Positions 1 through 64,000 of a stretch of DNA of 64,000 bases are shown piece after piece. This DNA is from Opitutaceae bacterium. GTDB taxonomy: Bacteria; Verrucomicrobiota; Verrucomicrobiia; Opitutales; Opitutaceae. Position numbers and translations under genes: made by a program. Location: contig JAUYAK010000006.1 in assembly GCA_030693515.1 (NCBI GenBank), forward strand, positions 62,001-126,000. Reading direction: 5' to 3'. How positions within the stretch are numbered: position 1 is the stretch's first letter; every line of letters starts with the position of its first letter. The notes beneath the pieces were generated by a model. It had not been told where the DNA came from. It made no database searches and was given only the letters and a program-made list of their open reading frames with translations.

Positions 1-730
1 GCGCCGCCCCGAGTGCCGCGCCGGCGGCGAGCAGGCTGACGAGCGTGCGCAGGAGCAGATCGTTGCGCACGGCCGCGCGCATCTCGGCGGTGGAGAGCGA
101 AATCACGAGGCTGTGCACGCCCTGTTTTTGGATCACCGCGTCGTATTCTTCGCGGCTCATCCAGGCGGGCCGGCCGAACGGTGAGCGCGGGGTCGCGGGG
201 GGTGCGGCGGGTTCGCCCGTGTGCGGCACGGCGCCCTCCGGGATCCGGCGGTTGGTGCCCGGGCGAAAAGCCCGCGGATCATTGACGACGATGGCTGCGG
301 GCGGCCGGGGACTGTCCTCGGTGGTGGCGGTGCCGAGGTCCATCACGTTCATCAGGGTGAGGGTGCTGTCGCGCCAGACCACGCCGGGGGCGTGCAGCGT
401 CTCCTTGGTGGGCTCGAGATGCAGCCCGGCGCTGGCGATCGTCTCGCCGGTGGCGCCGAGGATGGCGATGGCCTCGAGTTCGCCGGGCCGCACGAGATCC
501 TGCAGCGTGGCTTCGAGGCGATCTTTGGAAACGATGCCGCCGAAGCGGCGCTGCGAGCGGACGACGACACCCAAGGTCGAGGTGATGTCGCGTCCGCGGT
601 TGATCAGGGCCTGGGCGGCGGCGCGCTCGAAGCGCGCGTGCTCCTGCGCTTGCCAGCCGCACACCGCCAGCACGGCCGCAATGAAAAGCGCGGCCAGCGC
701 GAGGCGTTGATTGGCGGCAAACGGACCCAT
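1..730 (-). CDS. Membrane-anchored sensor protein, N-terminal part (probable histidine kinase), cut by left window edge
   Basis: This reading frame stays open from an ATG at 730 to the window edge, giving about 243 residues. Residues 9-27 form a membrane segment (LALAALFIAAVLAVCGW). An extracytoplasmic domain of roughly 190 residues follows, then a second hydrophobic segment begins near residue 225 (LLLRTLVSLLAAGAA). A sensor domain between two membrane helices at the N-terminus is typical of two-component sensor kinases; the kinase domain would lie beyond the edge, so that part is inference. The gene starts 45 nt after the secretin gene on the same strand and may be the last gene of the secretion operon. 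The gap holds an imperfect hairpin (CTTGG...CCAAG) that could attenuate read-through. A chemoreceptor or GGDEF protein is an alternative. Confidence 0.6.
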   Translation of the reverse strand, partial: MGPFAANQRLALAALFIAAVLAVCGWQAQEHARFERAAAQALINRGRDITSTLGVVVRSQRRFGGIVSKDRLEATLQDLVRPGELEAIAILGATGETIASAGLHLEPTKETLHAPGVVWRDSTLTLMNVMDLGTATTEDSPRPPAAIVVNDPRAFRPGTNRRIPEGAVPHTGEPAAPPATPRSPFGRPAWMSREEYDAVIQKQGVHSLVISLSTAEMRAAVRNDLLLRTLVSLLAAGAALGAA

Positions 731-775
731 GGGGCTGGCTTGGTTATCGGGCCAAGACCGCCCCTGTTCCAAGCT

Positions 776-1906
776 TCAATTCTTCTGGGGCGCGATGAAC
801 CGGTTGAGCTCGGCGGTCTCGAAGGTCTTGGGCGTCATCTCGAGCCGGGCTTTCTCGCTGTCGCTCACTTTGCCGAGTTCGTCGGGCGTGGCGATGACAT
901 GCGGGGTGAGGAAGATGAGGAGTTCGGTCTTCACCTTGCCAGTGGTCGTGCGGCGGAACGCGGCCCCGAGCAGAGGGATGTCGCCCAGGAGCGGAATTTT
1001 GTTCACGGAATCGCTCTTCTGCGCCGAGATGAGTCCGCCGATGACGATCGTCTGGTCGCTCTGGGTGACCACCACCGTGTCGGCGGAGCGTTTGTCGATC
1101 ACGGGCTGGCTGTTGATGGTGGTGACACTGAGGGAGGAGATCTCCGGTGAGACGATCATTTCGACCAGGCCTTGGCTGGTGATGAAGGGCGTGACTTTCA
1201 GGATGATGCCCACGTCCTGGTAGTTCACCGTGGTCGTGATCGCGTTGGAGTTGGTGTTGGTGGTCGAGCTCGCGAGCAGCGGAATCGTCTGGCCGACGAG
1301 GATGGTCGCCTGCTGGTTGCTGCGCGTCATGATCGAGGGGCGGGAGAGAATCTCGGTCTTGGCGATGCCGGAGAGGGCGTGGATGGTCGCGTTCACATCA
1401 CGGCCGACGAGCTGATAAAACGCGCCGTAAACGGTGCGATCCGCCAGCTGCTGGGCGACGCCGAAGCGCGAGGTGGCGATGCCCTCGGGGTTGGTCTTGA
1501 TCGCGATGGGGCCCTTGTAAACCGCCTCGGCCCCGAGATCGAAACTGTTGTCGTGCGTGACCTGCATGAAGACCACGTTGATGAGCACTTGGGGCTTCGG
1601 CTTGTCGAGGTTGGCGATGATCGTCCGGATGTTTTCGTTGGTGGCATCGTCGGTCACGACAATGAGCCGGCGGGTGTCGACATCGCTCGAGATCATCGCG
1701 TCGCCGACCATCGTGGTGTTCTGATACGAGCGGTTGGCGCCGGAGGTGGCGCCGCCGCCCCCGCCGCCGGTAAAGCCGCCGCCACCGGTGGTGGTGCCGC
1801 CGCGGGCGCCCGTTGTGCCCTGGGCGTGCACGTGCACGGTGCCGAGGAGGAGCGCTGCCGCCATGGTCGCGGCGCACGGGTGGAATCGGAGTTTTCGGAA
1901 ATTCAT
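776..1906 (-). CDS. gspD: Type II secretion secretin, C-terminal half (second half of N3 plus secretin beta-barrel), separate exported protein
   Basis: This 376-aa protein forms the outer-membrane gate of the T2SS. Residues 1-29 are a signal peptide ending VHVHAQ. Residues 30-58 are a Gly-rich linker. Residues 66-104 match only the second half of an N3 ring domain (the strand LIVVT and the element IIANLDKPKPQVL). The secretin domain runs from about 105 to 350, with the conserved stretch KIPLLGDIPLLGAAF near 315-330 and the late strand TELLIFLTPHVI. Ordinary GspD proteins carry N0-N1-N2-N3 and the secretin in one chain of about 650-750 residues. Here the N-domains are encoded separately, 45 nt upstream. 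A GGAAAG-like ribosome site precedes the ATG. The intact signal peptide argues against a simple frameshift. Confidence 0.9.
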   Translation of the reverse strand: MNFRKLRFHPCAATMAAALLLGTVHVHAQGTTGARGGTTTGGGGFTGGGGGGATSGANRSYQNTTMVGDAMISSDVDTRRLIVVTDDATNENIRTIIANLDKPKPQVLINVVFMQVTHDNSFDLGAEAVYKGPIAIKTNPEGIATSRFGVAQQLADRTVYGAFYQLVGRDVNATIHALSGIAKTEILSRPSIMTRSNQQATILVGQTIPLLASSTTNTNSNAITTTVNYQDVGIILKVTPFITSQGLVEMIVSPEISSLSVTTINSQPVIDKRSADTVVVTQSDQTIVIGGLISAQKSDSVNKIPLLGDIPLLGAAFRRTTTGKVKTELLIFLTPHVIATPDELGKVSDSEKARLEMTPKTFETAELNRFIAPQKN

Positions 1907-1951
1907 GTTCAGATCAGGTTTCTTTCCAGATGGGAAGGTGAGGCGCTCGGG

Positions 1952-3154
1952 TTAGTTCGCGCGGGCGCCAGCCGCGGCGTTGTTCGTGCCGAGCTGGAGA
2001 TTTTGCGTCGTGTTTTGCTGCGCGTTTTGGGTGGCGCGGGTGGTCAGCGCGTCGGGCTGATTGTTGGTGGTGGTGCGCCCGGTGCTGCTTTGGAAGAGGT
2101 TCTTCAGGACGGTCTCCACCTGTTTCACGTTCGCGTTCTCCATCGTGTAAACGAAGACCTTCTGCTTCCGCGCGGAGCTGGAATCGAGTTGGGCGACCAT
2201 CTCGGTGATGTCCGGCATCACTTCCTTGGCCGCGGTCACGATGACCGAGTAGGTGCGGGGGTCGGCCACCGCGACCACAGGCACGTTGCGCACTGACGTG
2301 GTGGCGCCGGTGCCACCGCGACCGCCTCGACCGCCGCCAGGACCGCCGGTCGTTCCGCCTCCGCCGCCAAAGGCCGCCGCGAGACCGGGGGGCAAGCCGC
2401 CGCCGAAACCCGGGAACCCGCCGGTGGTGCCGCCGCGGCCGCCTGCGCCCTGCGTCGGCGACGCGTAGAGATTCGTGAGCAACTGCGCCATCTCGTAGGG
2501 ATCGGCGTTGACCAGCTTGAAAATCTTCATGGTCGAGACCGTGTCGCTCGAGCTGTCGAGGGCGTTCACGAGGGTGACCACCTGCTTCAGGTTGATGTTG
2601 GTGTCGGTGACGAGCAGGGAGTTGCTGTCGGTGTTGGCGGTGATGGCCGAGGAACCCGGCAGCAGGGCGCCCAGATCGCGGGCGGCGGTCGTGGCGTCGA
2701 GGCGGCGCAGCGGGATGATTTGGATGAACATCTCCGCGGTGAGCGGGATTTCGTCCGGATTATTGCCCGTGCGGATCGGGAGGTTCTTCTTCTTGGCGTC
2801 GTCCTTCGAGGCGATGACGATCGTCCGGCCCTGCACGACGGCGGTGTAGCCGTTTTTGTTGAGGGCGATTTGGAGGAGCTGCACGGCTTCCGCCTTGGTG
2901 ACCGGCTGGGCGCTATACATGTCCACGGTGCCGCGCACGGGCGTTTCCATGACGATGATGAAGCCGGCGGCCTCGCTCATGTAATTGAGCACCGTTTCCA
3001 GGGGCGCACCGCGGAAGTTGAACTTCAATTCGCCGGGCGCGCGCTCCGTTGAGGCAGCGGCGGCGGTGGCAGGCGCGGGGGTCTGCGCCCAAGCGCCCAC
3101 CGTCAGGGCGGCGAGTCCGAGGCAGAGGGCTGGGGTGAGGTGGGTGGTATTCAT
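1952..3154 (-). CDS. gspD: Type II secretion secretin, N-terminal ring domains (N0-N1-N2 and first half of N3), separate exported protein
   Basis: This 400-aa protein supplies the periplasmic vestibule of the secretin. A signal peptide covers residues 1-24. N0 lies at about 43-118 (LKFNFRGAPLETVLNYMS). N1 lies at about 140-202 (FIQIIPLRRLDATTAARDL, then SNSLLVTD). N2 lies at about 208-325 and is interrupted by a Gly-rich loop at 236-285. An N3 domain starts at about 329 (KVFVYTMENANVKQVETVL) but stops after its first strand and helix. A Thr/Asn/Gln-rich tail (357-400) ends the protein. The rest of N3 is at the start of the next gene. The start overlaps the gspC-like stop by 4 nt. It would have to assemble non-covalently with the C-terminal half. 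Confidence 0.88.
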   Translation of the reverse strand: MNTTHLTPALCLGLAALTVGAWAQTPAPATAAAASTERAPGELKFNFRGAPLETVLNYMSEAAGFIIVMETPVRGTVDMYSAQPVTKAEAVQLLQIALNKNGYTAVVQGRTIVIASKDDAKKKNLPIRTGNNPDEIPLTAEMFIQIIPLRRLDATTAARDLGALLPGSSAITANTDSNSLLVTDTNINLKQVVTLVNALDSSSDTVSTMKIFKLVNADPYEMAQLLTNLYASPTQGAGGRGGTTGGFPGFGGGLPPGLAAAFGGGGGTTGGPGGGRGGRGGTGATTSVRNVPVVAVADPRTYSVIVTAAKEVMPDITEMVAQLDSSSARKQKVFVYTMENANVKQVETVLKNLFQSSTGRTTTNNQPDALTTRATQNAQQNTTQNLQLGTNNAAAGARAN

Positions 3155-3843
3155 TGTTTCAAGTCTTTGTTGCGTTTTTCCATCAGGCGCCGGGTGACCT
3201 CGTCGGCATTTGCCGGGATGACCACCGGGGCGGTGGGATCAATTCTGCCAGAGCTGGCTTTGGCGGCGGCGGCCGCCGCTTCGCTGCGCACGACATCGGC
3301 GGAGATGAGATTCCACTCGCCGCCCTCGGGGCGGCGGAGTTGCTGGCCCACGCGCAGCGACAGCGTCTTGCCGTCGCGCTCGAGCTCAACGCCGGAGGGA
3401 GAGACTTGGGTCACCTTGAACGCATCGATCGATTCGCCGTCGCGCAGGGCCTTGCGAAACGCAGACGACGAGCCGTCGAAAAACGCGCGCAGGCCGCGGT
3501 CGGATTCCATGGTGCCCACCAGGCTGATTTGATCGAGGCGCGGGGCTGGTTCCTCGCTGCTGCGCTCCCGGCGGCCGGTGCGGTTGGAATTGAAGATATT
3601 CCGATCGGCGATGAGGCGGAACGTCTCGAAGGATCCGGTCTGCGTCGCGGGCGCCTCGGCGCGGGCGGGGGCCTTGGTCGAGGGCTCGGAGCGGGAACGG
3701 CGGGACGGCGCGGGCGCTGGTGTGGCCGGCGCGGACGAAGCGGCCGGGGTGGCGGGCGCGGCCGGGGCGGGGGCGGGTTCTGCAGCCGGGGCGACGGCTC
3801 CGGTGATCGCGAGCGCGGCGAGAAGGGTGAGGCGCGGCATCAT
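3151..3843 (-). CDS. GspC/PilP-like inner-membrane-to-secretin linker protein
   Basis: A 230-aa exported protein. Residues 1-21 are a hydrophobic signal or anchor, and 22-70 is an Ala/Pro-rich linker of the kind that crosses the periplasm. A small beta-rich domain at about 72-165 begins FRLIADRNIFNSNRTG and contains ISLVGTMESDRGLRAFF and VELERDGKTLSLRVGQQL. This is the layout of the homology region of GspC and of PilP, which bind secretin N0 domains. The C-terminus is Ala-rich then charged. It overlaps its neighbours by 4 nt on both sides, between gspM and the secretin. The assignment rests on layout and position more than on strong sequence signatures. Confidence 0.7.
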   Translation of the reverse strand: MMPRLTLLAALAITGAVAPAAEPAPAPAAPATPAASSAPATPAPAPSRRSRSEPSTKAPARAEAPATQTGSFETFRLIADRNIFNSNRTGRRERSSEEPAPRLDQISLVGTMESDRGLRAFFDGSSSAFRKALRDGESIDAFKVTQVSPSGVELERDGKTLSLRVGQQLRRPEGGEWNLISADVVRSEAAAAAAKASSGRIDPTAPVVIPANADEVTRRLMEKRNKDLKQ

Positions 3844-4391
3844 GGTTGTTTGCGCTCCAAGGGTGAGAGGCGAAGGCCACTGACGATGAGGCCGAGGGTG
3901 AGTTTCTGACCGTAGTCGTCGCGCGAGGTCATCTCAACCGAGTCGACCCGCAGCGCAAGCGGTGAGTGCTCCAGCTCGTAGATGAAACGGCTGAGCGTGG
4001 GCATGGTGCCGGTGGCATCGACCCGGCATTCCAGCAGGGAATAGGTGTCCTTGGCCCCGCGCTTCCACTGCGGGCGGATCGAGCTGAGCTCGATGTTGTT
4101 GGCGCGACCCCAACGGTCGACGGCGGAGATTACATCCTGCTCGGCCTGGGAAGGATCCCGCGGCAGGGCGTTGCCCTTCATGTCCTCCCAGGTCTTTTCC
4201 GTCTGCTTGGCGCGGGCGATGGCGTTGCGACCGCGGGCCACATCCTGCTTCAGCTTGGCGATCTCGGCGGCGTGCGCCTTGAAGGTGTTGTAGAGCGGCT
4301 CAAACAGGACGCTGTTGAGCACGTAGAGCGCGACCATGACTCCGGCGCCGATGATGAGTCCGCGCTGGCGGTTGGGCAGGTTGAGTTTCAT
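3840..4391 (-). CDS. gspM: GspM/PilO-like inner-membrane assembly protein
   Basis: A 183-aa bitopic protein. A short basic cytoplasmic tail is followed by one membrane helix at about 12-30 (LIIGAGVMVALYVLNSVLF), a helical probably coiled-coil stretch (about 35-75), and a small ferredoxin-like periplasmic domain (about 85-175, including FIYELEHSPLALRVDSVEM). This is the standard GspM/PilO layout; these proteins pair with GspL/PilN in the T2SS inner-membrane platform. Both ends overlap neighbouring genes by 4 nt, directly after gspL and before the gspC-like gene, which supports the call. Confidence 0.8.
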   Translation of the reverse strand: MKLNLPNRQRGLIIGAGVMVALYVLNSVLFEPLYNTFKAHAAEIAKLKQDVARGRNAIARAKQTEKTWEDMKGNALPRDPSQAEQDVISAVDRWGRANNIELSSIRPQWKRGAKDTYSLLECRVDATGTMPTLSRFIYELEHSPLALRVDSVEMTSRDDYGQKLTLGLIVSGLRLSPLERKQP

Positions 4392-5803
4392 AGGCCGGCG
4401 CTGGATTTCCAGCGGAAGTTGAGGGTGAACTGCATCGGCGTCTTGCCCCGGATCTGCTCGATCTTGAGGCCTTGGATTTCCTTGGCTTGGCGCAGCAGCT
4501 CCTGCACGCGCAGCAGCGAGGCGTTGTCCCGGGCGGTGCCGCTGATGCTGACGAGCGTGGTGGTGCTGCCGCGCACCTCGAAGGTCTTGGCGGTGACGCT
4601 GCCGTTCTCAGGGAAACACTCGGTCACGCGCATCAAAATGCTCAGGCTGCGGTGGGTGGTGTCATACCAAGGTTTGAATTCGTCGATTTGGCGCTGCACG
4701 CCGTCGAGTTTCAGGACCTGCGCCTGCATGCCGCCCCACTCGGAGCGGAGCGACCAGCGTTCGTATTCCTGCCAGCCAAAGGCCGCGAGGACGGCCAGGG
4801 CGGCGGCGCCCAGGACGAAACCGGCCGTCGCGAGGCGCTTGGAATTGTAGCGCGCCATGAGCAACGCCCATCGGCCGGGATGCGGCGGCAAAAATTCCAG
4901 TTCGGAGGCGTCGTGCTCCAGCCACCGGCTGGCGAGCTTCTCCGCGATCTCGGCCGAGAGATTTTTTTCCGGCAGATCGCCGCGCACGAGGGCGAGCCCC
5001 GTGCCTTTGGCCCAATCGGCCAGGCTGCCGGCGAGTTGCCGGGCCATGCCGGAATCGCCGGTCACGTAGAGTTCCCGCAGCTGCGACCGGAGATCGGCCG
5101 GCACCTGCTCCAGCGTGATGCGGAGTTCACGGGCGACGGCGGCGCTGTGGACGACGCTCTCGCCGGCCTCCGAATCGATGTTCACGTCGAATGTCCGGAA
5201 AGCCGCGATACCGCCCCCGGCGGCGACGAGCAGCGTCACGCCCGCGCGGTCGACGGCGACGATGACGCGGCCGGCCCCGTCTGCCACGTGCGCCGCCGGC
5301 AGCACGGCCAGCCCGAGGGAGAAGCTCACCGGCTTGAGCCGGGCCGCGCGCAACACGGCGACGAGCTGATCGACTTGTTCGCGACGCACGGCCAGCTGCG
5401 TCACATGGGTGCCCGCGTCGGTCTTTTGGAACGACCGCGCGATCTGGAGCTGCGCGGGGTCGACGGGGAAGCCCTTCTCCGCCTCGATTTGCAGGAAGCT
5501 CGCGGTGTCCTCGGGCGAAAGCTCCGGCACCTGCGTGTGCTGGCTCATCACCCACCGCGGCGGGATGCGCACCACGCAGAGCCGCTCGCGAATGCCCGCG
5601 GCGTCGAGGTGGTTCCTGATTTCGCGCCCGATCAGCTCGGGCTCGGGGTGCATGAGGTCGAGCGACAGGGCGGCGCTCGCAGACTTCACGACTTCGAGGC
5701 CGCCTTTGGCGCGCGTCACATGGAACGCCCGCAACTGGCCGTCGCTGAGCGACAGGCCGAGGACGGACTGGGCGCGCTTTTTGATTTTCCTCTTCATGCT
5801 CAT
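4388..5803 (-). CDS. gspL: GspL-type platform protein (PilM-like actin fold joined to PilN-like domain)
   Basis: A 471-aa protein. Residues about 10-305 form a PilM-like actin-type cytoplasmic domain: it starts VLGLSLSDGQLRAFHV and contains VIVAVDRAGVTLLVA. One membrane helix lies at about 324-343 (AGFVLGAAALAVLAAFGW). A PilN-like periplasmic domain follows (about 345-471: heptad-like helix, then TLVSISGTARDNASLLRVQE). GspL recruits the GspE ATPase through its cytoplasmic part and GspM through its periplasmic part. It overlaps gspK and gspM by 4 nt each. Confidence 0.85.
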   Translation of the reverse strand: MSMKRKIKKRAQSVLGLSLSDGQLRAFHVTRAKGGLEVVKSASAALSLDLMHPEPELIGREIRNHLDAAGIRERLCVVRIPPRWVMSQHTQVPELSPEDTASFLQIEAEKGFPVDPAQLQIARSFQKTDAGTHVTQLAVRREQVDQLVAVLRAARLKPVSFSLGLAVLPAAHVADGAGRVIVAVDRAGVTLLVAAGGGIAAFRTFDVNIDSEAGESVVHSAAVARELRITLEQVPADLRSQLRELYVTGDSGMARQLAGSLADWAKGTGLALVRGDLPEKNLSAEIAEKLASRWLEHDASELEFLPPHPGRWALLMARYNSKRLATAGFVLGAAALAVLAAFGWQEYERWSLRSEWGGMQAQVLKLDGVQRQIDEFKPWYDTTHRSLSILMRVTECFPENGSVTAKTFEVRGSTTTLVSISGTARDNASLLRVQELLRQAKEIQGLKIEQIRGKTPMQFTLNFRWKSSAGL

Positions 5804-7191
5804 ATGTCGATCACTCCGTTCAAGGCGCGCCGGACCACGGAGCCGAGCGCCCAGCCAAACGCGGTGAGGTCCTGGCGATAAACGATGCGGGGTGTGCCGG
5901 TGCTGGTGTCGAAGACAACTTTCTCGCGGCAGTAGCCGCGGCCGCCGGCCCCCACGGCCGCGATGTCGGCGCTAAATTGGTAAGATTGGTCCGTGATGTA
6001 GCGGCCCGCCTGGCGGATCTGCGCGTTGGTGAGGACTTGAGTAAGCCAGGCCATCGAGGTGAGCGCGGTCGGATTCGAGCGGCGGTAGGCCACCAGCGCC
6101 GCGGCGCGCTCGGCGCCGATGCCCGGGAGGCAGGCGAGGACCACCTCGCTGGCGGTGTTGACGTTGACGAGGCCCGACGCGGCACCGTTCGCAGCCGAGA
6201 GGTCGGTGCGCACGAGCGCAAACTCCTCCGCAGTCATCTGGGTCGTGACCATGAAATCGGCGACGCTGGTGATGGTGCTCGGATTATTGGGGATGCGCGG
6301 ATCGAAGGGGATGCGCGCCATCATCTGCGTGGCGCGTTGCGTCGAGATGCCGCGTTGTGTGAGCCGCGACTGCATCTGCTGGCGGGCCTGCTGCGTCGTG
6401 AGCGTGGTGACATTGATGCGCCGCGAGCCGGAGGCGGACGTCGCCGGCACCCGGCTGTAAACAGTCAGGTATTCCAATAGCCCGGCGAGCAGCTGGCCGT
6501 TCTGATCGTCGCGGGGCGCAGAGAGATCGCCATCGTCTTCGTTGGCATCAAGCACGCCGTTACGGTTCGTGTCCTCGCCGAGGAGCACGTCGAGCATGGC
6601 GCCACTGATCAGGCGGACTTCATCCACGGTCTCGTAGGCTGCGCCCTTGTTGCGGCGCGCCGGATCGAGCTGTGAGTAGTAGTTGTCCAGATTGGCGGCG
6701 TTCTGGCTGGTGGCGCTGCGCCAGGCCACGATGGCGTCGGCGAATTCGGCCGTCATGCCCGGCAGCGGCAACGCCTGCAGCATCGCGGAGGTGGCGGTGT
6801 TCAGGTTCAGTTTCGACGACTCATCGACGAGTGCGAAATAGGGCTGGTTGATTTGGGGTTGGGGCAGGTCGTCGGAGTTGCGGCCAATGAACCAGAACGT
6901 GGCGTCACCGACGGGCAGCGCCTCGGCCCTGTAGTCGTCGATGGTGGGGGCCGCGCCGCCGGTCGCGAACTGCTTGAGCACGTAGGTTGCGTAACGAATG
7001 CCACCGGCGATGGCCTGGCGGGCGGCGACTTCGGTGATGCGGTTGTCGGCCGCGCGCAGCTCCGAGCTCATCGAGTTGCCGAAGTAGAGCGTGAGCGTGA
7101 CCAGCCCAAGGCAGATCCACATCACGATGACCAGCACCGAGCCGCGACGGGACCCCGGGGGCAGGGTGGAAACTGGGCGCGGCGGAATCAT
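5800..7191 (-). CDS. gspK: Minor pseudopilin GspK (pseudopilus tip)
   Basis: A 463-aa protein, longer than most GspK (about 320-330). The prepilin signal ends RRG, and the mature N-terminus SVLVIVMWICLGLVTLTLY lacks the Glu at +5 kept by other pseudopilins, as usual for GspK. The large C-terminal domain contains two helix-hairpin-helix-like stretches characteristic of GspK (LNLNTATSAMLQALPLPGM near 123-141 and VNVNTASEVVLACLPGIGA near 339-357). An acidic DTNRNGVLDANEDD stretch near 210 looks like a calcium site, as in the calcium-binding tip protein of the GspIJK complex. It overlaps gspJ and gspL by 4 nt. Confidence 0.9.
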   Translation of the reverse strand: MIPPRPVSTLPPGSRRGSVLVIVMWICLGLVTLTLYFGNSMSSELRAADNRITEVAARQAIAGGIRYATYVLKQFATGGAAPTIDDYRAEALPVGDATFWFIGRNSDDLPQPQINQPYFALVDESSKLNLNTATSAMLQALPLPGMTAEFADAIVAWRSATSQNAANLDNYYSQLDPARRNKGAAYETVDEVRLISGAMLDVLLGEDTNRNGVLDANEDDGDLSAPRDDQNGQLLAGLLEYLTVYSRVPATSASGSRRINVTTLTTQQARQQMQSRLTQRGISTQRATQMMARIPFDPRIPNNPSTITSVADFMVTTQMTAEEFALVRTDLSAANGAASGLVNVNTASEVVLACLPGIGAERAAALVAYRRSNPTALTSMAWLTQVLTNAQIRQAGRYITDQSYQFSADIAAVGAGGRGYCREKVVFDTSTGTPRIVYRQDLTAFGWALGSVVRRALNGVIDI

Positions 7192-7961
7192 AGCACGGGC
7201 GCAGCGAGCGCGGCATCGGCGGCCAGTTGGGCGCTGGTCGGGGTGGTGACGTAAACCGGCACGATTAGCTCGACCGGGCCGGGGTTGGCGGAGGAAATGG
7301 CGTTGCCGCGAGGAGCCAGGACGAGGCTGAACTTAAAGGCCGCGGGCAGTGTGCTGGTGGCCGTGGAGTCCCAGGTCTCGGCCCAAAATTCCCCGTCGAA
7401 ATAAGCCAGGGACGCGGAGTCGACGCCGGACAGCAGCGTGTAGGTGTCCGCGATCGGGTCGGCGGCGGACAGGAGGTTACGGGTCACCACGCGCACGAGG
7501 TCCTTGGTCGGGCTGCCGTCGGCCGCGGCGGTGAGATAATAGGCGACCGTCTGCACTTCGGCGAACGGCGTCCAACCGTCGATGTGGCCGGAGGAGGTGG
7601 TGATGTCAGGGGTGACGCGTTCGCCCATGCTGTCCATCGAGTGGGTGCTGAAGCTGTCGCTCATGAGCTGGCCCGACAGGGTGTTGGTCGTCGCCTGCGG
7701 ATTGGCCGGGAGCATGATGCCGGCGAGATCCTTGCGCACGATGCCGAGCGTGCGCTGGAGCACGAGATCCTGATCGATCTTGTCGTGCGTGGTGTTGTGC
7801 AGGCGCAGGGCGCCGAAGAACGTCGTGTTGACCACCAAGAGCACCACTGCGCCGATCGCCGTGGCGAGCAGCAGCTCAAGCAGCGTGAATCCGCCCTCGC
7901 CACCGCTGCGGCGGATGGAGGTGCGGCGGGCGCGACGAGCGTGGTGGCCGGCGGCGATCAT
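7188..7961 (-). CDS. gspJ: Minor pseudopilin GspJ
   Basis: A 257-aa type IV prepilin-like protein. The prepilin cleavage motif is GG/FTLLELLLATAIGAVVLL with Glu at +5, followed by a globular domain with YYLTAAADGSPTKDLVRVV. The start at 7961 was chosen because the ATG overlaps the gspI stop as ATGA, the coupling used through this operon; an upstream in-frame ATG at 8099 would add 46 Arg-rich residues that are only an out-of-frame reading of gspI. GspJ caps the pseudopilus with GspI and GspK. Confidence 0.85.
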   Translation of the reverse strand: MIAAGHHARRARRTSIRRSGGEGGFTLLELLLATAIGAVVLLVVNTTFFGALRLHNTTHDKIDQDLVLQRTLGIVRKDLAGIMLPANPQATTNTLSGQLMSDSFSTHSMDSMGERVTPDITTSSGHIDGWTPFAEVQTVAYYLTAAADGSPTKDLVRVVTRNLLSAADPIADTYTLLSGVDSASLAYFDGEFWAETWDSTATSTLPAAFKFSLVLAPRGNAISSANPGPVELIVPVYVTTPTSAQLAADAALAAPVL

Positions 7962-8380
7962 GGGGTTAAGCCGGCCAGACCGCTCGACGTGGTGGTGATC
8001 GTCGGGTCGTAAAGCGTGTTGGCGGCGACCTCGAACGTCGACCCTTGGACGTCGAACGACACCCGCACGGTCAGCACGGTCATCGCGTCTTCCGTCCAAG
8101 GTTCGGAGACCATCGTCCAGGGGTAGGTCGTGTCGCCATCGACCACATTGCCGTAGGGCGTGGCGGTGGCGATCTGGCCGGAGGTGATCTGCTCGTTGAG
8201 CACGCGCTCGGCGATCCGCATCGCGGTGGCCTTGCGCTGGCCGAGGATGCCCGCGCGGCTGGCGACCGCCACGCCGTGCATCGTGACCGGAATCAAAATG
8301 GCCATGAACAACAACGCCGCCAGCACTTCGGCCAGGGTGAATCCGCAGGTGCGCGCTTGGCGCTGGCCGTCAGTTGACAT
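7958..8380 (-). CDS. gspI: Minor pseudopilin GspI
   Basis: A 140-aa pseudopilin. A short leader (MSTDGQRQARTCG) precedes the cleaved N-terminus FTLAEVLAALLFMAILIPV, with Glu at +5. The C-terminal beta part includes ATAMRIAERVLNEQI and TVRVSFDVQG. The start at 8380 gives a normal leader; an upstream in-frame ATG at 8749 would add 123 Ser/Arg-rich residues read out of frame from gspH. The start overlaps the gspH stop by 11 nt, and the stop overlaps the gspJ start by 4 nt. Confidence 0.85.
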   Translation of the reverse strand: MSTDGQRQARTCGFTLAEVLAALLFMAILIPVTMHGVAVASRAGILGQRKATAMRIAERVLNEQITSGQIATATPYGNVVDGDTTYPWTMVSEPWTEDAMTVLTVRVSFDVQGSTFEVAANTLYDPTITTTSSGLAGLTP

Positions 8381-8930
8381 GGGTGGCGGGGCGCACCTCG
8401 TAGCCGAGGCGGTTGGCCATGGGCACGAGTTCGAGCGCGATTTCGGTGCCCAGGCGGATGGTGATCTTGGAAACGCTGGAGTCGTCAAAAAACCCGTCGG
8501 GCGTGAAGCGGATGAAGGCGAGATTCTCGTCAGGCAGGCCCAGTCTTTCGTCATCCTGCTCCGAGATCGGGACGGTGATGCCCGATGGCGTCTCCAGCGT
8601 GAGCCCGGCCTCGACGACGTAGCTGATCGGGCGAAGGTCGGTCTCGGTGTCGCCGAAACCGGACTGCACCGAGAGGCCGTAGGTCGACTCCGCCGGATTG
8701 ATCCAGAGGATGAACGGCACGCCCTCGGACACGGCGCGGCTTTGCGCATAGTGGGTGAGCGAAAGCATGCGGCGGGCCTCGAAGTTCAAGGCGCGGCCGC
8801 GGAAGAACGACCCCATGCTCGAAACGACGAACACCGCTGCGATGGCCAGTAGCGCGAGCACGAAGATCAGCTCGATCAACGTGAAGCCGCGGCGAGGCGC
8901 GGAAGGATTACTTTGCCGTGATCGATGCAT
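8370..8930 (-). CDS. gspH: Minor pseudopilin GspH
   Basis: A 186-aa pseudopilin with cleavage motif RRG/FTLIELIFVLALLAIAAV (Glu at +5), then a helix carrying MLSLTHYAQSRAVSEG, the conserved GspH/FimT-type stretch, and a beta-sandwich (VPFILWINPAESTYGLSV). GspH joins the major pseudopilus to the GspIJK tip. The ATG lies 23 nt inside the end of gspG, so the two are probably translationally coupled. Confidence 0.87.
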   Translation of the reverse strand: MHRSRQSNPSAPRRGFTLIELIFVLALLAIAAVFVVSSMGSFFRGRALNFEARRMLSLTHYAQSRAVSEGVPFILWINPAESTYGLSVQSGFGDTETDLRPISYVVEAGLTLETPSGITVPISEQDDERLGLPDENLAFIRFTPDGFFDDSSVSKITIRLGTEIALELVPMANRLGYEVRPATHVN

Positions 8931-9363
8931 TCATCACGTCGTCTGCCGTGCCGGCCTGGCCGTCGGGCCCCATCGAAACGATGTCGTAGCCTCGCACGTT
9001 CACGCGGCCGGGAAATTCGTAAACGTAGGGGCGGCCCCAAGGATCGAGCGGGATGTCGCTCTTGAGATAAGGCCCGCGCCAGCCGTTGACATCAGGGGGG
9101 GCGATCAGCAATTGCGCGAGGCCATCGGAGCCGCGCGGATAGGTGCCGGTGTCCACCTCGAAGGCGTCGAGCGCCGTGCCGAAGGTGGAGATTTGGGTGA
9201 CCGCCGCGGTGATGCGGGCCTGCTCGGTGCGGCCGGTGAATTTCGGCAGCACGAGCGCCGCGAGAATGCCGAGGATCACGAGCACCAGCAGCAGCTCGAC
9301 GAGCGTGAAGCCGCGCCGCGAGCGGAGATGGGACGAGGGACGGTGGAGGCGGGAGGATTTCAT
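8908..9363 (-). CDS. gspG: Major pseudopilin GspG
   Basis: A 151-aa protein of typical GspG length. Cleavage motif RRG/FTLVELLLVLVILGILAAL, Glu at +5. The conserved GspG body is present: TALDAFEVDTGTYPRGSDGL, then GWRGPYLKSDIPLDPWGRPY, and a C-terminal calcium-loop-like DGQAGTADDV. It forms the pseudopilus piston of the T2SS. It lies 7 nt after gspF. The prepilin peptidase needed to process it (GspO/PilD) is not in the window. Confidence 0.93.
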   Translation of the reverse strand: MKSSRLHRPSSHLRSRRGFTLVELLLVLVILGILAALVLPKFTGRTEQARITAAVTQISTFGTALDAFEVDTGTYPRGSDGLAQLLIAPPDVNGWRGPYLKSDIPLDPWGRPYVYEFPGRVNVRGYDIVSMGPDGQAGTADDVMNASITAK

Positions 9364-9370
9364 GGAGAAA

Positions 9371-10633
9371 TTATTTGATGTGGTCCTGCAGCGAGAAGAT
9401 TGGAATCACCATGCCGATGAAGATGGTGCCGATGAGGGCGGCGATGACGAACAGCATCACCGGCTCGGCGAGCGCGACGACTGACTTGAGCTGCCGGTCG
9501 AGGTCGCCCTCGGTGACGGTGGCGATGCGCATCAGCTCGACGTCGAGCTTACCGCTCTCTTCCGCCACCGAAATCATCTCGACGATGGCGCCGGGAAAGA
9601 GCGAGCGGTTCTGCGCGAGGCTCTTGCCGAGCGGCTTGCCCTCCTTCACGCGATCGATCGAGTCGGACACGGCGTCGATCAGCACCTGGTTGCCGATGGA
9701 GCGGCGGGCGACGTTGAGGGCGCTGATGAGCGGCACGCCGGCCTGGAGCAGCGTGCCGAGCATGCGGCAAAAACGCGCCATCGCGAACTGGGCCACGAGC
9801 GGTCCGATGAGGGAAATCTTGAGCATCAGTCCCTCCCACCAGCGCCGGCCCTTCGGCGAGTTAAGCCAGGTGCGGAGCAGGAAGAAGGCGACAATCGCGG
9901 CGGCGCCGAGAAACAGGCCGTAGCCGCGCACAATCTCGCTCGCCTTCACGATCACCTGCGTGATGAGCGGCAGCTCGGCGTTGAAGCCGGCGAAAATCGT
10001 CTGGAAGCGCGGGATGAAGAAAACCAGCAGGAAGATCAGCACGCCCCCCGCGAGGATGAGCAAGATGACGGGATACATCAGCGCCGTCATCACCTTTGAT
10101 TTCAGCTCCTTTTCGCGCGCCTGGAAATCCGCGATCTGGGCGAGCACGACATCGAGGAAGCCGCCGGTCTCGCCCGCCTCGACCATGGCGACATAGACGC
10201 GGGGGAACGTCTCCGGCGAACGCTCCATCGCCTTCGAAAGCGACATGCCGTCGATCACGAGATCGTGGATTTCCTTCCACTTGGCCTTCGCGACCGGCTC
10301 GGCTGACTCGCGGTGCAAAATCACCAGCGCGCGGCTGAAGGGCACGCCCGCCGCGAGCAGGCTCGAGAGCAGGCGGGTGAAGTTCTCCAGCATGCGCGGC
10401 GTGATCTTGCCTTTGCCACCGAACGAGAGGGCCGGTTTGCCGGATTCTTCGGGCGCACTCGCGCTGCCGCCGGATTTTTTCACGGGGGCGACCGCGGCGG
10501 ACTCGGCGAGCTTGATCGGGCGCAGGCCGCGGCCCTCGACCTGACGCATGGCTTCCTGACGGTTGCTCGCGTCGAGGAAACCTTCGGTCATCACGCCGTT
10601 GGTTTGGACGGCTTTGTAGGCGAACTGCGGCAT
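9371..10633 (-). CDS. gspF: T2SS inner-membrane platform protein GspF
   Basis: A 420-aa polytopic protein of normal GspF length. The N-terminal MPQFAYKAVQTNGVMTEG is the usual GspF/PilC opening. Two repeated GspF domains follow, each with a cytoplasmic four-helix bundle (the second around FCRMLGTLLQAGVPLISAL) and membrane helices at about 180-205, 232-252 and 390-412. The region around LLSSLLAAGVPFSRAL is the first-domain counterpart. It lies 10 nt after gspE and 7 nt before gspG. Confidence 0.92.
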   Translation of the reverse strand: MPQFAYKAVQTNGVMTEGFLDASNRQEAMRQVEGRGLRPIKLAESAAVAPVKKSGGSASAPEESGKPALSFGGKGKITPRMLENFTRLLSSLLAAGVPFSRALVILHRESAEPVAKAKWKEIHDLVIDGMSLSKAMERSPETFPRVYVAMVEAGETGGFLDVVLAQIADFQAREKELKSKVMTALMYPVILLILAGGVLIFLLVFFIPRFQTIFAGFNAELPLITQVIVKASEIVRGYGLFLGAAAIVAFFLLRTWLNSPKGRRWWEGLMLKISLIGPLVAQFAMARFCRMLGTLLQAGVPLISALNVARRSIGNQVLIDAVSDSIDRVKEGKPLGKSLAQNRSLFPGAIVEMISVAEESGKLDVELMRIATVTEGDLDRQLKSVVALAEPVMLFVIAALIGTIFIGMVIPIFSLQDHIK

Positions 10634-10643
10634 GGCGGCGCGA

Positions 10644-12410
10644 TCAGATCAACGAGCGCGGGAGCACGGCTTCGGCCGCCGGGGCGGCGGTCGCGGCCGG
10701 TTTCACCTCGGTCGTTTCCATCTCGTGCACTGTGGTCACGCTCAGCACTTCTTCAATGGTGGTGATGCCTTCCTCGACGAGACGACGGCCGTCCTCAGCG
10801 AGCGTCTTCATGCCGGCGCGGCAGGCGGAATTGCGGATGGAGTCCGTCGAGGCGTTTTTCAGGATGAGGGAGCGGATTTCGCTGCTGGAATCCATCCACT
10901 CGAAAATCGCGCGCCGGCCATGGTAGCCGGTGTTGCGGCACTCGCGGCAGCCGACGGCGCGGTAAACTTTCGCGGCGGGCCGGATGCCGAGCTTGGTGCG
11001 GTATTCGCGGGACTCGGGGGTGGTGTCCACCTGCTTGCAGTGGGGGCAGAGCAAACGCACGAGGCGTTGGGCGAGCACCGCTTCGAGTGAGGAGGCGACG
11101 AGGTAGGGCTCGACGCCCATGTCGACGAGGCGGGTGAGCGCACCGGCGGCGTCATTGGTGTGCAGGGTGGAAAAGACCAAGTGACCCGTGAGCGACGCCT
11201 GCACGGCGATCTGCGCGGTTTCCTGGTCGCGGATTTCGCCGATGAGCACGACGTCGGGGTCGTGGCGCAAAATGGAGCGGAGCCCGCGGGCAAAGGTGAG
11301 ACCGGATTTTTCCGAAACCTGAATCTGGTTCACGCCCTTCAGCTGATACTCGACGGGATCCTCGATGGTGATGATCTTGCGCTCGCTGTCGTTGATTTCG
11401 TTGAGCGCAGTGTAGAGCGTCGAGGTCTTGCCGGAGCCGGTCGGGCCGGTGACGAGCACGATGCCGTGCGGCAATTCCAGCACGCGACTCAGGCAGGCGA
11501 GTTCACGCTCGCCCATGCCAAGATCGCGGGCACCACGAAGCTTGGAGTTCTGCCGAAGCAAGCGCATGACGACGGCCTCGCCGTGCAGCATCGGGATGAT
11601 CGAGACGCGGATGTCCACCTCGGCGTCTTCGATGCGGACCTTGATGCGGCCGTCCTGCGGGAGACGTTTCTCGGCGATGTTGAGGTGGGAGAGGATCTTT
11701 ACGCGGGCCACGATGGCGGGTTGGAAGCGCTTGATCTGGGCGGGCACCGGAACCTCTTGCAGAATGCCGTCGATGCGGTAGCGGATGCGCAGCTCGTCTT
11801 CGAAAGGCTCGAGATGCACGTCCGACGCGCGCAGCTCGATCGCGTCCTTCAGGACCTGGTTGACGAAGCGGATGATCGACGCGTCCTCGGCGGCTTCGTC
11901 GAGGTTGTTGTCGGTGCTGCCGTTTTCGTCGACGACCTGCAGGCCGGCCTCGTCGTCCAGTGTGTCGATGGTGTCGGCGCCGACGCCGAGCCGCTTCTTC
12001 ATCTCGCGGTTGATGACCTCGCTCGTCGCGAGGACGGGGCGGAGGCGCAAACCGGTGAGAGCCTTCAGGCCATCGATGCCCTGGGTGGCGAAGAGCCGGC
12101 TCGTGGCGATTTCGATCTCGTTGTCGACGCGGCGGAGCGGGAGCAGCTCGTCGCGCAAGAGCAGACGAGCCGGGAAGAGCGCGAGGACCTGCTTGTCGGG
12201 CTCGAGTTCATCAAGCGCGGCAAAGCCCACGCCATACTCGCGCGCCAGCCAACGCAGCACGCGCTCCTCGGTCGGCGCGTCGGATTCGGCGTTTTGCTGG
12301 AGGAAGGCGCGGGCGTCGGTCTCGGTGAGCTGCCGCGCCGCAATCATGCGGGCGAGCAATTCAGGGATGACGCCGTGAGCGCCGCTGGAGTTAGCGGTGG
12401 CGGTTGACAC
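10644..12410 (-). CDS. gspE: T2SS assembly ATPase GspE
   Basis: A 588-aa cytoplasmic hexameric ATPase that powers pseudopilus assembly. Residues about 10-150 are the N-terminal domain that docks to GspL. The N2 domain (about 180-290) contains IRFVNQVLKDAIELRASDVH. Walker A GPTGSGKT lies at about 321-328, the Asp box IIPMLHGEAVVMRLL just before, Walker B VVLIGEIRD at about 389-397 and the His box HLVFSTLHTNDA after it. A zinc-binding module CPHC...CREC spans about 453-489. The C-terminal tail is Ala-rich and longer than usual. It lies 16 nt after the Gly-rich gene and 10 nt before gspF. Confidence 0.95.
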   Translation of the reverse strand: MSTATANSSGAHGVIPELLARMIAARQLTETDARAFLQQNAESDAPTEERVLRWLAREYGVGFAALDELEPDKQVLALFPARLLLRDELLPLRRVDNEIEIATSRLFATQGIDGLKALTGLRLRPVLATSEVINREMKKRLGVGADTIDTLDDEAGLQVVDENGSTDNNLDEAAEDASIIRFVNQVLKDAIELRASDVHLEPFEDELRIRYRIDGILQEVPVPAQIKRFQPAIVARVKILSHLNIAEKRLPQDGRIKVRIEDAEVDIRVSIIPMLHGEAVVMRLLRQNSKLRGARDLGMGERELACLSRVLELPHGIVLVTGPTGSGKTSTLYTALNEINDSERKIITIEDPVEYQLKGVNQIQVSEKSGLTFARGLRSILRHDPDVVLIGEIRDQETAQIAVQASLTGHLVFSTLHTNDAAGALTRLVDMGVEPYLVASSLEAVLAQRLVRLLCPHCKQVDTTPESREYRTKLGIRPAAKVYRAVGCRECRNTGYHGRRAIFEWMDSSSEIRSLILKNASTDSIRNSACRAGMKTLAEDGRRLVEEGITTIEEVLSVTTVHEMETTEVKPAATAAPAAEAVLPRSLI

Positions 12411-12426
12411 GAGGAAGAGGTGGGAA

Positions 12427-13059
12427 TCAGGGCAGCAGCCCGAAGAGGACGGCGGTCGCTTCCTGCTTCACCGAGAGCAGGGCGCGGAGATCTTCCTGGG
12501 CCTTGAGGAGCTTGGTCTCGTTGTCCCGGCGCGCCTCGCGGACGCGTTCCAAGCGCGACTTGATTTCAGCCTCGGGGAGATTGTCGGTGATCGCGGCCTG
12601 GAGCGCGGCGACCTCGGCATTGCTACTGCCGCCCCGGCCACCGGGGCCGCGGCCGCCACGGCCACCCGTGTCGCCGCCACCCGGAGGACCGCCGCGACCG
12701 CCGCCGGCAAATAGGGCGCCGCCCGGGCCACCGCCACCCGCGGTGCTGCGGCGAAGCTCCGTGACCGCATTGAGGCGCTTGGAAATAAGGTTCCATTCCT
12801 CGTCGTCGGTGACGCCGAGGCGCTCGCGCAGGGCGGTCAGCATGCGGGCCTGCATGTCCTCAGGGGAAAAATTACCACGGCCGCCGCCGTCCTGACCACC
12901 GGGCGCGCCACCGCCACGGCGGCGGCCAGCGTTGGGATCATTGGGGTTGGGGGCTTGGGCAAGAGCTTGCGCGGCACCGAGTCCGAGCAGGGTGGCGAAA
13001 CCGGCGAGGCGCAGGGCGCGGCCGGGACTAGCGAAGGGCGAACAGGCGGAGTTTTTCAT
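12427..13059 (-). CDS. Exported Gly-rich, Spy-like helical protein at the head of the T2SS operon; function unknown
   Basis: A 210-aa protein from the ATG at 13059, which puts a clean signal peptide (ending AAQALAQA) at the N-terminus; a 14-codon longer form from 13101 is possible. After the signal comes a low-complexity Gly/Arg block, a helical segment (residues about 58-95, FSPEDMQARMLTALRERLGV), a second Gly/Arg/Pro block (about 100-145), and a C-terminal helical hairpin ending LRALLSVKQEATAVLFGLL. The helical parts resemble periplasmic Spy/CpxP-like proteins (LTxxQ type), but the likeness is weak. It lies 16 nt upstream of gspE on the same strand and is probably the first gene of the operon. 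It could be a secretion cofactor or a substrate. Confidence 0.75.
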   Translation of the reverse strand: MKNSACSPFASPGRALRLAGFATLLGLGAAQALAQAPNPNDPNAGRRRGGGAPGGQDGGGRGNFSPEDMQARMLTALRERLGVTDDEEWNLISKRLNAVTELRRSTAGGGGPGGALFAGGGRGGPPGGGDTGGRGGRGPGGRGGSSNAEVAALQAAITDNLPEAEIKSRLERVREARRDNETKLLKAQEDLRALLSVKQEATAVLFGLLP

Positions 13060-13284
13060 GGCTGATGGGGGTGCCGGTGATTCGACGCGTGGCTGCCTCA
13101 AGGGTTACGGGAATGGCGAAACGGGCGGGTTTCCGGGGTGGGTGCGCAAACTTTGCGCAGGGTGGGCGGATTTTCCGGCCGTCCGCCGGGAGGGCCGTCG
13201 ACGTGAAACCAAGGCCAGCCCAAGCCGTCATCGCCCCGCCTCGAAACCTCTGAGGCAAAGTCATCCCAGAAATCGAAGAATCCC

Positions 13285-13605
13285 ATGAAACCCACCCATC
13301 GCATCCTCCTCGCCGCGCTCGTCACGGCGATTGCCCTGCCTGCCTCCGCCTTTGCGGCCAAGGCCGACAAGAAGAAAACCGCCACGCCGACCGAGACCTT
13401 TGCCAGCGTCGACAAGAACGGCGACGGCGTCATCACGGTCGAGGAGTTTCTCGCCACGCAGAAGGACAAGCTTGGCGAGGAGGCGGCCAAGACGCGCTTC
13501 GCTACGCTCGACAAGAACAAGGACGGCAAGCTGGCCAAGGATGAATTCGGCGGCGGCGACGAGCCGGCCGAGAAGAAGAAGCGGAAGAAGAAAAACGCCA
13601 ACTGA
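13285..13605 (+). CDS. Small exported EF-hand (calcium-binding) protein
   Basis: A 106-aa protein. The signal peptide MKPTHRILLAALVTAIALPA runs to about residue 25. Two EF-hand loops follow: DKNGDGVITVEE (about 44-55) and DKNKDGKLAKDE (about 75-86), both with acidic residues at loop positions 1, 3, 5 and 12 or their usual substitutes. The tail is Lys-rich (KKKRKKKNAN). A strong hairpin terminator follows its stop. It is divergent from the Gly-rich gene and probably transcribed alone. Calcium buffering or a calcium-dependent structural role is likely, but no partner is evident. Confidence 0.85.
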   Translation: MKPTHRILLAALVTAIALPASAFAAKADKKKTATPTETFASVDKNGDGVITVEEFLATQKDKLGEEAAKTRFATLDKNKDGKLAKDEFGGGDEPAEKKKRKKKNAN

Positions 13606-13640
13606 GGCGTCCGCCCGCCCGCACTGGGCGGGAGTTTTGA

Positions 13641-13675
13641 AACACGCCGGACCTGCGGGTCCGGCGTGTTTCTTT
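13641..13675. terminator. Strong hairpin terminator between convergent genes
   Basis: A perfect 13-bp stem (AACACGCCGGACC paired with its complement at 13658-13670) with a 4-nt loop TGCG, followed by TCTTT on the plus strand and preceded by TTTTGA, so it could serve both strands. It sits between the EF-hand gene (plus) and the symporter gene (minus). Confidence 0.85.
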
Positions 13676-13685
13676 CCTGGTGTCG

Positions 13686-15020
13686 TCAGGGTGCAGCGGC
13701 GGAGGCGGCCTTGGCTTCGGCCTGATCCTCCTGCCGATCGACGATGAGGGTGGTCACCATATCGGCTCCGACGTTCACCATCGTGCGCGTCATGTCGAGG
13801 ATGCGGTCGGCCCCGATCACGATGCCGATGCCTTCGGCAGGGATGCCGAACGTCGTGAGCAGCCCTGCGATAAGGGGCAGCGAACCGCCTGGAATACCGG
13901 CGACCGCCACGGCGCTCATGACCGAGAGCAGGAGCAGGGTCAGTTGCTGGCCCATGGAGAGATCGACCCCGAAGACCTGCGCGACGAACAGCACCACGCA
14001 GCCCTCGTAGAGGGCGGTGCCGCTCATGTTGATCGTCGCGCCCAGCGGGAGCACAAAACCCGCGACGCTGGGGCGCAGTTTCATGGTGTCCTTGGCGCAC
14101 GCCAGCGCGGTGGGGAGGGTGGCGTTGCTGGAGCTGGTGGAAAACGCCGTGATGAGCACGGGCCGCATGTCGCGCCACGCCTGCGCCGGGCTGCGTTTCG
14201 CCCAATACTTGATCCAGAGCGACATGGTGCCGAACAGGTGCAGCAGCATCACGGCCACGCACCCGAGCACGAAGACGCCGAGGGCGAGCAGGATGTCTAC
14301 GCCCACCTTCACGATCACGCCGTAGATCATCGCGGGCACCGCGTAGGGCGCGAGCTGGAGCGCGAAGTTCACGATGCCGGTCATCAGCGCGCTCACCAGC
14401 TCGAGCGAATCCTGGAGTTTGCGCCGTCGCTCCTCGGCCAGCTGGGTGCCAACCGCGCCGACAAGGATGGCAAACAGGATCAGCGGCAGCACATCGCCAA
14501 TGGAGGTCTTGGTCTGGCCGACGACGGCGCCGAAGAGATTCTTCGGCATGAACATCTCGACGACGGTGGCGAAGTTCATCTCCGGCGCGGCCGCGTTCGT
14601 CGCGATGTGCTTCTGCGCGGTGCCGCCATATTCCTTCATGAGGATGTCCTTGGCCTCCGGCGCGAGTTGTCCGCCGGGCTGCAGCACGTTCATCATGATG
14701 AGCCCCAGCCCTACGCCGATGGCCATGTTGAGGAAGAAGAGTGCGAACGTGCGGCCCGCCAGCGGCCCGAGCTTGTCGAGCCGGCCCAGCTGGAGCACGC
14801 CGCCCGCGAGCGAGGCAAACACGAGCGGAATCACGACGAAGAACAGGCCGCGCAGGAAAATCTGACCGAAGGGATCGAGGACGTTCGTCGCCAGCCAGCG
14901 GGCCTTAGGCAGCAGCTCGGGCACGACCTTGGCGAGGAGCAGCGTGAGGACGCCGGCGATGACGCCGACCACGAGTCCGAGCAAAATGCGGTTGGCGAGG
15001 GAACGGTTGGTCTCGGCCAT
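13686..15020 (-). CDS. Dicarboxylate/amino acid:cation symporter (DAACS family)
   Basis: A 444-aa inner-membrane transporter of the GltP/DctA family, which takes up glutamate, aspartate or C4-dicarboxylates with protons or sodium. About eight membrane helices are visible. Family motifs include TAFSTSSSNATLPTALACA (the Ser-rich hairpin), LPLGATINMSGTALYEG (family consensus usually NMDGT, here NMSGT) and GIPGGSLPLIAGLL. The start at 15020 (MAETNRSLANRILLGL) gives the usual N-terminus; an upstream ATG at 15167 would add 49 residues overlapping the divergent mobA gene. The Asp-to-Ser change in NMDGT-like positions could shift substrate or ion preference; substrate is not predictable here. Confidence 0.88.
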   Translation of the reverse strand: MAETNRSLANRILLGLVVGVIAGVLTLLLAKVVPELLPKARWLATNVLDPFGQIFLRGLFFVVIPLVFASLAGGVLQLGRLDKLGPLAGRTFALFFLNMAIGVGLGLIMMNVLQPGGQLAPEAKDILMKEYGGTAQKHIATNAAAPEMNFATVVEMFMPKNLFGAVVGQTKTSIGDVLPLILFAILVGAVGTQLAEERRRKLQDSLELVSALMTGIVNFALQLAPYAVPAMIYGVIVKVGVDILLALGVFVLGCVAVMLLHLFGTMSLWIKYWAKRSPAQAWRDMRPVLITAFSTSSSNATLPTALACAKDTMKLRPSVAGFVLPLGATINMSGTALYEGCVVLFVAQVFGVDLSMGQQLTLLLLSVMSAVAVAGIPGGSLPLIAGLLTTFGIPAEGIGIVIGADRILDMTRTMVNVGADMVTTLIVDRQEDQAEAKAASAAAP

Positions 15021-15099
15021 AATTTTTTGGGGGGAGCGCGCAGGCTGCGAGGCGCGTGCAGTCTTGTCCAACGGTAAGTGTGCTTGCACGCTGGCTGCG

Positions 15100-15684
15100 A
15101 TGCTTCTGACGCCGACCAGCGCCGTCCTCCTCGCCGCCGGGCGCTCCGTGCGCATGGGGCGGGACAAGGCGCTGATCGAGATCGAGGGTGCACCGCTCTG
15201 GCGCCGGCAACGGGCCGTTCTCGCCGCGAGCGGTGCGGGGGAAATCCTGCTTTCCGCGCGTCCGGATCAGACTTGGGTGGTGGAGGCGGCGCGCGAGTTT
15301 GCGGCCGTCGTGTCCGATCCGGTGCCCGATGCAGGCCCGCTGGCCGGGATTGTGGCCGCGCTCGCGGCGGCGAAGTCACCGCACCTCGCCGTGCTCGCGA
15401 TCGATTTGCCGCGGATGGACGCGGTGTGGTTCGCCACGCTGGCGGCGCGCTGCGCTCCGGGGCGCGGCGCGGTCGGGCGGCGCGGAGAATTTTTCGAGCC
15501 GCTTGCGGCGATCTATCCGCGCGAGATCGCGCCGCTCGCGCGGGCGGCGCTGTCTCGCGGCGAGGGTTCTTTGCAGCGCCTGCTCACTGCGGCCGTGGCA
15601 GCCGGGCTTATGCAGGCGGTGGAAATCTCCGCGGCGGAGGCAGGCCGATTCACGAATTGGAACGAGCCTGCCGGCGAGCCTTAG
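15100..15684 (+). CDS. mobA: Molybdenum cofactor guanylyltransferase MobA-like
   Basis: A 194-aa nucleotidyltransferase. The N-terminal SAVLLAAGRSVRMGRDKAL is the MobA form of the LAGG..RMG.DK nucleotide-binding loop, and SDPVPDAGPLAGIVAAL matches the D..PD.GPL.G motif. LAVLAIDLPRMD supplies the metal-binding Asp region. MobA attaches GMP to molybdopterin to make the guanine dinucleotide cofactor. The start at 15100 is chosen because the motif lies 8 residues in; a longer frame from 14929 overlaps the symporter. No other molybdenum cofactor gene is nearby. Its stop overlaps the convergent peptidase stop (TTAG). The related MobA-like MocA is an alternative. Confidence 0.82.
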   Translation: MLLTPTSAVLLAAGRSVRMGRDKALIEIEGAPLWRRQRAVLAASGAGEILLSARPDQTWVVEAAREFAAVVSDPVPDAGPLAGIVAALAAAKSPHLAVLAIDLPRMDAVWFATLAARCAPGRGAVGRRGEFFEPLAAIYPREIAPLARAALSRGEGSLQRLLTAAVAAGLMQAVEISAAEAGRFTNWNEPAGEP

Positions 15685-17759
15685 CGGCGGGTCCGCAGTA
15701 GCTCGGCGACGAGGTCGTCGGCGCCGTAGATTTTCTTCAAGGCCTCGAGGATGCCTGCGCTATGCACGCTCACCGCGCGCGCCTGGCGGTCCTCGTAGCC
15801 GTAGTCGGCGGAGAGCGACTGGATGTTGCCGTCGAAGATGATGCCGATGAATTCGCCAGCCTTGTTCACCACGGGGCTGCCGCTGTTGCCGCCGATGATG
15901 TCGGGCGTGTGCACGAAGTTGAACGGCACCGAGAGGTCGAGCGCCGCCTTCTTGTCGAGCCAGCGCTGGGGCAGGTCAAAGGGCTCCTTGTTGCCTTGCG
16001 CGGTGTTGCGTTCGTAGAGCCCAGCGAGGGTCGTCAGCGCCGGGATTTTTTTTCCATTCTCCTCGTAGCCGAGCACGGGGCCGTAGCTGAGGCGGAGGGT
16101 GAACGTGGCGTCGGGGTAGTTGCCGGTGCCTTCGACGGCGAAGCGGGCTTTGCCGATCACGGCTTGAGCCTGCTGCTTGATTTCGCCCTGGGCCTCGAGG
16201 GTTTTGCGCAGGGCGCGCGCTTCGCCGTCGATCAAGCGGGCGACCTCAATGAGCGGATCCTTCGCGGCGGTGACGGCGCCTGCGCCGCCGGTGTAGAGTT
16301 TTTTTCGAAATGTGACATCGCGGACCTGCGTGCCGTTGATGAGCTCGGCGGCGCGGGCGCGCGGGGACTTGCCGGCCAGCACAGCCTGCACGAGCGGATC
16401 GGTCGCGCCCAGGGTGGCGACGAAAAACGAGAGCGAGTCGCCGAGCTTCACGATCTCGAGGTCGGCATAGATGGGTTTTTCGGAAAAGAGCTGCTGTTCG
16501 AAGGACTCGCGGCGCGCGTCTGAAAACTCGCGCAGGCGCTCACCATTGGGTTTGGCGCGCTCGTCGCCGGCGCGGAGGAGCGCGCGGGCGTAGCCGAAGG
16601 AATCGGCGTAGAAGGCGCTGGCATTTTCGAGCAGGCGCGTGCGCGTCGCGATGGCGGCGATGGCCTGCTGGGCCTGGGCGATGCGATCGAAGGCGGTGAG
16701 CGCCTCGGTGCCGCCGGCGCGGTCGCGGAGCTGCTGGCGGAAGGCGTTTTCCGCGGCGACCTTGGCGCCGAAGAACCCGGGGTCTTGCAGCGCGGCGAGC
16801 TGGCCGTCGCGGACTTTGCGGGAGTTCTGGATGCCGAAGAGGTCGTCCTTGGCGCGGCGGGCGTTCTCGGCGCTGCGCGCGCCCCAGGCGGTGAGGAGCA
16901 CCTCGCGGCGCTTGAGCAGGGCATCGGTGTAGGGGAGCTGGTTGTCGCGGGCGTATTCCAGCTCGGCGACGGTGAGGAGGCGGCTGGTGTTGCCGGGATG
17001 GCCGGAGACAAAGGAGAGTTCGCCGTCCTGCGCGCCCCGCGCGGACCACGGGAGGAAGTGCGCGGGCCGCACCGGTTGGTCGTTCTCATAGACGCGGAAG
17101 AAGCTCACATCGAGGTTGAATCGCGGATACTCGAAATTGTCCGGGTCGCCGCCGAAGAACGCGGCCTGCTGCTCGGGCGCCCAGACGAGGCGCACGTCGG
17201 TGTATTTCTTGAAACGGTAGAGGTGGTAGGCGCCGCCTTGGTAGAGCGTGACGACGTCGCTGCGGAGGCCGGTTTTATCGAGGGACTCCTTCTCGATCTC
17301 GGCCATGATCTTGCGGCGGGCCTGGGCGGCGTCGCCGCCGCTGGCGGTGGCGGGGATGGCGGCGTTGATGCGCGCCGTAACGTCCTCGATCGACTGGAGG
17401 ACGTTGAGTTCAAGATCGACGCACTTCATTTCCTCGGCGCGGGTCTTGGCGTGGAAGCCGTCGCGGAGATAGTTGTGCGTCTCGCTGCTGAGCTTCTGGA
17501 TGGCGTCGGAGGCGACGTGGTGGTTGGTCACGACGAGGCCGTCGGCCGAGGCGAAGGAGGCGGAGCCGCCGCTGTTGAAGCGGACGGAGGACTTCATGAG
17601 GCGCTCAAGCCAGGCATCGGTAAGCTCGAAGCCGTATTTCTTTTTGATCTGATCGCGCGGTGGAGCGGAGTAGAGCCACATGCCTTCGTCGGCGCGCACA
17701 GGGGCGGCGACGAACACGAGCAACGCGGCGATGGGGAAGAGGAGGCGGCGCAGTTTCAT
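15681..17759 (-). CDS. S46 family dipeptidyl peptidase (DPP7-like)
   Basis: A 692-aa periplasmic serine exopeptidase. The signal peptide covers about 1-23. The mature start DEGMWLYSAPP is typical of S46. The catalytic His lies in VVTNHHVASD (about 80-81) and the Ser in IGGNSGSPVV (about 626). Eighteen residues after that Ser the sequence is FDGN, with Gly at 644. In Porphyromonas gingivalis enzymes this position is Gly in DPP7, which prefers hydrophobic P1, and Arg in DPP11, which prefers acidic P1, so a DPP7-like specificity is inferred. Length is normal for the family. It lies 82 nt after the serine hydrolase gene on the same strand. Confidence 0.92.
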   Translation of the reverse strand: MKLRRLLFPIAALLVFVAAPVRADEGMWLYSAPPRDQIKKKYGFELTDAWLERLMKSSVRFNSGGSASFASADGLVVTNHHVASDAIQKLSSETHNYLRDGFHAKTRAEEMKCVDLELNVLQSIEDVTARINAAIPATASGGDAAQARRKIMAEIEKESLDKTGLRSDVVTLYQGGAYHLYRFKKYTDVRLVWAPEQQAAFFGGDPDNFEYPRFNLDVSFFRVYENDQPVRPAHFLPWSARGAQDGELSFVSGHPGNTSRLLTVAELEYARDNQLPYTDALLKRREVLLTAWGARSAENARRAKDDLFGIQNSRKVRDGQLAALQDPGFFGAKVAAENAFRQQLRDRAGGTEALTAFDRIAQAQQAIAAIATRTRLLENASAFYADSFGYARALLRAGDERAKPNGERLREFSDARRESFEQQLFSEKPIYADLEIVKLGDSLSFFVATLGATDPLVQAVLAGKSPRARAAELINGTQVRDVTFRKKLYTGGAGAVTAAKDPLIEVARLIDGEARALRKTLEAQGEIKQQAQAVIGKARFAVEGTGNYPDATFTLRLSYGPVLGYEENGKKIPALTTLAGLYERNTAQGNKEPFDLPQRWLDKKAALDLSVPFNFVHTPDIIGGNSGSPVVNKAGEFIGIIFDGNIQSLSADYGYEDRQARAVSVHSAGILEALKKIYGADDLVAELLRTRR

Positions 17760-17841
17760 AGGGCGCGGAACCTGTCATAATCGCGCCGCGAGGCCAGCCG
17801 GAAGCGACGAAGCGAGGGACCGGCGCGGTGAATGGAGCCGC

Positions 17842-18885
17842 CTACTTCCGGGCCGCGAGGATTAAGTGCGTGAGCCGGCCGAATTCCGCGGCGCTGACAG
17901 TGTTGCCCGGGCGGTCGGTGTTGACGCGGTGCACGATCACCAGGTTGTAGGCCGGGATGACGAGGACGTAGTGGCCGCCCGCGCCCCGCGCCGAGTAGCT
18001 GCCTTCGGGGAGCTTCACACCGGGGAGGTGGGGGAATTTGTTATGGTCCCGCGCGACCCACCACATGTAGCCGTAGCCATCGGTCGAGTAGAGCGTGGCG
18101 TCCGAATGGTAGCGGACGGTTTCATCCACCCAGTCGGCGGCGACGAGGCGTGAGCCGGCCCATTCTCCGCGCCGGAGCATGAGCAGGCCAAAGCGCGCGA
18201 GGTCGCGCGCCGTGACGCGGAACGGATAGGCGCGATGGATCGATTCGGGGCCGGTGACGTATTTGCCGTCGGCGGGCGAGTAATCCTCCATCCCGATCGG
18301 CTGAGCGATCTCGGCGTGAATGGCGTCAAAGATGCCGCGACCGGTGAGCTGTTCGTAGATCGTGCCGGCGATGTTGAAATCGTAGTTGTTGTAATACCAG
18401 TGCGTGCCGGCGCGCTCGGTGTGCCGGGCGGGCTTCAGTTTCTTCATGCCGGCGCTTTCGTAGAGCGCGTCGTGGTAGATGCCGGAGCGGGCCTTGAGGC
18501 AGTCGCGCACGGTGGCCTTCTTCTCGTCGGCGGTGAGCGGCGGGGTGTCGTCGAGGCGGAGGTCGGCGAGCGTCGCATCAAGGTTGATCGTGCCGGCGCG
18601 GACGGGGCGGCCGTAGAGGGTGGCGAGGAAACTTTTGCGGAGGGAGTGGGTGTTGAACTTGCGGTCCACCTCGCCCAATTGGGTGACGACGATGCCGTCG
18701 TGCACGACCATGACGGCGGCGGTCTTGATCGTGCCGGCGTAGTCGCGGGCGAGCGCGAGCTGCGCGGCGGAGAAGCCGTGGTCCTCGGTGCGCGCGGCGA
18801 TGTCCCACGATTTGCCGGGAAACGCGGCGAACGCGGAGACGGTGAGAACAACGCAAAAGACGAGACCGGCGAGCAGGCGAGGCAT
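17842..18885 (-). CDS. Exported serine hydrolase, beta-lactamase/DD-peptidase-like
   Basis: A 347-aa protein with a signal peptide (about 1-20). It shows class C beta-lactamase/esterase family motifs: SLRK (S-x-x-K, about 81-84) carrying the nucleophile Ser, YNNYD (Y-x-N, about 165-169), and a C-terminal ARGAGGHYV where K-T-G normally stands. These enzymes act on D-alanyl peptides, esters or amides in the periplasm. It starts 21 nt after the D-amino-acid deacylase gene, which makes action on D-amino-acid peptides plausible. 6-aminohexanoate-dimer-hydrolase-like (NylB) enzymes share this architecture and are an alternative. Confidence 0.85.
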   Translation of the reverse strand: MPRLLAGLVFCVVLTVSAFAAFPGKSWDIAARTEDHGFSAAQLALARDYAGTIKTAAVMVVHDGIVVTQLGEVDRKFNTHSLRKSFLATLYGRPVRAGTINLDATLADLRLDDTPPLTADEKKATVRDCLKARSGIYHDALYESAGMKKLKPARHTERAGTHWYYNNYDFNIAGTIYEQLTGRGIFDAIHAEIAQPIGMEDYSPADGKYVTGPESIHRAYPFRVTARDLARFGLLMLRRGEWAGSRLVAADWVDETVRYHSDATLYSTDGYGYMWWVARDHNKFPHLPGVKLPEGSYSARGAGGHYVLVIPAYNLVIVHRVNTDRPGNTVSAAEFGRLTHLILAARK

Positions 18886-18906
18886 GGGGTGGGTGCGCTT
18901 GAGGAA

Positions 18907-20490
18907 CTACTTCGCCGCAGTCGACGTGTGGCGCAGCACGCGGCCCACGCGGGCAGAGGTGAGGTTGCCGCCGTCGATCACGACGGTGCCGTTGACGATG
19001 ACGAACGGGATGCCTTCGGGATATTGATGCGGAGCGGTGAACGTGGAGCGGTCGCGCACCGTTGCGGGATCGAAGATCACCAGATCTGCGTTGGCCCCGG
19101 CGGCGATTACGCCGCGATCCTTGAGGCCGAGGCGGAGAGCCGGGAGCTGCGTCATCTTGTGGATCGCGGTTTCGAGCGTGAGCACCTTTTTCTCCCGGAC
19201 GTAATGGCCGAGCACACGCGGAAACGTGCCATAGGCGCGCGGGTGCGGCATCGCGTCGCCCGGGCGCGAGAGCCGGCCGTCCGAGGCGATCATGGTCTGC
19301 GGATGGCGCATGATGCGCTCGACATCGGCGTCGTCGATCGCGTGGAAGATGCACCCGGCTCCGCCCGCGAGTTCGGCCTCGATCACGAGGTCGGCGCCGT
19401 GGTCCGGTGTGGGCGCGAGGCCGCGCTCGACGCACCAGTCGCGCAGGGTGCGGCCTTCGAGGGCGGGCTGCCAGGTGACGCGCGAGAACTGGATGCGGCT
19501 GATGTCACCGGCCCCGCGGTCGGTGAGGATCGCCTCCTTGATTTCGGCCTTGAGGCGGGCGCTGGTGGTGGGATCGGCGGCGCGGGCCTTGAACTCGGCG
19601 CTGCCGCCGGCGAGAGCCCACGAAGGAATCAGCACCGAGATGCCGGTGTAGCTCGCGGTGTAAGGATACTGGTCGATCATTACGTCCTGCCCGCGCGCGC
19701 GGGCGGCGTCGACTAACGCGAGGGTTTTCACACTCGCGCCCCAGGAGGGCTGGCCAATGACCTTGTGATGCGTGAGCACGACGGGCAGGTGCGCCTGCCG
19801 GCCGATCTCGATGGCCTCCTCGACGGCGGGCAGCAGGCCGAGGCCCTCTTCGCGCAAGTGTGAGGTGTAGATGCCGCCGTGGCGGGCGGCGATGCGGGAG
19901 AGCGCGATGATCTCGTCGATTTTCGCGAAAGTGCCCGGGAGGTATTTGAGGCCGGTGGAAATCCCGAACGCGCCGTCGCGCATGCTTTGCTCGACCATGT
20001 GCTCCATCTGGGCGAGTTCCGCGGCGGTGGGCGCACGGTCCACGAGTTTCATCACTGCGCGTCGGATTGAGTTGTGACCGGCGAGGTAGGCGACGTTGAG
20101 GCCGAGGGGAAGTTTTTCAACGGTCGCCAGGTAGGAGCCAAACGGCCACGGTCCGCCGCCGTCGGGTCCGCCGAGGGCGAGCGTGACGCCCTGGCGCAGC
20201 GCGCTCTCGGCCGCGGGCAGCTCGCGAATCGCCTCCAGGTGCGCGTGGACATCAATGAAGCCGGGCGCGACGGCGAGGCCCGTGGCGTCGATCCGGCGGA
20301 TCGCGGTCGCACCGGCGAGGCTCCCGATGCGGGTGATGGTGCCGCCTTTGACCGCCACATCGGCGCGGCGTGGCGCGGCGCCGGTGCCGTCGTAAACGAG
20401 ACCGCCGCCGATAATCAGATCAAAATCGGCGGCCGCAAGGGCCGGGCCGAAGGCGGCGCCGGCCAGAAGGAACAGGTGCAGAATGCGCAT
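18907..20490 (-). CDS. Exported N-acyl-D-amino-acid deacylase (D-aminoacylase family amidohydrolase)
   Basis: A 527-aa amidohydrolase. A signal peptide (about 1-20, ending ALAAA) places it outside the cytoplasm, unlike many D-aminoacylases. The N-terminal FDLIIGGGLVYDGTGAAPR and VAPGFIDVHAHLEA (H-x-H metal ligands, about 80-83) are family hallmarks. Further metal and substrate elements are TSHLREEG (about 215), LPVVLTHHKVIG (about 239-250) and ASDGRLSRPGDAMPHPRAYG (about 398-417). The enzyme removes acyl groups from N-acyl-D-amino acids. It lies 30 nt downstream of the TonB-dependent receptor gene and 21 nt upstream of the serine hydrolase, so the three are probably co-transcribed. Confidence 0.88.
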   Translation of the reverse strand: MRILHLFLLAGAAFGPALAAADFDLIIGGGLVYDGTGAAPRRADVAVKGGTITRIGSLAGATAIRRIDATGLAVAPGFIDVHAHLEAIRELPAAESALRQGVTLALGGPDGGGPWPFGSYLATVEKLPLGLNVAYLAGHNSIRRAVMKLVDRAPTAAELAQMEHMVEQSMRDGAFGISTGLKYLPGTFAKIDEIIALSRIAARHGGIYTSHLREEGLGLLPAVEEAIEIGRQAHLPVVLTHHKVIGQPSWGASVKTLALVDAARARGQDVMIDQYPYTASYTGISVLIPSWALAGGSAEFKARAADPTTSARLKAEIKEAILTDRGAGDISRIQFSRVTWQPALEGRTLRDWCVERGLAPTPDHGADLVIEAELAGGAGCIFHAIDDADVERIMRHPQTMIASDGRLSRPGDAMPHPRAYGTFPRVLGHYVREKKVLTLETAIHKMTQLPALRLGLKDRGVIAAGANADLVIFDPATVRDRSTFTAPHQYPEGIPFVIVNGTVVIDGGNLTSARVGRVLRHTSTAAK

Positions 20491-20520
20491 GGGAAGATTT
20501 GCATCCGCCCGCGGGGGAAA

Positions 20521-23500
20521 TCACCAGACCTTCGTAATCTGCAATACGAATTGCTGGCCGCGAGGATTCGCCGTGCCGGTTTGGAAGCCCGAATTTTCAT
20601 CGGCCCAAGCCGGGGGTTTGTCGAAGACGTTGTTGATGCTCGCCTGCACCGTGGTGTTGCGCAGCTGCCTGATGCGGTGGGCCCGGTCGAAGCGGTAGCT
20701 CACGCTGAAGTTGTGCAGGATCGTGGGGTCGACCACGAGTTGGAAGCTGGTGACGCCCGCGAGGCTGGTGTAGCGCGTGATGTAGCTGGGTTGGCCGAGG
20801 GCGATGTATTGCGATTCGGTGACCGTGGCGCTCGTGTCCCGGAATTTGCCCCAGTAGAAGGTATACCAGTTGGCCGACCAGTTGCCTTTGCGCCAGCGCA
20901 GCGTGGTATTGAAGCGCCAGTTGGGCGTGCCGTTTTGGCCGATATCGCTGAACACGGGCAGGTCCACGCTGATGTCGATGTCTTCCTTGTGGCGATAGGT
21001 GGCCTCCCCAGTGAAGGAAAAGTCGCCGAAGGTTTGTGAGCGCGGCAGTTTGTAGGTGATCCCCAAATCGAGGCCGTCGAGGTCGCGGCCCCGGGTGTTG
21101 GTATAGTCCTGGTCGAGGTTGATGACGCTGCCGACGACGGCGCGCTGATCGGCCGGGGAACGGTTGGCGTTATAGGTGTTGAAAAAAGCGATGTCGTCGG
21201 GGGTCACGGCATTGCGCCGGACGGCGGAGATGCCCTTGTAGGCGGACGTGCCGCTGCCGAGGTTGATGCTGCCGATGGGCGTGCCGGCCGCGAGTTGTCG
21301 CTGCGTCTCCGCGATCAGGATATCGCGGTCGAGGCGAAGCTGGGAATTGCCGCTCGTGATGGAAATCGTGTTGTTTTGATTGATCTTATAGGCATCGACC
21401 GTGAACGACAGGCCCTTGACGAACGGCACATCGACGACGACGCCCGCCGTGTAGTTGATGGCTTCTTCGGGGGTGAGCTTTTCGTTGCCCGAGCGAAACA
21501 CCGTGCGACCGGTTGAGCCATCCAGCCCCAGGCCGGTGACGGTCGAGCGGTAAACGTCGGTGATGCCGCTGGCGATCACTTGGCGGCGCGGGAGATTGGT
21601 CTGGACCAGATTAGGAGCCTTGAAGGACTCGTTGGCCGAAGCCCGGAATTTCAGCCACTTCACGGGCGAATAGCCGAGGCTGGCCTTGGGTTTGACGGCG
21701 TCGCCGAAGGTCGGAAAGCGCTCGCCGCGCACGGCCAGCGTGAGATCGAGCGAGCGCGCGAAGCGAAGGTCATTCCGGGGCGTGACGATCGGCCAGTAGA
21801 CCTCGGCGAAGACGGAGTAGACCTTGCGGTTCGATTTCTGATTATCGTTGGGACTCAGGCCGACGAAGTCGTTGTCCCCTTTGGTCAGAAACGGGTTGGG
21901 ATCGTTGTCCGGATTCGGTCCAGCGTAGGGCGGGGTCACGAACTTATAGCCCTCGTGCCGGACTTCGACGCCGCCGGCGACGAAGAGGTCGTTGCCCCAG
22001 AGTTCCCAGAGCCTGCCGTCCACTTTGAGGTCGAGCACGCCGACTTGGGTCCAGCCTGCGCGTTTGTAGTTGTCGGTCATGCCATCGACCACGGTGCGGT
22101 TATTGGTAAAGGGGCGGTCGAGCACCATCTGGTTGAGGGTGGCGTCACGCTTGAAGGTGTAGCCAAAGGGATTGAAGGCCTTCGCGGGATCGCTGCTGAG
22201 CAGGGCCTCCCGGAGCTTGGATTCGCGGATGTTGTTATACTCGGCGTCCTGGGTGTGGGCGGCGCCCCAGAGGAGGCCGGTGTCCCAGTTCCAGCTGCGG
22301 CCCAACAAGTCCATCTTGCCACGCAGGCCCGCGACCCCGCGGTAGGAGGTGCTTTCCACCTTGATGACGCGCGGCCGAAAGTCCCGGACCGGGGTCATAT
22401 CGACGATGCGGACGCCCCCGGGGGCGGCATTGAAGCGCGGAGTGCCATCGGCGTTGGGCGCCCCGCCCACGGCATAGAACCGGGAGCCAAAGGGATTGTA
22501 GGGATTATCGATGCCCGCGTAGAGTCCGTTGTCGTTGGCGGAGTTCATCCCGATGGGGGCGCGTTGGGAATCGGACTTGGCGTAGTAGAACAGCGCCTCG
22601 CCATAGGCGGTCAGGCGCGCATTGATCCTGTGGTCGCCGACGATTCCCACGTTGAACCGATGGCTCTTGGGGATGAGCATCGTGAACTGGTTGTTGTTTT
22701 GGTAATAGTCGTTCTCGACGCTGTCCACCGCCCGGGAGGGGGTCGTTTGCCGGAAGCCGGTTTCGCCGGTGGCGAGGGGCACCACGAAAAAGAGGCCCGC
22801 GGTCGAAAGGCTGGCACCCAGGCCAGGCGTAGTTGACGTGCTAATGCCGAGGTTGGAGGCGGGGCGGGCGCCGGTGAAGTTGCCGCTGCTGTCCAAGGTG
22901 CCGCGGGCAAAATTTCCCATGCTCGAAACGGTCGTGCTGGAGTTGTTGAATTGGGTGCTGCGCAGCGTGGTGGTGGCGCCGGTGACGATGTCGGTCGACG
23001 TGAAGGGCAGGCCGTTCCAAGGGGCGGGCAGCTTGCGGATGCGGCGGATGTCGTCGTTTGAGGAGAACCAGCGGTCCCGGGCCGCCAGACCCTCGCGATT
23101 GATGTAATGCAAGCCGACCGAGATGCGGGTCTTGCCGCCGTTGAGTTTGGCGCTGCCCCAGGTGAACGTATTTTGATACTCGCCGCCGCCGCCACGCAGG
23201 GTCGCGGAGCCGCGGAAGCTGGTCCGCAGGCCGTCGAAGCCCGGCGTGACGAGATAATTGACCACGCCGGCGGCGGCCTCGGAGCCATAGATGGCGGAGG
23301 CGCCGTCCCGGAGCAGTTCGACACGACTGGCGAAAGCACCAGGCAGCGAGTTGCCATTGGGGGTGAACGAGGGCGTGCCATTCTCCGAAGCCGAGATCGG
23401 GTGGGCCGGCATGCGGCGGCCATTGACCAGCGTCAGTGTGCTGCCCGAGCCGAGGCCGCGGAGGTCGATGCCCACATTGTCGCCACGGGCGCTCTGGCCG

Positions 23501-23799
23501 GCGCTGTTGGTCTCATTGAGAATGGGAGGGTTGGCCATGGTCACCGTTTCAAACAAGTCGGCTGGCGTGGTGACGCCACGGGCGGCGAAATCCTCGGGTT
23601 CGAAAATGGTGACGGGCAGGGCCGTCTCAGCGTCAACACGGCGGATGTTGGAGCCTGTCACCGTGAAGGCCTCGAGAGCGACGGGCGCACTTGAGCCGGT
23701 GGGGTTGGCGGCGGGTGCGGTGGCCGCGAGGAGCAGACCGGTCGCGACGACTAAGGTTTTTCGGGCAATGCGGAACAACGGATGGGGAGGTAGTTTCAT
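20521..23799 (-). CDS. TonB-dependent outer-membrane receptor
   Basis: A 1092-aa receptor. The signal peptide spans about 1-31. A TonB-box-like segment ALEAFTVTGSNIRRV follows (about 41-55), then the plug domain (about 55-190) with GDNVGIDLRGLGSGSTLTLV and VELLRDGASAIYGSEAAAGV. The rest is a 22-strand-type barrel ending in an aromatic residue (QFVLQITKVW), as outer-membrane insertion requires. It imports a scarce substrate by TonB energy. There is no carboxypeptidase-like N-terminal domain. It lies 104 nt after a LacI-type regulator and 30 nt before the D-amino-acid deacylase, so its ligand may contain N-acylated or D-amino acids; that is inference. Confidence 0.92.
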   Translation of the reverse strand: MKLPPHPLFRIARKTLVVATGLLLAATAPAANPTGSSAPVALEAFTVTGSNIRRVDAETALPVTIFEPEDFAARGVTTPADLFETVTMANPPILNETNSAGQSARGDNVGIDLRGLGSGSTLTLVNGRRMPAHPISASENGTPSFTPNGNSLPGAFASRVELLRDGASAIYGSEAAAGVVNYLVTPGFDGLRTSFRGSATLRGGGGEYQNTFTWGSAKLNGGKTRISVGLHYINREGLAARDRWFSSNDDIRRIRKLPAPWNGLPFTSTDIVTGATTTLRSTQFNNSSTTVSSMGNFARGTLDSSGNFTGARPASNLGISTSTTPGLGASLSTAGLFFVVPLATGETGFRQTTPSRAVDSVENDYYQNNNQFTMLIPKSHRFNVGIVGDHRINARLTAYGEALFYYAKSDSQRAPIGMNSANDNGLYAGIDNPYNPFGSRFYAVGGAPNADGTPRFNAAPGGVRIVDMTPVRDFRPRVIKVESTSYRGVAGLRGKMDLLGRSWNWDTGLLWGAAHTQDAEYNNIRESKLREALLSSDPAKAFNPFGYTFKRDATLNQMVLDRPFTNNRTVVDGMTDNYKRAGWTQVGVLDLKVDGRLWELWGNDLFVAGGVEVRHEGYKFVTPPYAGPNPDNDPNPFLTKGDNDFVGLSPNDNQKSNRKVYSVFAEVYWPIVTPRNDLRFARSLDLTLAVRGERFPTFGDAVKPKASLGYSPVKWLKFRASANESFKAPNLVQTNLPRRQVIASGITDVYRSTVTGLGLDGSTGRTVFRSGNEKLTPEEAINYTAGVVVDVPFVKGLSFTVDAYKINQNNTISITSGNSQLRLDRDILIAETQRQLAAGTPIGSINLGSGTSAYKGISAVRRNAVTPDDIAFFNTYNANRSPADQRAVVGSVINLDQDYTNTRGRDLDGLDLGITYKLPRSQTFGDFSFTGEATYRHKEDIDISVDLPVFSDIGQNGTPNWRFNTTLRWRKGNWSANWYTFYWGKFRDTSATVTESQYIALGQPSYITRYTSLAGVTSFQLVVDPTILHNFSVSYRFDRAHRIRQLRNTTVQASINNVFDKPPAWADENSGFQTGTANPRGQQFVLQITKVW

Positions 23800-23903
23800 G
23801 GCGGTGGTGTTGGCAGGTGGCCGGGACGTGGGGTCCTCCCGGCATTCGGCACCGCTCCATCAGCGCGCCATGCGCCAGAGCGGCAACGAGATTACGGTCA
23901 TAA

Positions 23904-24980
23904 TCATGAACGACGGCGCGGGGTGGGGTGGGGCGCGGGGCCGCTGGTGTCGCGCCGCACCAGTTCGGACGGCAGCACGATCTCGCGCAACCCGCCCCCC
24001 TCGGGGGGATGGCCTTGCGCGAGAATCAGCTCGGCGGCACGGAGGCCGAACATCTCCGGCGCCGCCGCGGCACTCGTGATGTGGGGCCGCTCCTCGGTGC
24101 AGACTCCGGTCATGTCGAACGCCGCGACGCTCAGGTCACGCGGCACATGCAGCCCGCGCTGGAAGATTAGGTTCATGGCGGCGCGCGCCATCATGGCGTT
24201 GAAGCAGATGAGGGCGGTGGGCGGGCGCCGGCGGTTGCGGTCCAGCAGGTCCGCCGCGGCTTCGTGGCCATGGTGGCGGTCGGCCTCGGGCCCCACCGCT
24301 TCATAGCGTGGCTCGAGGACGAGGCCGCGCCGGTCCAGGGCTTGCACCAACGCGTCCCGATGGCGCGCCAAGCTGCCGGCGCTGTGACCGCTGCCGATCC
24401 ACGCGAAGCGGCGATGGCCAAGCCGGTGCAGATGCTCCACGAGCAGTTCTCCCGATTGGGCAAAGTCTGACAGCATGGAATGGGCGAGGCCGGGATGCCG
24501 CCCAGAGATCACCACCATGGGCTTCCCGCATCCGGCCACACTTTGCATGAACTCGCGCTGCACCTCGCCCATCAGCACCAGCCCGAGCATCAATTTCTGG
24601 CGCCGCATCACCGCGGCGAGTTCCATGGGATCAATGTCACTCTCCGTGCCGATGAACACGGTGCGCACGTTGTTGCGCGCCAGATGGCGGTGCAGACCCT
24701 CGTGCGCATGCTGGAAGATGTGGCTCTCGGAGGTGAGCCGCAGCGGCGAGCGCAGGATGTATCCGACCATCCGGGTCGCGACCGCGTCGGCGACGAACAA
24801 ATCGAGGTCGATGCCACGCGGCCGGTAGCCCTGTTCCCGCGCGTGGCGCCACACGGCGCGGACCGTGGCGTCGGGGATGCCGGCGTGGGAACCGTTCAGC
24901 ACCTTGGAGACCAGCGACTGGGAAAACCCGAGGTCGGCGGCGATCCGTTGCTGCGAGATGAGTTTGGCGCGATGCGGCAC
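23904..24980 (-). CDS. LacI-family transcriptional regulator
   Basis: A 358-aa regulator. The N-terminal helix-turn-helix and hinge helix are clear: ISQQRIAADLGFSQSLVSKV (about 8-27), then LNGSHAGIPDATVRAV. A periplasmic-binding-protein-like effector domain fills residues about 70-340, including VGYILRSPLRL, RRFAWIGSGHSAGS and the late SEL..R motif. LacI regulators bind a small ligand, classically a sugar. The gene precedes the TonB-dependent receptor on the same strand and is divergent from the M16 protease (106 nt between starts). It probably controls the receptor operon and perhaps itself. The hinge lacks the canonical SxxTVSR order (QSLVSKV here). Confidence 0.9.
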   Translation of the reverse strand: MPHRAKLISQQRIAADLGFSQSLVSKVLNGSHAGIPDATVRAVWRHAREQGYRPRGIDLDLFVADAVATRMVGYILRSPLRLTSESHIFQHAHEGLHRHLARNNVRTVFIGTESDIDPMELAAVMRRQKLMLGLVLMGEVQREFMQSVAGCGKPMVVISGRHPGLAHSMLSDFAQSGELLVEHLHRLGHRRFAWIGSGHSAGSLARHRDALVQALDRRGLVLEPRYEAVGPEADRHHGHEAAADLLDRNRRRPPTALICFNAMMARAAMNLIFQRGLHVPRDLSVAAFDMTGVCTEERPHITSAAAAPEMFGLRAAELILAQGHPPEGGGLREIVLPSELVRRDTSGPAPHPTPRRRS

Positions 24981-25086
24981 GGGGAGTGGGGTGTGCCCAG
25001 TCTCCGGCGACGACGCGGCGAGTCAATCGGCGGGCGCAGCGCAGGGTTGAACTCCGCGCGAGTTTGCGCACGGTGGCGCCCTCGCG

Positions 25087-27939
25087 ATGCGCCGCCGTCT
25101 CCTTTCGACCGCCCTGCTTCTTCTCACCGTGGCCGGGCTGGCGCCGGCGGCGACGACGTCGCCGGGACCGCGGGCCGGCCGTTGGGCGCACGAAAGCTCC
25201 GCCCTCACGCCCGACCCGCAGGCGACCTGGGGCCGCCTCGACAACGGCCTGCGCTACGTGCTGCTCCCCCACCGTGGCGTGCCAGGTCGCGTGGCGATGC
25301 AGTTCATCGTGCTCGCCGGCTCGCTCGACGAACGGCCCGATGAGCTCGGCATCGCGCACTACGTCGAGCATCTTGTCTTCGGCGGATCGAAGAACTTTAA
25401 GGCCGAGGACATGACCGCGCTCTTTCAGCGGCTCGGCATCGAATACGGCAGCGACATCAACGCCGTCACGACCTTTGACTACACCGCCTACCGCCTCGAC
25501 TTCCGCGAAAACGACCCCGCGCTCCTGCACGAGGGGCTGCGGCTCTTCCGCGATTTTGGCGATGGTGTGACCTTCTCTCCCGCCGTCATCGAACAGGAGC
25601 GGCGGGTGGTGCGCGCCGAGTTGCGCAACCGCGACACCATCGCGGGCAAGCGCCAGTCGGCTTCGCTGCCGCTCGTGTTCCGCGGCCTGAAGTTTCCCGA
25701 GCGCGAGCCCGGTGGCGACGAAGCGCAAATCGCGAAGTTCACGCGCGAGCAGATCCTTGGTTTCTACCGCCGCAACTACCGGCCCGACCTCATGGTGCTC
25801 GTCGCCACCGGCGACATCGACGCGCCGGCGCTGGCCGCGACCGTGCGCGAGATCTTTGGCGGGATGCAGCGGCCGGCCGAGCCGCCGCCGCTGCGCGACG
25901 AAGGCCGGCTCGACGCCCGGGCGCTGCGCGCCGGCGTGTTTCGCGTCAACGGCATGGGTTCGGCCGCGATCGAGGTGGCGTCCCTCGCGGCGCCGTTGCC
26001 GCCCAAGACCGCTCCGCGCGAGGCGCAGATTGAGAGCGAGCGCCGCCAGCTGGTCATGGAGGTCTTCGCCCGCCGCGTGCGCGCGGATGGCGGCGGCATG
26101 GCGCCCGATGCGGGCTTCGATCTGCTGCTTGGCCACGGTCTTTCCCTGGCCCAGCTCATCGTGCCGGCGCCGGCGTGGCGCGAAGGCGTGCTCTCGCTCG
26201 ACCAGCTCGTGCGCCTGACGCTGGAGCGCGGCCTGGATCCCGCGGACTTCGAGTCGGTGCGTCTCCGCCAGCTCAAGATGACGGGCCATATGATCGATCA
26301 GTTGCCGACGCTCGATCCGGGCGTGCTCTGCGAAGCCCTCACGGATGCGGTGACGACACACACGGTCTTCGAAGGCTTCGCCCGGCAGTTGCAAAACACC
26401 CAGGCGTGGCTTGAGCGCTTCACGCCGGCCGAGGGGCAGAAGGTCTTCCGCGCCCTCTGGCCGCCGGAGGCGATGGCGTTTCATGTTTCGGGCGGCATCG
26501 ATCTCGAGCTCACGGGGGAAAAGGTGCTGCAGGAGGTGCAGAAGGCGCGCCGCACGGGCCTCGCGCACGTGATGCCGCACACGCGCAAGGACACGCCGTT
26601 CACGTTGCCCAAGTTCGCCACGCCGACGGAGGTCGTCGAGCGCCGGGAGCTGCCCGAGCTCGGCGCCCGGCTGCTGCGTTTCGGCAACAACGTGCGCCTG
26701 AACTTCGTCGCCAACCGGCAGGAGCCCGGCCTGCTGCGCGCGATCGTGCGCGTGGGCTCCGGCCTCGTGGACATGCCGGGCAACAAGCCCGCGCTGAAGG
26801 AATTTGGCCTCGCCACCCTGCTCGCGAGCGGCGCCGCGCGCTTCCGCCCCGAGGTGATGGACGCGCTGGCCGAGGAGCGCTTCATGGAGTTCGGCTTCGA
26901 CGTGATGGACCGCGACGCGTTTGCCTTCCGCGGCGCGATGGCGGCGGAGCAGCTCGAGCCCTTCCTCGCGATCGTGGCGGATTTTCTCCACGCGCCGCAG
27001 TTCAACAGCTACGCGCACCGCGACCAGCGCATGGTCGCGGCCTTCGGCCGCATGTCGTCCACGACCGGCCTCATCGACGGCCTGCGCGCGCTCAACGACC
27101 ATCTCTTCAAAGGCGACGCGCGCTTCACCTCGAGTTCGCCGCTGGACTACATCGCCATGAGCGTGGTGGACGTGCGGCGCTGGATGCAGGAGCCGCTTGC
27201 GCGCGGCTACGTCGAGGTCACGATCGTCGGCGATCTCGCGGAGACGGATGCGGTGCGGACCGTGGCGCGCACCCTCGGTTCGCTGCGGCCGCGCGCGGCG
27301 ACCAAGACCGCCGTCGTCCCGCCCAAGCCCGTGAAGGTGACCGCCGATCCCGGTTTCACGCGCATCGAATTTGTGGGCGAGCAGAATCTCGGCCTCGTGG
27401 TCGGCACCTGGCCGGTGGCCGAACCGATCAGCGTCCGCGACCAAGCGGCGCTTGAGATTCTCGCCAAGGTCCTTGAGATCCGGGTGCGCGCGGAGCTGCG
27501 CGAGAAACTCGGGCTGGCTTACTCGCCCTCGGCGGAGTTTCGCGCCTACGACGGTTTCGCGGATTTCGCGATGTTCCGCGCCCAGATCGATTGCGCGCCG
27601 AACGACAGCACGCGCATCGCGCCGGTCGTGGCGGCCCTGGGTGCGGAGCTGGCCGCGCGCGGCGTGCAGAATGGCGAGTTTATCGGCGCGCGCGGGATTT
27701 TGCGCAGCCAGCTGAAACGGGCGTTCCGGGAAAACAGCTTCCTGCTGAGCATCCTGATGCGCGCGCAGGAGCGCCCTCAGGAGGCCGACGAGATCGTCGC
27801 CCTGCACGGCGGTCTGATCGACCTGATCGCGCGCGACGAGGTGAATGCCTGGGCGGCGAAAATCCTCGTGGAGAAAAACTGCCGCACCGCCGCGGTGGTG
27901 CCGAAGGCGTTCGTGGGGATCTTTGATGCGGGGCGTTGA
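25087..27939 (+). CDS. Exported M16 family zinc metalloprotease
   Basis: A 950-aa protease, long enough for the four homologous domains of a full-length M16 enzyme. A signal peptide spans about 1-22. The inverted zinc motif HYVEH is at 91-95, giving His91, Glu94 and His95, with a third ligand expected at about Glu171 in IEQERRVVRAE, 76 residues on. The second half carries the inactive M16 copy, with LREKLGLAYSPSAEF near 805. These enzymes degrade peptides trapped in a closed chamber. It is divergent from the LacI-type regulator, and its neighbours are an S46 peptidase and D-peptide enzymes, which fits periplasmic peptide breakdown. Confidence 0.93.
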   Translation: MRRRLLSTALLLLTVAGLAPAATTSPGPRAGRWAHESSALTPDPQATWGRLDNGLRYVLLPHRGVPGRVAMQFIVLAGSLDERPDELGIAHYVEHLVFGGSKNFKAEDMTALFQRLGIEYGSDINAVTTFDYTAYRLDFRENDPALLHEGLRLFRDFGDGVTFSPAVIEQERRVVRAELRNRDTIAGKRQSASLPLVFRGLKFPEREPGGDEAQIAKFTREQILGFYRRNYRPDLMVLVATGDIDAPALAATVREIFGGMQRPAEPPPLRDEGRLDARALRAGVFRVNGMGSAAIEVASLAAPLPPKTAPREAQIESERRQLVMEVFARRVRADGGGMAPDAGFDLLLGHGLSLAQLIVPAPAWREGVLSLDQLVRLTLERGLDPADFESVRLRQLKMTGHMIDQLPTLDPGVLCEALTDAVTTHTVFEGFARQLQNTQAWLERFTPAEGQKVFRALWPPEAMAFHVSGGIDLELTGEKVLQEVQKARRTGLAHVMPHTRKDTPFTLPKFATPTEVVERRELPELGARLLRFGNNVRLNFVANRQEPGLLRAIVRVGSGLVDMPGNKPALKEFGLATLLASGAARFRPEVMDALAEERFMEFGFDVMDRDAFAFRGAMAAEQLEPFLAIVADFLHAPQFNSYAHRDQRMVAAFGRMSSTTGLIDGLRALNDHLFKGDARFTSSSPLDYIAMSVVDVRRWMQEPLARGYVEVTIVGDLAETDAVRTVARTLGSLRPRAATKTAVVPPKPVKVTADPGFTRIEFVGEQNLGLVVGTWPVAEPISVRDQAALEILAKVLEIRVRAELREKLGLAYSPSAEFRAYDGFADFAMFRAQIDCAPNDSTRIAPVVAALGAELAARGVQNGEFIGARGILRSQLKRAFRENSFLLSILMRAQERPQEADEIVALHGGLIDLIARDEVNAWAAKILVEKNCRTAAVVPKAFVGIFDAGR

Positions 27940-28195
27940 GGCCGGCATAAGGCGCGGGTCGTGCCGCGCCGCGTCCACCGCGCGGGCGATGAGGAGGTGA
28001 GACTGTCGGAAATCTTTGCAAAATAGAAAATTATGAGAAGGCCGAAAATCGGCTGATATGATTTCTATTCGTTTGCCTTAATCACCTTGAGTAAGCGGCG
28101 ATCCCATTGGCCCGCCACGGGCTGTGGGCGGTGGGTGTGCTTTGGGTTTCAATGTGAAGCCGGCGCTATTCCTCCCACATCAGTCCAACCTACCT
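27940..28195. other. AT-rich intergenic region before the VPDSG-CTERM gene
   Basis: A 256-base gap without an ORF. Its second third (about 28013-28085) is markedly AT-rich for this genome, with TTGCAAAATAG and TGATATGAT elements that could be part of a promoter, and a small hairpin GCCGA-AAA-TCGGC at about 28042-28054. No certain promoter or terminator can be called. Confidence 0.4.
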
Positions 28196-28792
28196 ATGAA
28201 TTTTCTCCGCCTTTTTGCCTTCACCGCGGCCTCGCTCCTGGCCTCGTCTTCTGCGTTCGCCGCTTTGATTGGCGCGACGGTTACTGGCACGCTCCAGTTT
28301 GGCAGCAATCCAACCAATTTTTTTAGTCCAGGAAGTGGCTTTGTCCCTGCGGGATATTTGAACTCATCGCCCGGCACCAACACGGTGGTAATCTCTGGTT
28401 CCGCCAATGAGTTTGGCTTTGGGGATGGGTTTACCAATCCACTCGTGGCGAACTTTTCGGATACGCAATTGATTATTAACACCACCTTTGTGTCTACGGC
28501 CAGCCCATCCTCGTGGGTCATGACGTTTAGCAGCTCGGCTTTCAGTGGCGCGAGTTTGAGTCTGATCAACCAGACCTACAATCCCGGGCTCTTGTCCTCG
28601 CTGGTGGGAAATCTAATTACCATCACTTGGGCGGGCGGAGGCACCTTCGGCCCCAACATGCCGCTGCAGGCCACCTACAACATCGGCATGCAGGGCGTGG
28701 GTGTGCCCGACAGCGGTTCGACAGGCCTGATGTTCGCTGGCGCGTTGCTGATTGGCATGGTCGGCCTGCGCCGGTTGAAGCTCGCGCGCTGA
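28196..28792 (+). CDS. Exported VPDSG-CTERM surface protein
   Basis: A 198-aa protein. The signal peptide MNFLRLFAFTAASLLASSSA starts at the ATG at 28196, which was chosen over an in-frame ATG 24 codons upstream because it puts the signal at the N-terminus. The middle is a Ser/Thr/Asn/Gly-rich beta-type sequence with no recognised domain. The C-terminus is a complete sorting tail: VPDSG motif, then a membrane span (LMFAGALLIGMVGL), then a basic end RRLKLAR. Such tails are recognised by a dedicated exosortase in verrucomicrobia. No exosortase is in the window. Its base composition is lower in GC than its neighbours (27 of 60 bases at 28441-28500 by hand count). A terminator follows. Confidence 0.88.
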   Translation: MNFLRLFAFTAASLLASSSAFAALIGATVTGTLQFGSNPTNFFSPGSGFVPAGYLNSSPGTNTVVISGSANEFGFGDGFTNPLVANFSDTQLIINTTFVSTASPSSWVMTFSSSAFSGASLSLINQTYNPGLLSSLVGNLITITWAGGGTFGPNMPLQATYNIGMQGVGVPDSGSTGLMFAGALLIGMVGLRRLKLAR

Positions 28793-28843
28793 AGGCGCCT
28801 GCTACCCTCAGGAGTCGGCACCACGGCCAAAATAGTTCAGACT

Positions 28844-28880
28844 CCGGCGGCCGCAGTGCGCGGCGCCGGGGTTTTTGTTT
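28844..28880 (+). terminator. Rho-independent-like terminator after the VPDSG-CTERM gene
   Basis: CCGGCGGCCGC pairs with GCGGCGCCGG (10 bp with one bulged G) around loop AGTGC, followed by GGTTTTTGTTT. It lies 52 nt after the stop of the VPDSG-CTERM gene. Confidence 0.75.
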
Positions 28881-28896
28881 GGCTCGGTGAGATTAG

Positions 28897-28966
28897 GGCG
28901 CGGACTCCTTTTCGCGCCTTTCCCATTCAAGCCCGCGGCAAGCGGAGTGGCTGCTCTGCCGTCGGA
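28897..28966. repeat. Copy A of a dispersed intergenic repeat
   Basis: This stretch shares two blocks with 33282-33336: GCGGACTCC-x-TT-x-CGCGCC, and later AGCGGAGTG-x-C-x-GC-x-CT-x-CCGTC-x-GA. Copy A has about 17 extra bases between the blocks. The second block can pair partly on itself. Both copies lie at the 3' side of gene clusters. Confidence 0.6.
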
Positions 28967-28983
28967 ACCAAGCGAAGGCAGCC

Positions 28984-30222
28984 TCAGCTCGTGGCGAAGA
29001 ACTTCAGGATGCGGTGCAGGCTGGCGACGAGCACGTCGATTTCCTGCTCAGTGTTGTAAACGTAGAAGCTCGCGCGCGTGGTGCTCGTGAGGCCTAGCTT
29101 GCGCATCAGCGGCTGGTTGCAGTGGTGGCCGCCGCGGAGCGCGATGCCGTCCTCGTCGGCGAAGGTGACGACGTCGTGCGCATGCACCTCGGCGAAGGCG
29201 AAGCTCACGAGGCCGCTGCGCACGCCGCTGCGGCCAGGGCCGATGAGGCGGATGCCGGGGAGCGCGGAGAGTTTCTCGTAGGCGAGCGCGGCGAGCGCCT
29301 GATCGTGGCGCGCGATTTCGTCGCGGCCGAGGGCGTCGAGGTAGTCGCACGCGGCGGCGAGCGCGATGGCATCGGCGATGTTGGGTGTGCCGGCTTCGAA
29401 GCGCTCGGGCGCGGGTTTCCAGCGCGCGCCGGCGTAATCGACGGTCACGACCATGCCGCCGCCGGTTTCATCAGGCGCGAGGGTGTCGAGCAGCGCGCGG
29501 TGGCCGTAGAGGACGCCGATGCCGGTGGGGCCGCACATTTTGTGACCGGAAAACGCGACGTAGTCCGCGCCGATCGCGCGCACGTCGAAGGGGCCGTGAC
29601 CGATCGATTGCGCGGCGTCGATCACGCTGAGCGCGCCGACAGCCCGCGCGCGGCGGCACAGTTCGGCGACGGGATTGATGCCGCCGAGGGTGTTGGAGAT
29701 ATGCGTGAAGGCGAAGACCTTCACCTGCGGCGTGAGCAACGTATCGAGCGCGGCGAGGTCGAGGCCACCCTCGGCATCGGCACCGAGCACGGGCAGAAAA
29801 CGGAGCGTGGCGCCGCTGGCGCGCGCGGCCTGCTGCCACGGCACGAGGTTGGAATGGTGCTCCATTTCGGTGCAGAGGATCACGTCGCCGGGCTTGAGCG
29901 TGGCCGCGACACTGCGCGAGACGATGTTGATGCCCTCGGTCGTGCCGCGCGTGAAGATGATCTCGGCGGGATCGGCGGCGTTGATGAATTTCGCGACACG
30001 GGCGCGGGCGCCCTCGTAGGCATCCGTCGCGCGCATGGAGAGCGCGTGCAGGCCACGGTGGACGTTGCTGTTGTCGCGCTCGTAGTAGCGCACGAGGGCG
30101 TCGATCACGGCGCGGGGTTTCTGCGCGGTGGCGGCGTTGTCGAGATAGACGAGCGGCTTGCCGTGGACCTGCTGGTGCAGGATCGGGAAATCGGCGCGGA
30201 GGTTGGACCAAGAGGGAGGCAT
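28984..30222 (-). CDS. sufS: Cysteine desulfurase SufS
   Basis: A 412-aa PLP enzyme that takes sulfur from cysteine for Fe-S cluster assembly. The Lys that binds PLP is in VAFSGHKMCGPTG (about residue 228). The catalytic Cys is at 368 in RGGHHCNQPLM, in the short-loop context of group II (SufS) desulfurases. The N-terminus LVYLDNAATAQKPRAVIDAL and RGTTEGINIV are also conserved. It lies 59 nt after sufU on the same strand, matching the SufS-SufU pairing in which SufU accepts the persulfide. SufB, SufC and SufD are not in the window. Confidence 0.95.
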   Translation of the reverse strand: MPPSWSNLRADFPILHQQVHGKPLVYLDNAATAQKPRAVIDALVRYYERDNSNVHRGLHALSMRATDAYEGARARVAKFINAADPAEIIFTRGTTEGINIVSRSVAATLKPGDVILCTEMEHHSNLVPWQQAARASGATLRFLPVLGADAEGGLDLAALDTLLTPQVKVFAFTHISNTLGGINPVAELCRRARAVGALSVIDAAQSIGHGPFDVRAIGADYVAFSGHKMCGPTGIGVLYGHRALLDTLAPDETGGGMVVTVDYAGARWKPAPERFEAGTPNIADAIALAAACDYLDALGRDEIARHDQALAALAYEKLSALPGIRLIGPGRSGVRSGLVSFAFAEVHAHDVVTFADEDGIALRGGHHCNQPLMRKLGLTSTTRASFYVYNTEQEIDVLVASLHRILKFFATS

Positions 30223-30281
30223 CGAAGACGGAGGCGGAGGGGGAACGTTCAGCGCTTAAGCGTTGGGCGTTCGGTTTGTTT

Positions 30282-30737
30282 TCAGTCCGTGTGTTTCTCG
30301 GTGGTGGCGGGCGTGGGATCGCCCTTGAGGGCGTTGCGCGTGGCATGCCAGCCGAGGGTGGCGCATTTGATGCGGGCGGGAAAGGTGTGGACGCCGGCAA
30401 AGGCGGCGAGGTCGCTGATCTCCTCCGGGGTCTCGCCGGTCGTCACGATGTGGTGGAATTGTTCGTAGAGGGCCTCGACCTCGGCGGCGGTCTTGCCCTT
30501 CACCTGCGTGGTCATGAGCGAGGCGCTGGCCTGCGAGATGGCGCAGCCGGAGCCGTCGAACGAGATGTCTGCGATGCGGTCGCCGTCGAGGCGCAGGTAG
30601 ACGCTGCACTGGTCGCCGCAGGACGGATTGTCGCCGTGGGCCACGCGGTTGGCCGTGGGCAGCTTGCCGCGATTGCGGGGGCGCTTGTTGTGATCGAGGA
30701 TGACCTGTTGATAGAGTTCGGTGAGATCGCCGGACAT
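30282..30737 (-). CDS. sufU: SufU-type zinc-dependent sulfur acceptor
   Basis: A 151-aa protein of normal SufU length. Three conserved Cys are present: Cys40 in NPSCGD, Cys65 in GSGCAIS and Cys125 in RIKCATLGW. SufU carries the GxxC insertion relative to IscU and binds zinc, taking sulfur from SufS. The start MSGDLTELYQQVILDHNKRP at 30737 is the family N-terminus; a long frame extending to 31361 runs into the divergent sulfatase gene and is not real. It is upstream of and co-directional with sufS. Confidence 0.93.
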   Translation of the reverse strand: MSGDLTELYQQVILDHNKRPRNRGKLPTANRVAHGDNPSCGDQCSVYLRLDGDRIADISFDGSGCAISQASASLMTTQVKGKTAAEVEALYEQFHHIVTTGETPEEISDLAAFAGVHTFPARIKCATLGWHATRNALKGDPTPATTEKHTD

Positions 30738-30872
30738 GTGGAGGGAATGACCAATGACTAATGCCCGATGTCCAATGAAGGCAATTCGTGCGGCAGGTTC
30801 GATGAGGTCGTGGTGTGTCATCGCCCACTCCTCGCTCGCCAGCGTGGCGCGGGTTTCTACGCTGGGCCGTCT

Positions 30873-33152
30873 ATGAACCCGCCCCTGTTCCGTCTGGTCC
30901 GTGCGTTTGCTGTGCTGGTCGGCCTCGCTTCCGGCGTCTTCGCCGCGGCGCCGGCAAAACCCAACATCGTCTTCATCTTCGTCGACGACCTCGGCTATTC
31001 CGATCTCGGGTGCTATGGCGCGAAGGATATCAAGACGCCCCATATCGACCGGCTCGCGGCGGAGGGGACGAAGTTCACCAGCTTCTACGTGGCGCAGGCG
31101 GTTTGCACCGCGTCGCGGGCGGCGTTTTTTACCGGCAGCTACGCCAACCGCGTGAGCATGAGCGGCGCGCTCAACCACACGAGCACCACCGGCCTGCACC
31201 AACGCGAGAAACTGCTCGCGCAATCGCTCAAGGACCAGGGCTACGCGACCGGCATGTTCGGCAAATGGCATCTCGGGCACCAGCCCCCGTTCCTGCCGAC
31301 GCGGCGCGGTTTCGACGAGTGGCTCGGCATCCCCTATTCCAACGACAACGGCCCGCTCCATCCCGTGACCAAGGGCATCCCCTCACTCCCGCTCTATCGG
31401 AACGAGGACGTGATCGAGCTCGATCCCGACCAGGCGCATTTCACGCGGCGGCTCACGGAGGGCGCGGTGTCGTTCATCGAGCGCAACCAGGACAAGCCGT
31501 TTTTCCTCTACGTGCCGCACATCATGCCGCACGTGCCGATCTTCGCCTCGGAAAAATTCAAGGGCACGAGCCAGCGCGGGCTCTACGGCGACGTCGTGCA
31601 GGAACTCGACTGGGGCGTGGGCGAAATCATGGCCGCACTCAAGCGCCTCGGCCTCGATGAAAAGACCCTCGTGATCTTCTCCAGCGACAACGGCCCCTTC
31701 CTCTCCTACGGCGAGCACGCCGGCTACGCCGCGCCGCTGCGCGAGGGCAAACTCACGACCTTCGAGGGCGGGATGCGCACGCCCTGCCTCGTGCGCTGGC
31801 CCGGTCGCGTGCCCGCGGGCCGCGTGAGCGACGAGCCGCTGAGCACGTTGGATCTGAACGTGACTTTCACGCGACTCGCCGGCGCTCCGCTGCCGGCCGT
31901 GAAACTCGACGGCACCGACATGCTGCCCCTGCTCACCGGCCAGCCGGGCGCCAAGGGTCGGGAGGAATTTTGGTTCTACTCCGGCGAAGAACTTCACGCC
32001 GTGCGCCTCGGCGACTGGAAACTCCACGTGCCGCACGAGTATCTCACGACCGCGGCCGAGCCCGGCCGGGGTGGCAAACCCTCCAACTGGGCCAACATGA
32101 AGCCCCAATCGATCGAGAACTCCGGCATCCGCGGCATCGCCAGTCGCCACGGCTACCGCGTGGAGAAGACCGAGCTCGCGCTCTACAACGTGCGCGCAGA
32201 TCCCACCGAAACGAACAACGTCGCGGCCGCCCATCCCGAGATCGTGGCGCGCCTTCAGACCCGCATCGCGGCCGCCCGCGCCGACCTGGGCGACAGCCTC
32301 ACGGGCGTGAAGGGCACCAACCTCCGCCCGATCGGCGATGTGCGCGCCGCGTTGCCCGCCGGTGTCAAGCGCGTCGCCAACCAGGAATTCAGCCGCCCGC
32401 CGACGGGTGCGTTGCTGCTCGATCTCTATCTGCCGGAGAAAACGCCGGCCCAGCCGCTCCCGGTCGTGCTCTGGATTCATGGCGGCGGTTGGAACAAGGG
32501 CAGCAAGGAAAACTGCCCGCACCTCTGGCTCGCCGCCGAGGGCTACGCGGTCGTGAGCATGGACTACCGCCTGAGCTACGCCGCCCAATGGCCCGCGCAG
32601 CTCGACGACGCGCGCGCCGCCGTGCGCTGGCTCCGCGCCAACGCCGCCCGCTACCACCTCGATCCGGCGCGCCTCGCCGTCTCCGGCGGATCGGCCGGCG
32701 GGCACATCGCCGCCGTGCTCGGCACCGCTGCGGCTCCGGCGGACGAGACCGCCTCCAGCCGCGTGCAGGCCGTGATCGATCTCTACGGGCCGAGCGATTT
32801 GCTCACGATGCCGCCCAACCTGCCCGGCCCCGGCAAGACCGACGCGGACCTCGCCAAGGCCAACGGGGCGAAACTCCTCGGCGGCATCGTCCGCGATCGC
32901 CCCGCGCTGGCGAAGCAGGCGAGCGCGCTGCACCACGTCTCGCGCGACGATCCGCCCTTCCTGATTCTGCACGGGGACAAGGACCCGCAGGTCCCGCTCG
33001 ACCAGAGCCAGCGCCTACACGCCCAGCTCAAGGAAGCGGGCGTGGCCTCCGAACTCGTCGTGCTCCCCGGCGCTGGTCACGGCGGCAAGGAATTCGCGAC
33101 CGACGAGGTGAAGGCGAAAATCCGGGCGTTCCTCACGCGGGCACTGAAGTAG
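30873..33152 (+). CDS. Exported two-domain enzyme: S1 sulfatase fused to alpha/beta-hydrolase esterase
   Basis: A 759-aa protein. The signal peptide covers about 1-25. The sulfatase domain (about 29-480) has NIVFIFVDDLGYSDLG (metal Asp pair), the modification site AVCTASRAAFFTG with Cys78 in a C-x-A-x-R form rather than the usual C-x-P-x-R, GMFGKWHLG and IFSSDNGP. The C-terminal domain (about 500-759) is an alpha/beta hydrolase: oxyanion loop WIHGGGWNKG, nucleophile GGSAGG, Asp in HGDKDPQVP and His in GAGHGG. The join is continuous with no internal stop. It would remove both sulfate and acyl groups from a polysaccharide, by inference. The start at 30873 begins the signal peptide. It is divergent from sufU. 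Confidence 0.9.
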   Translation: MNPPLFRLVRAFAVLVGLASGVFAAAPAKPNIVFIFVDDLGYSDLGCYGAKDIKTPHIDRLAAEGTKFTSFYVAQAVCTASRAAFFTGSYANRVSMSGALNHTSTTGLHQREKLLAQSLKDQGYATGMFGKWHLGHQPPFLPTRRGFDEWLGIPYSNDNGPLHPVTKGIPSLPLYRNEDVIELDPDQAHFTRRLTEGAVSFIERNQDKPFFLYVPHIMPHVPIFASEKFKGTSQRGLYGDVVQELDWGVGEIMAALKRLGLDEKTLVIFSSDNGPFLSYGEHAGYAAPLREGKLTTFEGGMRTPCLVRWPGRVPAGRVSDEPLSTLDLNVTFTRLAGAPLPAVKLDGTDMLPLLTGQPGAKGREEFWFYSGEELHAVRLGDWKLHVPHEYLTTAAEPGRGGKPSNWANMKPQSIENSGIRGIASRHGYRVEKTELALYNVRADPTETNNVAAAHPEIVARLQTRIAAARADLGDSLTGVKGTNLRPIGDVRAALPAGVKRVANQEFSRPPTGALLLDLYLPEKTPAQPLPVVLWIHGGGWNKGSKENCPHLWLAAEGYAVVSMDYRLSYAAQWPAQLDDARAAVRWLRANAARYHLDPARLAVSGGSAGGHIAAVLGTAAAPADETASSRVQAVIDLYGPSDLLTMPPNLPGPGKTDADLAKANGAKLLGGIVRDRPALAKQASALHHVSRDDPPFLILHGDKDPQVPLDQSQRLHAQLKEAGVASELVVLPGAGHGGKEFATDEVKAKIRAFLTRALK

Positions 33153-33163
33153 GGCAGGGCCTT

Positions 33164-33271
33164 GGGGTGGGGCCGCTTCTCCGCAGCGGCCTGAGTTCCA
33201 GCGTGTTGTTCACCCACGGTGGGCGAGTTCGGTTTGAACCCAGGCCGGCTGCGGAGAGCCGGCCCCACCCC
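33164..33271. repeat. Imperfect long inverted repeat, 24-nt arms
   Basis: Arm 33164-33187 pairs with 33248-33271 at 22 of 24 positions (mismatches at the centre of the arms); the core is GCTGCGGAGA...CGGCCCCACCCC. The arms enclose 60 bases. It follows the sulfatase-esterase gene closely and may end its transcript, but there is no T-tract. Confidence 0.6.
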
Positions 33272-33281
33272 GGAGCAACGC

Positions 33282-33336
33282 GAGCGGACTCCGTTCCGCG
33301 CCACGGCGGTCAGCGGAGTGACCGCCCTACCGTCCG
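33282..33336. repeat. Copy B of the dispersed intergenic repeat
   Basis: Matches 28897-28966 in two blocks separated by a shorter spacer. Its second block forms GGCGGTCA-GCGGAG-TGACCGCC, an 8-bp stem with a 6-nt loop. It ends three bases before the 60-bp direct repeat at 33339. Confidence 0.6.
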
Positions 33337-33398
33337 ATCCGCTCGATCCGGAAATCCTCCACGCGCAGGTGGCTGCGCACGGTGCGCAGGGCGAACCA
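33328..33398 (-). pseudogene. Remnant matching the 3' end of a DUF6250 gene (distal copy of a 60-bp direct repeat, 33339-33398)
   Basis: Positions 33339-33398 match 35736-35795 at 59 of 60 bases. The latter is the 3' end of the intact DUF6250 gene. In frame, the remnant reads GWFALRTVRSHLRVEDF then RIER, followed by IGR and a stop, whereas the intact gene ends PK and a stop. The only mismatch is synonymous (GCC for GCG, Ala). Homology stops sharply at both ends. No start codon or upstream DUF6250 coding sequence remains here. It may be an integration-site duplication left by arrival of the TPR gene, or the tail of a lost second DUF6250 gene. Confidence 0.75.
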
Positions 33399-33425
33399 GC
33401 CTTCTGCTCGCGCCCTGTGAGTGCC

Positions 33426-35654
33426 TCATTTCTTCGAGGCTTGGCGTGCCTGCATCGCTTCGTTCCGATATTTTTTGGCCCGTGAGTCGTTGGGATCAAG
33501 TTCAAGGGCCTTGTTGAAGTCCGAAATTGCCTCGTCGAACCGGCGCAGCCGGAGCTTTGCCATGCCCCGCAGCGTGTAGACACCGGAGTGCGACGTATTG
33601 TGTGCCAAGGTCGCATCGCAATCGGCAATGACGCCCTGATAGTCGGACAATGCTTGCTTTGCCCGAGCACGGTCAAAGTAGGCACTGCCCACCGTGGGGT
33701 TCAGGGAAACGAGTCGCTCCATTTCCGCCAAAGCGGCGCGAGCGTTGCCCTTCTTTATCAACGCGTCGCCCCGCCCGGCGATTGCGTAGGCAAGGTTTGG
33801 GTTGAGCGATAGGGCGCGATCAAAGTCTGCGATGGCGTCGTCCGGCTTTCCTTCCTGCGAGCTTATCTGGCCGCGCAAGTTGAGTGCATCAACGAGTCTT
33901 GGGTTGCCAGCCAATGCACGTTCCACCTCGGAGCGGCTTGTTGAAAAATCCGTTCGTTGAAAGCTAATCACGGCCCGGCCATAGTGCGCATCTGCGTGGC
34001 CGGGCTCTAGCTCCAGTGCCCGAGTGTAGTCGGCCAGCGCCGAATTTTGATCGCCCATTTTCCCGTATGCGTGGCCACGCGCTGCATAGACCGTGGCTGT
34101 GCCTGCGCCGAGTCGGATTACTTCGGTCAAATCGGTCATGGCCGCGAGCAAGTGGTCTTTTGCGTATAGGGCATAGCCGCGCATCGCCAAAACCGTGCCC
34201 TTCTCGTCCGTGCCAAGGTCGATCGCGTGCGATAGGTCGGTGATCGCCGCGTCAAGTTCCCCAATCCTGTAGCGGGATTCGCCTCGGTAGAAATGGGCCT
34301 TCGGATCCATAGGATTGAGTGCGATAGCCTCATTGAAGGCCTGTATCGCGCCGACGAAGTCCGAGCTGAGACCCCGTGCGACGCCAAGATAGCGAATGAA
34401 CTCGGCGTTGGTCGGTTCCAGCGTGATGGCCATCTCCACGTCGGCGATGCCGTCTGCAATGTCGCCGGCCTGCACTTTGGCCGATCCGCGATTGAAAAAC
34501 GTGACTGCATGCGGCCGCGCGCGAATTGCCTCATCGTAGTCGGCGATCGCTTCACGAAACTGCTTCAACCTGGCTCGAACCCTGCCGCGGTCGGCTAGGG
34601 CCGCCGGCACATCCTGCCGTAGGTCGAGGGCCCGCTGAATGTCGGCCAGTGCCTCCGGGTATTGCCGCATCTCAACATGCCATTCTGAGCGGGAGAGGAA
34701 CGCAGCTGCCGTAGCAGCGTCCAATTCGATCGCCTTGTCGAAGTCGGCTTTGGAGCCGGACAGATTGCCGAGCTTGAGTTTCGCCGAGCCTCGAAATCGG
34801 AACGATTCTGCGGCAGTCGCATCAAGCGCAATCGCCCGGTCGAAATCAACGATGGCGTCGGCGAAGCGTTTCATCCGAAACATCGTCATCGCGCGGGCGT
34901 GAAACGATTCGGAAGCCGCGGGTGCCTTGGCCAAGGCCAGCTCGGCATACGCCAGTGCGCCCTCAAGATCTCCGAAGTTGCGCTTAAGCTGTGACACCAA
35001 CGAGTAGATGTCCGTGCGGCCCGAACCGTTGGCCAGCGCGCGTTCGATGTCTCGCAACGCACCCTCGGGGTCACCTGATTCGTTTCGAGCGTATGCGCGT
35101 TCGATGTAGCCATCGACGTAGCTCGGATCGAGTTCCAAGGCACGGTTTGCGTCTGCCAGCGCGCCCTTGAGATCGTTGGACCATCTTTTCGCAAAACTCC
35201 TGCCACCGTAGGCGCCGGCCCAGTCGGGTCGGGCTGCAATCACGAGGGTGAAGTCTGAGATGGCTTCGGCATATCGCCGTAGGCGATTGCGACTGTTGGC
35301 CCGGTGGTATCGGACTTGAGTGGCTGCCGGGTCAATCTGAAGAATCCGATCAAAGTCCGCCACAGCGCCCGCATCGTCGCCGCGTGCGACCTTGGCGAGG
35401 CCGCTTAGGAACAATGCCGCAATCTCCTCGGCCTTCGATGTGATGGGTGAAACGCCCGTGGAGCTAGTCGCCGATGAAGCTGCGGCTGCGGCCGTGGTTG
35501 CAGGCACTGAGGCCGCGCCGGCTGTGGGCTGAGGTGGGGGTGGCGTCGCGCAGCCGGCCAGCAGTCCGAGAAGCGCTGGAATAGCGGATGCCACACCCGT
35601 CCTGTGGGAAAATGTCTCGAACGTCTTTATCCAGATCCGAGAGTTTGTCGTCAT
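33426..35654 (-). CDS. Large TPR-repeat lipoprotein, probably acquired
   Basis: A 742-aa protein. A lipoprotein signal ends in lipobox LAGC (Cys at about 35), followed by a Pro/Ala/Thr/Ser-rich linker to about 70. The rest is a solenoid of roughly nineteen 34-residue tetratricopeptide repeats, recognisable by recurring DFDRAI..DP / RG...L / Y.EAI.D. patterns up to the C-terminus. TPR solenoids bind partner proteins; the anchor places it at an outer or inner membrane facing the periplasm. GC is lower than in the neighbours (35 of 60 at 34741-34800 against 48 of 60 at 32641-32700, hand counts). It is bracketed by a 60-bp direct repeat. Partner and function are unknown. Confidence 0.9.
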   Translation of the reverse strand: MTTNSRIWIKTFETFSHRTGVASAIPALLGLLAGCATPPPPQPTAGAASVPATTAAAAASSATSSTGVSPITSKAEEIAALFLSGLAKVARGDDAGAVADFDRILQIDPAATQVRYHRANSRNRLRRYAEAISDFTLVIAARPDWAGAYGGRSFAKRWSNDLKGALADANRALELDPSYVDGYIERAYARNESGDPEGALRDIERALANGSGRTDIYSLVSQLKRNFGDLEGALAYAELALAKAPAASESFHARAMTMFRMKRFADAIVDFDRAIALDATAAESFRFRGSAKLKLGNLSGSKADFDKAIELDAATAAAFLSRSEWHVEMRQYPEALADIQRALDLRQDVPAALADRGRVRARLKQFREAIADYDEAIRARPHAVTFFNRGSAKVQAGDIADGIADVEMAITLEPTNAEFIRYLGVARGLSSDFVGAIQAFNEAIALNPMDPKAHFYRGESRYRIGELDAAITDLSHAIDLGTDEKGTVLAMRGYALYAKDHLLAAMTDLTEVIRLGAGTATVYAARGHAYGKMGDQNSALADYTRALELEPGHADAHYGRAVISFQRTDFSTSRSEVERALAGNPRLVDALNLRGQISSQEGKPDDAIADFDRALSLNPNLAYAIAGRGDALIKKGNARAALAEMERLVSLNPTVGSAYFDRARAKQALSDYQGVIADCDATLAHNTSHSGVYTLRGMAKLRLRRFDEAISDFNKALELDPNDSRAKKYRNEAMQARQASKK

Positions 35655-35726
35655 AGAAACATGCGATCGAGAGCGGTGGATTGCTTGGCGTGATTGCCCA
35701 ATGCACGCAATTGCGCTCGTGATGGC

Positions 35727-36410
35727 CTATTTCGGCCGCTCGATCCGGAAATCCTCCACGCGCAGGTGGCTGCGCACGGTGCGCAGCGCGAACCATCCGG
35801 CCGTGAGCGGCGCGGGATCGGTGAACGTGAAGATGCGTTCGCCGTCACGCCAGAACTCGGCGCGGCCGTCGCGCGCGACGAGGCGGATGCGGTAGGGGCG
35901 GTTGCCCTCGAGTAGGAATTCTTTGGCGGACAAATCGTGCTCCGGCAGCAGCGGGCGGGCGGCGGTGCCGTCGTAGCGGCGGAAGCGGGTTGTCGTGTTG
36001 TCGTTTCCGCCGTAGCCGACGTAGTAGGTCAGCAGCGAGTCGTAGTCGGAAAACTTGCCGCTCCGGGCCTGCCCCGGCGCAAAGGGCGCGGCCGTCGATC
36101 GCGGGTCGGCGGCCATCCAGAAACAGTTCACATCCGACACGCGGTCGCGCGCCCCGCCGCGATCGACGACGGTGACGGTGTAGCTGATGGCGACGGGAGT
36201 GGTGAGCTTTTCCCGCCACCAGACCGTGCAACCGGCGGCATCCTCGATCTCGATGACGCCATCGCGGATCGTGACGGTGCCGCCGGGCATCTGCTCGACG
36301 GCCCATTTTTCGGGCACCGCGAAGTTCGCCCGGGTCTCGGCGGCGCGCGTCTGCGAACACACGAGCGCCCCGAGCAGGAGCAGGCGAGGGAGGAGCGTCG
36401 AGGGGCTCAC
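35727..36410 (-). CDS. Exported DUF6250 protein (concanavalin-like fold, carbohydrate-related)
   Basis: A 227-aa protein with a signal peptide (about 1-23). It shows the features I associate with the DUF6250 family: GCTVWWREKLTTPVAISYTV, DRVSDVNCFWMAADPR, YYVGYGGNDNTTTRFRRYDG and a late GWFALRTVRSHLRVEDF. Members lie next to polysaccharide lyases and sulfatases and resemble YesU-like beta-sandwich proteins; no activity is known to me. Its start overlaps the stop of the upstream sulfatase gene by 4 nt, so the two are translationally coupled and likely act on the same polysaccharide. Its 3' end (35736-35795) is duplicated beyond the TPR gene. Confidence 0.8.
   Translation of the reverse strand: MSPSTLLPRLLLLGALVCSQTRAAETRANFAVPEKWAVEQMPGGTVTIRDGVIEIEDAAGCTVWWREKLTTPVAISYTVTVVDRGGARDRVSDVNCFWMAADPRSTAAPFAPGQARSGKFSDYDSLLTYYVGYGGNDNTTTRFRRYDGTAARPLLPEHDLSAKEFLLEGNRPYRIRLVARDGRAEFWRDGERIFTFTDPAPLTAGWFALRTVRSHLRVEDFRIERPK
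35736..35795. repeat. 60-bp direct repeat, copy within the DUF6250 gene 3' end
   Basis: Proximal copy of the repeat whose distal copy is at 33339-33398 (59 of 60 identical, the first 51 bases without a mismatch). The copies have the same orientation and bracket the TPR lipoprotein gene. This copy supplies the last codons of the DUF6250 gene except the final PK and stop. Confidence 0.9.
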
Positions 36411-38251
36411 TTTTTCAGCGTCAGCGTGATCTGGCGCACGTCCATCACGCTGGCACCGGGAATCTCCAAGGCGCGGAGGGTGAGGAGGCCGCGGCCTTTT
36501 TCGAGGCGCATTGTGCCGAGCGCGAGCGGGCGGAAGGGTTTCATCTTCGACTCGCCGGCCGGGCGCGGGAGCGTGTCTTGGTTGGTGTAGAGCGGGGGAT
36601 TCCAGCCGGGCGCGACTTTGCCGGCGAGTTTCGCGCCGTGGAAGGCCAGCTCGATGGTCGAGCCGGCGTCGGGCTCGGGGCAGGTGTAGTCGATGACGAC
36701 CTCGTAATCGCCGGTGGTGGCGACCGCGACGTCCCAGGTTAGTTTGTCCGCCAGGCTCGTCCAGTTGACGAAGTAGGAGCTGTTGGGCGCGCTGGAGCTG
36801 CGGCGCACCGTGCCGTGCGGCACGCCGTCTCGCGCGGGCAGAAAGGTCGCGGGAAAGGCGGCGTAGCCCACGGTATAGGGCCGGTCGTCCGCCGGCAGAA
36901 TTGAGCCGCCGGCATTGGTCTTCTTTTTGCCCTTGGCGTTTTTGGTGTCCGGTTCGGCCGGGGGCGCGCCAAACACGTCTTTGCGCCAGGTGGCGGCGGC
37001 TTCGGTTAGTTGCTTCGCGATTGCGGGCTGATCGGCGGCGATGTCGCGCTGCTGGCCGGGGTCGGCGACCATGTCGAAGAGTTTGCCCGCGGCGTCGAGG
37101 CGGTGCGTCTGCGAGCGGACGCTGAGGTTGCCGTTCCAGCTGTTGAAGATCAGGCGGTCCGGCCAGTCGGTCTTTTTCCCCAGGAGGAGCGGCGAGAGAT
37201 CGCGGCCATCAAGCGGGGCGGCGCCGACGCGCGGGATGCCGGCGAGCGCGGTGAGCGTGGGCAGCAGATCGATCGCACCGGTGATTTGCGGGATGCGCTG
37301 GCCGGCGGCGATCTTCGCGGGCCAGCGGAGGTAGCCGACGGAGCGGACGCCGCCCTCGTCGGTGCTGCCCTTGCGGTTTTTCAGGCCGCCATTCCAGCGG
37401 AAGGAATTGGGGCCGTTGTCGGAGAAGTAGAACACGATGGTGTTGTCCGCGAGCTTGAGCTCGTCGAGGCGCGCGAGGATGCGGCCGACGTTCCAATCCT
37501 GATTCTCGATCATCGCGAGGGCGCAGCGGGTATGGTCGTCGTTCTCCTGATCGGGGATCGTGGCGCGTTGGGTGAGCGTTTTGTTTTTGAAACGCTGCCA
37601 GTCGGCGTCGGGCACGGTCCAGGGCGAGTGTGGGGTGGTGAAAGGGACGTAGCAGAGGAAAGGCTGGTCCTTGTTTTTCGTGATGAACTGGAGAGCACGG
37701 TCGGTGCACACATCGACGATGTAGCCGGTGGTGCGGACCATGCGGCCGTTGTCGTCGAGCGGGGCGTCGAAGTATTCGCCCCAGTGGCCGGAGGTGTGGC
37801 CCAGATAGTCGTCGAAGCCGCGGGCGCGGGGGTGGTAGGGCCATTGCGTGCCGTTGTGCCATTTGCCAAAGGCGCCCGTGGCGTAGCCCGCGGCCTTGAA
37901 GGCATCGGCGATGGTGCGCTCGTCGAGATTGAGGCGCTCCATGCCGGTGGAGACGCCGCGCACGCCGCCGCGCGCATGCCAGCGGCCGGTGAGAAACTCC
38001 GCCCGGGTCGGCGCGCACACGGGCTGCACGTAAAAGTGATCGAGCGAGGCGCCGCCGCGCGCGATGCGGTCGATGTTGGGCGTGGCGACCTGCCCGTTGC
38101 CGGAGAATCCGTAATCACCCCAGCCGGCGTCGTCGGCGAGGAGGACCACGATGTTGGGCCGGGCCGGCGTGGCGGCCGGGGCGGAGGTCAGGCCGGCGAA
38201 AATTGCGAGGAGCGCGAGGGCGCGAACAAGACGGGGAAAACGGGGAGGCAT
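36407..38251 (-). CDS. Exported S1 family sulfatase with C-terminal beta domain
   Basis: A 614-aa enzyme. The signal peptide covers about 1-27. The sulfatase domain (about 31-440) has NIVVLLADDAGWGDYG (metal Asp pair), the formylglycine site VCAPTRAEFLTG with Cys79 in canonical C-x-P-x-R, GAFGKWHNG and FYFSDNGP. Residues about 490-614 form an added domain (TWDVAVATTGDYEVVIDYTC...) of the carbohydrate-binding or DUF5077-like type that follows many verrucomicrobial sulfatases. It removes sulfate esters from a polysaccharide after maturation by a formylglycine-generating enzyme not seen here. Its stop overlaps the DUF6250 start by 4 nt. Confidence 0.92.
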   Translation of the reverse strand: MPPRFPRLVRALALLAIFAGLTSAPAATPARPNIVVLLADDAGWGDYGFSGNGQVATPNIDRIARGGASLDHFYVQPVCAPTRAEFLTGRWHARGGVRGVSTGMERLNLDERTIADAFKAAGYATGAFGKWHNGTQWPYHPRARGFDDYLGHTSGHWGEYFDAPLDDNGRMVRTTGYIVDVCTDRALQFITKNKDQPFLCYVPFTTPHSPWTVPDADWQRFKNKTLTQRATIPDQENDDHTRCALAMIENQDWNVGRILARLDELKLADNTIVFYFSDNGPNSFRWNGGLKNRKGSTDEGGVRSVGYLRWPAKIAAGQRIPQITGAIDLLPTLTALAGIPRVGAAPLDGRDLSPLLLGKKTDWPDRLIFNSWNGNLSVRSQTHRLDAAGKLFDMVADPGQQRDIAADQPAIAKQLTEAAATWRKDVFGAPPAEPDTKNAKGKKKTNAGGSILPADDRPYTVGYAAFPATFLPARDGVPHGTVRRSSSAPNSSYFVNWTSLADKLTWDVAVATTGDYEVVIDYTCPEPDAGSTIELAFHGAKLAGKVAPGWNPPLYTNQDTLPRPAGESKMKPFRPLALGTMRLEKGRGLLTLRALEIPGASVMDVRQITLTLKK

Positions 38252-38278
38252 GGGGGAAAGTTGAACGGAGGGCGGGCG

Positions 38279-39412
38279 TCAGTCGAGCGTCCGCCGGTAG
38301 CGTTTCACGCCGACCAACAGCGCGACGGCGAGGAACAGCAATAGCGGCCACAGCTCGGGCGCGATGTCGGTCAGCCCGCTGCCTTTGAGCAGGACGCCGC
38401 GCACGATGCGCAGATAGTGCGTGAGCGGCAGCCCCGATCCGATCCATTGCGCCCACTCGGGCATACCGCGGAAGGGAAACATGAAACCTGAAAGCAGAAT
38501 CGACGGCAGGAAGAAGAAGAACGCCATCTGCACGGCCTGGAGCTGATTCTTCGCGAGCGTCGAGAACGTGATGCCCACGGCGAGATTCGCCGCGATGAAC
38601 AGGAACGACACGCCGTAAACGAGCACGAGGCTGCCCTCCAGCGGCACGCGAAAAAGAAACCGCGCCGCGATCAAAATGAGCGTCATCTGGATGTAGCCGA
38701 CGACGATGTAGGGGACGATTTTTCCGATCATCACCTCGGTGGGGCGCACGGGGGTGGCGAGGAGGTTCTCCATCGTGCCGCGCTCGCGCTCGCGCGTGAT
38801 CGCGAGGGCGGTGATGACGACCATCGTCATCGTGAGCACCACGCCCATCAGGCCGGGCACGACATTGTATTGGGTGATGTTCTCCGGGTTGTAGTGGGCG
38901 TGGACTTGAAAATCGACCGGCCCCGGCTGGCCCCGCAGCCGTGTGAGCGGCCCCTTGAGATCGCGATCGAAGAGGGTCGCGGTGAGCGTGCGCGCCGCGG
39001 CGACCGCCGGCCCGGTCGCCGCCGGATCGGAGGCATCGGCCTCGAGCAGCACGGTAGGCCGTTCGCCGCGCAGCAGGCGGCGGGTGAAGTCCTCGGGGAT
39101 GTTGACGACAAACTGCACGTCGCCGCGCTGGAGCAGGGCCGCCGCCTCGGCCTCCGTCTCCGCCTCGCGGACAATGGTGAAGTATTCGCTCCGCTCCAAG
39201 GCCGCGACGAGCGCGCGCGCATAGGGCCCATGGTCCGCGAGACGCAGCGCCGTCGGCAGATGCCGCGGGTCCGAGTTGATCGCGAAGCCGAAGAGCGTGA
39301 GCTGCATCAGCGGGATGCCGACCATCATGCCGAAGGTCACGCGGTCACGCCGCATTTGGATGAACTCCTTCAGCACGATGGCCCAGAGGCGATGGAGGGC
39401 GAAGCGGCTCAT
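38279..39412 (-). CDS. ABC-2 type efflux permease (YhhJ/YbhR-like)
   Basis: A 377-aa permease. One N-terminal membrane helix (about 25-45, VGIPLMQLTLFGFAINS) is followed by a large extracytoplasmic domain (about 46-175), then five membrane helices to about 370. The conserved ALAITRERERGTMENLLATP (about 207-226) precedes the helices, and the long loop before is typical of YhhJ/YbhR permeases. Only one permease gene is present, so a homodimer is expected. It overlaps the ATPase gene by 4 nt and is third in an HlyD-ATPase-permease operon, a drug- or lipid-efflux layout. Confidence 0.9.
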   Translation of the reverse strand: MSRFALHRLWAIVLKEFIQMRRDRVTFGMMVGIPLMQLTLFGFAINSDPRHLPTALRLADHGPYARALVAALERSEYFTIVREAETEAEAAALLQRGDVQFVVNIPEDFTRRLLRGERPTVLLEADASDPAATGPAVAAARTLTATLFDRDLKGPLTRLRGQPGPVDFQVHAHYNPENITQYNVVPGLMGVVLTMTMVVITALAITRERERGTMENLLATPVRPTEVMIGKIVPYIVVGYIQMTLILIAARFLFRVPLEGSLVLVYGVSFLFIAANLAVGITFSTLAKNQLQAVQMAFFFFLPSILLSGFMFPFRGMPEWAQWIGSGLPLTHYLRIVRGVLLKGSGLTDIAPELWPLLLFLAVALLVGVKRYRRTLD

Positions 39413-40347
39413 GCGAAATTATCCCGCGTCGCGTCCATCAGCCCGATGAACACATCCTCGAGGCTCGCGGTGCCGCGCGTCCACGTGTGATCGGCGTCGC
39501 GCACCGCGGCGATGGCGGCGTCGAGCCGCACGGCGTCGCGGCCGCTCACGTGGAGGGTGTTGCCGAAGGCCACGACCTGCTCGACGCCGGCGCGTCCGCG
39601 CAGCGCATCGGCGATCACGCGCAGCTGCGGTCCCGCGACGATCCAGGTGGTGAGCCGCGCCGCGGCGATCACTTCGGGCACGGTGCCGCGCGTGAGCAGC
39701 CGGCCGTAGGCGAGGTAGGCGAGGCGGTGGCAGCGCTCCGCCTCGTCCATGTAGTGCGTGGTGATCAGCACGGTGAGGCCTTCGGCGGCGAGCTGATGGA
39801 TCTGATCCCAGAAATCGCGGCGGGCCTTGGGGTCCACGCCGGCGGTCGGCTCGTCGAGCAGCAGGAGCTGCGGCGAGTGGATGAGGCACGCGGCGAGCGC
39901 GAGGCGTTGCTTCCAGCCGCCGGAGAGTTGGCCGGCGAGCTGATGGCTGCGGTTCGCGAGGCCGAGCCGCTCCAGGCTCCGCTGCACGGCGGCGCGGCGC
40001 TCCGGCACGCCGTAAACACGCGCGATGAAGTCGAGGTTCTCGCGGATGCTGAGGTCCTCGTAGTAGCTGAAACGCTGCGTCATGTAGCCGACGTGCGGCT
40101 TGATCGCCGTTTGCTCGCGGAGCAGGTCGAAGCCGAGGCAGGTGCCGCGGCCGGCGTCGGGCGTGAGCAGGCCGCAGAGCATCCGGATGAACGTCGTCTT
40201 GCCCGAGCCGTTGGGTCCCAGAAACCCGTAGATTTCCCCGCGGCGCACTTGGAGGTCGATGCCGTCCACGACGGTCTTGTCGCCGAAACGCTTGGACACG
40301 CCGGCGACATCGATGGCCAGTTCGGTCGATGGAGCGGGAGCGGCCAT
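39409..40347 (-). CDS. ABC transporter ATP-binding protein of the efflux operon
   Basis: A 312-aa single nucleotide-binding domain. Walker A GPNGSGKTTFIRML is at about 45-58, the Q-loop at MTQRFSYYEDLSI, the signature QLSGGWKQRLALAACLI at about 143-159, Walker B LLLLDEPTAGVDP at about 165-177 and the switch His in LITTHYMDEAERC. The C-terminal 80 residues form the extension common to ABC-2 ATPases. It overlaps the HlyD gene by 1 nt and the permease gene by 4 nt, so the three are translationally coupled. Confidence 0.94.
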   Translation of the reverse strand: MAAPAPSTELAIDVAGVSKRFGDKTVVDGIDLQVRRGEIYGFLGPNGSGKTTFIRMLCGLLTPDAGRGTCLGFDLLREQTAIKPHVGYMTQRFSYYEDLSIRENLDFIARVYGVPERRAAVQRSLERLGLANRSHQLAGQLSGGWKQRLALAACLIHSPQLLLLDEPTAGVDPKARRDFWDQIHQLAAEGLTVLITTHYMDEAERCHRLAYLAYGRLLTRGTVPEVIAAARLTTWIVAGPQLRVIADALRGRAGVEQVVAFGNTLHVSGRDAVRLDAAIAAVRDADHTWTRGTASLEDVFIGLMDATRDNFA

Positions 40348-41303
40348 CAGCGGGCTGGCGTGACCTCCACGGGCTGGCCTGGGTGGAGGTCACGCGCGAT
40401 CTCGGGGTCAAGCGCCGCCTCGATCATGAAGACGAGCTTCGCGCGGTTGTCGCGGTTGTAGAGAATGGGCGGGGTGAATTCCGGCCGCGGGGACAGGTAA
40501 CTGACGCGGGCCGAGATCGCCTGGGCGCGGCCGGTGATCGTGACGCGCACCGGGTCGCCGGCCTTGAGTGTGGCAAATTCCGCCTCGGACACGAAGAACC
40601 GCACCTTCAGGTTTTCCGCCGGCAGCAGCGACACGACCGGCGTGGCGGCCGGCACGAACTCGCCCTCGCGGAAGAGCGTGTCGTAGACGAGCGCCTCCTG
40701 CGCGGCGGCCTGTGTCTTCTGCGCGACGGACCAGTCGGCCCGCTCGCGGGCGGCGGTCGCGGCGGCGACCTCGGCCTCGGCGGCGGCGATGGCATCGCTG
40801 CGCCCGCCGAGGCGGGCCGTGGCGAGCTGGGCCGCGGGTTCCTCGATGGCGCGGGCGTTGCCCTCGTGCGTGAGCCGCGCGCGGTCGAACTCGCTCGCGG
40901 CGATCGTGCCGCTCTTGAACAGCGACTCGAGGCGCTCGAGTTCACGGCGCGAGAGATCGGCGGCGGCACCGGCCTGCGCCACGCGGGCCTCGAGGGCGGC
41001 GAGTTCGCTGGGGCGCGAGCCTTTCCGCAGATCGTCGAGCCGGGCTGACGCGGCGCGCAGCCGCTCGGCGGACTCGCGCTGCGCCGCGAACTCGCTCGCG
41101 CGCTCAAGCACGAACAGCTCTGTGCCGCGCGTCACGCGCGAGCCCCGCTGCACCGCCAGCCGGTCGAGCCGGCCGGCGAGGGGCGCGGCGACATGGACGA
41201 ACTCACCCTCAAGGTAGCCCTGCCAGCCGACGGAGGCGCGCTCGCGGCAGCCGGTGCAGAATACGGCAAGCGTGGCCGCCAAGATAAGCGCGAACATTCG
41301 CAT
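40347..41303 (-). CDS. HlyD-family periplasmic adaptor of the efflux operon
   Basis: A 318-aa protein. Its N-terminal signal contains a Cys in VFCTGCRERA (about 15-24), so it may be a lipoprotein. A biotinyl-lipoyl half (WQGYLEGEFVHVAAPLAGRL) is followed by a long coiled coil (about 65-190) and a beta-barrel part with VRFFVSEAEFATLKAGDPV and a final LHPGQPVEVTPAR. It bridges the ABC-2 permease to an outer-membrane channel; no TolC-like gene is nearby. It is first in the operon and divergent from a small exported protein gene. Confidence 0.88.
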   Translation of the reverse strand: MRMFALILAATLAVFCTGCRERASVGWQGYLEGEFVHVAAPLAGRLDRLAVQRGSRVTRGTELFVLERASEFAAQRESAERLRAASARLDDLRKGSRPSELAALEARVAQAGAAADLSRRELERLESLFKSGTIAASEFDRARLTHEGNARAIEEPAAQLATARLGGRSDAIAAAEAEVAAATAARERADWSVAQKTQAAAQEALVYDTLFREGEFVPAATPVVSLLPAENLKVRFFVSEAEFATLKAGDPVRVTITGRAQAISARVSYLSPRPEFTPPILYNRDNRAKLVFMIEAALDPEIARDLHPGQPVEVTPAR

Positions 41304-41431
41304 GGTCGCACGCTGGCACCAGCGAGGGAGTGCTCCAAGGGGGAAAATTCCGTGAAGCCCCTGAGCCGAGGGGGCGAACTGGGCGCGCAGCTTGACGACT
41401 CCGCGACGTTTTCCAACGTTGTCTTATCGTC

Positions 41432-42013
41432 ATGCGGCACCGCAGCCGGAAATTTTTCCTCTTCATCCTTGCCGGCCTGATGCCGGGCGGGTTGGGCGTG
41501 GCGCAGGCTCAGCTCGCATCCAAGTCCCCGTTTATGCCGGCGCAGGCCGCGGGTGCCTCCGCGCCGGCCTCCAACGCCCCGCTGGAGTATCGTGGCTACC
41601 TCGAAATCGGCGGCATGCGGCAGTTCCGGCTCTACGATCCGGAGAAGAAAGTTTCGGTGTGGGTGCAGCTCAACGAGCGCCATGCGGACCTGAACGTGCT
41701 GGCCAAGGAGCACGATGCCGACGCCGGCACGCTCACCGTCGAGCATCGCGGCACGGTGCACAAGCTGGCCATCCGGGTCGGGAAAATCCTCGCGGGTGGC
41801 GCGCCGCCTCCGCCGACCGTGGCCGCGTCCATCCCGTCCAACGTGGCGCCCGCCGTCGTGCAGAGCGTGGTCGTGAACCCCACGCCCGCCGACGAGCAGC
41901 GCCGCTTGGAATCGGTCGCCGCCGAAGTCGCCCGCCGTCGCGCGCTGCGCAATCAGGCGGAGCAAACGGTGCAACAAGCTCCGCCGGTCCCGGCGCTACC
42001 GCAGTCGCGTTGA
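41432..42013 (+). CDS. Small exported protein of unknown function
   Basis: A 193-aa protein. A signal peptide MRHRSRKFFLFILAGLMPGG runs to about 26 (ending AQAQ). One compact beta-rich domain (about 48-115) contains LEYRGYLEIGGMRQFRLYD, VWVQLNERHADLNVL and VEHRGTVHKLAIRVG. A Pro/Ala linker and a charged helix (about 150-180) end it. The beta domain recalls the PilP/GspC homology-region fold in size and layout, but I cannot assign a family. It is divergent from the efflux operon and 66 nt upstream of the ABC exporter pair. Confidence 0.75.
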   Translation: MRHRSRKFFLFILAGLMPGGLGVAQAQLASKSPFMPAQAAGASAPASNAPLEYRGYLEIGGMRQFRLYDPEKKVSVWVQLNERHADLNVLAKEHDADAGTLTVEHRGTVHKLAIRVGKILAGGAPPPPTVAASIPSNVAPAVVQSVVVNPTPADEQRRLESVAAEVARRRALRNQAEQTVQQAPPVPALPQSR

Positions 42014-42079
42014 GCACGCGGGCGCGGGGCGAAAAAATTTCGTGCGCCGCCGCGCCAGTTGCGTAGCGTGGTGGCCTCC

Positions 42080-43945
42080 ATGTCCGCCGCTGCCTCCATG
42101 TCGACCGCCGCGCCCGCGCTGTCGAACTCGGCGCTCGTCCGGCGGCTCTTTGCCCTCGCCTGGCGCTACCGGCTCCACTGCCTGCGGGTGCTCGCGATCC
42201 AGCTCGGGTTGCTGACGATGGGGCTCGGCGGCCTGAGCCTGACGGGTGTCGGCATCGATTACATCCGCCACCGGGTCGAAGGGACGCCACTCACCGACAA
42301 TCCGCTGCACGTCTCGCTGCCCGATGCGTGGCCGTGGTGGCATGTGCTCGGCCTCCTCGCCGGGCTCATTCTCGTGCTCGCCGTCGGCCGGGCGTTTCTG
42401 AACTACCGCTACGCCGTCTCGGTCAACCGTCTCGTGCAGCAGCGGCTCGTCGTGGATCTGCGCGGCGAGGTCTATGACAAGCTCCAGCGGCTGAGCTTCC
42501 GCTTCTTTGACGCCAACAACACCAGCTCCATCATCACGCGCGTGACGAGCGACGTGCAGAGCGTGCGCATGTTTGTCGATCAGGTGCTCATCCAGAGCGT
42601 GATCATGGTGATCTCGCTTACGGTTTACCTGATCTACATGGCGAGCCTCAGCCCGGGTCTCACGCTCGCGTGCCTCGCGACGACGCCGCTCCTCTGGGTG
42701 CTGACCGCGTGGCACACCCGCCGCACGCAGCCGGAATACGCGCAGAACCGCACTCTCGTGGAGAAAATGGTGCAGATCTTCGTGGAGAGCATCCAGGGCA
42801 TCGCGGTCACCAAGGCCTTCGGCCGCGAGCCCGAGGACCGCGCGCGCTTCGAGGCGGCCAACCGCGCGGTGCTCGAACAGCAGCAAATCATCTTTTGGCG
42901 CGTGAGCCTGTTCTCGCCGGCGGTCGGGTTTCTGACGCGCATCAACATGATGGTGCTGCTCGGCTACGGCGGCTGGCTGGTGATGCAGGGGCAGCTGCCG
43001 CTTGGCGCGGGCCTCGTGGTTTTTGCCGGCCTGCTCGAGCAATTCTCCGGGCAGGTGAACAACGTCGCGGCGATCGTGAATTCCGTGCAGCAGTCGCTCA
43101 TCGGCGCGCGCCGCGTCTTCGAGATCCTCGATGCACCGATTGAGGTGAAGAACCCGCCCGATGCAGTGCGGCGACCGCGGCTCACGGGTGAGGTCGCGTT
43201 TGAGCACGTGTCGTTCGCCTACGGCGGCGCGGCGCCCGTGCTGCGCGACATCGACCTGCGCGTGCCAGCCGGCCGGTGCGTCGCCATTCTCGGAGCCACC
43301 GGCGCGGGCAAGAGCGTGCTCATGAGCCTCGTGCCGCGCTTCTTCGATCCCACCGCGGGACGCGTGCTGATCGACGGGATCGACGCGCGCCGGCTGGACC
43401 TCGACGATCTGCGGCGGAACATCGGGCTTGTTTTCCAGGAGAGCTTCCTCTTCTCCAACACCGTTGCGGCCAACATCGCCTTCGGGCATCCCGGCGCGAC
43501 CCGCGCACAAATCGAAAAAGCGGCGCGCATCGCCGCCGCGCACGACTTCATCCTCCAGCTCCCTCGGGGTTACGACACCGTGCTGGGCGAGAGCGGCAAC
43601 AGCCTCAGCGGCGGGCAGCGCCAGCGCCTCGCGATCGCGCGCGCCGTGCTGCTCGAACCCGCGATCCTGCTGCTCGACGACCCCACCGCGGCGATCGACA
43701 GCGAGACGGAGCGGGAGATCTTCGAGGCACTCGACCGGGCGATCACGGGGCGGACGACGTTCATCGTGGCGCACCGCTTGAGCACGCTGCGGCGCGCGGA
43801 TGAGATCATCGTCATGGAGCACGGCCGTATCGTGCAACGTGGCACGCACGCGCAGCTCATGCGCGAAGCCGGGCCGTATCTGCGGGTCGCGCGCCTGCAG
43901 CTCGTGGATGGCCGCGAACTCGCGCGCGGGGAGGGGGCGGCATGA
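42080..43945 (+). CDS. ABC exporter half-transporter 1 (degenerate Walker B)
   Basis: A 621-aa type IV ABC exporter: six membrane helices in about 20-330 and a nucleotide-binding domain from about 370. Walker A GATGAGKS lies near 405, signature SLSGGQRQRLAIARA near 510, switch His in FIVAHRLSTL near 560. The Walker B reads ILLLDDPTAAID, with Asp at about 534 where the catalytic Glu normally stands. This is the mark of the non-hydrolysing site of heterodimeric exporters, and the partner gene follows. The start is uncertain: ATGs at 42059, 42080 and 42101 are all in frame, and none has a strong ribosome site. Confidence 0.9.
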   Translation: MSAAASMSTAAPALSNSALVRRLFALAWRYRLHCLRVLAIQLGLLTMGLGGLSLTGVGIDYIRHRVEGTPLTDNPLHVSLPDAWPWWHVLGLLAGLILVLAVGRAFLNYRYAVSVNRLVQQRLVVDLRGEVYDKLQRLSFRFFDANNTSSIITRVTSDVQSVRMFVDQVLIQSVIMVISLTVYLIYMASLSPGLTLACLATTPLLWVLTAWHTRRTQPEYAQNRTLVEKMVQIFVESIQGIAVTKAFGREPEDRARFEAANRAVLEQQQIIFWRVSLFSPAVGFLTRINMMVLLGYGGWLVMQGQLPLGAGLVVFAGLLEQFSGQVNNVAAIVNSVQQSLIGARRVFEILDAPIEVKNPPDAVRRPRLTGEVAFEHVSFAYGGAAPVLRDIDLRVPAGRCVAILGATGAGKSVLMSLVPRFFDPTAGRVLIDGIDARRLDLDDLRRNIGLVFQESFLFSNTVAANIAFGHPGATRAQIEKAARIAAAHDFILQLPRGYDTVLGESGNSLSGGQRQRLAIARAVLLEPAILLLDDPTAAIDSETEREIFEALDRAITGRTTFIVAHRLSTLRRADEIIVMEHGRIVQRGTHAQLMREAGPYLRVARLQLVDGRELARGEGAA

Positions 43946-43956
43946 AAGCGCGAATT

Positions 43957-44031
43957 GCAGGAGCCCGCTTGCGGGCGATGGGCTGCAAGGTTGACGGCGG
44001 CGCAAGGAATCGCCCGCAAGCGGGCTCCTGC
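43957..44031. repeat. REP-like inverted repeat between the two exporter genes
   Basis: Perfect 23-nt arms (43957-43979 and 44009-44031) with a 29-nt loop. Each arm is itself a near palindrome around GCCCGCTTGCGGGC. It fills most of the 106-base gap between two genes that must be expressed together, so it is not expected to stop transcription fully; it could lower expression of the second gene or protect the first mRNA. Confidence 0.85.
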
Positions 44032-44051
44032 CCAAAGTCGGAGGCCGCCGC

Positions 44052-45905
44052 ATGAGAACGCCTGTGCCGCCCGGACCCGCCGTGCGCGAGGTCGGCCTCG
44101 TGCGCCGCGTGCGCGATGACGAGGAGGAGGAAATTATCCAGCAGCCGCTCGAGTGGTCGCTCATCCGGCGCCTGTTCACCTACACGACGCCGGTGAAGGG
44201 CAAGCTGACGGCGCTCAGCGTGACGAGCCTCGTGCGTGCGGCGCAGTTGCCCGCGTTTGTCTGGCTCGCGACGCTCATCATCAAGGGCCCGATCACCACG
44301 GGCGACACGACGATGCTCGCGTGGGGCGTCGGCGCGTATGCGCTGCTCGCGCTCTGGACGGACGGGATGTTTCACTTCCGCCAGCGCTGGGCGCTCGAGA
44401 TCGGCGAGACGGTCGTCAACGGCCTGCGCGCCGACATCTTTGCGAAGGTGCAGCGGCAGCCGATGAGCTTCTTCCAGCGCGTGAAGCTGGGCCGCATCAT
44501 CGGCCGGCTGACCAGCGATGTGGAGGCGCTGCGCGTGGGCATCCAGGACGTGCTGTTTGTGAGCGTGATTCAGTTTGGCCAGATGATCTTCACGGCCGTC
44601 GTGATGGCGTGGACGGACTGGGCGCTGTTTCTCGTCGTGCTCGGCCTCGCGCCCGTGCTGTGGGTGATCAACCGGCGTTTTCGCGTGAGGCTCAGCCACT
44701 ATTCGCGGGCGGCGACCGACAGCTTCAGCCGTGTGACCGCGACCCTCGCGGAATCCGTCAACGGCATCCGTGTGACGCAGGGCTTCGTGCGGCAGGAGAC
44801 CAACGCCGGGCTCTTCCGCCAGCTGCTCGCCGAACACTCGCTCTTCAGCGTGGCGCTCGCGCGCACCTCGGCGATCCTGACGCCGCTGCTCGAACTCAAC
44901 AGCCAGTTCTTTGTCGCCATCCTGCTCATGTTCGGCGGCTGGCGGGTGTTCGAGGGCCACATGGGCGTGGGCGAGTTGATCACGTTTTTCCTGCTGGCCA
45001 ACCAGTTCTTCGCGCCCATCGCGATCATCGGCAACCAATACAACCAGGCGCTCGTCGCGATGGCGGGTGCCGAGCGCGTCTTCAAATTGATCGACACGAA
45101 ACCGGATTGGGAGGACGCGGCCGATGCGACGCCGCTCCCCGATCCGCGCGGGACAACGGCGACTGGTGTCCGCGTGGAGTTTGATCGCGTCACCTTCGGC
45201 TACGATCCGGCGCGGCCGGTGTTGCACGAGGTGTCGTTCACGGCCGAGCCGGGCCAGACGATCGCGCTCGTGGGCCACACCGGCAGTGGCAAGAGTTCGA
45301 TCATCAACCTCGTCGCGAAGTTCCACCTGCCGACCGCGGGCGGATTGCGCCTCGACGGCCGCGACGTGCACACCCTCACGAGCCAGTCGCTGCATCGCCA
45401 GATGGGGATGGTGCAGCAGCAGAATTTTCTCTTCAGCGGCACGGTGCTCGACAACCTCCGCGTGGCGAAACCCGACGCGACCGAGGCCGAGGTGCGCGCC
45501 GCCGCGGCCCGGCTGGACTGCCTCGAGGTGCTCGAGGCGCTGCCGGCCGGCCTGCACACCGAGGTGGGCGAGCGGGGCGCCGCACTTTCCGTGGGCCAGC
45601 GCCAGCTCGTCTGCTTCACACGCGCGCTGCTGGCCGACCCGCGCCTCGTGATCCTCGACGAGGCGACGAGCGCGATCGACGCCCTGACGGAGGCGCGGCT
45701 CCAGCGCGCGCTGGTGGCGCTGCTGCACGGGCGCACGAGCTTCGTGGTGGCGCACCGCCTGAGCACGATTCGTCACGCCGACCTCGTCCTCGTGCTCGAT
45801 CAGGGCCGGATCGTCGAGCGTGGGACGCACCCGGAACTGCTCGCCCGCGGGGGCCATTACGCGGCCCTTTACCGTCAGTTTGTGCAGGTCGAGCAGGGAG
45901 GCTGA
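44052..45905 (+). CDS. ABC exporter half-transporter 2 (degenerate signature, intact Walker B)
   Basis: A 617-aa type IV ABC exporter with a 30-residue acidic N-terminal extension (VRDDEEEEIIQQPLEWSLI), six membrane helices (about 50-340) and a nucleotide-binding domain from about 375. Walker A GHTGSGKSS is near 412 and Walker B LVILDEATSAID near 530 has the catalytic Glu. The ABC signature reads LSVGQ instead of LSGGQ, with Val at about 514. In a heterodimer with the upstream gene, the altered signature and the altered Walker B of the partner fall in the same composite site. Substrate (drug, lipid or peptide) cannot be told. Confidence 0.92.
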   Translation: MRTPVPPGPAVREVGLVRRVRDDEEEEIIQQPLEWSLIRRLFTYTTPVKGKLTALSVTSLVRAAQLPAFVWLATLIIKGPITTGDTTMLAWGVGAYALLALWTDGMFHFRQRWALEIGETVVNGLRADIFAKVQRQPMSFFQRVKLGRIIGRLTSDVEALRVGIQDVLFVSVIQFGQMIFTAVVMAWTDWALFLVVLGLAPVLWVINRRFRVRLSHYSRAATDSFSRVTATLAESVNGIRVTQGFVRQETNAGLFRQLLAEHSLFSVALARTSAILTPLLELNSQFFVAILLMFGGWRVFEGHMGVGELITFFLLANQFFAPIAIIGNQYNQALVAMAGAERVFKLIDTKPDWEDAADATPLPDPRGTTATGVRVEFDRVTFGYDPARPVLHEVSFTAEPGQTIALVGHTGSGKSSIINLVAKFHLPTAGGLRLDGRDVHTLTSQSLHRQMGMVQQQNFLFSGTVLDNLRVAKPDATEAEVRAAAARLDCLEVLEALPAGLHTEVGERGAALSVGQRQLVCFTRALLADPRLVILDEATSAIDALTEARLQRALVALLHGRTSFVVAHRLSTIRHADLVLVLDQGRIVERGTHPELLARGGHYAALYRQFVQVEQGG

Positions 45906-46037
45906 GGCGCCAGAACGGGGTTTTCTCCTCTGAACGCCCTCTAGAAAAGTGAAGATTTTCCTAGGCAAGCCCGCAAACTTCCCTCTAGTAGTGCCTTCGG
46001 TTCAGTCATAATCAGTCACACAAACCCAAAAATCATC

Positions 46038-46307
46038 ATGGCTAAGAAAGCTGCCCGCAAACCCAACGCCGCGTTTATGAAACCGGTCACGCCGAACGAG
46101 AAGCTCGCTGCTGTCGTCGGCGCCGCCCCGCTCCCCCGCACCGAGCTGACCAAGAAGCTCTGGGTCTACATCAAGAAGAACAAGCTGCAGGACTCGAAGG
46201 TCCGCACGCAGATCAACGCCGATGCCGCCCTCAAGGCCGTCTTCGGTGGCAAGGCGAAGGTCTCGATGTTCGAGATGACGAAGCTCGTCTCCAACAACCT
46301 GAAGTAA
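46038..46307 (+). CDS. Free-standing SWIB/MDM2-domain protein
   Basis: An 89-aa basic protein consisting almost wholly of one SWIB domain: PVTPNEKLAAVVGAAPLPRT, ELTKKLWVYIKKNKLQD, then VFGGKAKVSMFEMTKLVSNN. SWIB domains are chiefly eukaryotic chromatin-remodelling modules; in bacteria they are known in Chlamydiae and some PVC relatives, where a link to DNA topology or chromatin-like condensation has been suggested. The Lys/Ala-rich N-terminus could bind DNA. It has its own upstream gap (132 bases, AT-rich, with a CATAAT element at about 46007-46012) and its own terminator, so it is probably a single-gene transcript. Confidence 0.93.
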   Translation: MAKKAARKPNAAFMKPVTPNEKLAAVVGAAPLPRTELTKKLWVYIKKNKLQDSKVRTQINADAALKAVFGGKAKVSMFEMTKLVSNNLK

Positions 46308-46327
46308 GCCGCCCCTCATTTTGCGAG

Positions 46328-46362
46328 AGCCGCTGCGATGCAAATCGCGGCGGCTTTTTTTT
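46328..46362 (+). terminator. Rho-independent terminator of the SWIB gene
   Basis: AGCCGCTGCGAT pairs with ATCGCGGCGGCT (12 bp with one G-T pair) around a short loop, followed by eight T. It starts 20 nt after the SWIB stop codon. Confidence 0.92.
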
Positions 46363-46407
46363 GCCTACCCTTCGTTGCCCTCAAGCGTCTTGCTGCCACC
46401 TTCCTCC

Positions 46408-49011
46408 ATGTCCCGATCCCTGCGCCTCCTCTGCCTTGCCACGGTCCTGACGTTTCCGCTTCTCGCCCAGCGCGGTGATCGCGCCGGCGAGGTGCAGGCG
46501 CCGCCGCCGGCGCACCTCCAGATTCCGCCGGCGCCGATCCTCACGGTGGAGCAGGCGCTCAAGACCTTCACCATCGCCAAGGGTTTTCGCATCGAGGCCG
46601 TCGCCACCGAGCCCCTCCTCGGCGATCCGATTGCGATGCAGTTCGGGCCGGACGGACGCCTCTGGGTCGTCGAGATGCGCGGCTACATGAACGACGTCGA
46701 TGGCAAGGGCGAGGACCAGCCGCTCGGCAATATCGCCGTGCTCACCGACACCAATGGCGACGGGCGCTTCGACAAGCGCACGGTTTTCGCCGAAGGCCTC
46801 GTGATGCCGCGCGCGCTTTCGCTCGTCGGTGACGGCGTGCTCGTCGCCGAACCGCCCAAGCTTTGGTTCATGCGCGACACGGACGGCGACGGCGTCGCCG
46901 ATCAAAAGACCGAGGTCGCCGCCGACTACGCCACCACCAACAACCACGAGCACAACGCCAACGGGCTCGCCTGGCTGCTCGACAACTGGATCTACTCCGC
47001 CAACTCCACCGCGCGCTTCCGCTACGAGGGTGGCGTGAAGTTCACGCGCGAGAGCACGATCACGCGCGGCCAGTGGGGCATAACGCAGGACGACACGGGC
47101 CGCCCCTACTACAACAGCAACAGCGACCCGCTCCGCTTCGACGCAGTCCCCTCCGCCTACCTGCGCCGCAATCCTTATTTCTCCGCCACCGGCACCGCCG
47201 TGCAGCTCGTGCCGGCGCGCCTTCCGGTTTACCCGGGGCGCGTGACGCCGGGCGTCAACCGTGGCTACCAGATCCTCGATCCGCAGGGGAAAATCACCGC
47301 CGTCACCGCGACCTGCGGCCCGGTGATCTACCGTGGCACGCTCTTCCCGGCGGAGTTTCGCGGCGACGCGTTCATCGCCGAGCCTTCCGCCAACTTGGTG
47401 AAGCGCATCGCGCTCTCTGAAAAAGACGGCGCACTCACGGGCGCCAACGCCTACGACGGCGCGGAATTCCTCACCTCGACCGATGAGCGCTTCCGCCCGG
47501 TGAACCTTTTCAACGGCCCCGACGGCGCGCTCTACGTCGTGGACATGTATCGCGGTATTTTGCAGCACAAGACCTACGTCACGAGTTTCCTGCGGAAACA
47601 AATCGAGGAGCGCGGGCTGGCCGACGGCATCGGCCTCGGCCGCATCTGGCGCATCGTGCCGGAGGGCGCGCCGCCCGCGAAATATGATCAGGGTCTCGCG
47701 CGCGCCGACACCGCGACGCTCATCGCCAAGCTCTCCGATTCCAGCGGCTGGGTGCGAGACACGGCCCAGCGCCTGCTCGTCGAGCGGCGCGATCCGGCAG
47801 CGGCCCCGCTGCTCCGGAGCCTCGCTCGCACCGCCCGCGATCCCTTGGGCCGGTTGCACGCGCTCTGGACGCTCGACGGCCTCGACGCCACCGATCAACC
47901 GACCGTGCTTGCGGCGCTGGGCGATGGCGACGTGCGCGTGTGCGCCGCAGCGATCAGGCTCGCGGAGAAGTTCCTCAAACCAGCGGCGGATGCGGCCGTG
48001 CTCGCGCGCCTCATCGCCATGGCGCCCCGGACGGAGCCGGCCGTGCGCCTCCAACTCGCGCTCTCGCTCGGCGAGGCCAGGACGCCGGCGGCCGATGCCG
48101 CGCTCCGCGCCCTGCTGGTGGCCGCGGGCGGCCAGCCTTATCTGGTCGATGCCGTCGTGAGCGGGCTCGCACGCCGCGAGGCCGCCTTCATCGAGGCGAT
48201 TGCGCGCGAAGCGAAGACCGCGAGCCCCGCGGTGACAGGCGCTATCACCGCCGCGGCGAGCGCCGCCATGAAATCGGGTGAGCCCGCGCGGCTCGGTCCG
48301 GTGCTCGCATTTGCTGCCGACTCCGCCGCGCCGGCATGGGCGCGAACCGCCGCGCTCGATGGCGTGGAGCGTTCGTTTTCCCGGCTCTTCGACGGCAAGC
48401 TCATCCCCATGAATCTCCCGGCCGAGCCGAAGCCGCTGGTCGCGCTGGCGCAGGCCGGCGGACCCGAGGCCGCGCGCGCGGAAAAGCTCCTCGCCGCGCT
48501 CCGCTGGCCGGGGAAACCCGGCATGGGCGCCGCGGCCGTGGTCAAGCTCACGGCCGCCGAGCAAAAGCTCTTCGACCAAGGCAAGGCGCAATACGCCTCC
48601 CTCTGCGCGGCCTGTCACCAGCCCGAGGGGCAGGGCCTCGCGGGCTTGGCGCCGCCGCTCGTGTTTTCGCGTTGGGTGCTTGGGGACGAGCGTGTCCTCG
48701 CCAGCATCATCCTCGCCGGGAAATCGCAGGACAACCTCGTCATGCCCGGTCTTCGCGCCGCGCTGGACGACGAGGCGATCGCCGGCGTGCTCACCTACAT
48801 TCGCAACTCCTGGGAGCACACCGCCGGCGCTGTTACCCCTGCGACCGTGGAACGGATGCGCACGATGACCGCAGGGCGCGAGCAACCTTGGAACGACGAA
48901 GACCTCGCCGAGTTTGCCCGCACGATGGGCGGCGGCCGCGGCGGGCGCGCCCAAGGTGGGCGGGGTGGCCGCGGCCCTGGCGATCCGGGCGCGACAAAGA
49001 AGGGGAATTAA
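46408..49011 (+). CDS. Exported PVC-type membrane-bound dehydrogenase with HEAT-like region and cytochrome c domain
   Basis: An 867-aa protein from the ATG at 46408, which starts the signal peptide (about 1-21). Residues about 40-430 form a beta-propeller of the Pirellula/Verrucomicrobium dehydrogenase type (DPIAMQFGPDGRLWVVEMRG, TDTNGDGRFDKRTVFAEGL, NGPDGALYVVDMYRG). Residues about 450-710 are alpha-helical HEAT-like repeats. A mono-heme cytochrome c domain follows with CAACH at about 732-736 and a distal Met in LVMPGLR. The tail is Gly/Arg-rich. It likely oxidises a sugar-like substrate in the periplasm and passes electrons to the heme; substrate unknown. An in-frame start at 46321 would lie inside the SWIB terminator. 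Confidence 0.9.
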   Translation: MSRSLRLLCLATVLTFPLLAQRGDRAGEVQAPPPAHLQIPPAPILTVEQALKTFTIAKGFRIEAVATEPLLGDPIAMQFGPDGRLWVVEMRGYMNDVDGKGEDQPLGNIAVLTDTNGDGRFDKRTVFAEGLVMPRALSLVGDGVLVAEPPKLWFMRDTDGDGVADQKTEVAADYATTNNHEHNANGLAWLLDNWIYSANSTARFRYEGGVKFTRESTITRGQWGITQDDTGRPYYNSNSDPLRFDAVPSAYLRRNPYFSATGTAVQLVPARLPVYPGRVTPGVNRGYQILDPQGKITAVTATCGPVIYRGTLFPAEFRGDAFIAEPSANLVKRIALSEKDGALTGANAYDGAEFLTSTDERFRPVNLFNGPDGALYVVDMYRGILQHKTYVTSFLRKQIEERGLADGIGLGRIWRIVPEGAPPAKYDQGLARADTATLIAKLSDSSGWVRDTAQRLLVERRDPAAAPLLRSLARTARDPLGRLHALWTLDGLDATDQPTVLAALGDGDVRVCAAAIRLAEKFLKPAADAAVLARLIAMAPRTEPAVRLQLALSLGEARTPAADAALRALLVAAGGQPYLVDAVVSGLARREAAFIEAIAREAKTASPAVTGAITAAASAAMKSGEPARLGPVLAFAADSAAPAWARTAALDGVERSFSRLFDGKLIPMNLPAEPKPLVALAQAGGPEAARAEKLLAALRWPGKPGMGAAAVVKLTAAEQKLFDQGKAQYASLCAACHQPEGQGLAGLAPPLVFSRWVLGDERVLASIILAGKSQDNLVMPGLRAALDDEAIAGVLTYIRNSWEHTAGAVTPATVERMRTMTAGREQPWNDEDLAEFARTMGGGRGGRAQGGRGGRGPGDPGATKKGN

Positions 49012-49016
49012 CGATC

Positions 49017-49040
49017 GAGCGCGTTGCCCTCAACGCGCTT
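49017..49040. repeat. Hairpin repeat at the 3' end of the DUF6807 gene
   Basis: GAGCGCGTTG-CCCT-CAACGCGCTT: 9-10 bp stem with a 4-nt loop, overlapping the DUF6807 stop codon at 49030-49032. The same arm sequence occurs at 50252-50287 at the other end of that gene. Confidence 0.75.
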
Positions 49041-50238
49041 CAATCTTGGCGGTCGCCGGCTGCGCGTAGCCCTGCCAGTAGGCGTCGAGCAGCGCGCGGT
49101 CCGGCGCGCCATCGGCGACGACGAAGCGGTAGCGCGTCACGTAGGGTGTGCCCGGCTCAATTCGGAATTCGCCGAGCTGCTGCGGCACGAGGCTGAAATA
49201 CGGCATGTTCGGGTGCAGCCGCACGGGCTGCGGCGCGCGGAAATTGCCCGGGTGGCCGAGCGTGGCCGTGCCGGCGAGCCCGCCGCCCTCCACCGCGCCG
49301 CCGAGGTAGCACCAGCGCACGCGGGTGTTGTTGCCCTTGATGCGATCCGTCTCGCCTTCCGAGGTGAGGAAATTCGCAACCGGGCCCGGTCCATTCCAAC
49401 CGCCCGCACCGCGGAAGCCGAACCCGCCGTAGTGATACTCGGGCAAGACCAATGGATCCTGCGACGCCGCGGTGTGCGTGACCGTGAGGTCGAAGAGCCG
49501 GGCAGGGCGGGCCGCGCCCGCGAGATCGTAGGCGGTGAGCTCCCACGTGGTGTGCAGCGCGGTCACGGGCGCCGGCGCGGAGAGATCGACGGATTTCAGG
49601 CGCGCGGAGAACCCGCCATGCACCGGGCCGCTCCATGAGCGGTCGAGCGCGACCAACTCCTCGGCGCCTTTTTTGTCCTGCATGTTCCAGAAGTCTGTCG
49701 CGCGGCCCTGAAAGCTCACCTTGGTCCACGGCGCCCAGATGCCGTGGTGATGCGCGTGGTTGGGCGCGTAATCGTCGGTCACGATTTTTCCCGAGGGTGA
49801 AAACACGGGATGCACATAGCCGGCGCGCACGATTTCACGCGGGATGCCGGGCCGCGGCAGATCCTCGCGGTCCAGCCGAAACACGAGCACCGGCTGGCCG
49901 CCGATGCTCACGCGCAGATGGCCGCCCGCGGGCGCGGCGACGACGGCGGGCTCGATCGGGGCCTTGGGGCTTGCGGCAGCCAGCGTGAATGAAAGCGCCT
50001 CACCGGCTTTCTGCCACGGCACGATGAAGCGCGCGGTGCCGTCGGCCGCGGCTTGGAGCGCGAAGGCGCGGCCGGCGGCGTCCCGCAGCTGCGCCGGTTT
50101 CGGCGCATCGGCCGGCAGCGTGAACGTGATGACTTGCCCGGCGCGGTCGGAAGGCGCGGGCGCGAGAGTCAGGCGGTAGTCGCGGGCGGCGGCGCAGGCC
50201 GTCGCGACGAGGGCGAGGAGAACGAGGGCGGGGCGCAT
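49030..50238 (-). CDS. Exported DUF6807 (PmoA-type) protein
   Basis: A 402-aa protein with a signal peptide MRPALVLLALVATACAAARD; a Cys in ATACAA could alternatively be lipidated. The core contains GYVHPVFSPSGKIVTDDYAP, NHAHHHGIWAPWTKVSFQGR and LPEYHYGGFGFRGAGGWNGP, features of the DUF6807 family, whose members are often annotated as PmoA despite no shown methane oxidation. The His-rich NHAHHHG suggests metal or substrate binding. The start at 50238 was chosen at the signal peptide; an ATG at 50301 would extend into the repeat. It lies between two PVC-type dehydrogenase genes and is probably part of the same carbohydrate-related function. Confidence 0.82.
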   Translation of the reverse strand: MRPALVLLALVATACAAARDYRLTLAPAPSDRAGQVITFTLPADAPKPAQLRDAAGRAFALQAAADGTARFIVPWQKAGEALSFTLAAASPKAPIEPAVVAAPAGGHLRVSIGGQPVLVFRLDREDLPRPGIPREIVRAGYVHPVFSPSGKIVTDDYAPNHAHHHGIWAPWTKVSFQGRATDFWNMQDKKGAEELVALDRSWSGPVHGGFSARLKSVDLSAPAPVTALHTTWELTAYDLAGAARPARLFDLTVTHTAASQDPLVLPEYHYGGFGFRGAGGWNGPGPVANFLTSEGETDRIKGNNTRVRWCYLGGAVEGGGLAGTATLGHPGNFRAPQPVRLHPNMPYFSLVPQQLGEFRIEPGTPYVTRYRFVVADGAPDRALLDAYWQGYAQPATAKIEAR

Positions 50239-50251
50239 GGGAAATGGGGCT

Positions 50252-50287
50252 GAGGTGGAGCGCGTTGGGGTCAACGCGCTCCACCTC
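50252..50287. repeat. Perfect 16-bp hairpin upstream of the DUF6807 gene
   Basis: GAGGTGGAGCGCGTTG, loop GGGT, then its exact complement. It sits 14 nt upstream of the DUF6807 start on the minus strand and 25 nt after the stop of the dehydrogenase gene, so it can act on the transcript between them. Its core GAGCGCGTTG matches the hairpin at 49017-49040. Confidence 0.85.
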
Positions 50288-50312
50288 GGGAAAATTTGCA
50301 ACAGCAGAGGGG

Positions 50313-53300
50313 TTAACGCGCGGCAGCGGCCACCGGCGGCAGGCCGCGCAGCGCGCGGGGTTGGCTGTCATCCAGGCCTTTCACGCCCTCCTTGAGGCTG
50401 GCCATGAACTCGACGACATCGCGCAGCTGGGTCGGAGTGAGGATGGCGCCGTAGATTTCGGGCATGCCCGAGGGGGCGCCTTCGCGCTTGGCGATGTCGG
50501 TCTTTTTCACCTCGACGATGTTGTTGTCGGTGTTGCGCAGGACGAGGAGGTCGGCGCTCTCGCGGGCGACGATGCCGGCGGCGACGCCACCCGACTTCAA
50601 GGTGACCACGATGGTGTCGAAACCCGGGGCGATTTTCGCGTTGGGCTTCACGATGGACTCGAGGAGTTCCTCCCGGGTCTGTTTCGCGCCGATGCCGGCG
50701 AGGTTGGGGCCGGCGTCGCCGCCGTCGCCACCGGCGCGGTGGCACCGGATGCAGGCGAGCGTGGGCTGATTGCGGAAAATCTGTTCTCCGCGCTTGGCAT
50801 CGCCGCCCTCGAGCGCGACGCGATGCGGGGCGAGGGGATCGGTGCTGGTCGTGAGGGCGGCGGTGCGCTTTTCGAGGAGCGCCTTGATTTCGGGGGCGCT
50901 GCGGCGGCTGGCGGCGTTGAGCAGATCGAGCTGCACGGCGGGGGCGATCTTGCCGGCTTCGAGTTGGCGAAGCTGGTCGGCAAACAACGGATCGGCGCTC
51001 GGGTGGCGGAGGAAACCGAGGGAGCGGAGCGCGGCCTTCTGCTCGGTCACGGTGCCCTTGGCAATGAGGTTGGAGATGACGGGCGCGGCGACGGCGGGCG
51101 AGAGGCGCGCGGCAATCGGAAGCGCGGCGAGCCGGACCGTCGAGGACGAGGAGGCGCTGGCCAGCGTGACGGCCTCCGCGAGGCGAGGATCCTTGATTTT
51201 GTCGAGGGTGCCGAGGGCGGCGGCGCGGGTCTCGCCGGGCAGCGACTCGTCCTTCACCGCGGCAAACAGGGCATCGGTCGCGCCCGCGATCTCAAGGTCC
51301 TGCATGGCGTTGAGCGTGGCGGTCTGGACCACCGCGGGCGTGCCGGCCGCGAGCAGGCCGCCGATGAGCGGGCGCAGGGCGTCGGCCGCGACGGCGCGGT
51401 CGCGGGTTTTTTCCGCGAACGGACGGTAAGTGCCGACCAGACGGTCGCGCTGCGGGGGCTTGGGCCAGAGCGCGAGCTGCGCGAGCGCCTCGGCGCGGAG
51501 CTTGGCGGGCGCGGCGGAATTCGCGGCGAAGGCGGCGAGTGCGGCGGCGTGGGCGGGGGAGCCGAGACGGAAGTGGGCGTTGATCACGCGGAAGGCGACA
51601 GACTCGTCGGTGAGCGGCTTGGCGAGCAGCGATGCGAGCGCGGGCAACGCGTCGTTGATCGGCGCATCGTTGATCGCGAGCGCGGCCTCGCGGACGATCA
51701 GCGGATCGGAGTCGGCGAGGAACTTGGCGACGACGGGGCTACCGATGTGGCGGAGCGCGAGCACCACGCCGAGGCGCACGGCGGGCGAGCGATCCGCAAT
51801 CGCGGCGGTGAGGGCAGTGATGTTGTTGCCGGCGGCGAGCGCCATCACGAGGGCGTGGCGGAGAGTGGCGTCGGCGTTGTCGTTGGCGCGGAGCGCGGCG
51901 AGCACGGCGGGCGCGGAGCCGGCGTGCTTGAGTTTGGCGAGCGCCTGCGCGGCGAAGAACTTCACGCGGTCGCTCGGATCGGTGAGGGCGGCGGCGAGCG
52001 CGTCGGCGTCGGGGGTGAGAATATGTTTTTCACCGGAGGGCGTGCCCCATGTTTTTGTCAGATGGGCATCGCCGAGGACCTTAAGCGCTTGGGCGCGGAC
52101 TTCGGCATCGCTGTCACGGAGGAGCGTGCGGACGGCGGCAAGGGCGGCTTGATCGGTCGCGGCGAGCTGGCCGAGACCCCAGATCGCGTGGAGGCGGGCA
52201 AGGGCTTTGGCAGAGGGAGCGGTGGCAACTTTCGCGAGGGTCGCGATGCTCCCGGCGCCGCGTTCGGCGAGGGTGAACTGCGCTTCGAGCCGCACGCGCC
52301 AGTCGGCGTGGGCGAGGAGTTGGGCGAGTTCGGCGGCGCTGCGCTTGGTCCAGTCGCCACCGATGAGGGCTTTCGTTTCCTTCACGAGCGGATCGTTTTC
52401 GTGCTTCGGATCGGCGATGGCGTAGATGCGGCCGCGTTTGGACTTGGGCCAGCCGTCGGCCCAGTCGGAGGTGTAGAGGCGGCCGTCGGGGCCGAACTTC
52501 ACGTCGGTCGGCAGCGCGGAGGTCATGAAGGGTTTGGCGTCGCCGATTTCGTAGGACGCGCCCTTCGGCTTGACGGTGTAGGTGTAGATGCCGCTTCTGG
52601 CGATGGCGCCCTTGAAGTGCGTGATGAAAATGTTGCCGCGGTAGGACTCGTTGAGGCCGGTGCCGGGGTAGTAGGTGATGCCGGAGGGGCCGTCCTCGAT
52701 GTTGCAAATCGGCGGGAGGATGTAGGCGGGCTGGCCGGCGTGACGTTGGTGCCAAAGGCGGTTGGCGAACCAGGGGCTGTCCTTGCCGAGCGGCGGGAAC
52801 TGGTAGCCGACGCGCCAGCCGGCATCGGCGCCCTCAATGACATGCACGAGCCGCTCCTCGTCGCCCTGGTCGCAGTCGTTGTCGCCGGTGAAGAGGTCGC
52901 CGTTCTCGGTGAACACGAGCGACTGCGGGTTGCGCAGGCCGGTCATGACGAGCTCCATTTGCGAGCCGTCGGGGTTGCAGCGGAAGACCGCGCCGGAGTC
53001 GGGCACGGAGATTACGCCGCCTTCCTTGGTCTTAACCGTGGCGCCGCGGTCGCCGTTGCTGAAGTAGATTTTACCATCGGGCCCCCACGCGAGGCCGTGG
53101 AGATCGTGGCCGGTGAAATTGAAGCGCACGCCATAGCCGCGGCTGATTTCGGTGCGGGTCTCGGCCTTGGTGTCGCCGGAAAATTGCCAGACGCTCGGGA
53201 TGTTGGTGAACCAGACCTTGCCGCGGCGCGCGAGGACGCCGGAGGCGATGCCGTCGAGCGGGTGGTTGAAACTGTCGGCATAGACGTAGCTTTTATCGGC

Positions 53301-53792
53301 GACGCCGTCGCCGTTGGTGTCGGCGACGAGGCGCACGACTTCGCCTTCGATGCCGAGTTCCTTCTCGCCCTCGGCGCCGAAGAGACGTTTCACCATCGCG
53401 GTGCGATCCTCGATGGTGCGGAGCGCGAGATCGTCCTCGAGCATCCACATGTAGTCGCGAATGTCGAAGACGCTGCTGCGGTAGCGGTAAGTCTCGGCGA
53501 CAAAGGCGCGGCCTTTTTCGTCGAAGTTGAAGGCGACGGGATTGGCGAGCATGGGCTCGGCGGCCCAGAGCTTTACGGTGAGGCCCTCGGGGACCTTCAT
53601 GCGGGAGAGGGCGCGGGCCCCTTCGTCGGAGGCGGCGGCGATGTCGGGCGTGGCCACGCGTGAGCCGGCGTTGAGGACCTTGCCGCGGACGGTGGGCTTG
53701 TCGTCTTCATCGGCTTCGGCGGCACGGAGAGCCGGGGCGAGGAACACGGCCGCGAGGGACAGCGCGGCGACCAGGGTGGGGAAACGTTTCAT
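50313..53792 (-). CDS. Exported PVC-type dehydrogenase with HEAT repeats and heme-binding domain
   Basis: A 1159-aa protein. The signal peptide runs about 1-25 from the ATG at 53792. A beta-propeller of the Pirellula/Verrucomicrobium membrane-bound dehydrogenase type fills about 60-480 (VAFNFDEKGRAFVAETYRYR, GLAWGPDGKIYFSNGDRG, KFGPDGRLYTSDWADGW). HEAT repeats follow (about 500-960). The C-terminal family-specific heme-binding domain has the c-type site CIRCH (about 1018-1022) with GPNLAGIG, then VTLKSGGVAAGIV and a final PTQLRDVVEFMASL helix. It is a larger relative of the protein at 46408. Substrate unknown. The DUF6807 gene follows 74 nt downstream on the same strand. Confidence 0.92.
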   Translation of the reverse strand: MKRFPTLVAALSLAAVFLAPALRAAEADEDDKPTVRGKVLNAGSRVATPDIAAASDEGARALSRMKVPEGLTVKLWAAEPMLANPVAFNFDEKGRAFVAETYRYRSSVFDIRDYMWMLEDDLALRTIEDRTAMVKRLFGAEGEKELGIEGEVVRLVADTNGDGVADKSYVYADSFNHPLDGIASGVLARRGKVWFTNIPSVWQFSGDTKAETRTEISRGYGVRFNFTGHDLHGLAWGPDGKIYFSNGDRGATVKTKEGGVISVPDSGAVFRCNPDGSQMELVMTGLRNPQSLVFTENGDLFTGDNDCDQGDEERLVHVIEGADAGWRVGYQFPPLGKDSPWFANRLWHQRHAGQPAYILPPICNIEDGPSGITYYPGTGLNESYRGNIFITHFKGAIARSGIYTYTVKPKGASYEIGDAKPFMTSALPTDVKFGPDGRLYTSDWADGWPKSKRGRIYAIADPKHENDPLVKETKALIGGDWTKRSAAELAQLLAHADWRVRLEAQFTLAERGAGSIATLAKVATAPSAKALARLHAIWGLGQLAATDQAALAAVRTLLRDSDAEVRAQALKVLGDAHLTKTWGTPSGEKHILTPDADALAAALTDPSDRVKFFAAQALAKLKHAGSAPAVLAALRANDNADATLRHALVMALAAGNNITALTAAIADRSPAVRLGVVLALRHIGSPVVAKFLADSDPLIVREAALAINDAPINDALPALASLLAKPLTDESVAFRVINAHFRLGSPAHAAALAAFAANSAAPAKLRAEALAQLALWPKPPQRDRLVGTYRPFAEKTRDRAVAADALRPLIGGLLAAGTPAVVQTATLNAMQDLEIAGATDALFAAVKDESLPGETRAAALGTLDKIKDPRLAEAVTLASASSSSTVRLAALPIAARLSPAVAAPVISNLIAKGTVTEQKAALRSLGFLRHPSADPLFADQLRQLEAGKIAPAVQLDLLNAASRRSAPEIKALLEKRTAALTTSTDPLAPHRVALEGGDAKRGEQIFRNQPTLACIRCHRAGGDGGDAGPNLAGIGAKQTREELLESIVKPNAKIAPGFDTIVVTLKSGGVAAGIVARESADLLVLRNTDNNIVEVKKTDIAKREGAPSGMPEIYGAILTPTQLRDVVEFMASLKEGVKGLDDSQPRALRGLPPVAAAAR

Positions 53793-53890
53793 GCGAAAGG
53801 GGAGGGAACCTAGGCGGTGACCGGGGTGAGGCAAGACGCGCGGCCCGGCAAAACAATGCGGAAGACCGCCCGGGTCCACGGCTGGATTTG

Positions 53891-53910
53891 GCTAGCCCGA
53901 TCGGGCTAGC
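53891..53910. repeat. Perfect 20-bp palindrome at the end of the rRNA methylase gene
   Basis: GCTAGCCCGATCGGGCTAGC reads the same on both strands with no spacer. It overlaps the stop codon of the methylase gene (53906-53908, minus) and lies 98 nt upstream of the dehydrogenase start. It could be a terminator stem or a protein-binding operator. Confidence 0.85.
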
Positions 53911-54664
53911 GGGCGCGCCGCAGATTGTCGCACACGATGGCGGCCGCGACGGCGGCGTTGAGCGACTCGGCGGCGCCCAGCCGGGGGATGGTCACGCGGC
54001 GCGTGATGCGCGCAGCGACAGCCGGCGAGAGCCCGCGACCCTCGCTGCCGATCACGATGACGGCGTCGCGCAGCGCGGGCAGCTCGTGGACCGTCTCGCC
54101 CACGAGATCGCAGCCGAGGATGGGTGTCGTGGCGGCGACACCGGCGAGCGCTACCGCGAGATCGGCCGTGTGGGTGCGGACGCGGACGAATGAGCCCATG
54201 CTGGCGTTGATCGTCTTCTGATGAAACAGATCGGCGCTGTCGGGCGAAAGCACGACGCGATCGAGGGCAAACCAGTCGGCGAGGCGGAGGAGGGTGCCGA
54301 CGTTGCCGGGATCCTGCACGCCATCGAGCGCGAGGGTGAGGCCGCGGTCGAGGGTGCCGGATGGCAGCGGGGCGCGGTCGATCGGGCCGACCGCGAGCAC
54401 AGACGAAGGCGTGGGGAAGTGGCTGGCGCGCGCCATCTCGGCGGCGGTTACGATGTGGGTCTTGCGGCCCGGCCATTCGGGTGTGGCGTAGATTTCCTCC
54501 AAGGGAAAGCCCGCGGCGAGCAGCTCGCCCACGACCTTCTCCCCCTCGACGACAAAGAGCCCGAGGGCCTCGCGGGTTTTCTTGTCGCGCAGGGAGCGCA
54601 GGCGCTGGAGTTCGGCCTTGGTGAGCACGGCCTGAGGCTCGCCGCGCTCAGTCGCCCTTGGCAA
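53906..54664 (-). CDS. SpoU/TrmH-family RNA 2'-O-methyltransferase
   Basis: A 252-aa knotted methyltransferase. An N-terminal substrate-binding domain (about 15-95: LRDKKTREALGLFVVEGEKV) is followed by the SPOUT domain: motif 1 LALDGVQDPGNVGTLLRLAD (about 111-130), motif 2 AVIVIGSEGRGLSP (about 203-216) and motif 3 IPRLGAAESLNAAVAAAI (about 227-244). This is the layout of 23S rRNA 2'-O-ribose methylases. The ATG at 54664 lies 17 nt inside the end of the upstream membrane-protein gene, so coupling is likely; an internal start a few codons later cannot be excluded. Confidence 0.9.
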   Translation of the reverse strand: MPRATERGEPQAVLTKAELQRLRSLRDKKTREALGLFVVEGEKVVGELLAAGFPLEEIYATPEWPGRKTHIVTAAEMARASHFPTPSSVLAVGPIDRAPLPSGTLDRGLTLALDGVQDPGNVGTLLRLADWFALDRVVLSPDSADLFHQKTINASMGSFVRVRTHTADLAVALAGVAATTPILGCDLVGETVHELPALRDAVIVIGSEGRGLSPAVAARITRRVTIPRLGAAESLNAAVAAAIVCDNLRRAR

Positions 54665-56387
54665 GCAGCGCCTCGCCTTCGCCGATGAGCCGCAGGCGGT
54701 GGGCGGTCATGATGTATTCCTCTTTGCCCGCGTTGGTGATGAGGAAACCGAGCTGAAACTCCCCCGTGGGCAGGCGATCACGCCGTCGGGCGAAGCGGAA
54801 ACCCGCGAACTCCCATTCGGGGCGGCCGGTGGCTTGGGCGACATCGGGCCGGGTCACCGTGACGGCGGTATACATGTAGGTTTCCTTGTCCGACCGCAGC
54901 ACGACGTGCATTTCGCCGCGGCGCGAGGGCTCGCCTGGCAGGGCGGCCCATCCGCTCACGTAGGCCGAGCGGCTCGAGACCGTCATCTCATCCACGAAGT
55001 AGGCCATGCGGGTGCTGGGCTTGGCGTCCGGCAAAAAGGGCCGCCGCAGGCAGATGGGGCCCATCCGATAGACACCGAGCGCCTCGGCGCGACGGAGCAG
55101 ATCCGTCGCCCGCGCGGGCGTGGGGTGGAGCGTGAAAGGTCCGAGGCCGTCGACGCCATGCTGCTTGAAGCGCGTGACCGCGCGATCGCGACACTCGATC
55201 CAGGCGTCGGCCTTGTCGGAGAAGAGTTCGTTGGCGGTGAGGTTGAACGCGGCGAGCAGCGGAAGGGCGGCGAGCAGGGGGCGCAGCGGCCGGCGCGGAT
55301 CCGAGAAGCGCTCCAGGAGCATGAACGCGGCCAGGGCCCACGCGACGGCGCTCAGCACGTAGTAGCGCGAGAACATCACGCCACGCGACTCCTCCGCGCG
55401 GCCGATTGCGATGAGCGCGGCGGCGGCGACCGCGTAGAGCGCGAGGAGCAGCGCCACGGGCTCGCGGCGGAGCGCGCCGCCGAGCGCGAGCAGGCCCAAG
55501 CCGAGGAGCAGGGCGCCGCCGAGCACCGGCGCGAGCGCAGCGTGGCCCAGCGCCGGCACGGCCCCCAGCAGTGCGAGCCAGTAGCGGCCCACGGTCAGGG
55601 CGCCCCCCAGCGACTGCTCCGCGAACCGGTGCGATTGGTTCGCTGTGAAGCCCGAGAAAAATACGCCGCCCGCCAGCGCGCCCAGTCCGCACCATACCGC
55701 GAGGTCCCGCCACCGCCGCGTGGCGGCGAGCAGCAGCGCGCCCACGGGCCAGATGAGGAGCCCGTGCGCGAGCGTGAACGTGGCCGCGCCCGCCAGCACC
55801 CCGCCGATGAGCACCCCGCGGAGCGTGCCGCGTCCCAGGCCCACGAGGGCCGCCGCCGCGAGCAGCACGACTTGGAAATGGTCGATCGAGGAGCCCGACC
55901 AGAGGAAGTTCTCGTAGTGCTGCATCTGGAAGAGCAGCGCCACGAGCGGCAGCCCCAGGCGCAGCCGGCGCTCCGCCGTGCCCGCCGCGACCAGCAGCAC
56001 CACGCACAACGCGACGATCGAGGCGTTGCCGATCAGGCTGACGACGGTGAAGTTCACCGTGCCGGTCAGCCAGTAGCTCGTGGCGAACAGGAGCCGGCTC
56101 GTCACCATGCGGTGCTCGTTGTTTAGCGAGAACAGCTCCGCGAAAAATTCGCCCGGCGTCGTGCCTTCCTTGAGCTTCAGGATGAGCGCGAGCGCGGTCT
56201 CGAACTCGTCCCAGTAAACCACATCCCGGCTCGCTTCCGCCGCCTCGCTCAGCATGTAGGCTGCCGGCGCGAGCGCGAGCAGGGTGAGCGCCCCGATGGT
56301 GAGCCGGCGCCGCCAGTCCTGCCAGAACTGCCCGAGCCGCGAGGGCGGGACAGGGGGCGCGGGGTGGGTGGCCGAGGCGGCATTCAT
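54648..56387 (-). CDS. GT-C-like polytopic membrane protein, copy 2 of a tandem pair
   Basis: A 579-aa protein with about 10-11 membrane helices (residues about 30-410) and a soluble C-terminal domain (about 440-575). The first loop has VVYWDEFETALALIL and LNNEHRMVTSRLLFATSYWL; an acidic motif in the first extracytoplasmic loop is usual for GT-C glycosyltransferases that use polyprenyl-phosphate sugars, but no family was recognised with certainty. The C-terminal domain has SAYVSGWAALPGE and GEMHVVLRSDKETYMYTAV. It is clearly related along its whole length to the gene 20 nt upstream. Role in surface glycan or lipid modification is inferred. Confidence 0.8.
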   Translation of the reverse strand: MNAASATHPAPPVPPSRLGQFWQDWRRRLTIGALTLLALAPAAYMLSEAAEASRDVVYWDEFETALALILKLKEGTTPGEFFAELFSLNNEHRMVTSRLLFATSYWLTGTVNFTVVSLIGNASIVALCVVLLVAAGTAERRLRLGLPLVALLFQMQHYENFLWSGSSIDHFQVVLLAAAALVGLGRGTLRGVLIGGVLAGAATFTLAHGLLIWPVGALLLAATRRWRDLAVWCGLGALAGGVFFSGFTANQSHRFAEQSLGGALTVGRYWLALLGAVPALGHAALAPVLGGALLLGLGLLALGGALRREPVALLLALYAVAAAALIAIGRAEESRGVMFSRYYVLSAVAWALAAFMLLERFSDPRRPLRPLLAALPLLAAFNLTANELFSDKADAWIECRDRAVTRFKQHGVDGLGPFTLHPTPARATDLLRRAEALGVYRMGPICLRRPFLPDAKPSTRMAYFVDEMTVSSRSAYVSGWAALPGEPSRRGEMHVVLRSDKETYMYTAVTVTRPDVAQATGRPEWEFAGFRFARRRDRLPTGEFQLGFLITNAGKEEYIMTAHRLRLIGEGEALLAKGD

Positions 56388-56406
56388 GGTGCGGGGCGGG
56401 GGCGTG

Positions 56407-58146
56407 TCACTGGCCGGCGCCGCGTTCGGCCCGGGCTTCGCTCCCGGCGGCGAGGAGGAGACGGTTCGGTGTCATCGCATACTCCACGCGATCGCCGTCC
56501 TTGATGAGCACGCCCACCTCGAAGTCCTCGGCCGGCAGGCGCTCGCGGGTGATGACGGCGCGAAAGCCGGCCAGCCGCCAGTCGGGCTGCTGGTGCGCGG
56601 TGGCGACATCAGGCCGTTGCAGCGTGATGGTCGAAAAAAACAGGGTCGACTGCGGCGAGCGCAGCACGAGATGGACTTGGCCGCGGCGCGATACATGTCC
56701 GAGCCGCATGGCCCAGCCGCCGACGGTGACCGCGTGGTCGTTGACGATCAGCTCGTCGATGTGGCGCTCGAGGGAAAGATTGGTCGCCGGTTCGGGGAAT
56801 TCCGCGCGGCGCGAAAGGACGGGCAACGTGTAGAGCCCGCGCTCCGCGGCGATGCGCAGCAGCACCTCCGCATGGCCCGGGCGCGGGTGCAGCGGCGCGA
56901 TGCCGCGGCCATCCTCGCCGTATTGAGTAAAGCGCGTCGCCGCGCGATCACGCACCTCGACGAAGCCCTCGACCTGCGGGGAGAATTTCACGTTCGCGGT
57001 GAGGGCCAGCGCCGCCAAGGCGGGCAGTGCGCCGGCGAGCGCGAGATACGGCCGGTCCGGCGGCGTCAGGCGCTCGAGCAGCATGAAAAGCAGCAGCGCC
57101 CACGCGAGGGCGCCCAGCACCATGTAGCGAGAGTTGATCTCCGCGCCGGCGATCTCGGCGCGGCCGAACGCCACGAGCGCGAGCGCGCCGAGGACGTAGA
57201 GCGCGACGAACATCGCGATGGGCTCGCGCGCGAGCGCGCCCCGCGCCGCCAGCACGCCGAGGCTGCCCAACAGCAGCACGCCCGGCAGCGGCGCGAAGCC
57301 GGCGTGGCCGAGGGTCAGCGGCGCGCCCAGCAGAGCCAGCCAGTAGCGCAGCATCGCGCCGACGGATTCCCACGTCAGCGCGGAGATGTTGTGGCCGGGG
57401 TTGAACTTGAAGCCCCACAAAAACAACAGCAGCGCCACCGTGCCCGCGGCGATCCACGCACCCAGTTGGCGCCAGCGCCGCTGGTGCGCGAGGAGCGCCG
57501 CGCCGACCGGCCAGACCAGGCTGCCGTGCGCCAAGGTGAAGGTCGCCGTCAGCGCCAGCGCGCCCGCCAGCGCCACTCCGCCTCCGCTCCCGCGCGCGAG
57601 CGCGACGATGGCGCCGACCGCGAGGGTCACCACCTGGAAGTGATCGATCGAGGCGCCGGACCAGATGAAATTCTCGAAGTGCTCGAGCTGAAACATCAGG
57701 AACGCGAGCACCACGCCGAGCCGCACTCGCCGCTCGGTGCCGCGCACCGCGAGCACCAGGATCACGCACGTCGCGACCATGAACAGGTTCCCGATCGCGC
57801 CGACGAACGCGAAATTCACCGTGCCTGTGAGCCAGTAGCTTGCGGCGAACAGGAGCCGGCTCGTCACCATGCGGTGCTCGTTGTTCAGCGCCACCAGCCG
57901 GCCGAGGATTTCATCGGAACCGGCCCCGGCATTCATCCGGATGATGAGGTCGAGCGCGGTGTCGAACTCGTCCCAGAAGACGATGTTCCGGCTCGCCGCG
58001 ATGACCACGACCGCGATGTAGGCGACGGGGAGGGCAGCCACCAGCATCCACCCGAACAGCGCGGCGCGGCGGCGCAGGTCAGGCAGGGAGAGGAGGGCGA
58101 GCATCGTGGGAAGAAGAAGGAGGGCCCGCCGCCGAGCATCGGCCAT
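56407..58146 (-). CDS. GT-C-like polytopic membrane protein, copy 1 of a tandem pair
   Basis: A 579-aa protein from the ATG at 58146, giving the same length as the downstream paralogue; a 30-codon longer frame would reach into the divergent promoter. The two share IVFWDEF/VVYWDEF, LNNEHRMVTSRLLFA-SYWL, TGTVNF and SG-SIDHFQVV in the same order. About 10-11 membrane helices are followed by a soluble domain (about 440-575) with HAVTVGGWAMRLG and GQVHLVLRSPQSTLFFSTI. It is divergent from the membrane protein at 58327 with 180 bases between starts. Enzymatic activity is inferred from the acidic first loop only. Confidence 0.8.
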   Translation of the reverse strand: MADARRRALLLLPTMLALLSLPDLRRRAALFGWMLVAALPVAYIAVVVIAASRNIVFWDEFDTALDLIIRMNAGAGSDEILGRLVALNNEHRMVTSRLLFAASYWLTGTVNFAFVGAIGNLFMVATCVILVLAVRGTERRVRLGVVLAFLMFQLEHFENFIWSGASIDHFQVVTLAVGAIVALARGSGGGVALAGALALTATFTLAHGSLVWPVGAALLAHQRRWRQLGAWIAAGTVALLLFLWGFKFNPGHNISALTWESVGAMLRYWLALLGAPLTLGHAGFAPLPGVLLLGSLGVLAARGALAREPIAMFVALYVLGALALVAFGRAEIAGAEINSRYMVLGALAWALLLFMLLERLTPPDRPYLALAGALPALAALALTANVKFSPQVEGFVEVRDRAATRFTQYGEDGRGIAPLHPRPGHAEVLLRIAAERGLYTLPVLSRRAEFPEPATNLSLERHIDELIVNDHAVTVGGWAMRLGHVSRRGQVHLVLRSPQSTLFFSTITLQRPDVATAHQQPDWRLAGFRAVITRERLPAEDFEVGVLIKDGDRVEYAMTPNRLLLAAGSEARAERGAGQ

Positions 58147-58326
58147 ACCATGCTCGCCGGTTGGAGCCCGCGAGACGGCTAAGGTAACTGAATGTTCGGG
58201 CGGGAGGTTTACGGAACCAGACGCAAGCATGGGCACAATGTTTCAGTTTTGGTCCCGTCAGAAATCTTGGCCTCGCCGGACGCGCAAAAGATTGCGCCCC
58301 GGGCGCGGCATTCCACCATCCGCGCG

Positions 58327-59553
58327 ATGAAACGCTTTGCCCCCCTCGTGCTCTTGGCGTCGCTGGCTCTCGTGATTTTCTCACCGCTGGCGATGGCGGC
58401 CGCCACCGCCGCCGCGCCCGCCCCGGCTGCGAAGGCGCCCGACAAATCCCCCGCCGGCCCCATCGCCACGGCGATCTCGACGGTCACGGGCATCGCGATT
58501 TCGCCGCTGCTTGGCACGGCGGGCTTCGGCATCTACAAATGGGCGACGGCCAAGGACGACGCGGAGCGCGCCAAGCTCCCGTGGTTCGCGCAATGGACGT
58601 TTTTCGTGCCGGCGCTCCTCATCGTGGGCATCTGCGCGTTCAAGGACACGCTCGGGACGATTGTGCCGCCGGGACTGAAGAAACCGCTCGATGTGCTCGA
58701 GACCCTGGAAAATAAATTCAGCGGCCTCGTCGCCGCCGGGGCGGTCATCCCCCTCACGATGGAGACAGTCACCGGCGTGCTCTTCGGGGGTAAGACCTCG
58801 GCGGTGCTGCCTGAATTGGCCACGGGCAGCGTGGCCACGATTCACCTCGCCGCCTTTGAGCCTTCATCGCTGCTCAACATCCTCACCGTGCCCTTCGGCG
58901 TGGCGGTCTTCTGCGTCGTGTGGCTCGCGTCGCACGCGATCAACGTCCTCATTCTCATCAGTCCCTGGGGCGCGATCGATGCGGCCCTGAAGGGCGCGCG
59001 CACCGCGCTACTCGGCCTCATCACCCTCACTGCGAATCTCGATCCCTGGATCAGTGCCGGCCTGTCGCTGGTCGTGATTGTCATCGCGTGGCTGGTGGCA
59101 GGCTGGGCGTTCCGGCTGACGGTGTTCGGCTGGATCTTCTCGTGGGAGTTTGTCACGCGGCGGTGCAATCGCTTCACGCCGGCGGAAAATGAAAACGCGA
59201 TGTTCGCCGGCGATGACCTGCCGGCTGTGCCGATCCGCACTTACGGCCGGCTGGTGAAAAAGGCGGGTGGGGGACTTGAGTTTGCGTATCGTCCCTGGCT
59301 CGTGCTCGCGCCGCGCACCGCGCCGGTGCCCGGCGAAGGCCGCGCCCTCGCCGTGGGGCGGGGAGCTTTCTTCTCCGATGTGCTCGACGCGGAGGATCGC
59401 ACCTTGTTCACCCTGCCGCCGCGCTACCGCGGCCATGAGGAGGCGCTCGCGCGCGCCTACCAGCTGAGCGGCGTGAAAGCCGCGGGCCTGCGCAAGGCCT
59501 GGGACGGCTTGCGCGGAATGATCGGAGACCGGGCCAGCGCATCCACCTTATGA
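58327..59553 (+). CDS. Polytopic membrane protein of unknown function
   Basis: A 408-aa protein from the ATG at 58327, which begins a signal-like sequence (MKRFAPLVLLASLALVIFSP). An Ala/Pro-rich stretch is followed by about six membrane segments (for example WTFFVPALLIVGICAF near 97-112, LTVPFGVAVFCVVWLASHAI near 184-203, LSLVVIVIAWLVAGWAF near 240-256) and a cytoplasmic C-terminal domain (about 270-408) with FAYRPWLVLAPRTA and LFTLPPRYRGHEEALARAY. I do not recognise a family. Its stop overlaps the start of the Gfo/Idh/MocA gene by 4 nt, so the two are coupled even though their functions look unrelated. Confidence 0.8.
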   Translation: MKRFAPLVLLASLALVIFSPLAMAAATAAAPAPAAKAPDKSPAGPIATAISTVTGIAISPLLGTAGFGIYKWATAKDDAERAKLPWFAQWTFFVPALLIVGICAFKDTLGTIVPPGLKKPLDVLETLENKFSGLVAAGAVIPLTMETVTGVLFGGKTSAVLPELATGSVATIHLAAFEPSSLLNILTVPFGVAVFCVVWLASHAINVLILISPWGAIDAALKGARTALLGLITLTANLDPWISAGLSLVVIVIAWLVAGWAFRLTVFGWIFSWEFVTRRCNRFTPAENENAMFAGDDLPAVPIRTYGRLVKKAGGGLEFAYRPWLVLAPRTAPVPGEGRALAVGRGAFFSDVLDAEDRTLFTLPPRYRGHEEALARAYQLSGVKAAGLRKAWDGLRGMIGDRASASTL

Positions 59554-60884
59554 ACCGCCGCACCTTCCTCCACGCCACGGCCGCCGCGGGCACCTTCGCG
59601 GCGCTGCCCTTCTCCATTCGCGCCGCCGACAAGGCGGGCCGCAAATACCGCACGGCGCTCATCGGTGCCGGCTGGTATGGCGGCAACATCGTCGGCGAGG
59701 CCATGGCCAGCGGTCAGTGCGAGATTGTGGGCGTCTGCGACGTCGATCGGCGTGCGCTCGACCCCACCGTCGAGAAGATCACCAAGCTCAGCGGCGACCA
59801 GCCGCGCCGCTACCGCGACTACCGCGAACTCCTCGCCAAGGAAAAGCCCGAGATCGTGATCGTCGCCACGCCGGACCACTGGCACGCGCTGCCGACGATT
59901 GCGGCGGTGCAGGCGGGCGCGCACGTTTACGTGGAGAAGCCCACCGCGCACACCATCGGCGAGAGCCAGGCCATGGTGCGGGCCGCGCGGGCGCATAATC
60001 GCGTCGTGCAGGTCGGCACGCACCGCCGCCTCGCGCCGCACTTGATCAACGCGCGCGACTTCATCCGCGCCGGCAAGGCCGGGAAAATCGGCATGGTCCG
60101 CTGTCATCTCAATCTTTCCGGCACCGGCCCCGAGCAGCCGCTCCCCACGGTCGCGATTCCGCCCGAGCTCGATTGGGACATGTGGTGCGGCCCGGCGCCG
60201 TTGCGGCCGTTTAACGGCACGGCCGACAACCGCGGCATCCATCCGCGCGGGTTCCGCATGTATCTCGACTACGCCAACGGCCACCTCGGCGACATCGGCG
60301 TGCACTGGTTCGATCAGGTTCTCTGGATCACGGACGAGAAGGCCCCGCGGCGGGTGTTTTCCACGGGCGGCCGCCCGGTGCGGGGCGCGCCGGTGCTCAC
60401 GCCCACGGCGCAGACCGGCGACGCGCCGGATCACCAGGTCGCCCAATACGCCTTCGAGCAATTCACGATGACGTGGGAATCGCGCACCTTCGGCGGCAAC
60501 CACGCCGAAAAAGGCGAGGTCGCCGGCGCCTATCTCTACGGCACCAAGGGCACGGTGCAGCTCGGCCACAAAGGCGGCTGGACGTTCTACCTGAGCGACG
60601 GCTCCGCCCCGATCCGCGAAGAGGCCAAGCTCCACCAGCCCGACGGCCAGAACATCCGCGAGCTTTGGGCCGACTTGCTCGACTGCATCAAGACCGGGCG
60701 CCGCGCGATCTGCGACATCGAGGAAGGCCACCGCGCCAGCGTGTGCTCCTACCTCGGCATGATCAGCTACCGCACGGGCCGCGCGATCGAGTGGGACGGC
60801 GCCAAGGAACAGATCATCGGCGATCCCGCCGCCGCCAAGCTCCTCCGCCGCGACTACCGCAAGGGTTGGACCTACCCGACCTGA
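59550..60884 (+). CDS. Tat-exported Gfo/Idh/MocA family oxidoreductase
   Basis: A 444-aa NAD(P)-dependent sugar oxidoreductase. The N-terminus MNRRTFLHATAAAGTFAALP is a twin-arginine signal, so a folded, cofactor-loaded enzyme is exported. The Rossmann domain (about 34-150) has YRTALIGAGWYGGNIVGEA, VGVCDVDRR and VYVEKPTAHTIGES with the catalytic Lys of EKP. The C-terminal substrate domain includes GDIGVHWFDQVLWIT and HLGDIG. Length is normal for the exported subgroup common in PVC bacteria. Substrate unknown. Coupled to the upstream membrane protein gene. Confidence 0.92.
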   Translation: MNRRTFLHATAAAGTFAALPFSIRAADKAGRKYRTALIGAGWYGGNIVGEAMASGQCEIVGVCDVDRRALDPTVEKITKLSGDQPRRYRDYRELLAKEKPEIVIVATPDHWHALPTIAAVQAGAHVYVEKPTAHTIGESQAMVRAARAHNRVVQVGTHRRLAPHLINARDFIRAGKAGKIGMVRCHLNLSGTGPEQPLPTVAIPPELDWDMWCGPAPLRPFNGTADNRGIHPRGFRMYLDYANGHLGDIGVHWFDQVLWITDEKAPRRVFSTGGRPVRGAPVLTPTAQTGDAPDHQVAQYAFEQFTMTWESRTFGGNHAEKGEVAGAYLYGTKGTVQLGHKGGWTFYLSDGSAPIREEAKLHQPDGQNIRELWADLLDCIKTGRRAICDIEEGHRASVCSYLGMISYRTGRAIEWDGAKEQIIGDPAAAKLLRRDYRKGWTYPT

Positions 60885-60892
60885 CGGAGGCT

Positions 60893-60988
60893 TGTCATGC
60901 TGAGCACAGCGAAGAATCCATTTGGACTCACCTCGCGTTTTGCGGGGGCGAAACTCCTGCTGGATTCTTCGCTGCCCTCAGAATGACA
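60893..60988. repeat. Long inverted repeat with 28-nt arms
   Basis: 60893-60920 pairs with 60961-60988 at 25 of 28 positions; the arms carry TGTCAT-x-CTGAG-xx-CAGCGAAGAATCC and enclose 40 bases. Most of the 133-base gap between the oxidoreductase and beta-propeller genes is this element. I have seen arms of this kind in other bacterial genomes, but cannot name the family with certainty. Confidence 0.85.
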
Positions 60989-61017
60989 GAATTGTTTTCC
61001 TTCCCCCAATCATCCCC

Positions 61018-62124
61018 ATGAAACCCCGCCCCTTCGTCCCGCTGCTCGCGGCGCTCTCGCTCGCGATTGCTCCGTTCGTGGCCGCCGCTCCCGCCGACGG
61101 CCGCTACCTCTACGCCGCCGTCCCCGGCATCCGCAATTACCTCGAGCGCGGCGGGCATGGCGTGCTCGTCTTCGACCTCGACCGCGGCCACGCCGTGGTG
61201 CGGCGCATCCCCGCGCGCGGCCTCAATCCCGCCGACGGCAAGCCGCTCAACGTGAAAGGCGTCGTCGCCCACGCCGGCACCGCGCGGCTCTATGTGAGCA
61301 CGCTGCAGTTTGTCACCTGCTTCGATTTGCTCACGGACCAGATTCTTTGGGAGAAAGCCTACGAAGGCGGCTGCGATCGCATGGCGCTCTCGCCCGACGG
61401 CCAGACCATGTATCTGCCTTCGCTGGAGAAAAACCACTGGCATGTCGTCAACGCTCTCACGGGTGACGTCATCAAGCGGCTCGAGCCCATCCCGCGCGCG
61501 CACAACACCGTTTACGGGCTCGACGGCCGGCACGTTTACATGGCCGGCATCGGTTCGCCCTTCCTGCACGTCGCCGACACCGCGACGCACACGATCGCGC
61601 GGAAGGTCGGGCCGTTCAGCTCGGGCATCCGACCCTTCACGGTCAACGGCCGGCAGACGCTCGCGTTCGTCAACGTCAACGGCCTCCTCGGTTTCGAGGT
61701 CGGCGACATCGCGACGGGCAAGATGCTGCACCGCGTCGAAGTGCAGGGCTTCAAGCCGGGCGTGCCCAAGCGCCACGGCTGCCCGAGCCACGGCGTCGGC
61801 CTCACGCCCGACGAGCGCGAGCTCTGGGTCTGCGACGCCGCCAACCAGCGCATGCACGTCTTCGACGCCACGGTGATGCCACCGAAACAAGTCGCGAGCA
61901 TCGAGGTCCGCGACGACCCAGGCTGGATCACGTTCAGCCTCGACGGCAAATACGCCTATCCCTCCACGGGCCAAGTGATCGACGTCGCCACCCGCAAAAT
62001 CATCGCGACCCTCAAGGATGAAACCGGCGCGATTGCCGAGAGCGAAAAGCTCGTCGAAATCCACTTCGCCAACGGCAAGCCGGTGCGGACCGGCGATCAG
62101 TTCGGGGTGGGGCGGGTGAGGTGA
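61018..62124 (+). CDS. Exported YVTN-type beta-propeller protein
   Basis: A 368-aa protein. The signal peptide MKPRPFVPLLAALSLAIAPF runs to about 23 from the ATG at 61018; a longer frame from 60922 would read through the inverted repeat. Propeller repeats include DRMALSPDGQTMYLPSLEKN, GVGLTPDERELWVCDAANQR and WITFSLDGKYAYPSTGQVID, matching the YVTN/40-residue repeat class. Such proteins bind ligands or act as sugar lactonases or oxidases; no catalytic residues are evident. It follows the oxidoreductase gene on the same strand. Confidence 0.85.
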   Translation: MKPRPFVPLLAALSLAIAPFVAAAPADGRYLYAAVPGIRNYLERGGHGVLVFDLDRGHAVVRRIPARGLNPADGKPLNVKGVVAHAGTARLYVSTLQFVTCFDLLTDQILWEKAYEGGCDRMALSPDGQTMYLPSLEKNHWHVVNALTGDVIKRLEPIPRAHNTVYGLDGRHVYMAGIGSPFLHVADTATHTIARKVGPFSSGIRPFTVNGRQTLAFVNVNGLLGFEVGDIATGKMLHRVEVQGFKPGVPKRHGCPSHGVGLTPDERELWVCDAANQRMHVFDATVMPPKQVASIEVRDDPGWITFSLDGKYAYPSTGQVIDVATRKIIATLKDETGAIAESEKLVEIHFANGKPVRTGDQFGVGRVR

Positions 62125-62237
62125 GGGCGATAGGCGAAGGCCGGCGACCGCGGGACTTTTGACCGCGGCGTGCCGCCGGCTGCGGGCAACCGTGGACCAG
62201 CGAGGTGAGGGCGGCAGATTTTCTGCCCGGCCTCCAA

Positions 62238-62942
62238 TCAAGCCAACGCTTCGATCACGGCGGGCAGCTGGCGCAACGACTCGATCGTGAAGAACCGGCC
62301 GGGTGCGTCGACCACCGTCTCGGTCCGTTCGTGCGCCCAGAGCAGATGATAGGGCACATGCGCGCCGGCGCCGCCGAGCGCGAGCACGGGCACGATATCC
62401 GACTTGAGGGAGTTTCCCACCATCAGAAACCGCTCCGGCTTGATCGCATGGCGGCGCAGGATGTGCGCGTAGGTGTCGGCGTTTTTCTCCGAGACGATTT
62501 CGACGGCCCGGAAATGGCCCGCGAGTTCCGACTTGGCGAGTTTCCGCTCCTGATCGAGCAGGTCGCCCTTGGTGATAAGCAGCATACGGTGCTGCGGCGC
62601 GAGGGCGGCGAGGGTGTCGGCCGCGCCTTCGAGCAGGTCCACTGGATGCGCGAGCATGTCGCGCCCGAGATCGATCAGCTCCTGGATTTCGCGGGCGCTG
62701 ATCTTTCCGGCGGTGAGCTGAATCGCCGTCTCGATCGCGGAGAGCGTGAAGCCTTTTACGCCGTAGCCGTAGAGTTCGAGGTTGCGCATCTCGGTCGCGT
62801 AGAGCGTGCGGTCCACGGTCGCGGTATCGTGGTAGTGCGCGAGGAGCGCGCGGTAGCGCTCGTGCGAGCGCTCAAAGATGCTCTCGTTGTGCCAGAGGGT
62901 GTCGTCGGCATCGAAGCCGATGACGAGGTCGCGTTCAGCCAT
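62238..62942 (-). CDS. HAD-superfamily hydrolase
   Basis: A 234-aa cytoplasmic hydrolase. Motif I is FDADDTLWHNE (nucleophile Asp at about 10, DxD), motif II Thr in LLITKGD (about 121-127), motif III Lys in VSEKNADTY (about 152) and motif IV GNSLKSDI (about 170-177). A helical cap lies at about 17-95. This is a phosphatase of the phosphoglycolate phosphatase-like type; substrate unknown. It lies 36 nt after the small zinc-ribbon gene on the same strand's upstream side and may be co-transcribed with it. Confidence 0.88.
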   Translation of the reverse strand: MAERDLVIGFDADDTLWHNESIFERSHERYRALLAHYHDTATVDRTLYATEMRNLELYGYGVKGFTLSAIETAIQLTAGKISAREIQELIDLGRDMLAHPVDLLEGAADTLAALAPQHRMLLITKGDLLDQERKLAKSELAGHFRAVEIVSEKNADTYAHILRRHAIKPERFLMVGNSLKSDIVPVLALGGAGAHVPYHLLWAHERTETVVDAPGRFFTIESLRQLPAVIEALA

Positions 62943-62989
62943 GCGTGCGATTCAGGCTGGGCGCGCGCCGCGCGCAAGTGCGCAGGCGG

Positions 62990-63154
62990 TCACACCGAGG
63001 TCAGATGCCAGCGGCCGCAGAGCGCGCAGATGTAGGCCTGGCGCTTCCGCTCCACACCGGCGAGCAGCGCGGCATCGAGCGCGTCACCCTGCGAGCGGTA
63101 GCGGCGCTTGGCGGTGCAGTGGTGCCGGTGTTCGTCGCGGGTGGGTTTTTTCAT
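62990..63154 (-). CDS. 54-aa zinc-ribbon-like protein
   Basis: A small frame from the ATG at 63154 to TGA at 62990. It opens MKKPTRDEHRHHCTAKRRYR and ends with YICALCGRWHLTSV. One Cys-containing cluster (HRHHC, 9-13) and a CxxC knuckle (Cys43, Cys46) followed by WH could bind one zinc ion. Short proteins ending in a C..CG.WHLT pattern occur in many bacteria and phages. It lies 47 nt upstream of the HAD hydrolase gene in the same direction. Function unknown; nucleic-acid binding is plausible. Confidence 0.7.
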   Translation of the reverse strand: MKKPTRDEHRHHCTAKRRYRSQGDALDAALLAGVERKRQAYICALCGRWHLTSV

Positions 63155-63341
63155 GGGGGAGGGGCGGGCGGCGGCAGGACGGCTAAATCGTGATTGATAA
63201 ATATGCGCGCCGCATGCTTAAGAAAGCCCGGTTTTGCGCATTAGTATCAGTTAGCCAAACCGCTACCCCCCCCACAACAACCAGACTTCGCGTCGCCCGT
63301 CTGCGTTATTTTATCCCCGCGCGTCGGCATACTCCCTTCAC

Positions 63342-64000
63342 ATGATCCGCCCCCACTGTTTCAGCTTCGGCCTGCGCGGCATCGCGCTGCTCTGCCTCCT
63401 CGCCTTCGCGCCTGCCCGCGCGCTGGCCCAAGCCACCACCGGCACGGTCGAGGGCCGCGTGCTCAACACCCGCAATGGCGAATACCTTGAAAAAGCCCGC
63501 GTGACCGTCGAGGGCACGCGGCTCGAGACCTTCACGGACGCCACCGGCCAGTATCGCCTCAACGGCGTGCCTCCGGGCCCGGTGCGCGTGCGGGTCTTTC
63601 ACACCGGGCTCGTCACGGCCACGCGCAGCGTGAGCGTGGCGGCGGGGCAGACGGTGCAGGAGGATTTCAACCTCTCCGATGCCTCGGCCAAGCCTGCGAC
63701 GGCGGCCTCCGGCGACGCCACCGTGAAGCTCGACAAGTTCGTCGTCTCCAATTCCCGCGAGATGGACGGTTCCTCCATCGCCATCAACGAGCAGCGCTTC
63801 GCCGCCAACATGGTCAATGTGCTCGCGGCCGATGAATTCGGCCACGTGGCCGAGGGCAACGTGGGCGAGTTCCTCAAGTTCATCCCCGGCGTCAGCATCG
63901 ACTACGGCGGTGGCGACGCGCGCACCATCTCGCTCGGCGGCGCGCCCTCAAATAACGTGCCCGTCACGATCGGCGGCTTCGCGCTCTCGAGTGCCGCTTC
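63342..64000 (+). CDS. TonB-dependent receptor with carboxypeptidase-like N-terminal domain, cut by right window edge
   Basis: An open frame from the ATG at 63342 to the window end (about 219 residues). The signal peptide spans about 1-31 (ending ARALAQA). A carboxypeptidase-regulatory-like domain follows (about 33-115: TGTVEGRVLNTRNGEYLEKA, TDATGQYRLNGVPPGPV). A TonB-box-like VKLDKFVVSNSREMDG (about 132-147) and the start of the plug (FLKFIPGVSIDYGGGDARTI) complete what is visible. The barrel lies beyond the edge. The 187-base upstream gap contains AT-rich promoter-like sequence around 63190-63250 and no other gene. Unlike the receptor at 20521 it carries the extra N-terminal domain. Confidence 0.9.
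   Translation, partial: MIRPHCFSFGLRGIALLCLLAFAPARALAQATTGTVEGRVLNTRNGEYLEKARVTVEGTRLETFTDATGQYRLNGVPPGPVRVRVFHTGLVTATRSVSVAAGQTVQEDFNLSDASAKPATAASGDATVKLDKFVVSNSREMDGSSIAINEQRFAANMVNVLAADEFGHVAEGNVGEFLKFIPGVSIDYGGGDARTISLGGAPSNNVPVTIGGFALSSAA

Follow-up and report, generated by a model that had tools for sequence, protein, structure and literature searches.

How did a single gene with no recombinase beside it come to lie between two copies of its neighbour's 3′ end? The question is raised by a locus in an Opitutaceae bacterium (phylum Verrucomicrobiota; assembly GCA_030693515.1), where a gene for a TPR-repeat protein is bracketed by a direct repeat of the end of an adjacent DUF6250 gene. We analysed the surrounding 64,000 nucleotides (contig JAUYAK010000006.1, positions 62,001 to 126,000; this whole stretch is the window, and positions are counted from its first letter) and compared the locus with other parts of the genome and with related genomes.

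The repeat pair and the DNA between its copies

The first-pass annotation had reported a match of 59 of 60 bases, in the same orientation, between 33339-33398 and 35736-35795, and had assigned the inner copy to the last codons of the DUF6250 gene. Both statements hold: the match extends to 63 bases (33339-33401 and 35736-35798, 61 of 63 identical, with a distance of 2,397 bases between the copies), and the inner copy lies within the DUF6250 gene. The mismatch described as synonymous is indeed so, as is a second one that appears over the longer match (GGA/GGC and GCG/GCC in the DUF6250 frame). The 63-mer is DUF6250 coding sequence that is also found in genomes without the insert, which speaks against an integron attC site. 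A whole-genome search with the 60-mer, suggested at the outset as a way to find other genes flanked by it, matched only the copies at 33339 and 35736, with no third copy. The locus is laid out as follows, G018 and G016 being two relatives that have the same neighbourhood:

30768..33152, plus strand: sulfatase-esterase gene (open reading frame; Sulfatase PF00884, BD-FAE PF20434), directly after DUF6250 at the empty site and a neighbour also in G018 and G016
33284..33338: native flank downstream of DUF6250, with the original stop codon at 33328-33330 (minus strand), from the alignment of 33284-33401 to G016
33339..33401: outer 63-base copy, the original DUF6250 end; 33342-33401 is identical to G018 at 60 of 60 bases
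33402..35735: inserted DNA, not at this site in G018 or G016; one copy in the genome; 60.4% G+C; no recombinase gene seen
33426..35654, minus strand: TPR-repeat gene, 742 amino acids (open reading frame, TPR families), with a lipoprotein-like start (LLAGC, lipobox-like by eye)
35727..35735, minus strand: new last codons and stop of DUF6250 (PK* replacing IGR*), from the insert, as read from the sequence
35736..35798: inner 63-base copy, inside the working DUF6250 gene; both differences from the outer copy are synonymous
35727..36410, minus strand: DUF6250 gene (PF19763, E 9e-68), the insertion target, still open
36407..38251, minus strand: sulfatase gene (PF00884), upstream of DUF6250, a conserved neighbour also in G018 and G016

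Between the copies, one gene of lower G+C and no recombinase had been noted, and this description proved accurate. The single 742-codon gene on the minus strand matches TPR families only, no recombinase gene was seen in the insert, and the G+C content of the insert is 60.4%, compared with 67.1% for the window and 66.2% over 1.77 Mb of the genome. A transposon is not supported, as the insert has no transposase among its open reading frames and family matches, and no inverted-repeat pair joining its ends appears in the repeat listing.

Among 94 relatives, with at most 11 candidates scored per genome, the best-scoring match to the TPR protein was 32% identical over 479 residues and none exceeded 38%. 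A DNA search of 372 genomes of the order returned one 41-base match besides the gene itself, matches to plasmids and phages were all under 60%, and pattern-based searches for close relatives found none in named genomes or viral contigs. By these sequence comparisons the cargo gene looks foreign and without a close relative.

Beyond the outer copy, the spacer 33156-33283 carries 24-base inverted arms (33164-33187 and 33248-33271) and is missing from G016 at this site. It belongs to a dispersed hairpin repeat with 71 matches in the genome, itself included.

The same site in relatives

DUF6250 matches were present in 40 of 95 genomes, this one included, and the best of them outside this genome were in G018 (92% at the protein level) and G016 (81%), whose loci correspond to JAEUHC010000019.1 and JAEUHB010000220.1, both Opitutaceae metagenome assemblies. 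In both relatives the genes run sulfatase, DUF6250, sulfatase-esterase, the same order as here, with the DUF6250 gene end present once and the TPR gene missing. An empty site with one repeat copy, which the first-pass annotation had named as support for insertion, is thus found in two relatives. Because G018 and G016 share the gene order, with one repeat copy and no TPR gene, the TPR gene is, as judged from these alignments, an insertion near the DUF6250 end. In approximately 2.4 kb of sequence flanking the repeat, identity between this genome and G018 is 89.7%, and each of them shares about 83% with G016, which therefore serves as the outgroup; a single gain of the TPR gene in this lineage would be the simplest history.

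The flank and the outer copy together (33284-33401) align without a break, at 89% identity, to the DUF6250 end of G016, which identifies the outer copy as the original gene end, terminated by the stop at 33328-33330. This copy had been taken for an orphan; it is real but not stray. The inner copy is the one that now completes DUF6250, with the last two codons and the stop contributed by the insert. The outer copy is identical to G018 at 60 of 60 bases and the inner copy is not, a contrast that involves too few differences to tell whether bases mutated later or one of the copies came from a donor.

These alignments also bear on a reading that the first-pass annotation had left open, in which the outer copy is what remains of a second, older DUF6250 gene and the TPR gene lies between former paralogues. 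That both differences between the copies are synonymous would suit such a remnant, but G018 and G016, which share the locus, each carry a single DUF6250 gene and a single copy of its end, and the outer copy runs into native flank that is found in G016. We consider this history extremely improbable.

Similar loci elsewhere in the genome

Along 124 kb collinear with G018 there were four clean insertions or deletions, with flanking repeats only at the TPR locus. A survey for direct repeats (length 40 to 400 bases, identity of 85% or more, spacing 0.2 to 15 kb) covered 1,771,575 of 6,646,699 bases (27% of one genome) and yielded 18 pairs at 15 loci, by our own grouping. Eight of the 15 look like insertions between gene-end copies, the repeats being unrelated to one another and 41 to about 180 bases long: TPR/DUF6250, dgt, two on C58, two on C36, one on C79 and rlmN on C42. 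The other seven were left uncounted, comprising TonB-receptor paralogues (C58:130416), repeats with 5 to 11 copies (C89, C42:68674, C108 and C6) and unresolved cases (C58:115509 and C128). Toxin-antitoxin-like cargo was present at six of the eight insertion-like loci, with Pfam support for four. The clearest cases are those of dgt, a pyruvate-carboxylase-like gene, three PIN loci and a SASA esterase.

At dgt (L125:15079-16439; contig C33:161079-162439) the gene end occurs three times around two small gene pairs, its last 117 bases recurring at 95% identity and, in shortened form, at 86 to 88%. The pairs have no Pfam or NCBIfam match and resemble toxin-antitoxin pairs by eye. The dgt gene of G016 has one copy of its end with the downstream gene directly after it. 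The dgt gene is present in 68 of 95 genomes. Among 30 of its loci with at most 1.5 kb of downstream sequence, a repeat of its end was found only in this genome, apart from a 19-base match in L273.

Repeats of a pyruvate-carboxylase-like gene bracket a PemK-type toxin, and the outer flank there matches nothing in the G018 locus; three insertion-like loci surround PIN-domain genes. The 122-base end of a SASA esterase gene brackets a GSDH-cytochrome c gene, and at the SASA esterase of G018 the two matches overlap in one copy of 117 bases. A GSDH relative also lies next to a TonB-receptor-like stretch in G013 and G019, as at the SASA locus here, so loss of GSDH in G018 is possible. At rlmN the gene body has kept its native start, which does not fit a plain duplication; the HicB-like gene at this locus was named by eye and has no Pfam or NCBIfam match. 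One-copy sites were seen at three loci only: TPR/DUF6250, dgt, for which G016 shows one, and the SASA esterase, for which G018 does. In 220 kb of G018, no repeat pair was found. At the start of rlmN, where this genome has the HicB-like gene, G018 (L338:2125-2802) carries a ParE-type pair, beyond which 59 bases are repeated at 81% identity.

Working outward from the cargo, we found 20 matches to the PIN family in the genome, a set that does not include the PIN gene on C79. Direct repeats of 76 to 174 bases flank four of these 20 loci, compared with 7 of 1,500 random windows, under a requirement of 80% identity or more, a length of 40 to 400 bases and a score of 50 bits. The associated Fisher p of 7e-6 is indicative only, because these criteria were chosen in the light of a first run, the repeat survey had already turned up two of the four bracketed loci, two of the seven control windows overlap one of them and two of the 20 loci have short flanks. 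The first run, under looser rules, gave 4 of 20 compared with 17 of 600 at 80 bits or more. Of the two new loci, one (L354:1284-2580) holds a PIN-type pair flanked by two copies of the start of a Vsr endonuclease gene, with an MvaI/BcnI-type restriction gene as its neighbour; the other, on C106, holds a Phd-PIN pair. Repeat sequences differ between loci, and the insert ends have no common motif by eye.

Mode of entry and comparison with known insertions

On balance, we think it probable that the TPR gene entered as a small foreign DNA piece by insertion with long target duplication. On entry of the foreign fragment, 63 bases of the DUF6250 end would have been duplicated, one copy staying with the gene body, which would have gained its new stop codon from the insert, and the other staying with the original downstream flank. 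The step may have been illegitimate: either a long staggered break was filled in on both strands, or a repair fork restarted upstream of its break, with the fragment captured in the process. Either a staggered break or a fork restart would make the duplication variable in length, and the surviving cases would be those that leave the target gene working.

In keeping with duplication of the target, the insert is absent from the related site, the repeat is single there and its length varies at other loci (41 to about 180 bases). The single small cargo, the variable duplication, the unrelated targets and the open target gene do not indicate a single recombinase. We found no match to Ku in the genome, with a control search matching in 1 of 14 named genomes, and the usual bacterial end-joining route is therefore unlikely. 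Against a plain duplication stands the identity of the outer but not the inner copy to G018, and one copy could have come with the cargo.

That last point leads to a Campbell-type single crossover, in which the resident gene recombined homologously with a circle that held the TPR gene together with a stretch of a near-identical DUF6250 end. It would yield the same geometry, and the contrast between an outer copy identical to G018 over 60 bases and an inner copy with two synonymous differences looks as if one of the two came from a related donor. The donor itself would have to carry the TPR gene beside a DUF6250 end, but none of the DUF6250 loci tested does so, and no close relative of the TPR gene was found in the 94 relatives, the 372-genome DNA search, the named genomes or the viral contigs. 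A crossover would also only move an existing arrangement, leaving the origin of the first one unexplained. We regard this route as unlikely, although a similar one is favoured for transposed genes of Arabidopsis in PMC2869330, whose authors prefer excised circles and homologous recombination to target duplication. The cases in that paper resemble the TPR locus in being single genes between genic direct repeats, which correspond to the orthologous target site and measure 30 to 287 bp in the tables; they differ in being plant nuclear genes.

Integrative elements that enter gene 3′ ends restore the gene end with incoming DNA and leave direct repeats. A small element of this kind, integrated site-specifically at the DUF6250 end by a recombinase acting in trans, had been the leading proposal of the first-pass annotation, and the restored gene end, the direct repeats of about 60 bases and an insert devoid of a recombinase gene would agree with it. 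Unlike such elements, however, the insert has no integrase gene, and neither reuse of the site at the loci tested nor a common core was found. The repeated DUF6250 end was seen nearby at none of 36 loci from relatives, three of them uninformative. Among loci from named genomes, of which the best 80 of 152 found were tested, a 15-base match in L188 was the sole exception; this set overlaps with that of the relatives. As the DUF6250 end is not repeated at these loci, an integrase preferring this site is disfavoured. The 60-mer occurs nowhere else in the genome, and the loci of the same form carry unrelated repeats of differing length, which would not be expected of one recombinase or core site. 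These observations turn against the proposal, and we now hold site-specific integration to be very unlikely.

Because the source genome is in 130 contigs and both records that show the empty site are metagenome assemblies, we also considered whether a foreign fragment was joined at the repeat by misassembly. Such an artefact would require both junctions to be wrong at the same 63-mer, though the copies differ at two bases, and the same form recurs at other loci; the chance of it seems minimal.

The preferred reading, insertion with long target duplication, has a counterpart in the restriction-modification genes of Helicobacter pylori (Nobusato et al. 2000, as cited in PMC3031569, PMC1643837, PMC3874152 and PMC4978471; the topic also appears in the reference lists of PMC2654758 and PMC11708052). 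The target duplications are given as in the order of 100 bp in the relevant passage of PMC3874152, and that of PMC4978471 raises a possibly site-specific manner for its own case, for which the loci here offer no support. As those sources describe them, the H. pylori cases share with ours a gene inserted relative to a related genome, long target repeats of variable length and no tie to a mobile element. They differ in phylum, ours being Verrucomicrobiota, and in cargo, here a TPR lipoprotein gene and elsewhere in the genome toxin-antitoxin pairs; the restriction-modification cargo of the published cases, as cited, is not matched here, and we take that cargo to be usual rather than defining. The TPR locus seems to belong to a known, though still poorly understood, form of single-gene entry into the chromosome.

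We tentatively suggest that in this Opitutaceae genus long, variable target duplication may be a regular route by which small cargo enters conserved gene ends without a mobile element of its own. The cargo would be chiefly type II toxin-antitoxin pairs, together with ordinary genes, only events that leave the target working would persist, and self-retention of toxin-antitoxin pairs could explain their dominance. In the literature searched, to which the original H. pylori paper did not belong, there was no description of toxin-antitoxin pairs with long target duplication, which does not imply its absence in print. The cases in this genome bear on the question of how toxin-antitoxin pairs and lone genes reach chromosomes with no mobile element to carry them: their duplication length, junctions and age are measurable, and close relatives retain the empty site of some. 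They would also broaden an insertion form that the sources cited above report for restriction-modification genes, in both cargo and phylum.

A separate repeat touches the contig structure of the genome. Approximately 140 bases at a contig end (L290:17754-17894) recur nearly identically at or near the ends of several other contigs, where a multi-copy element probably breaks the assembly.
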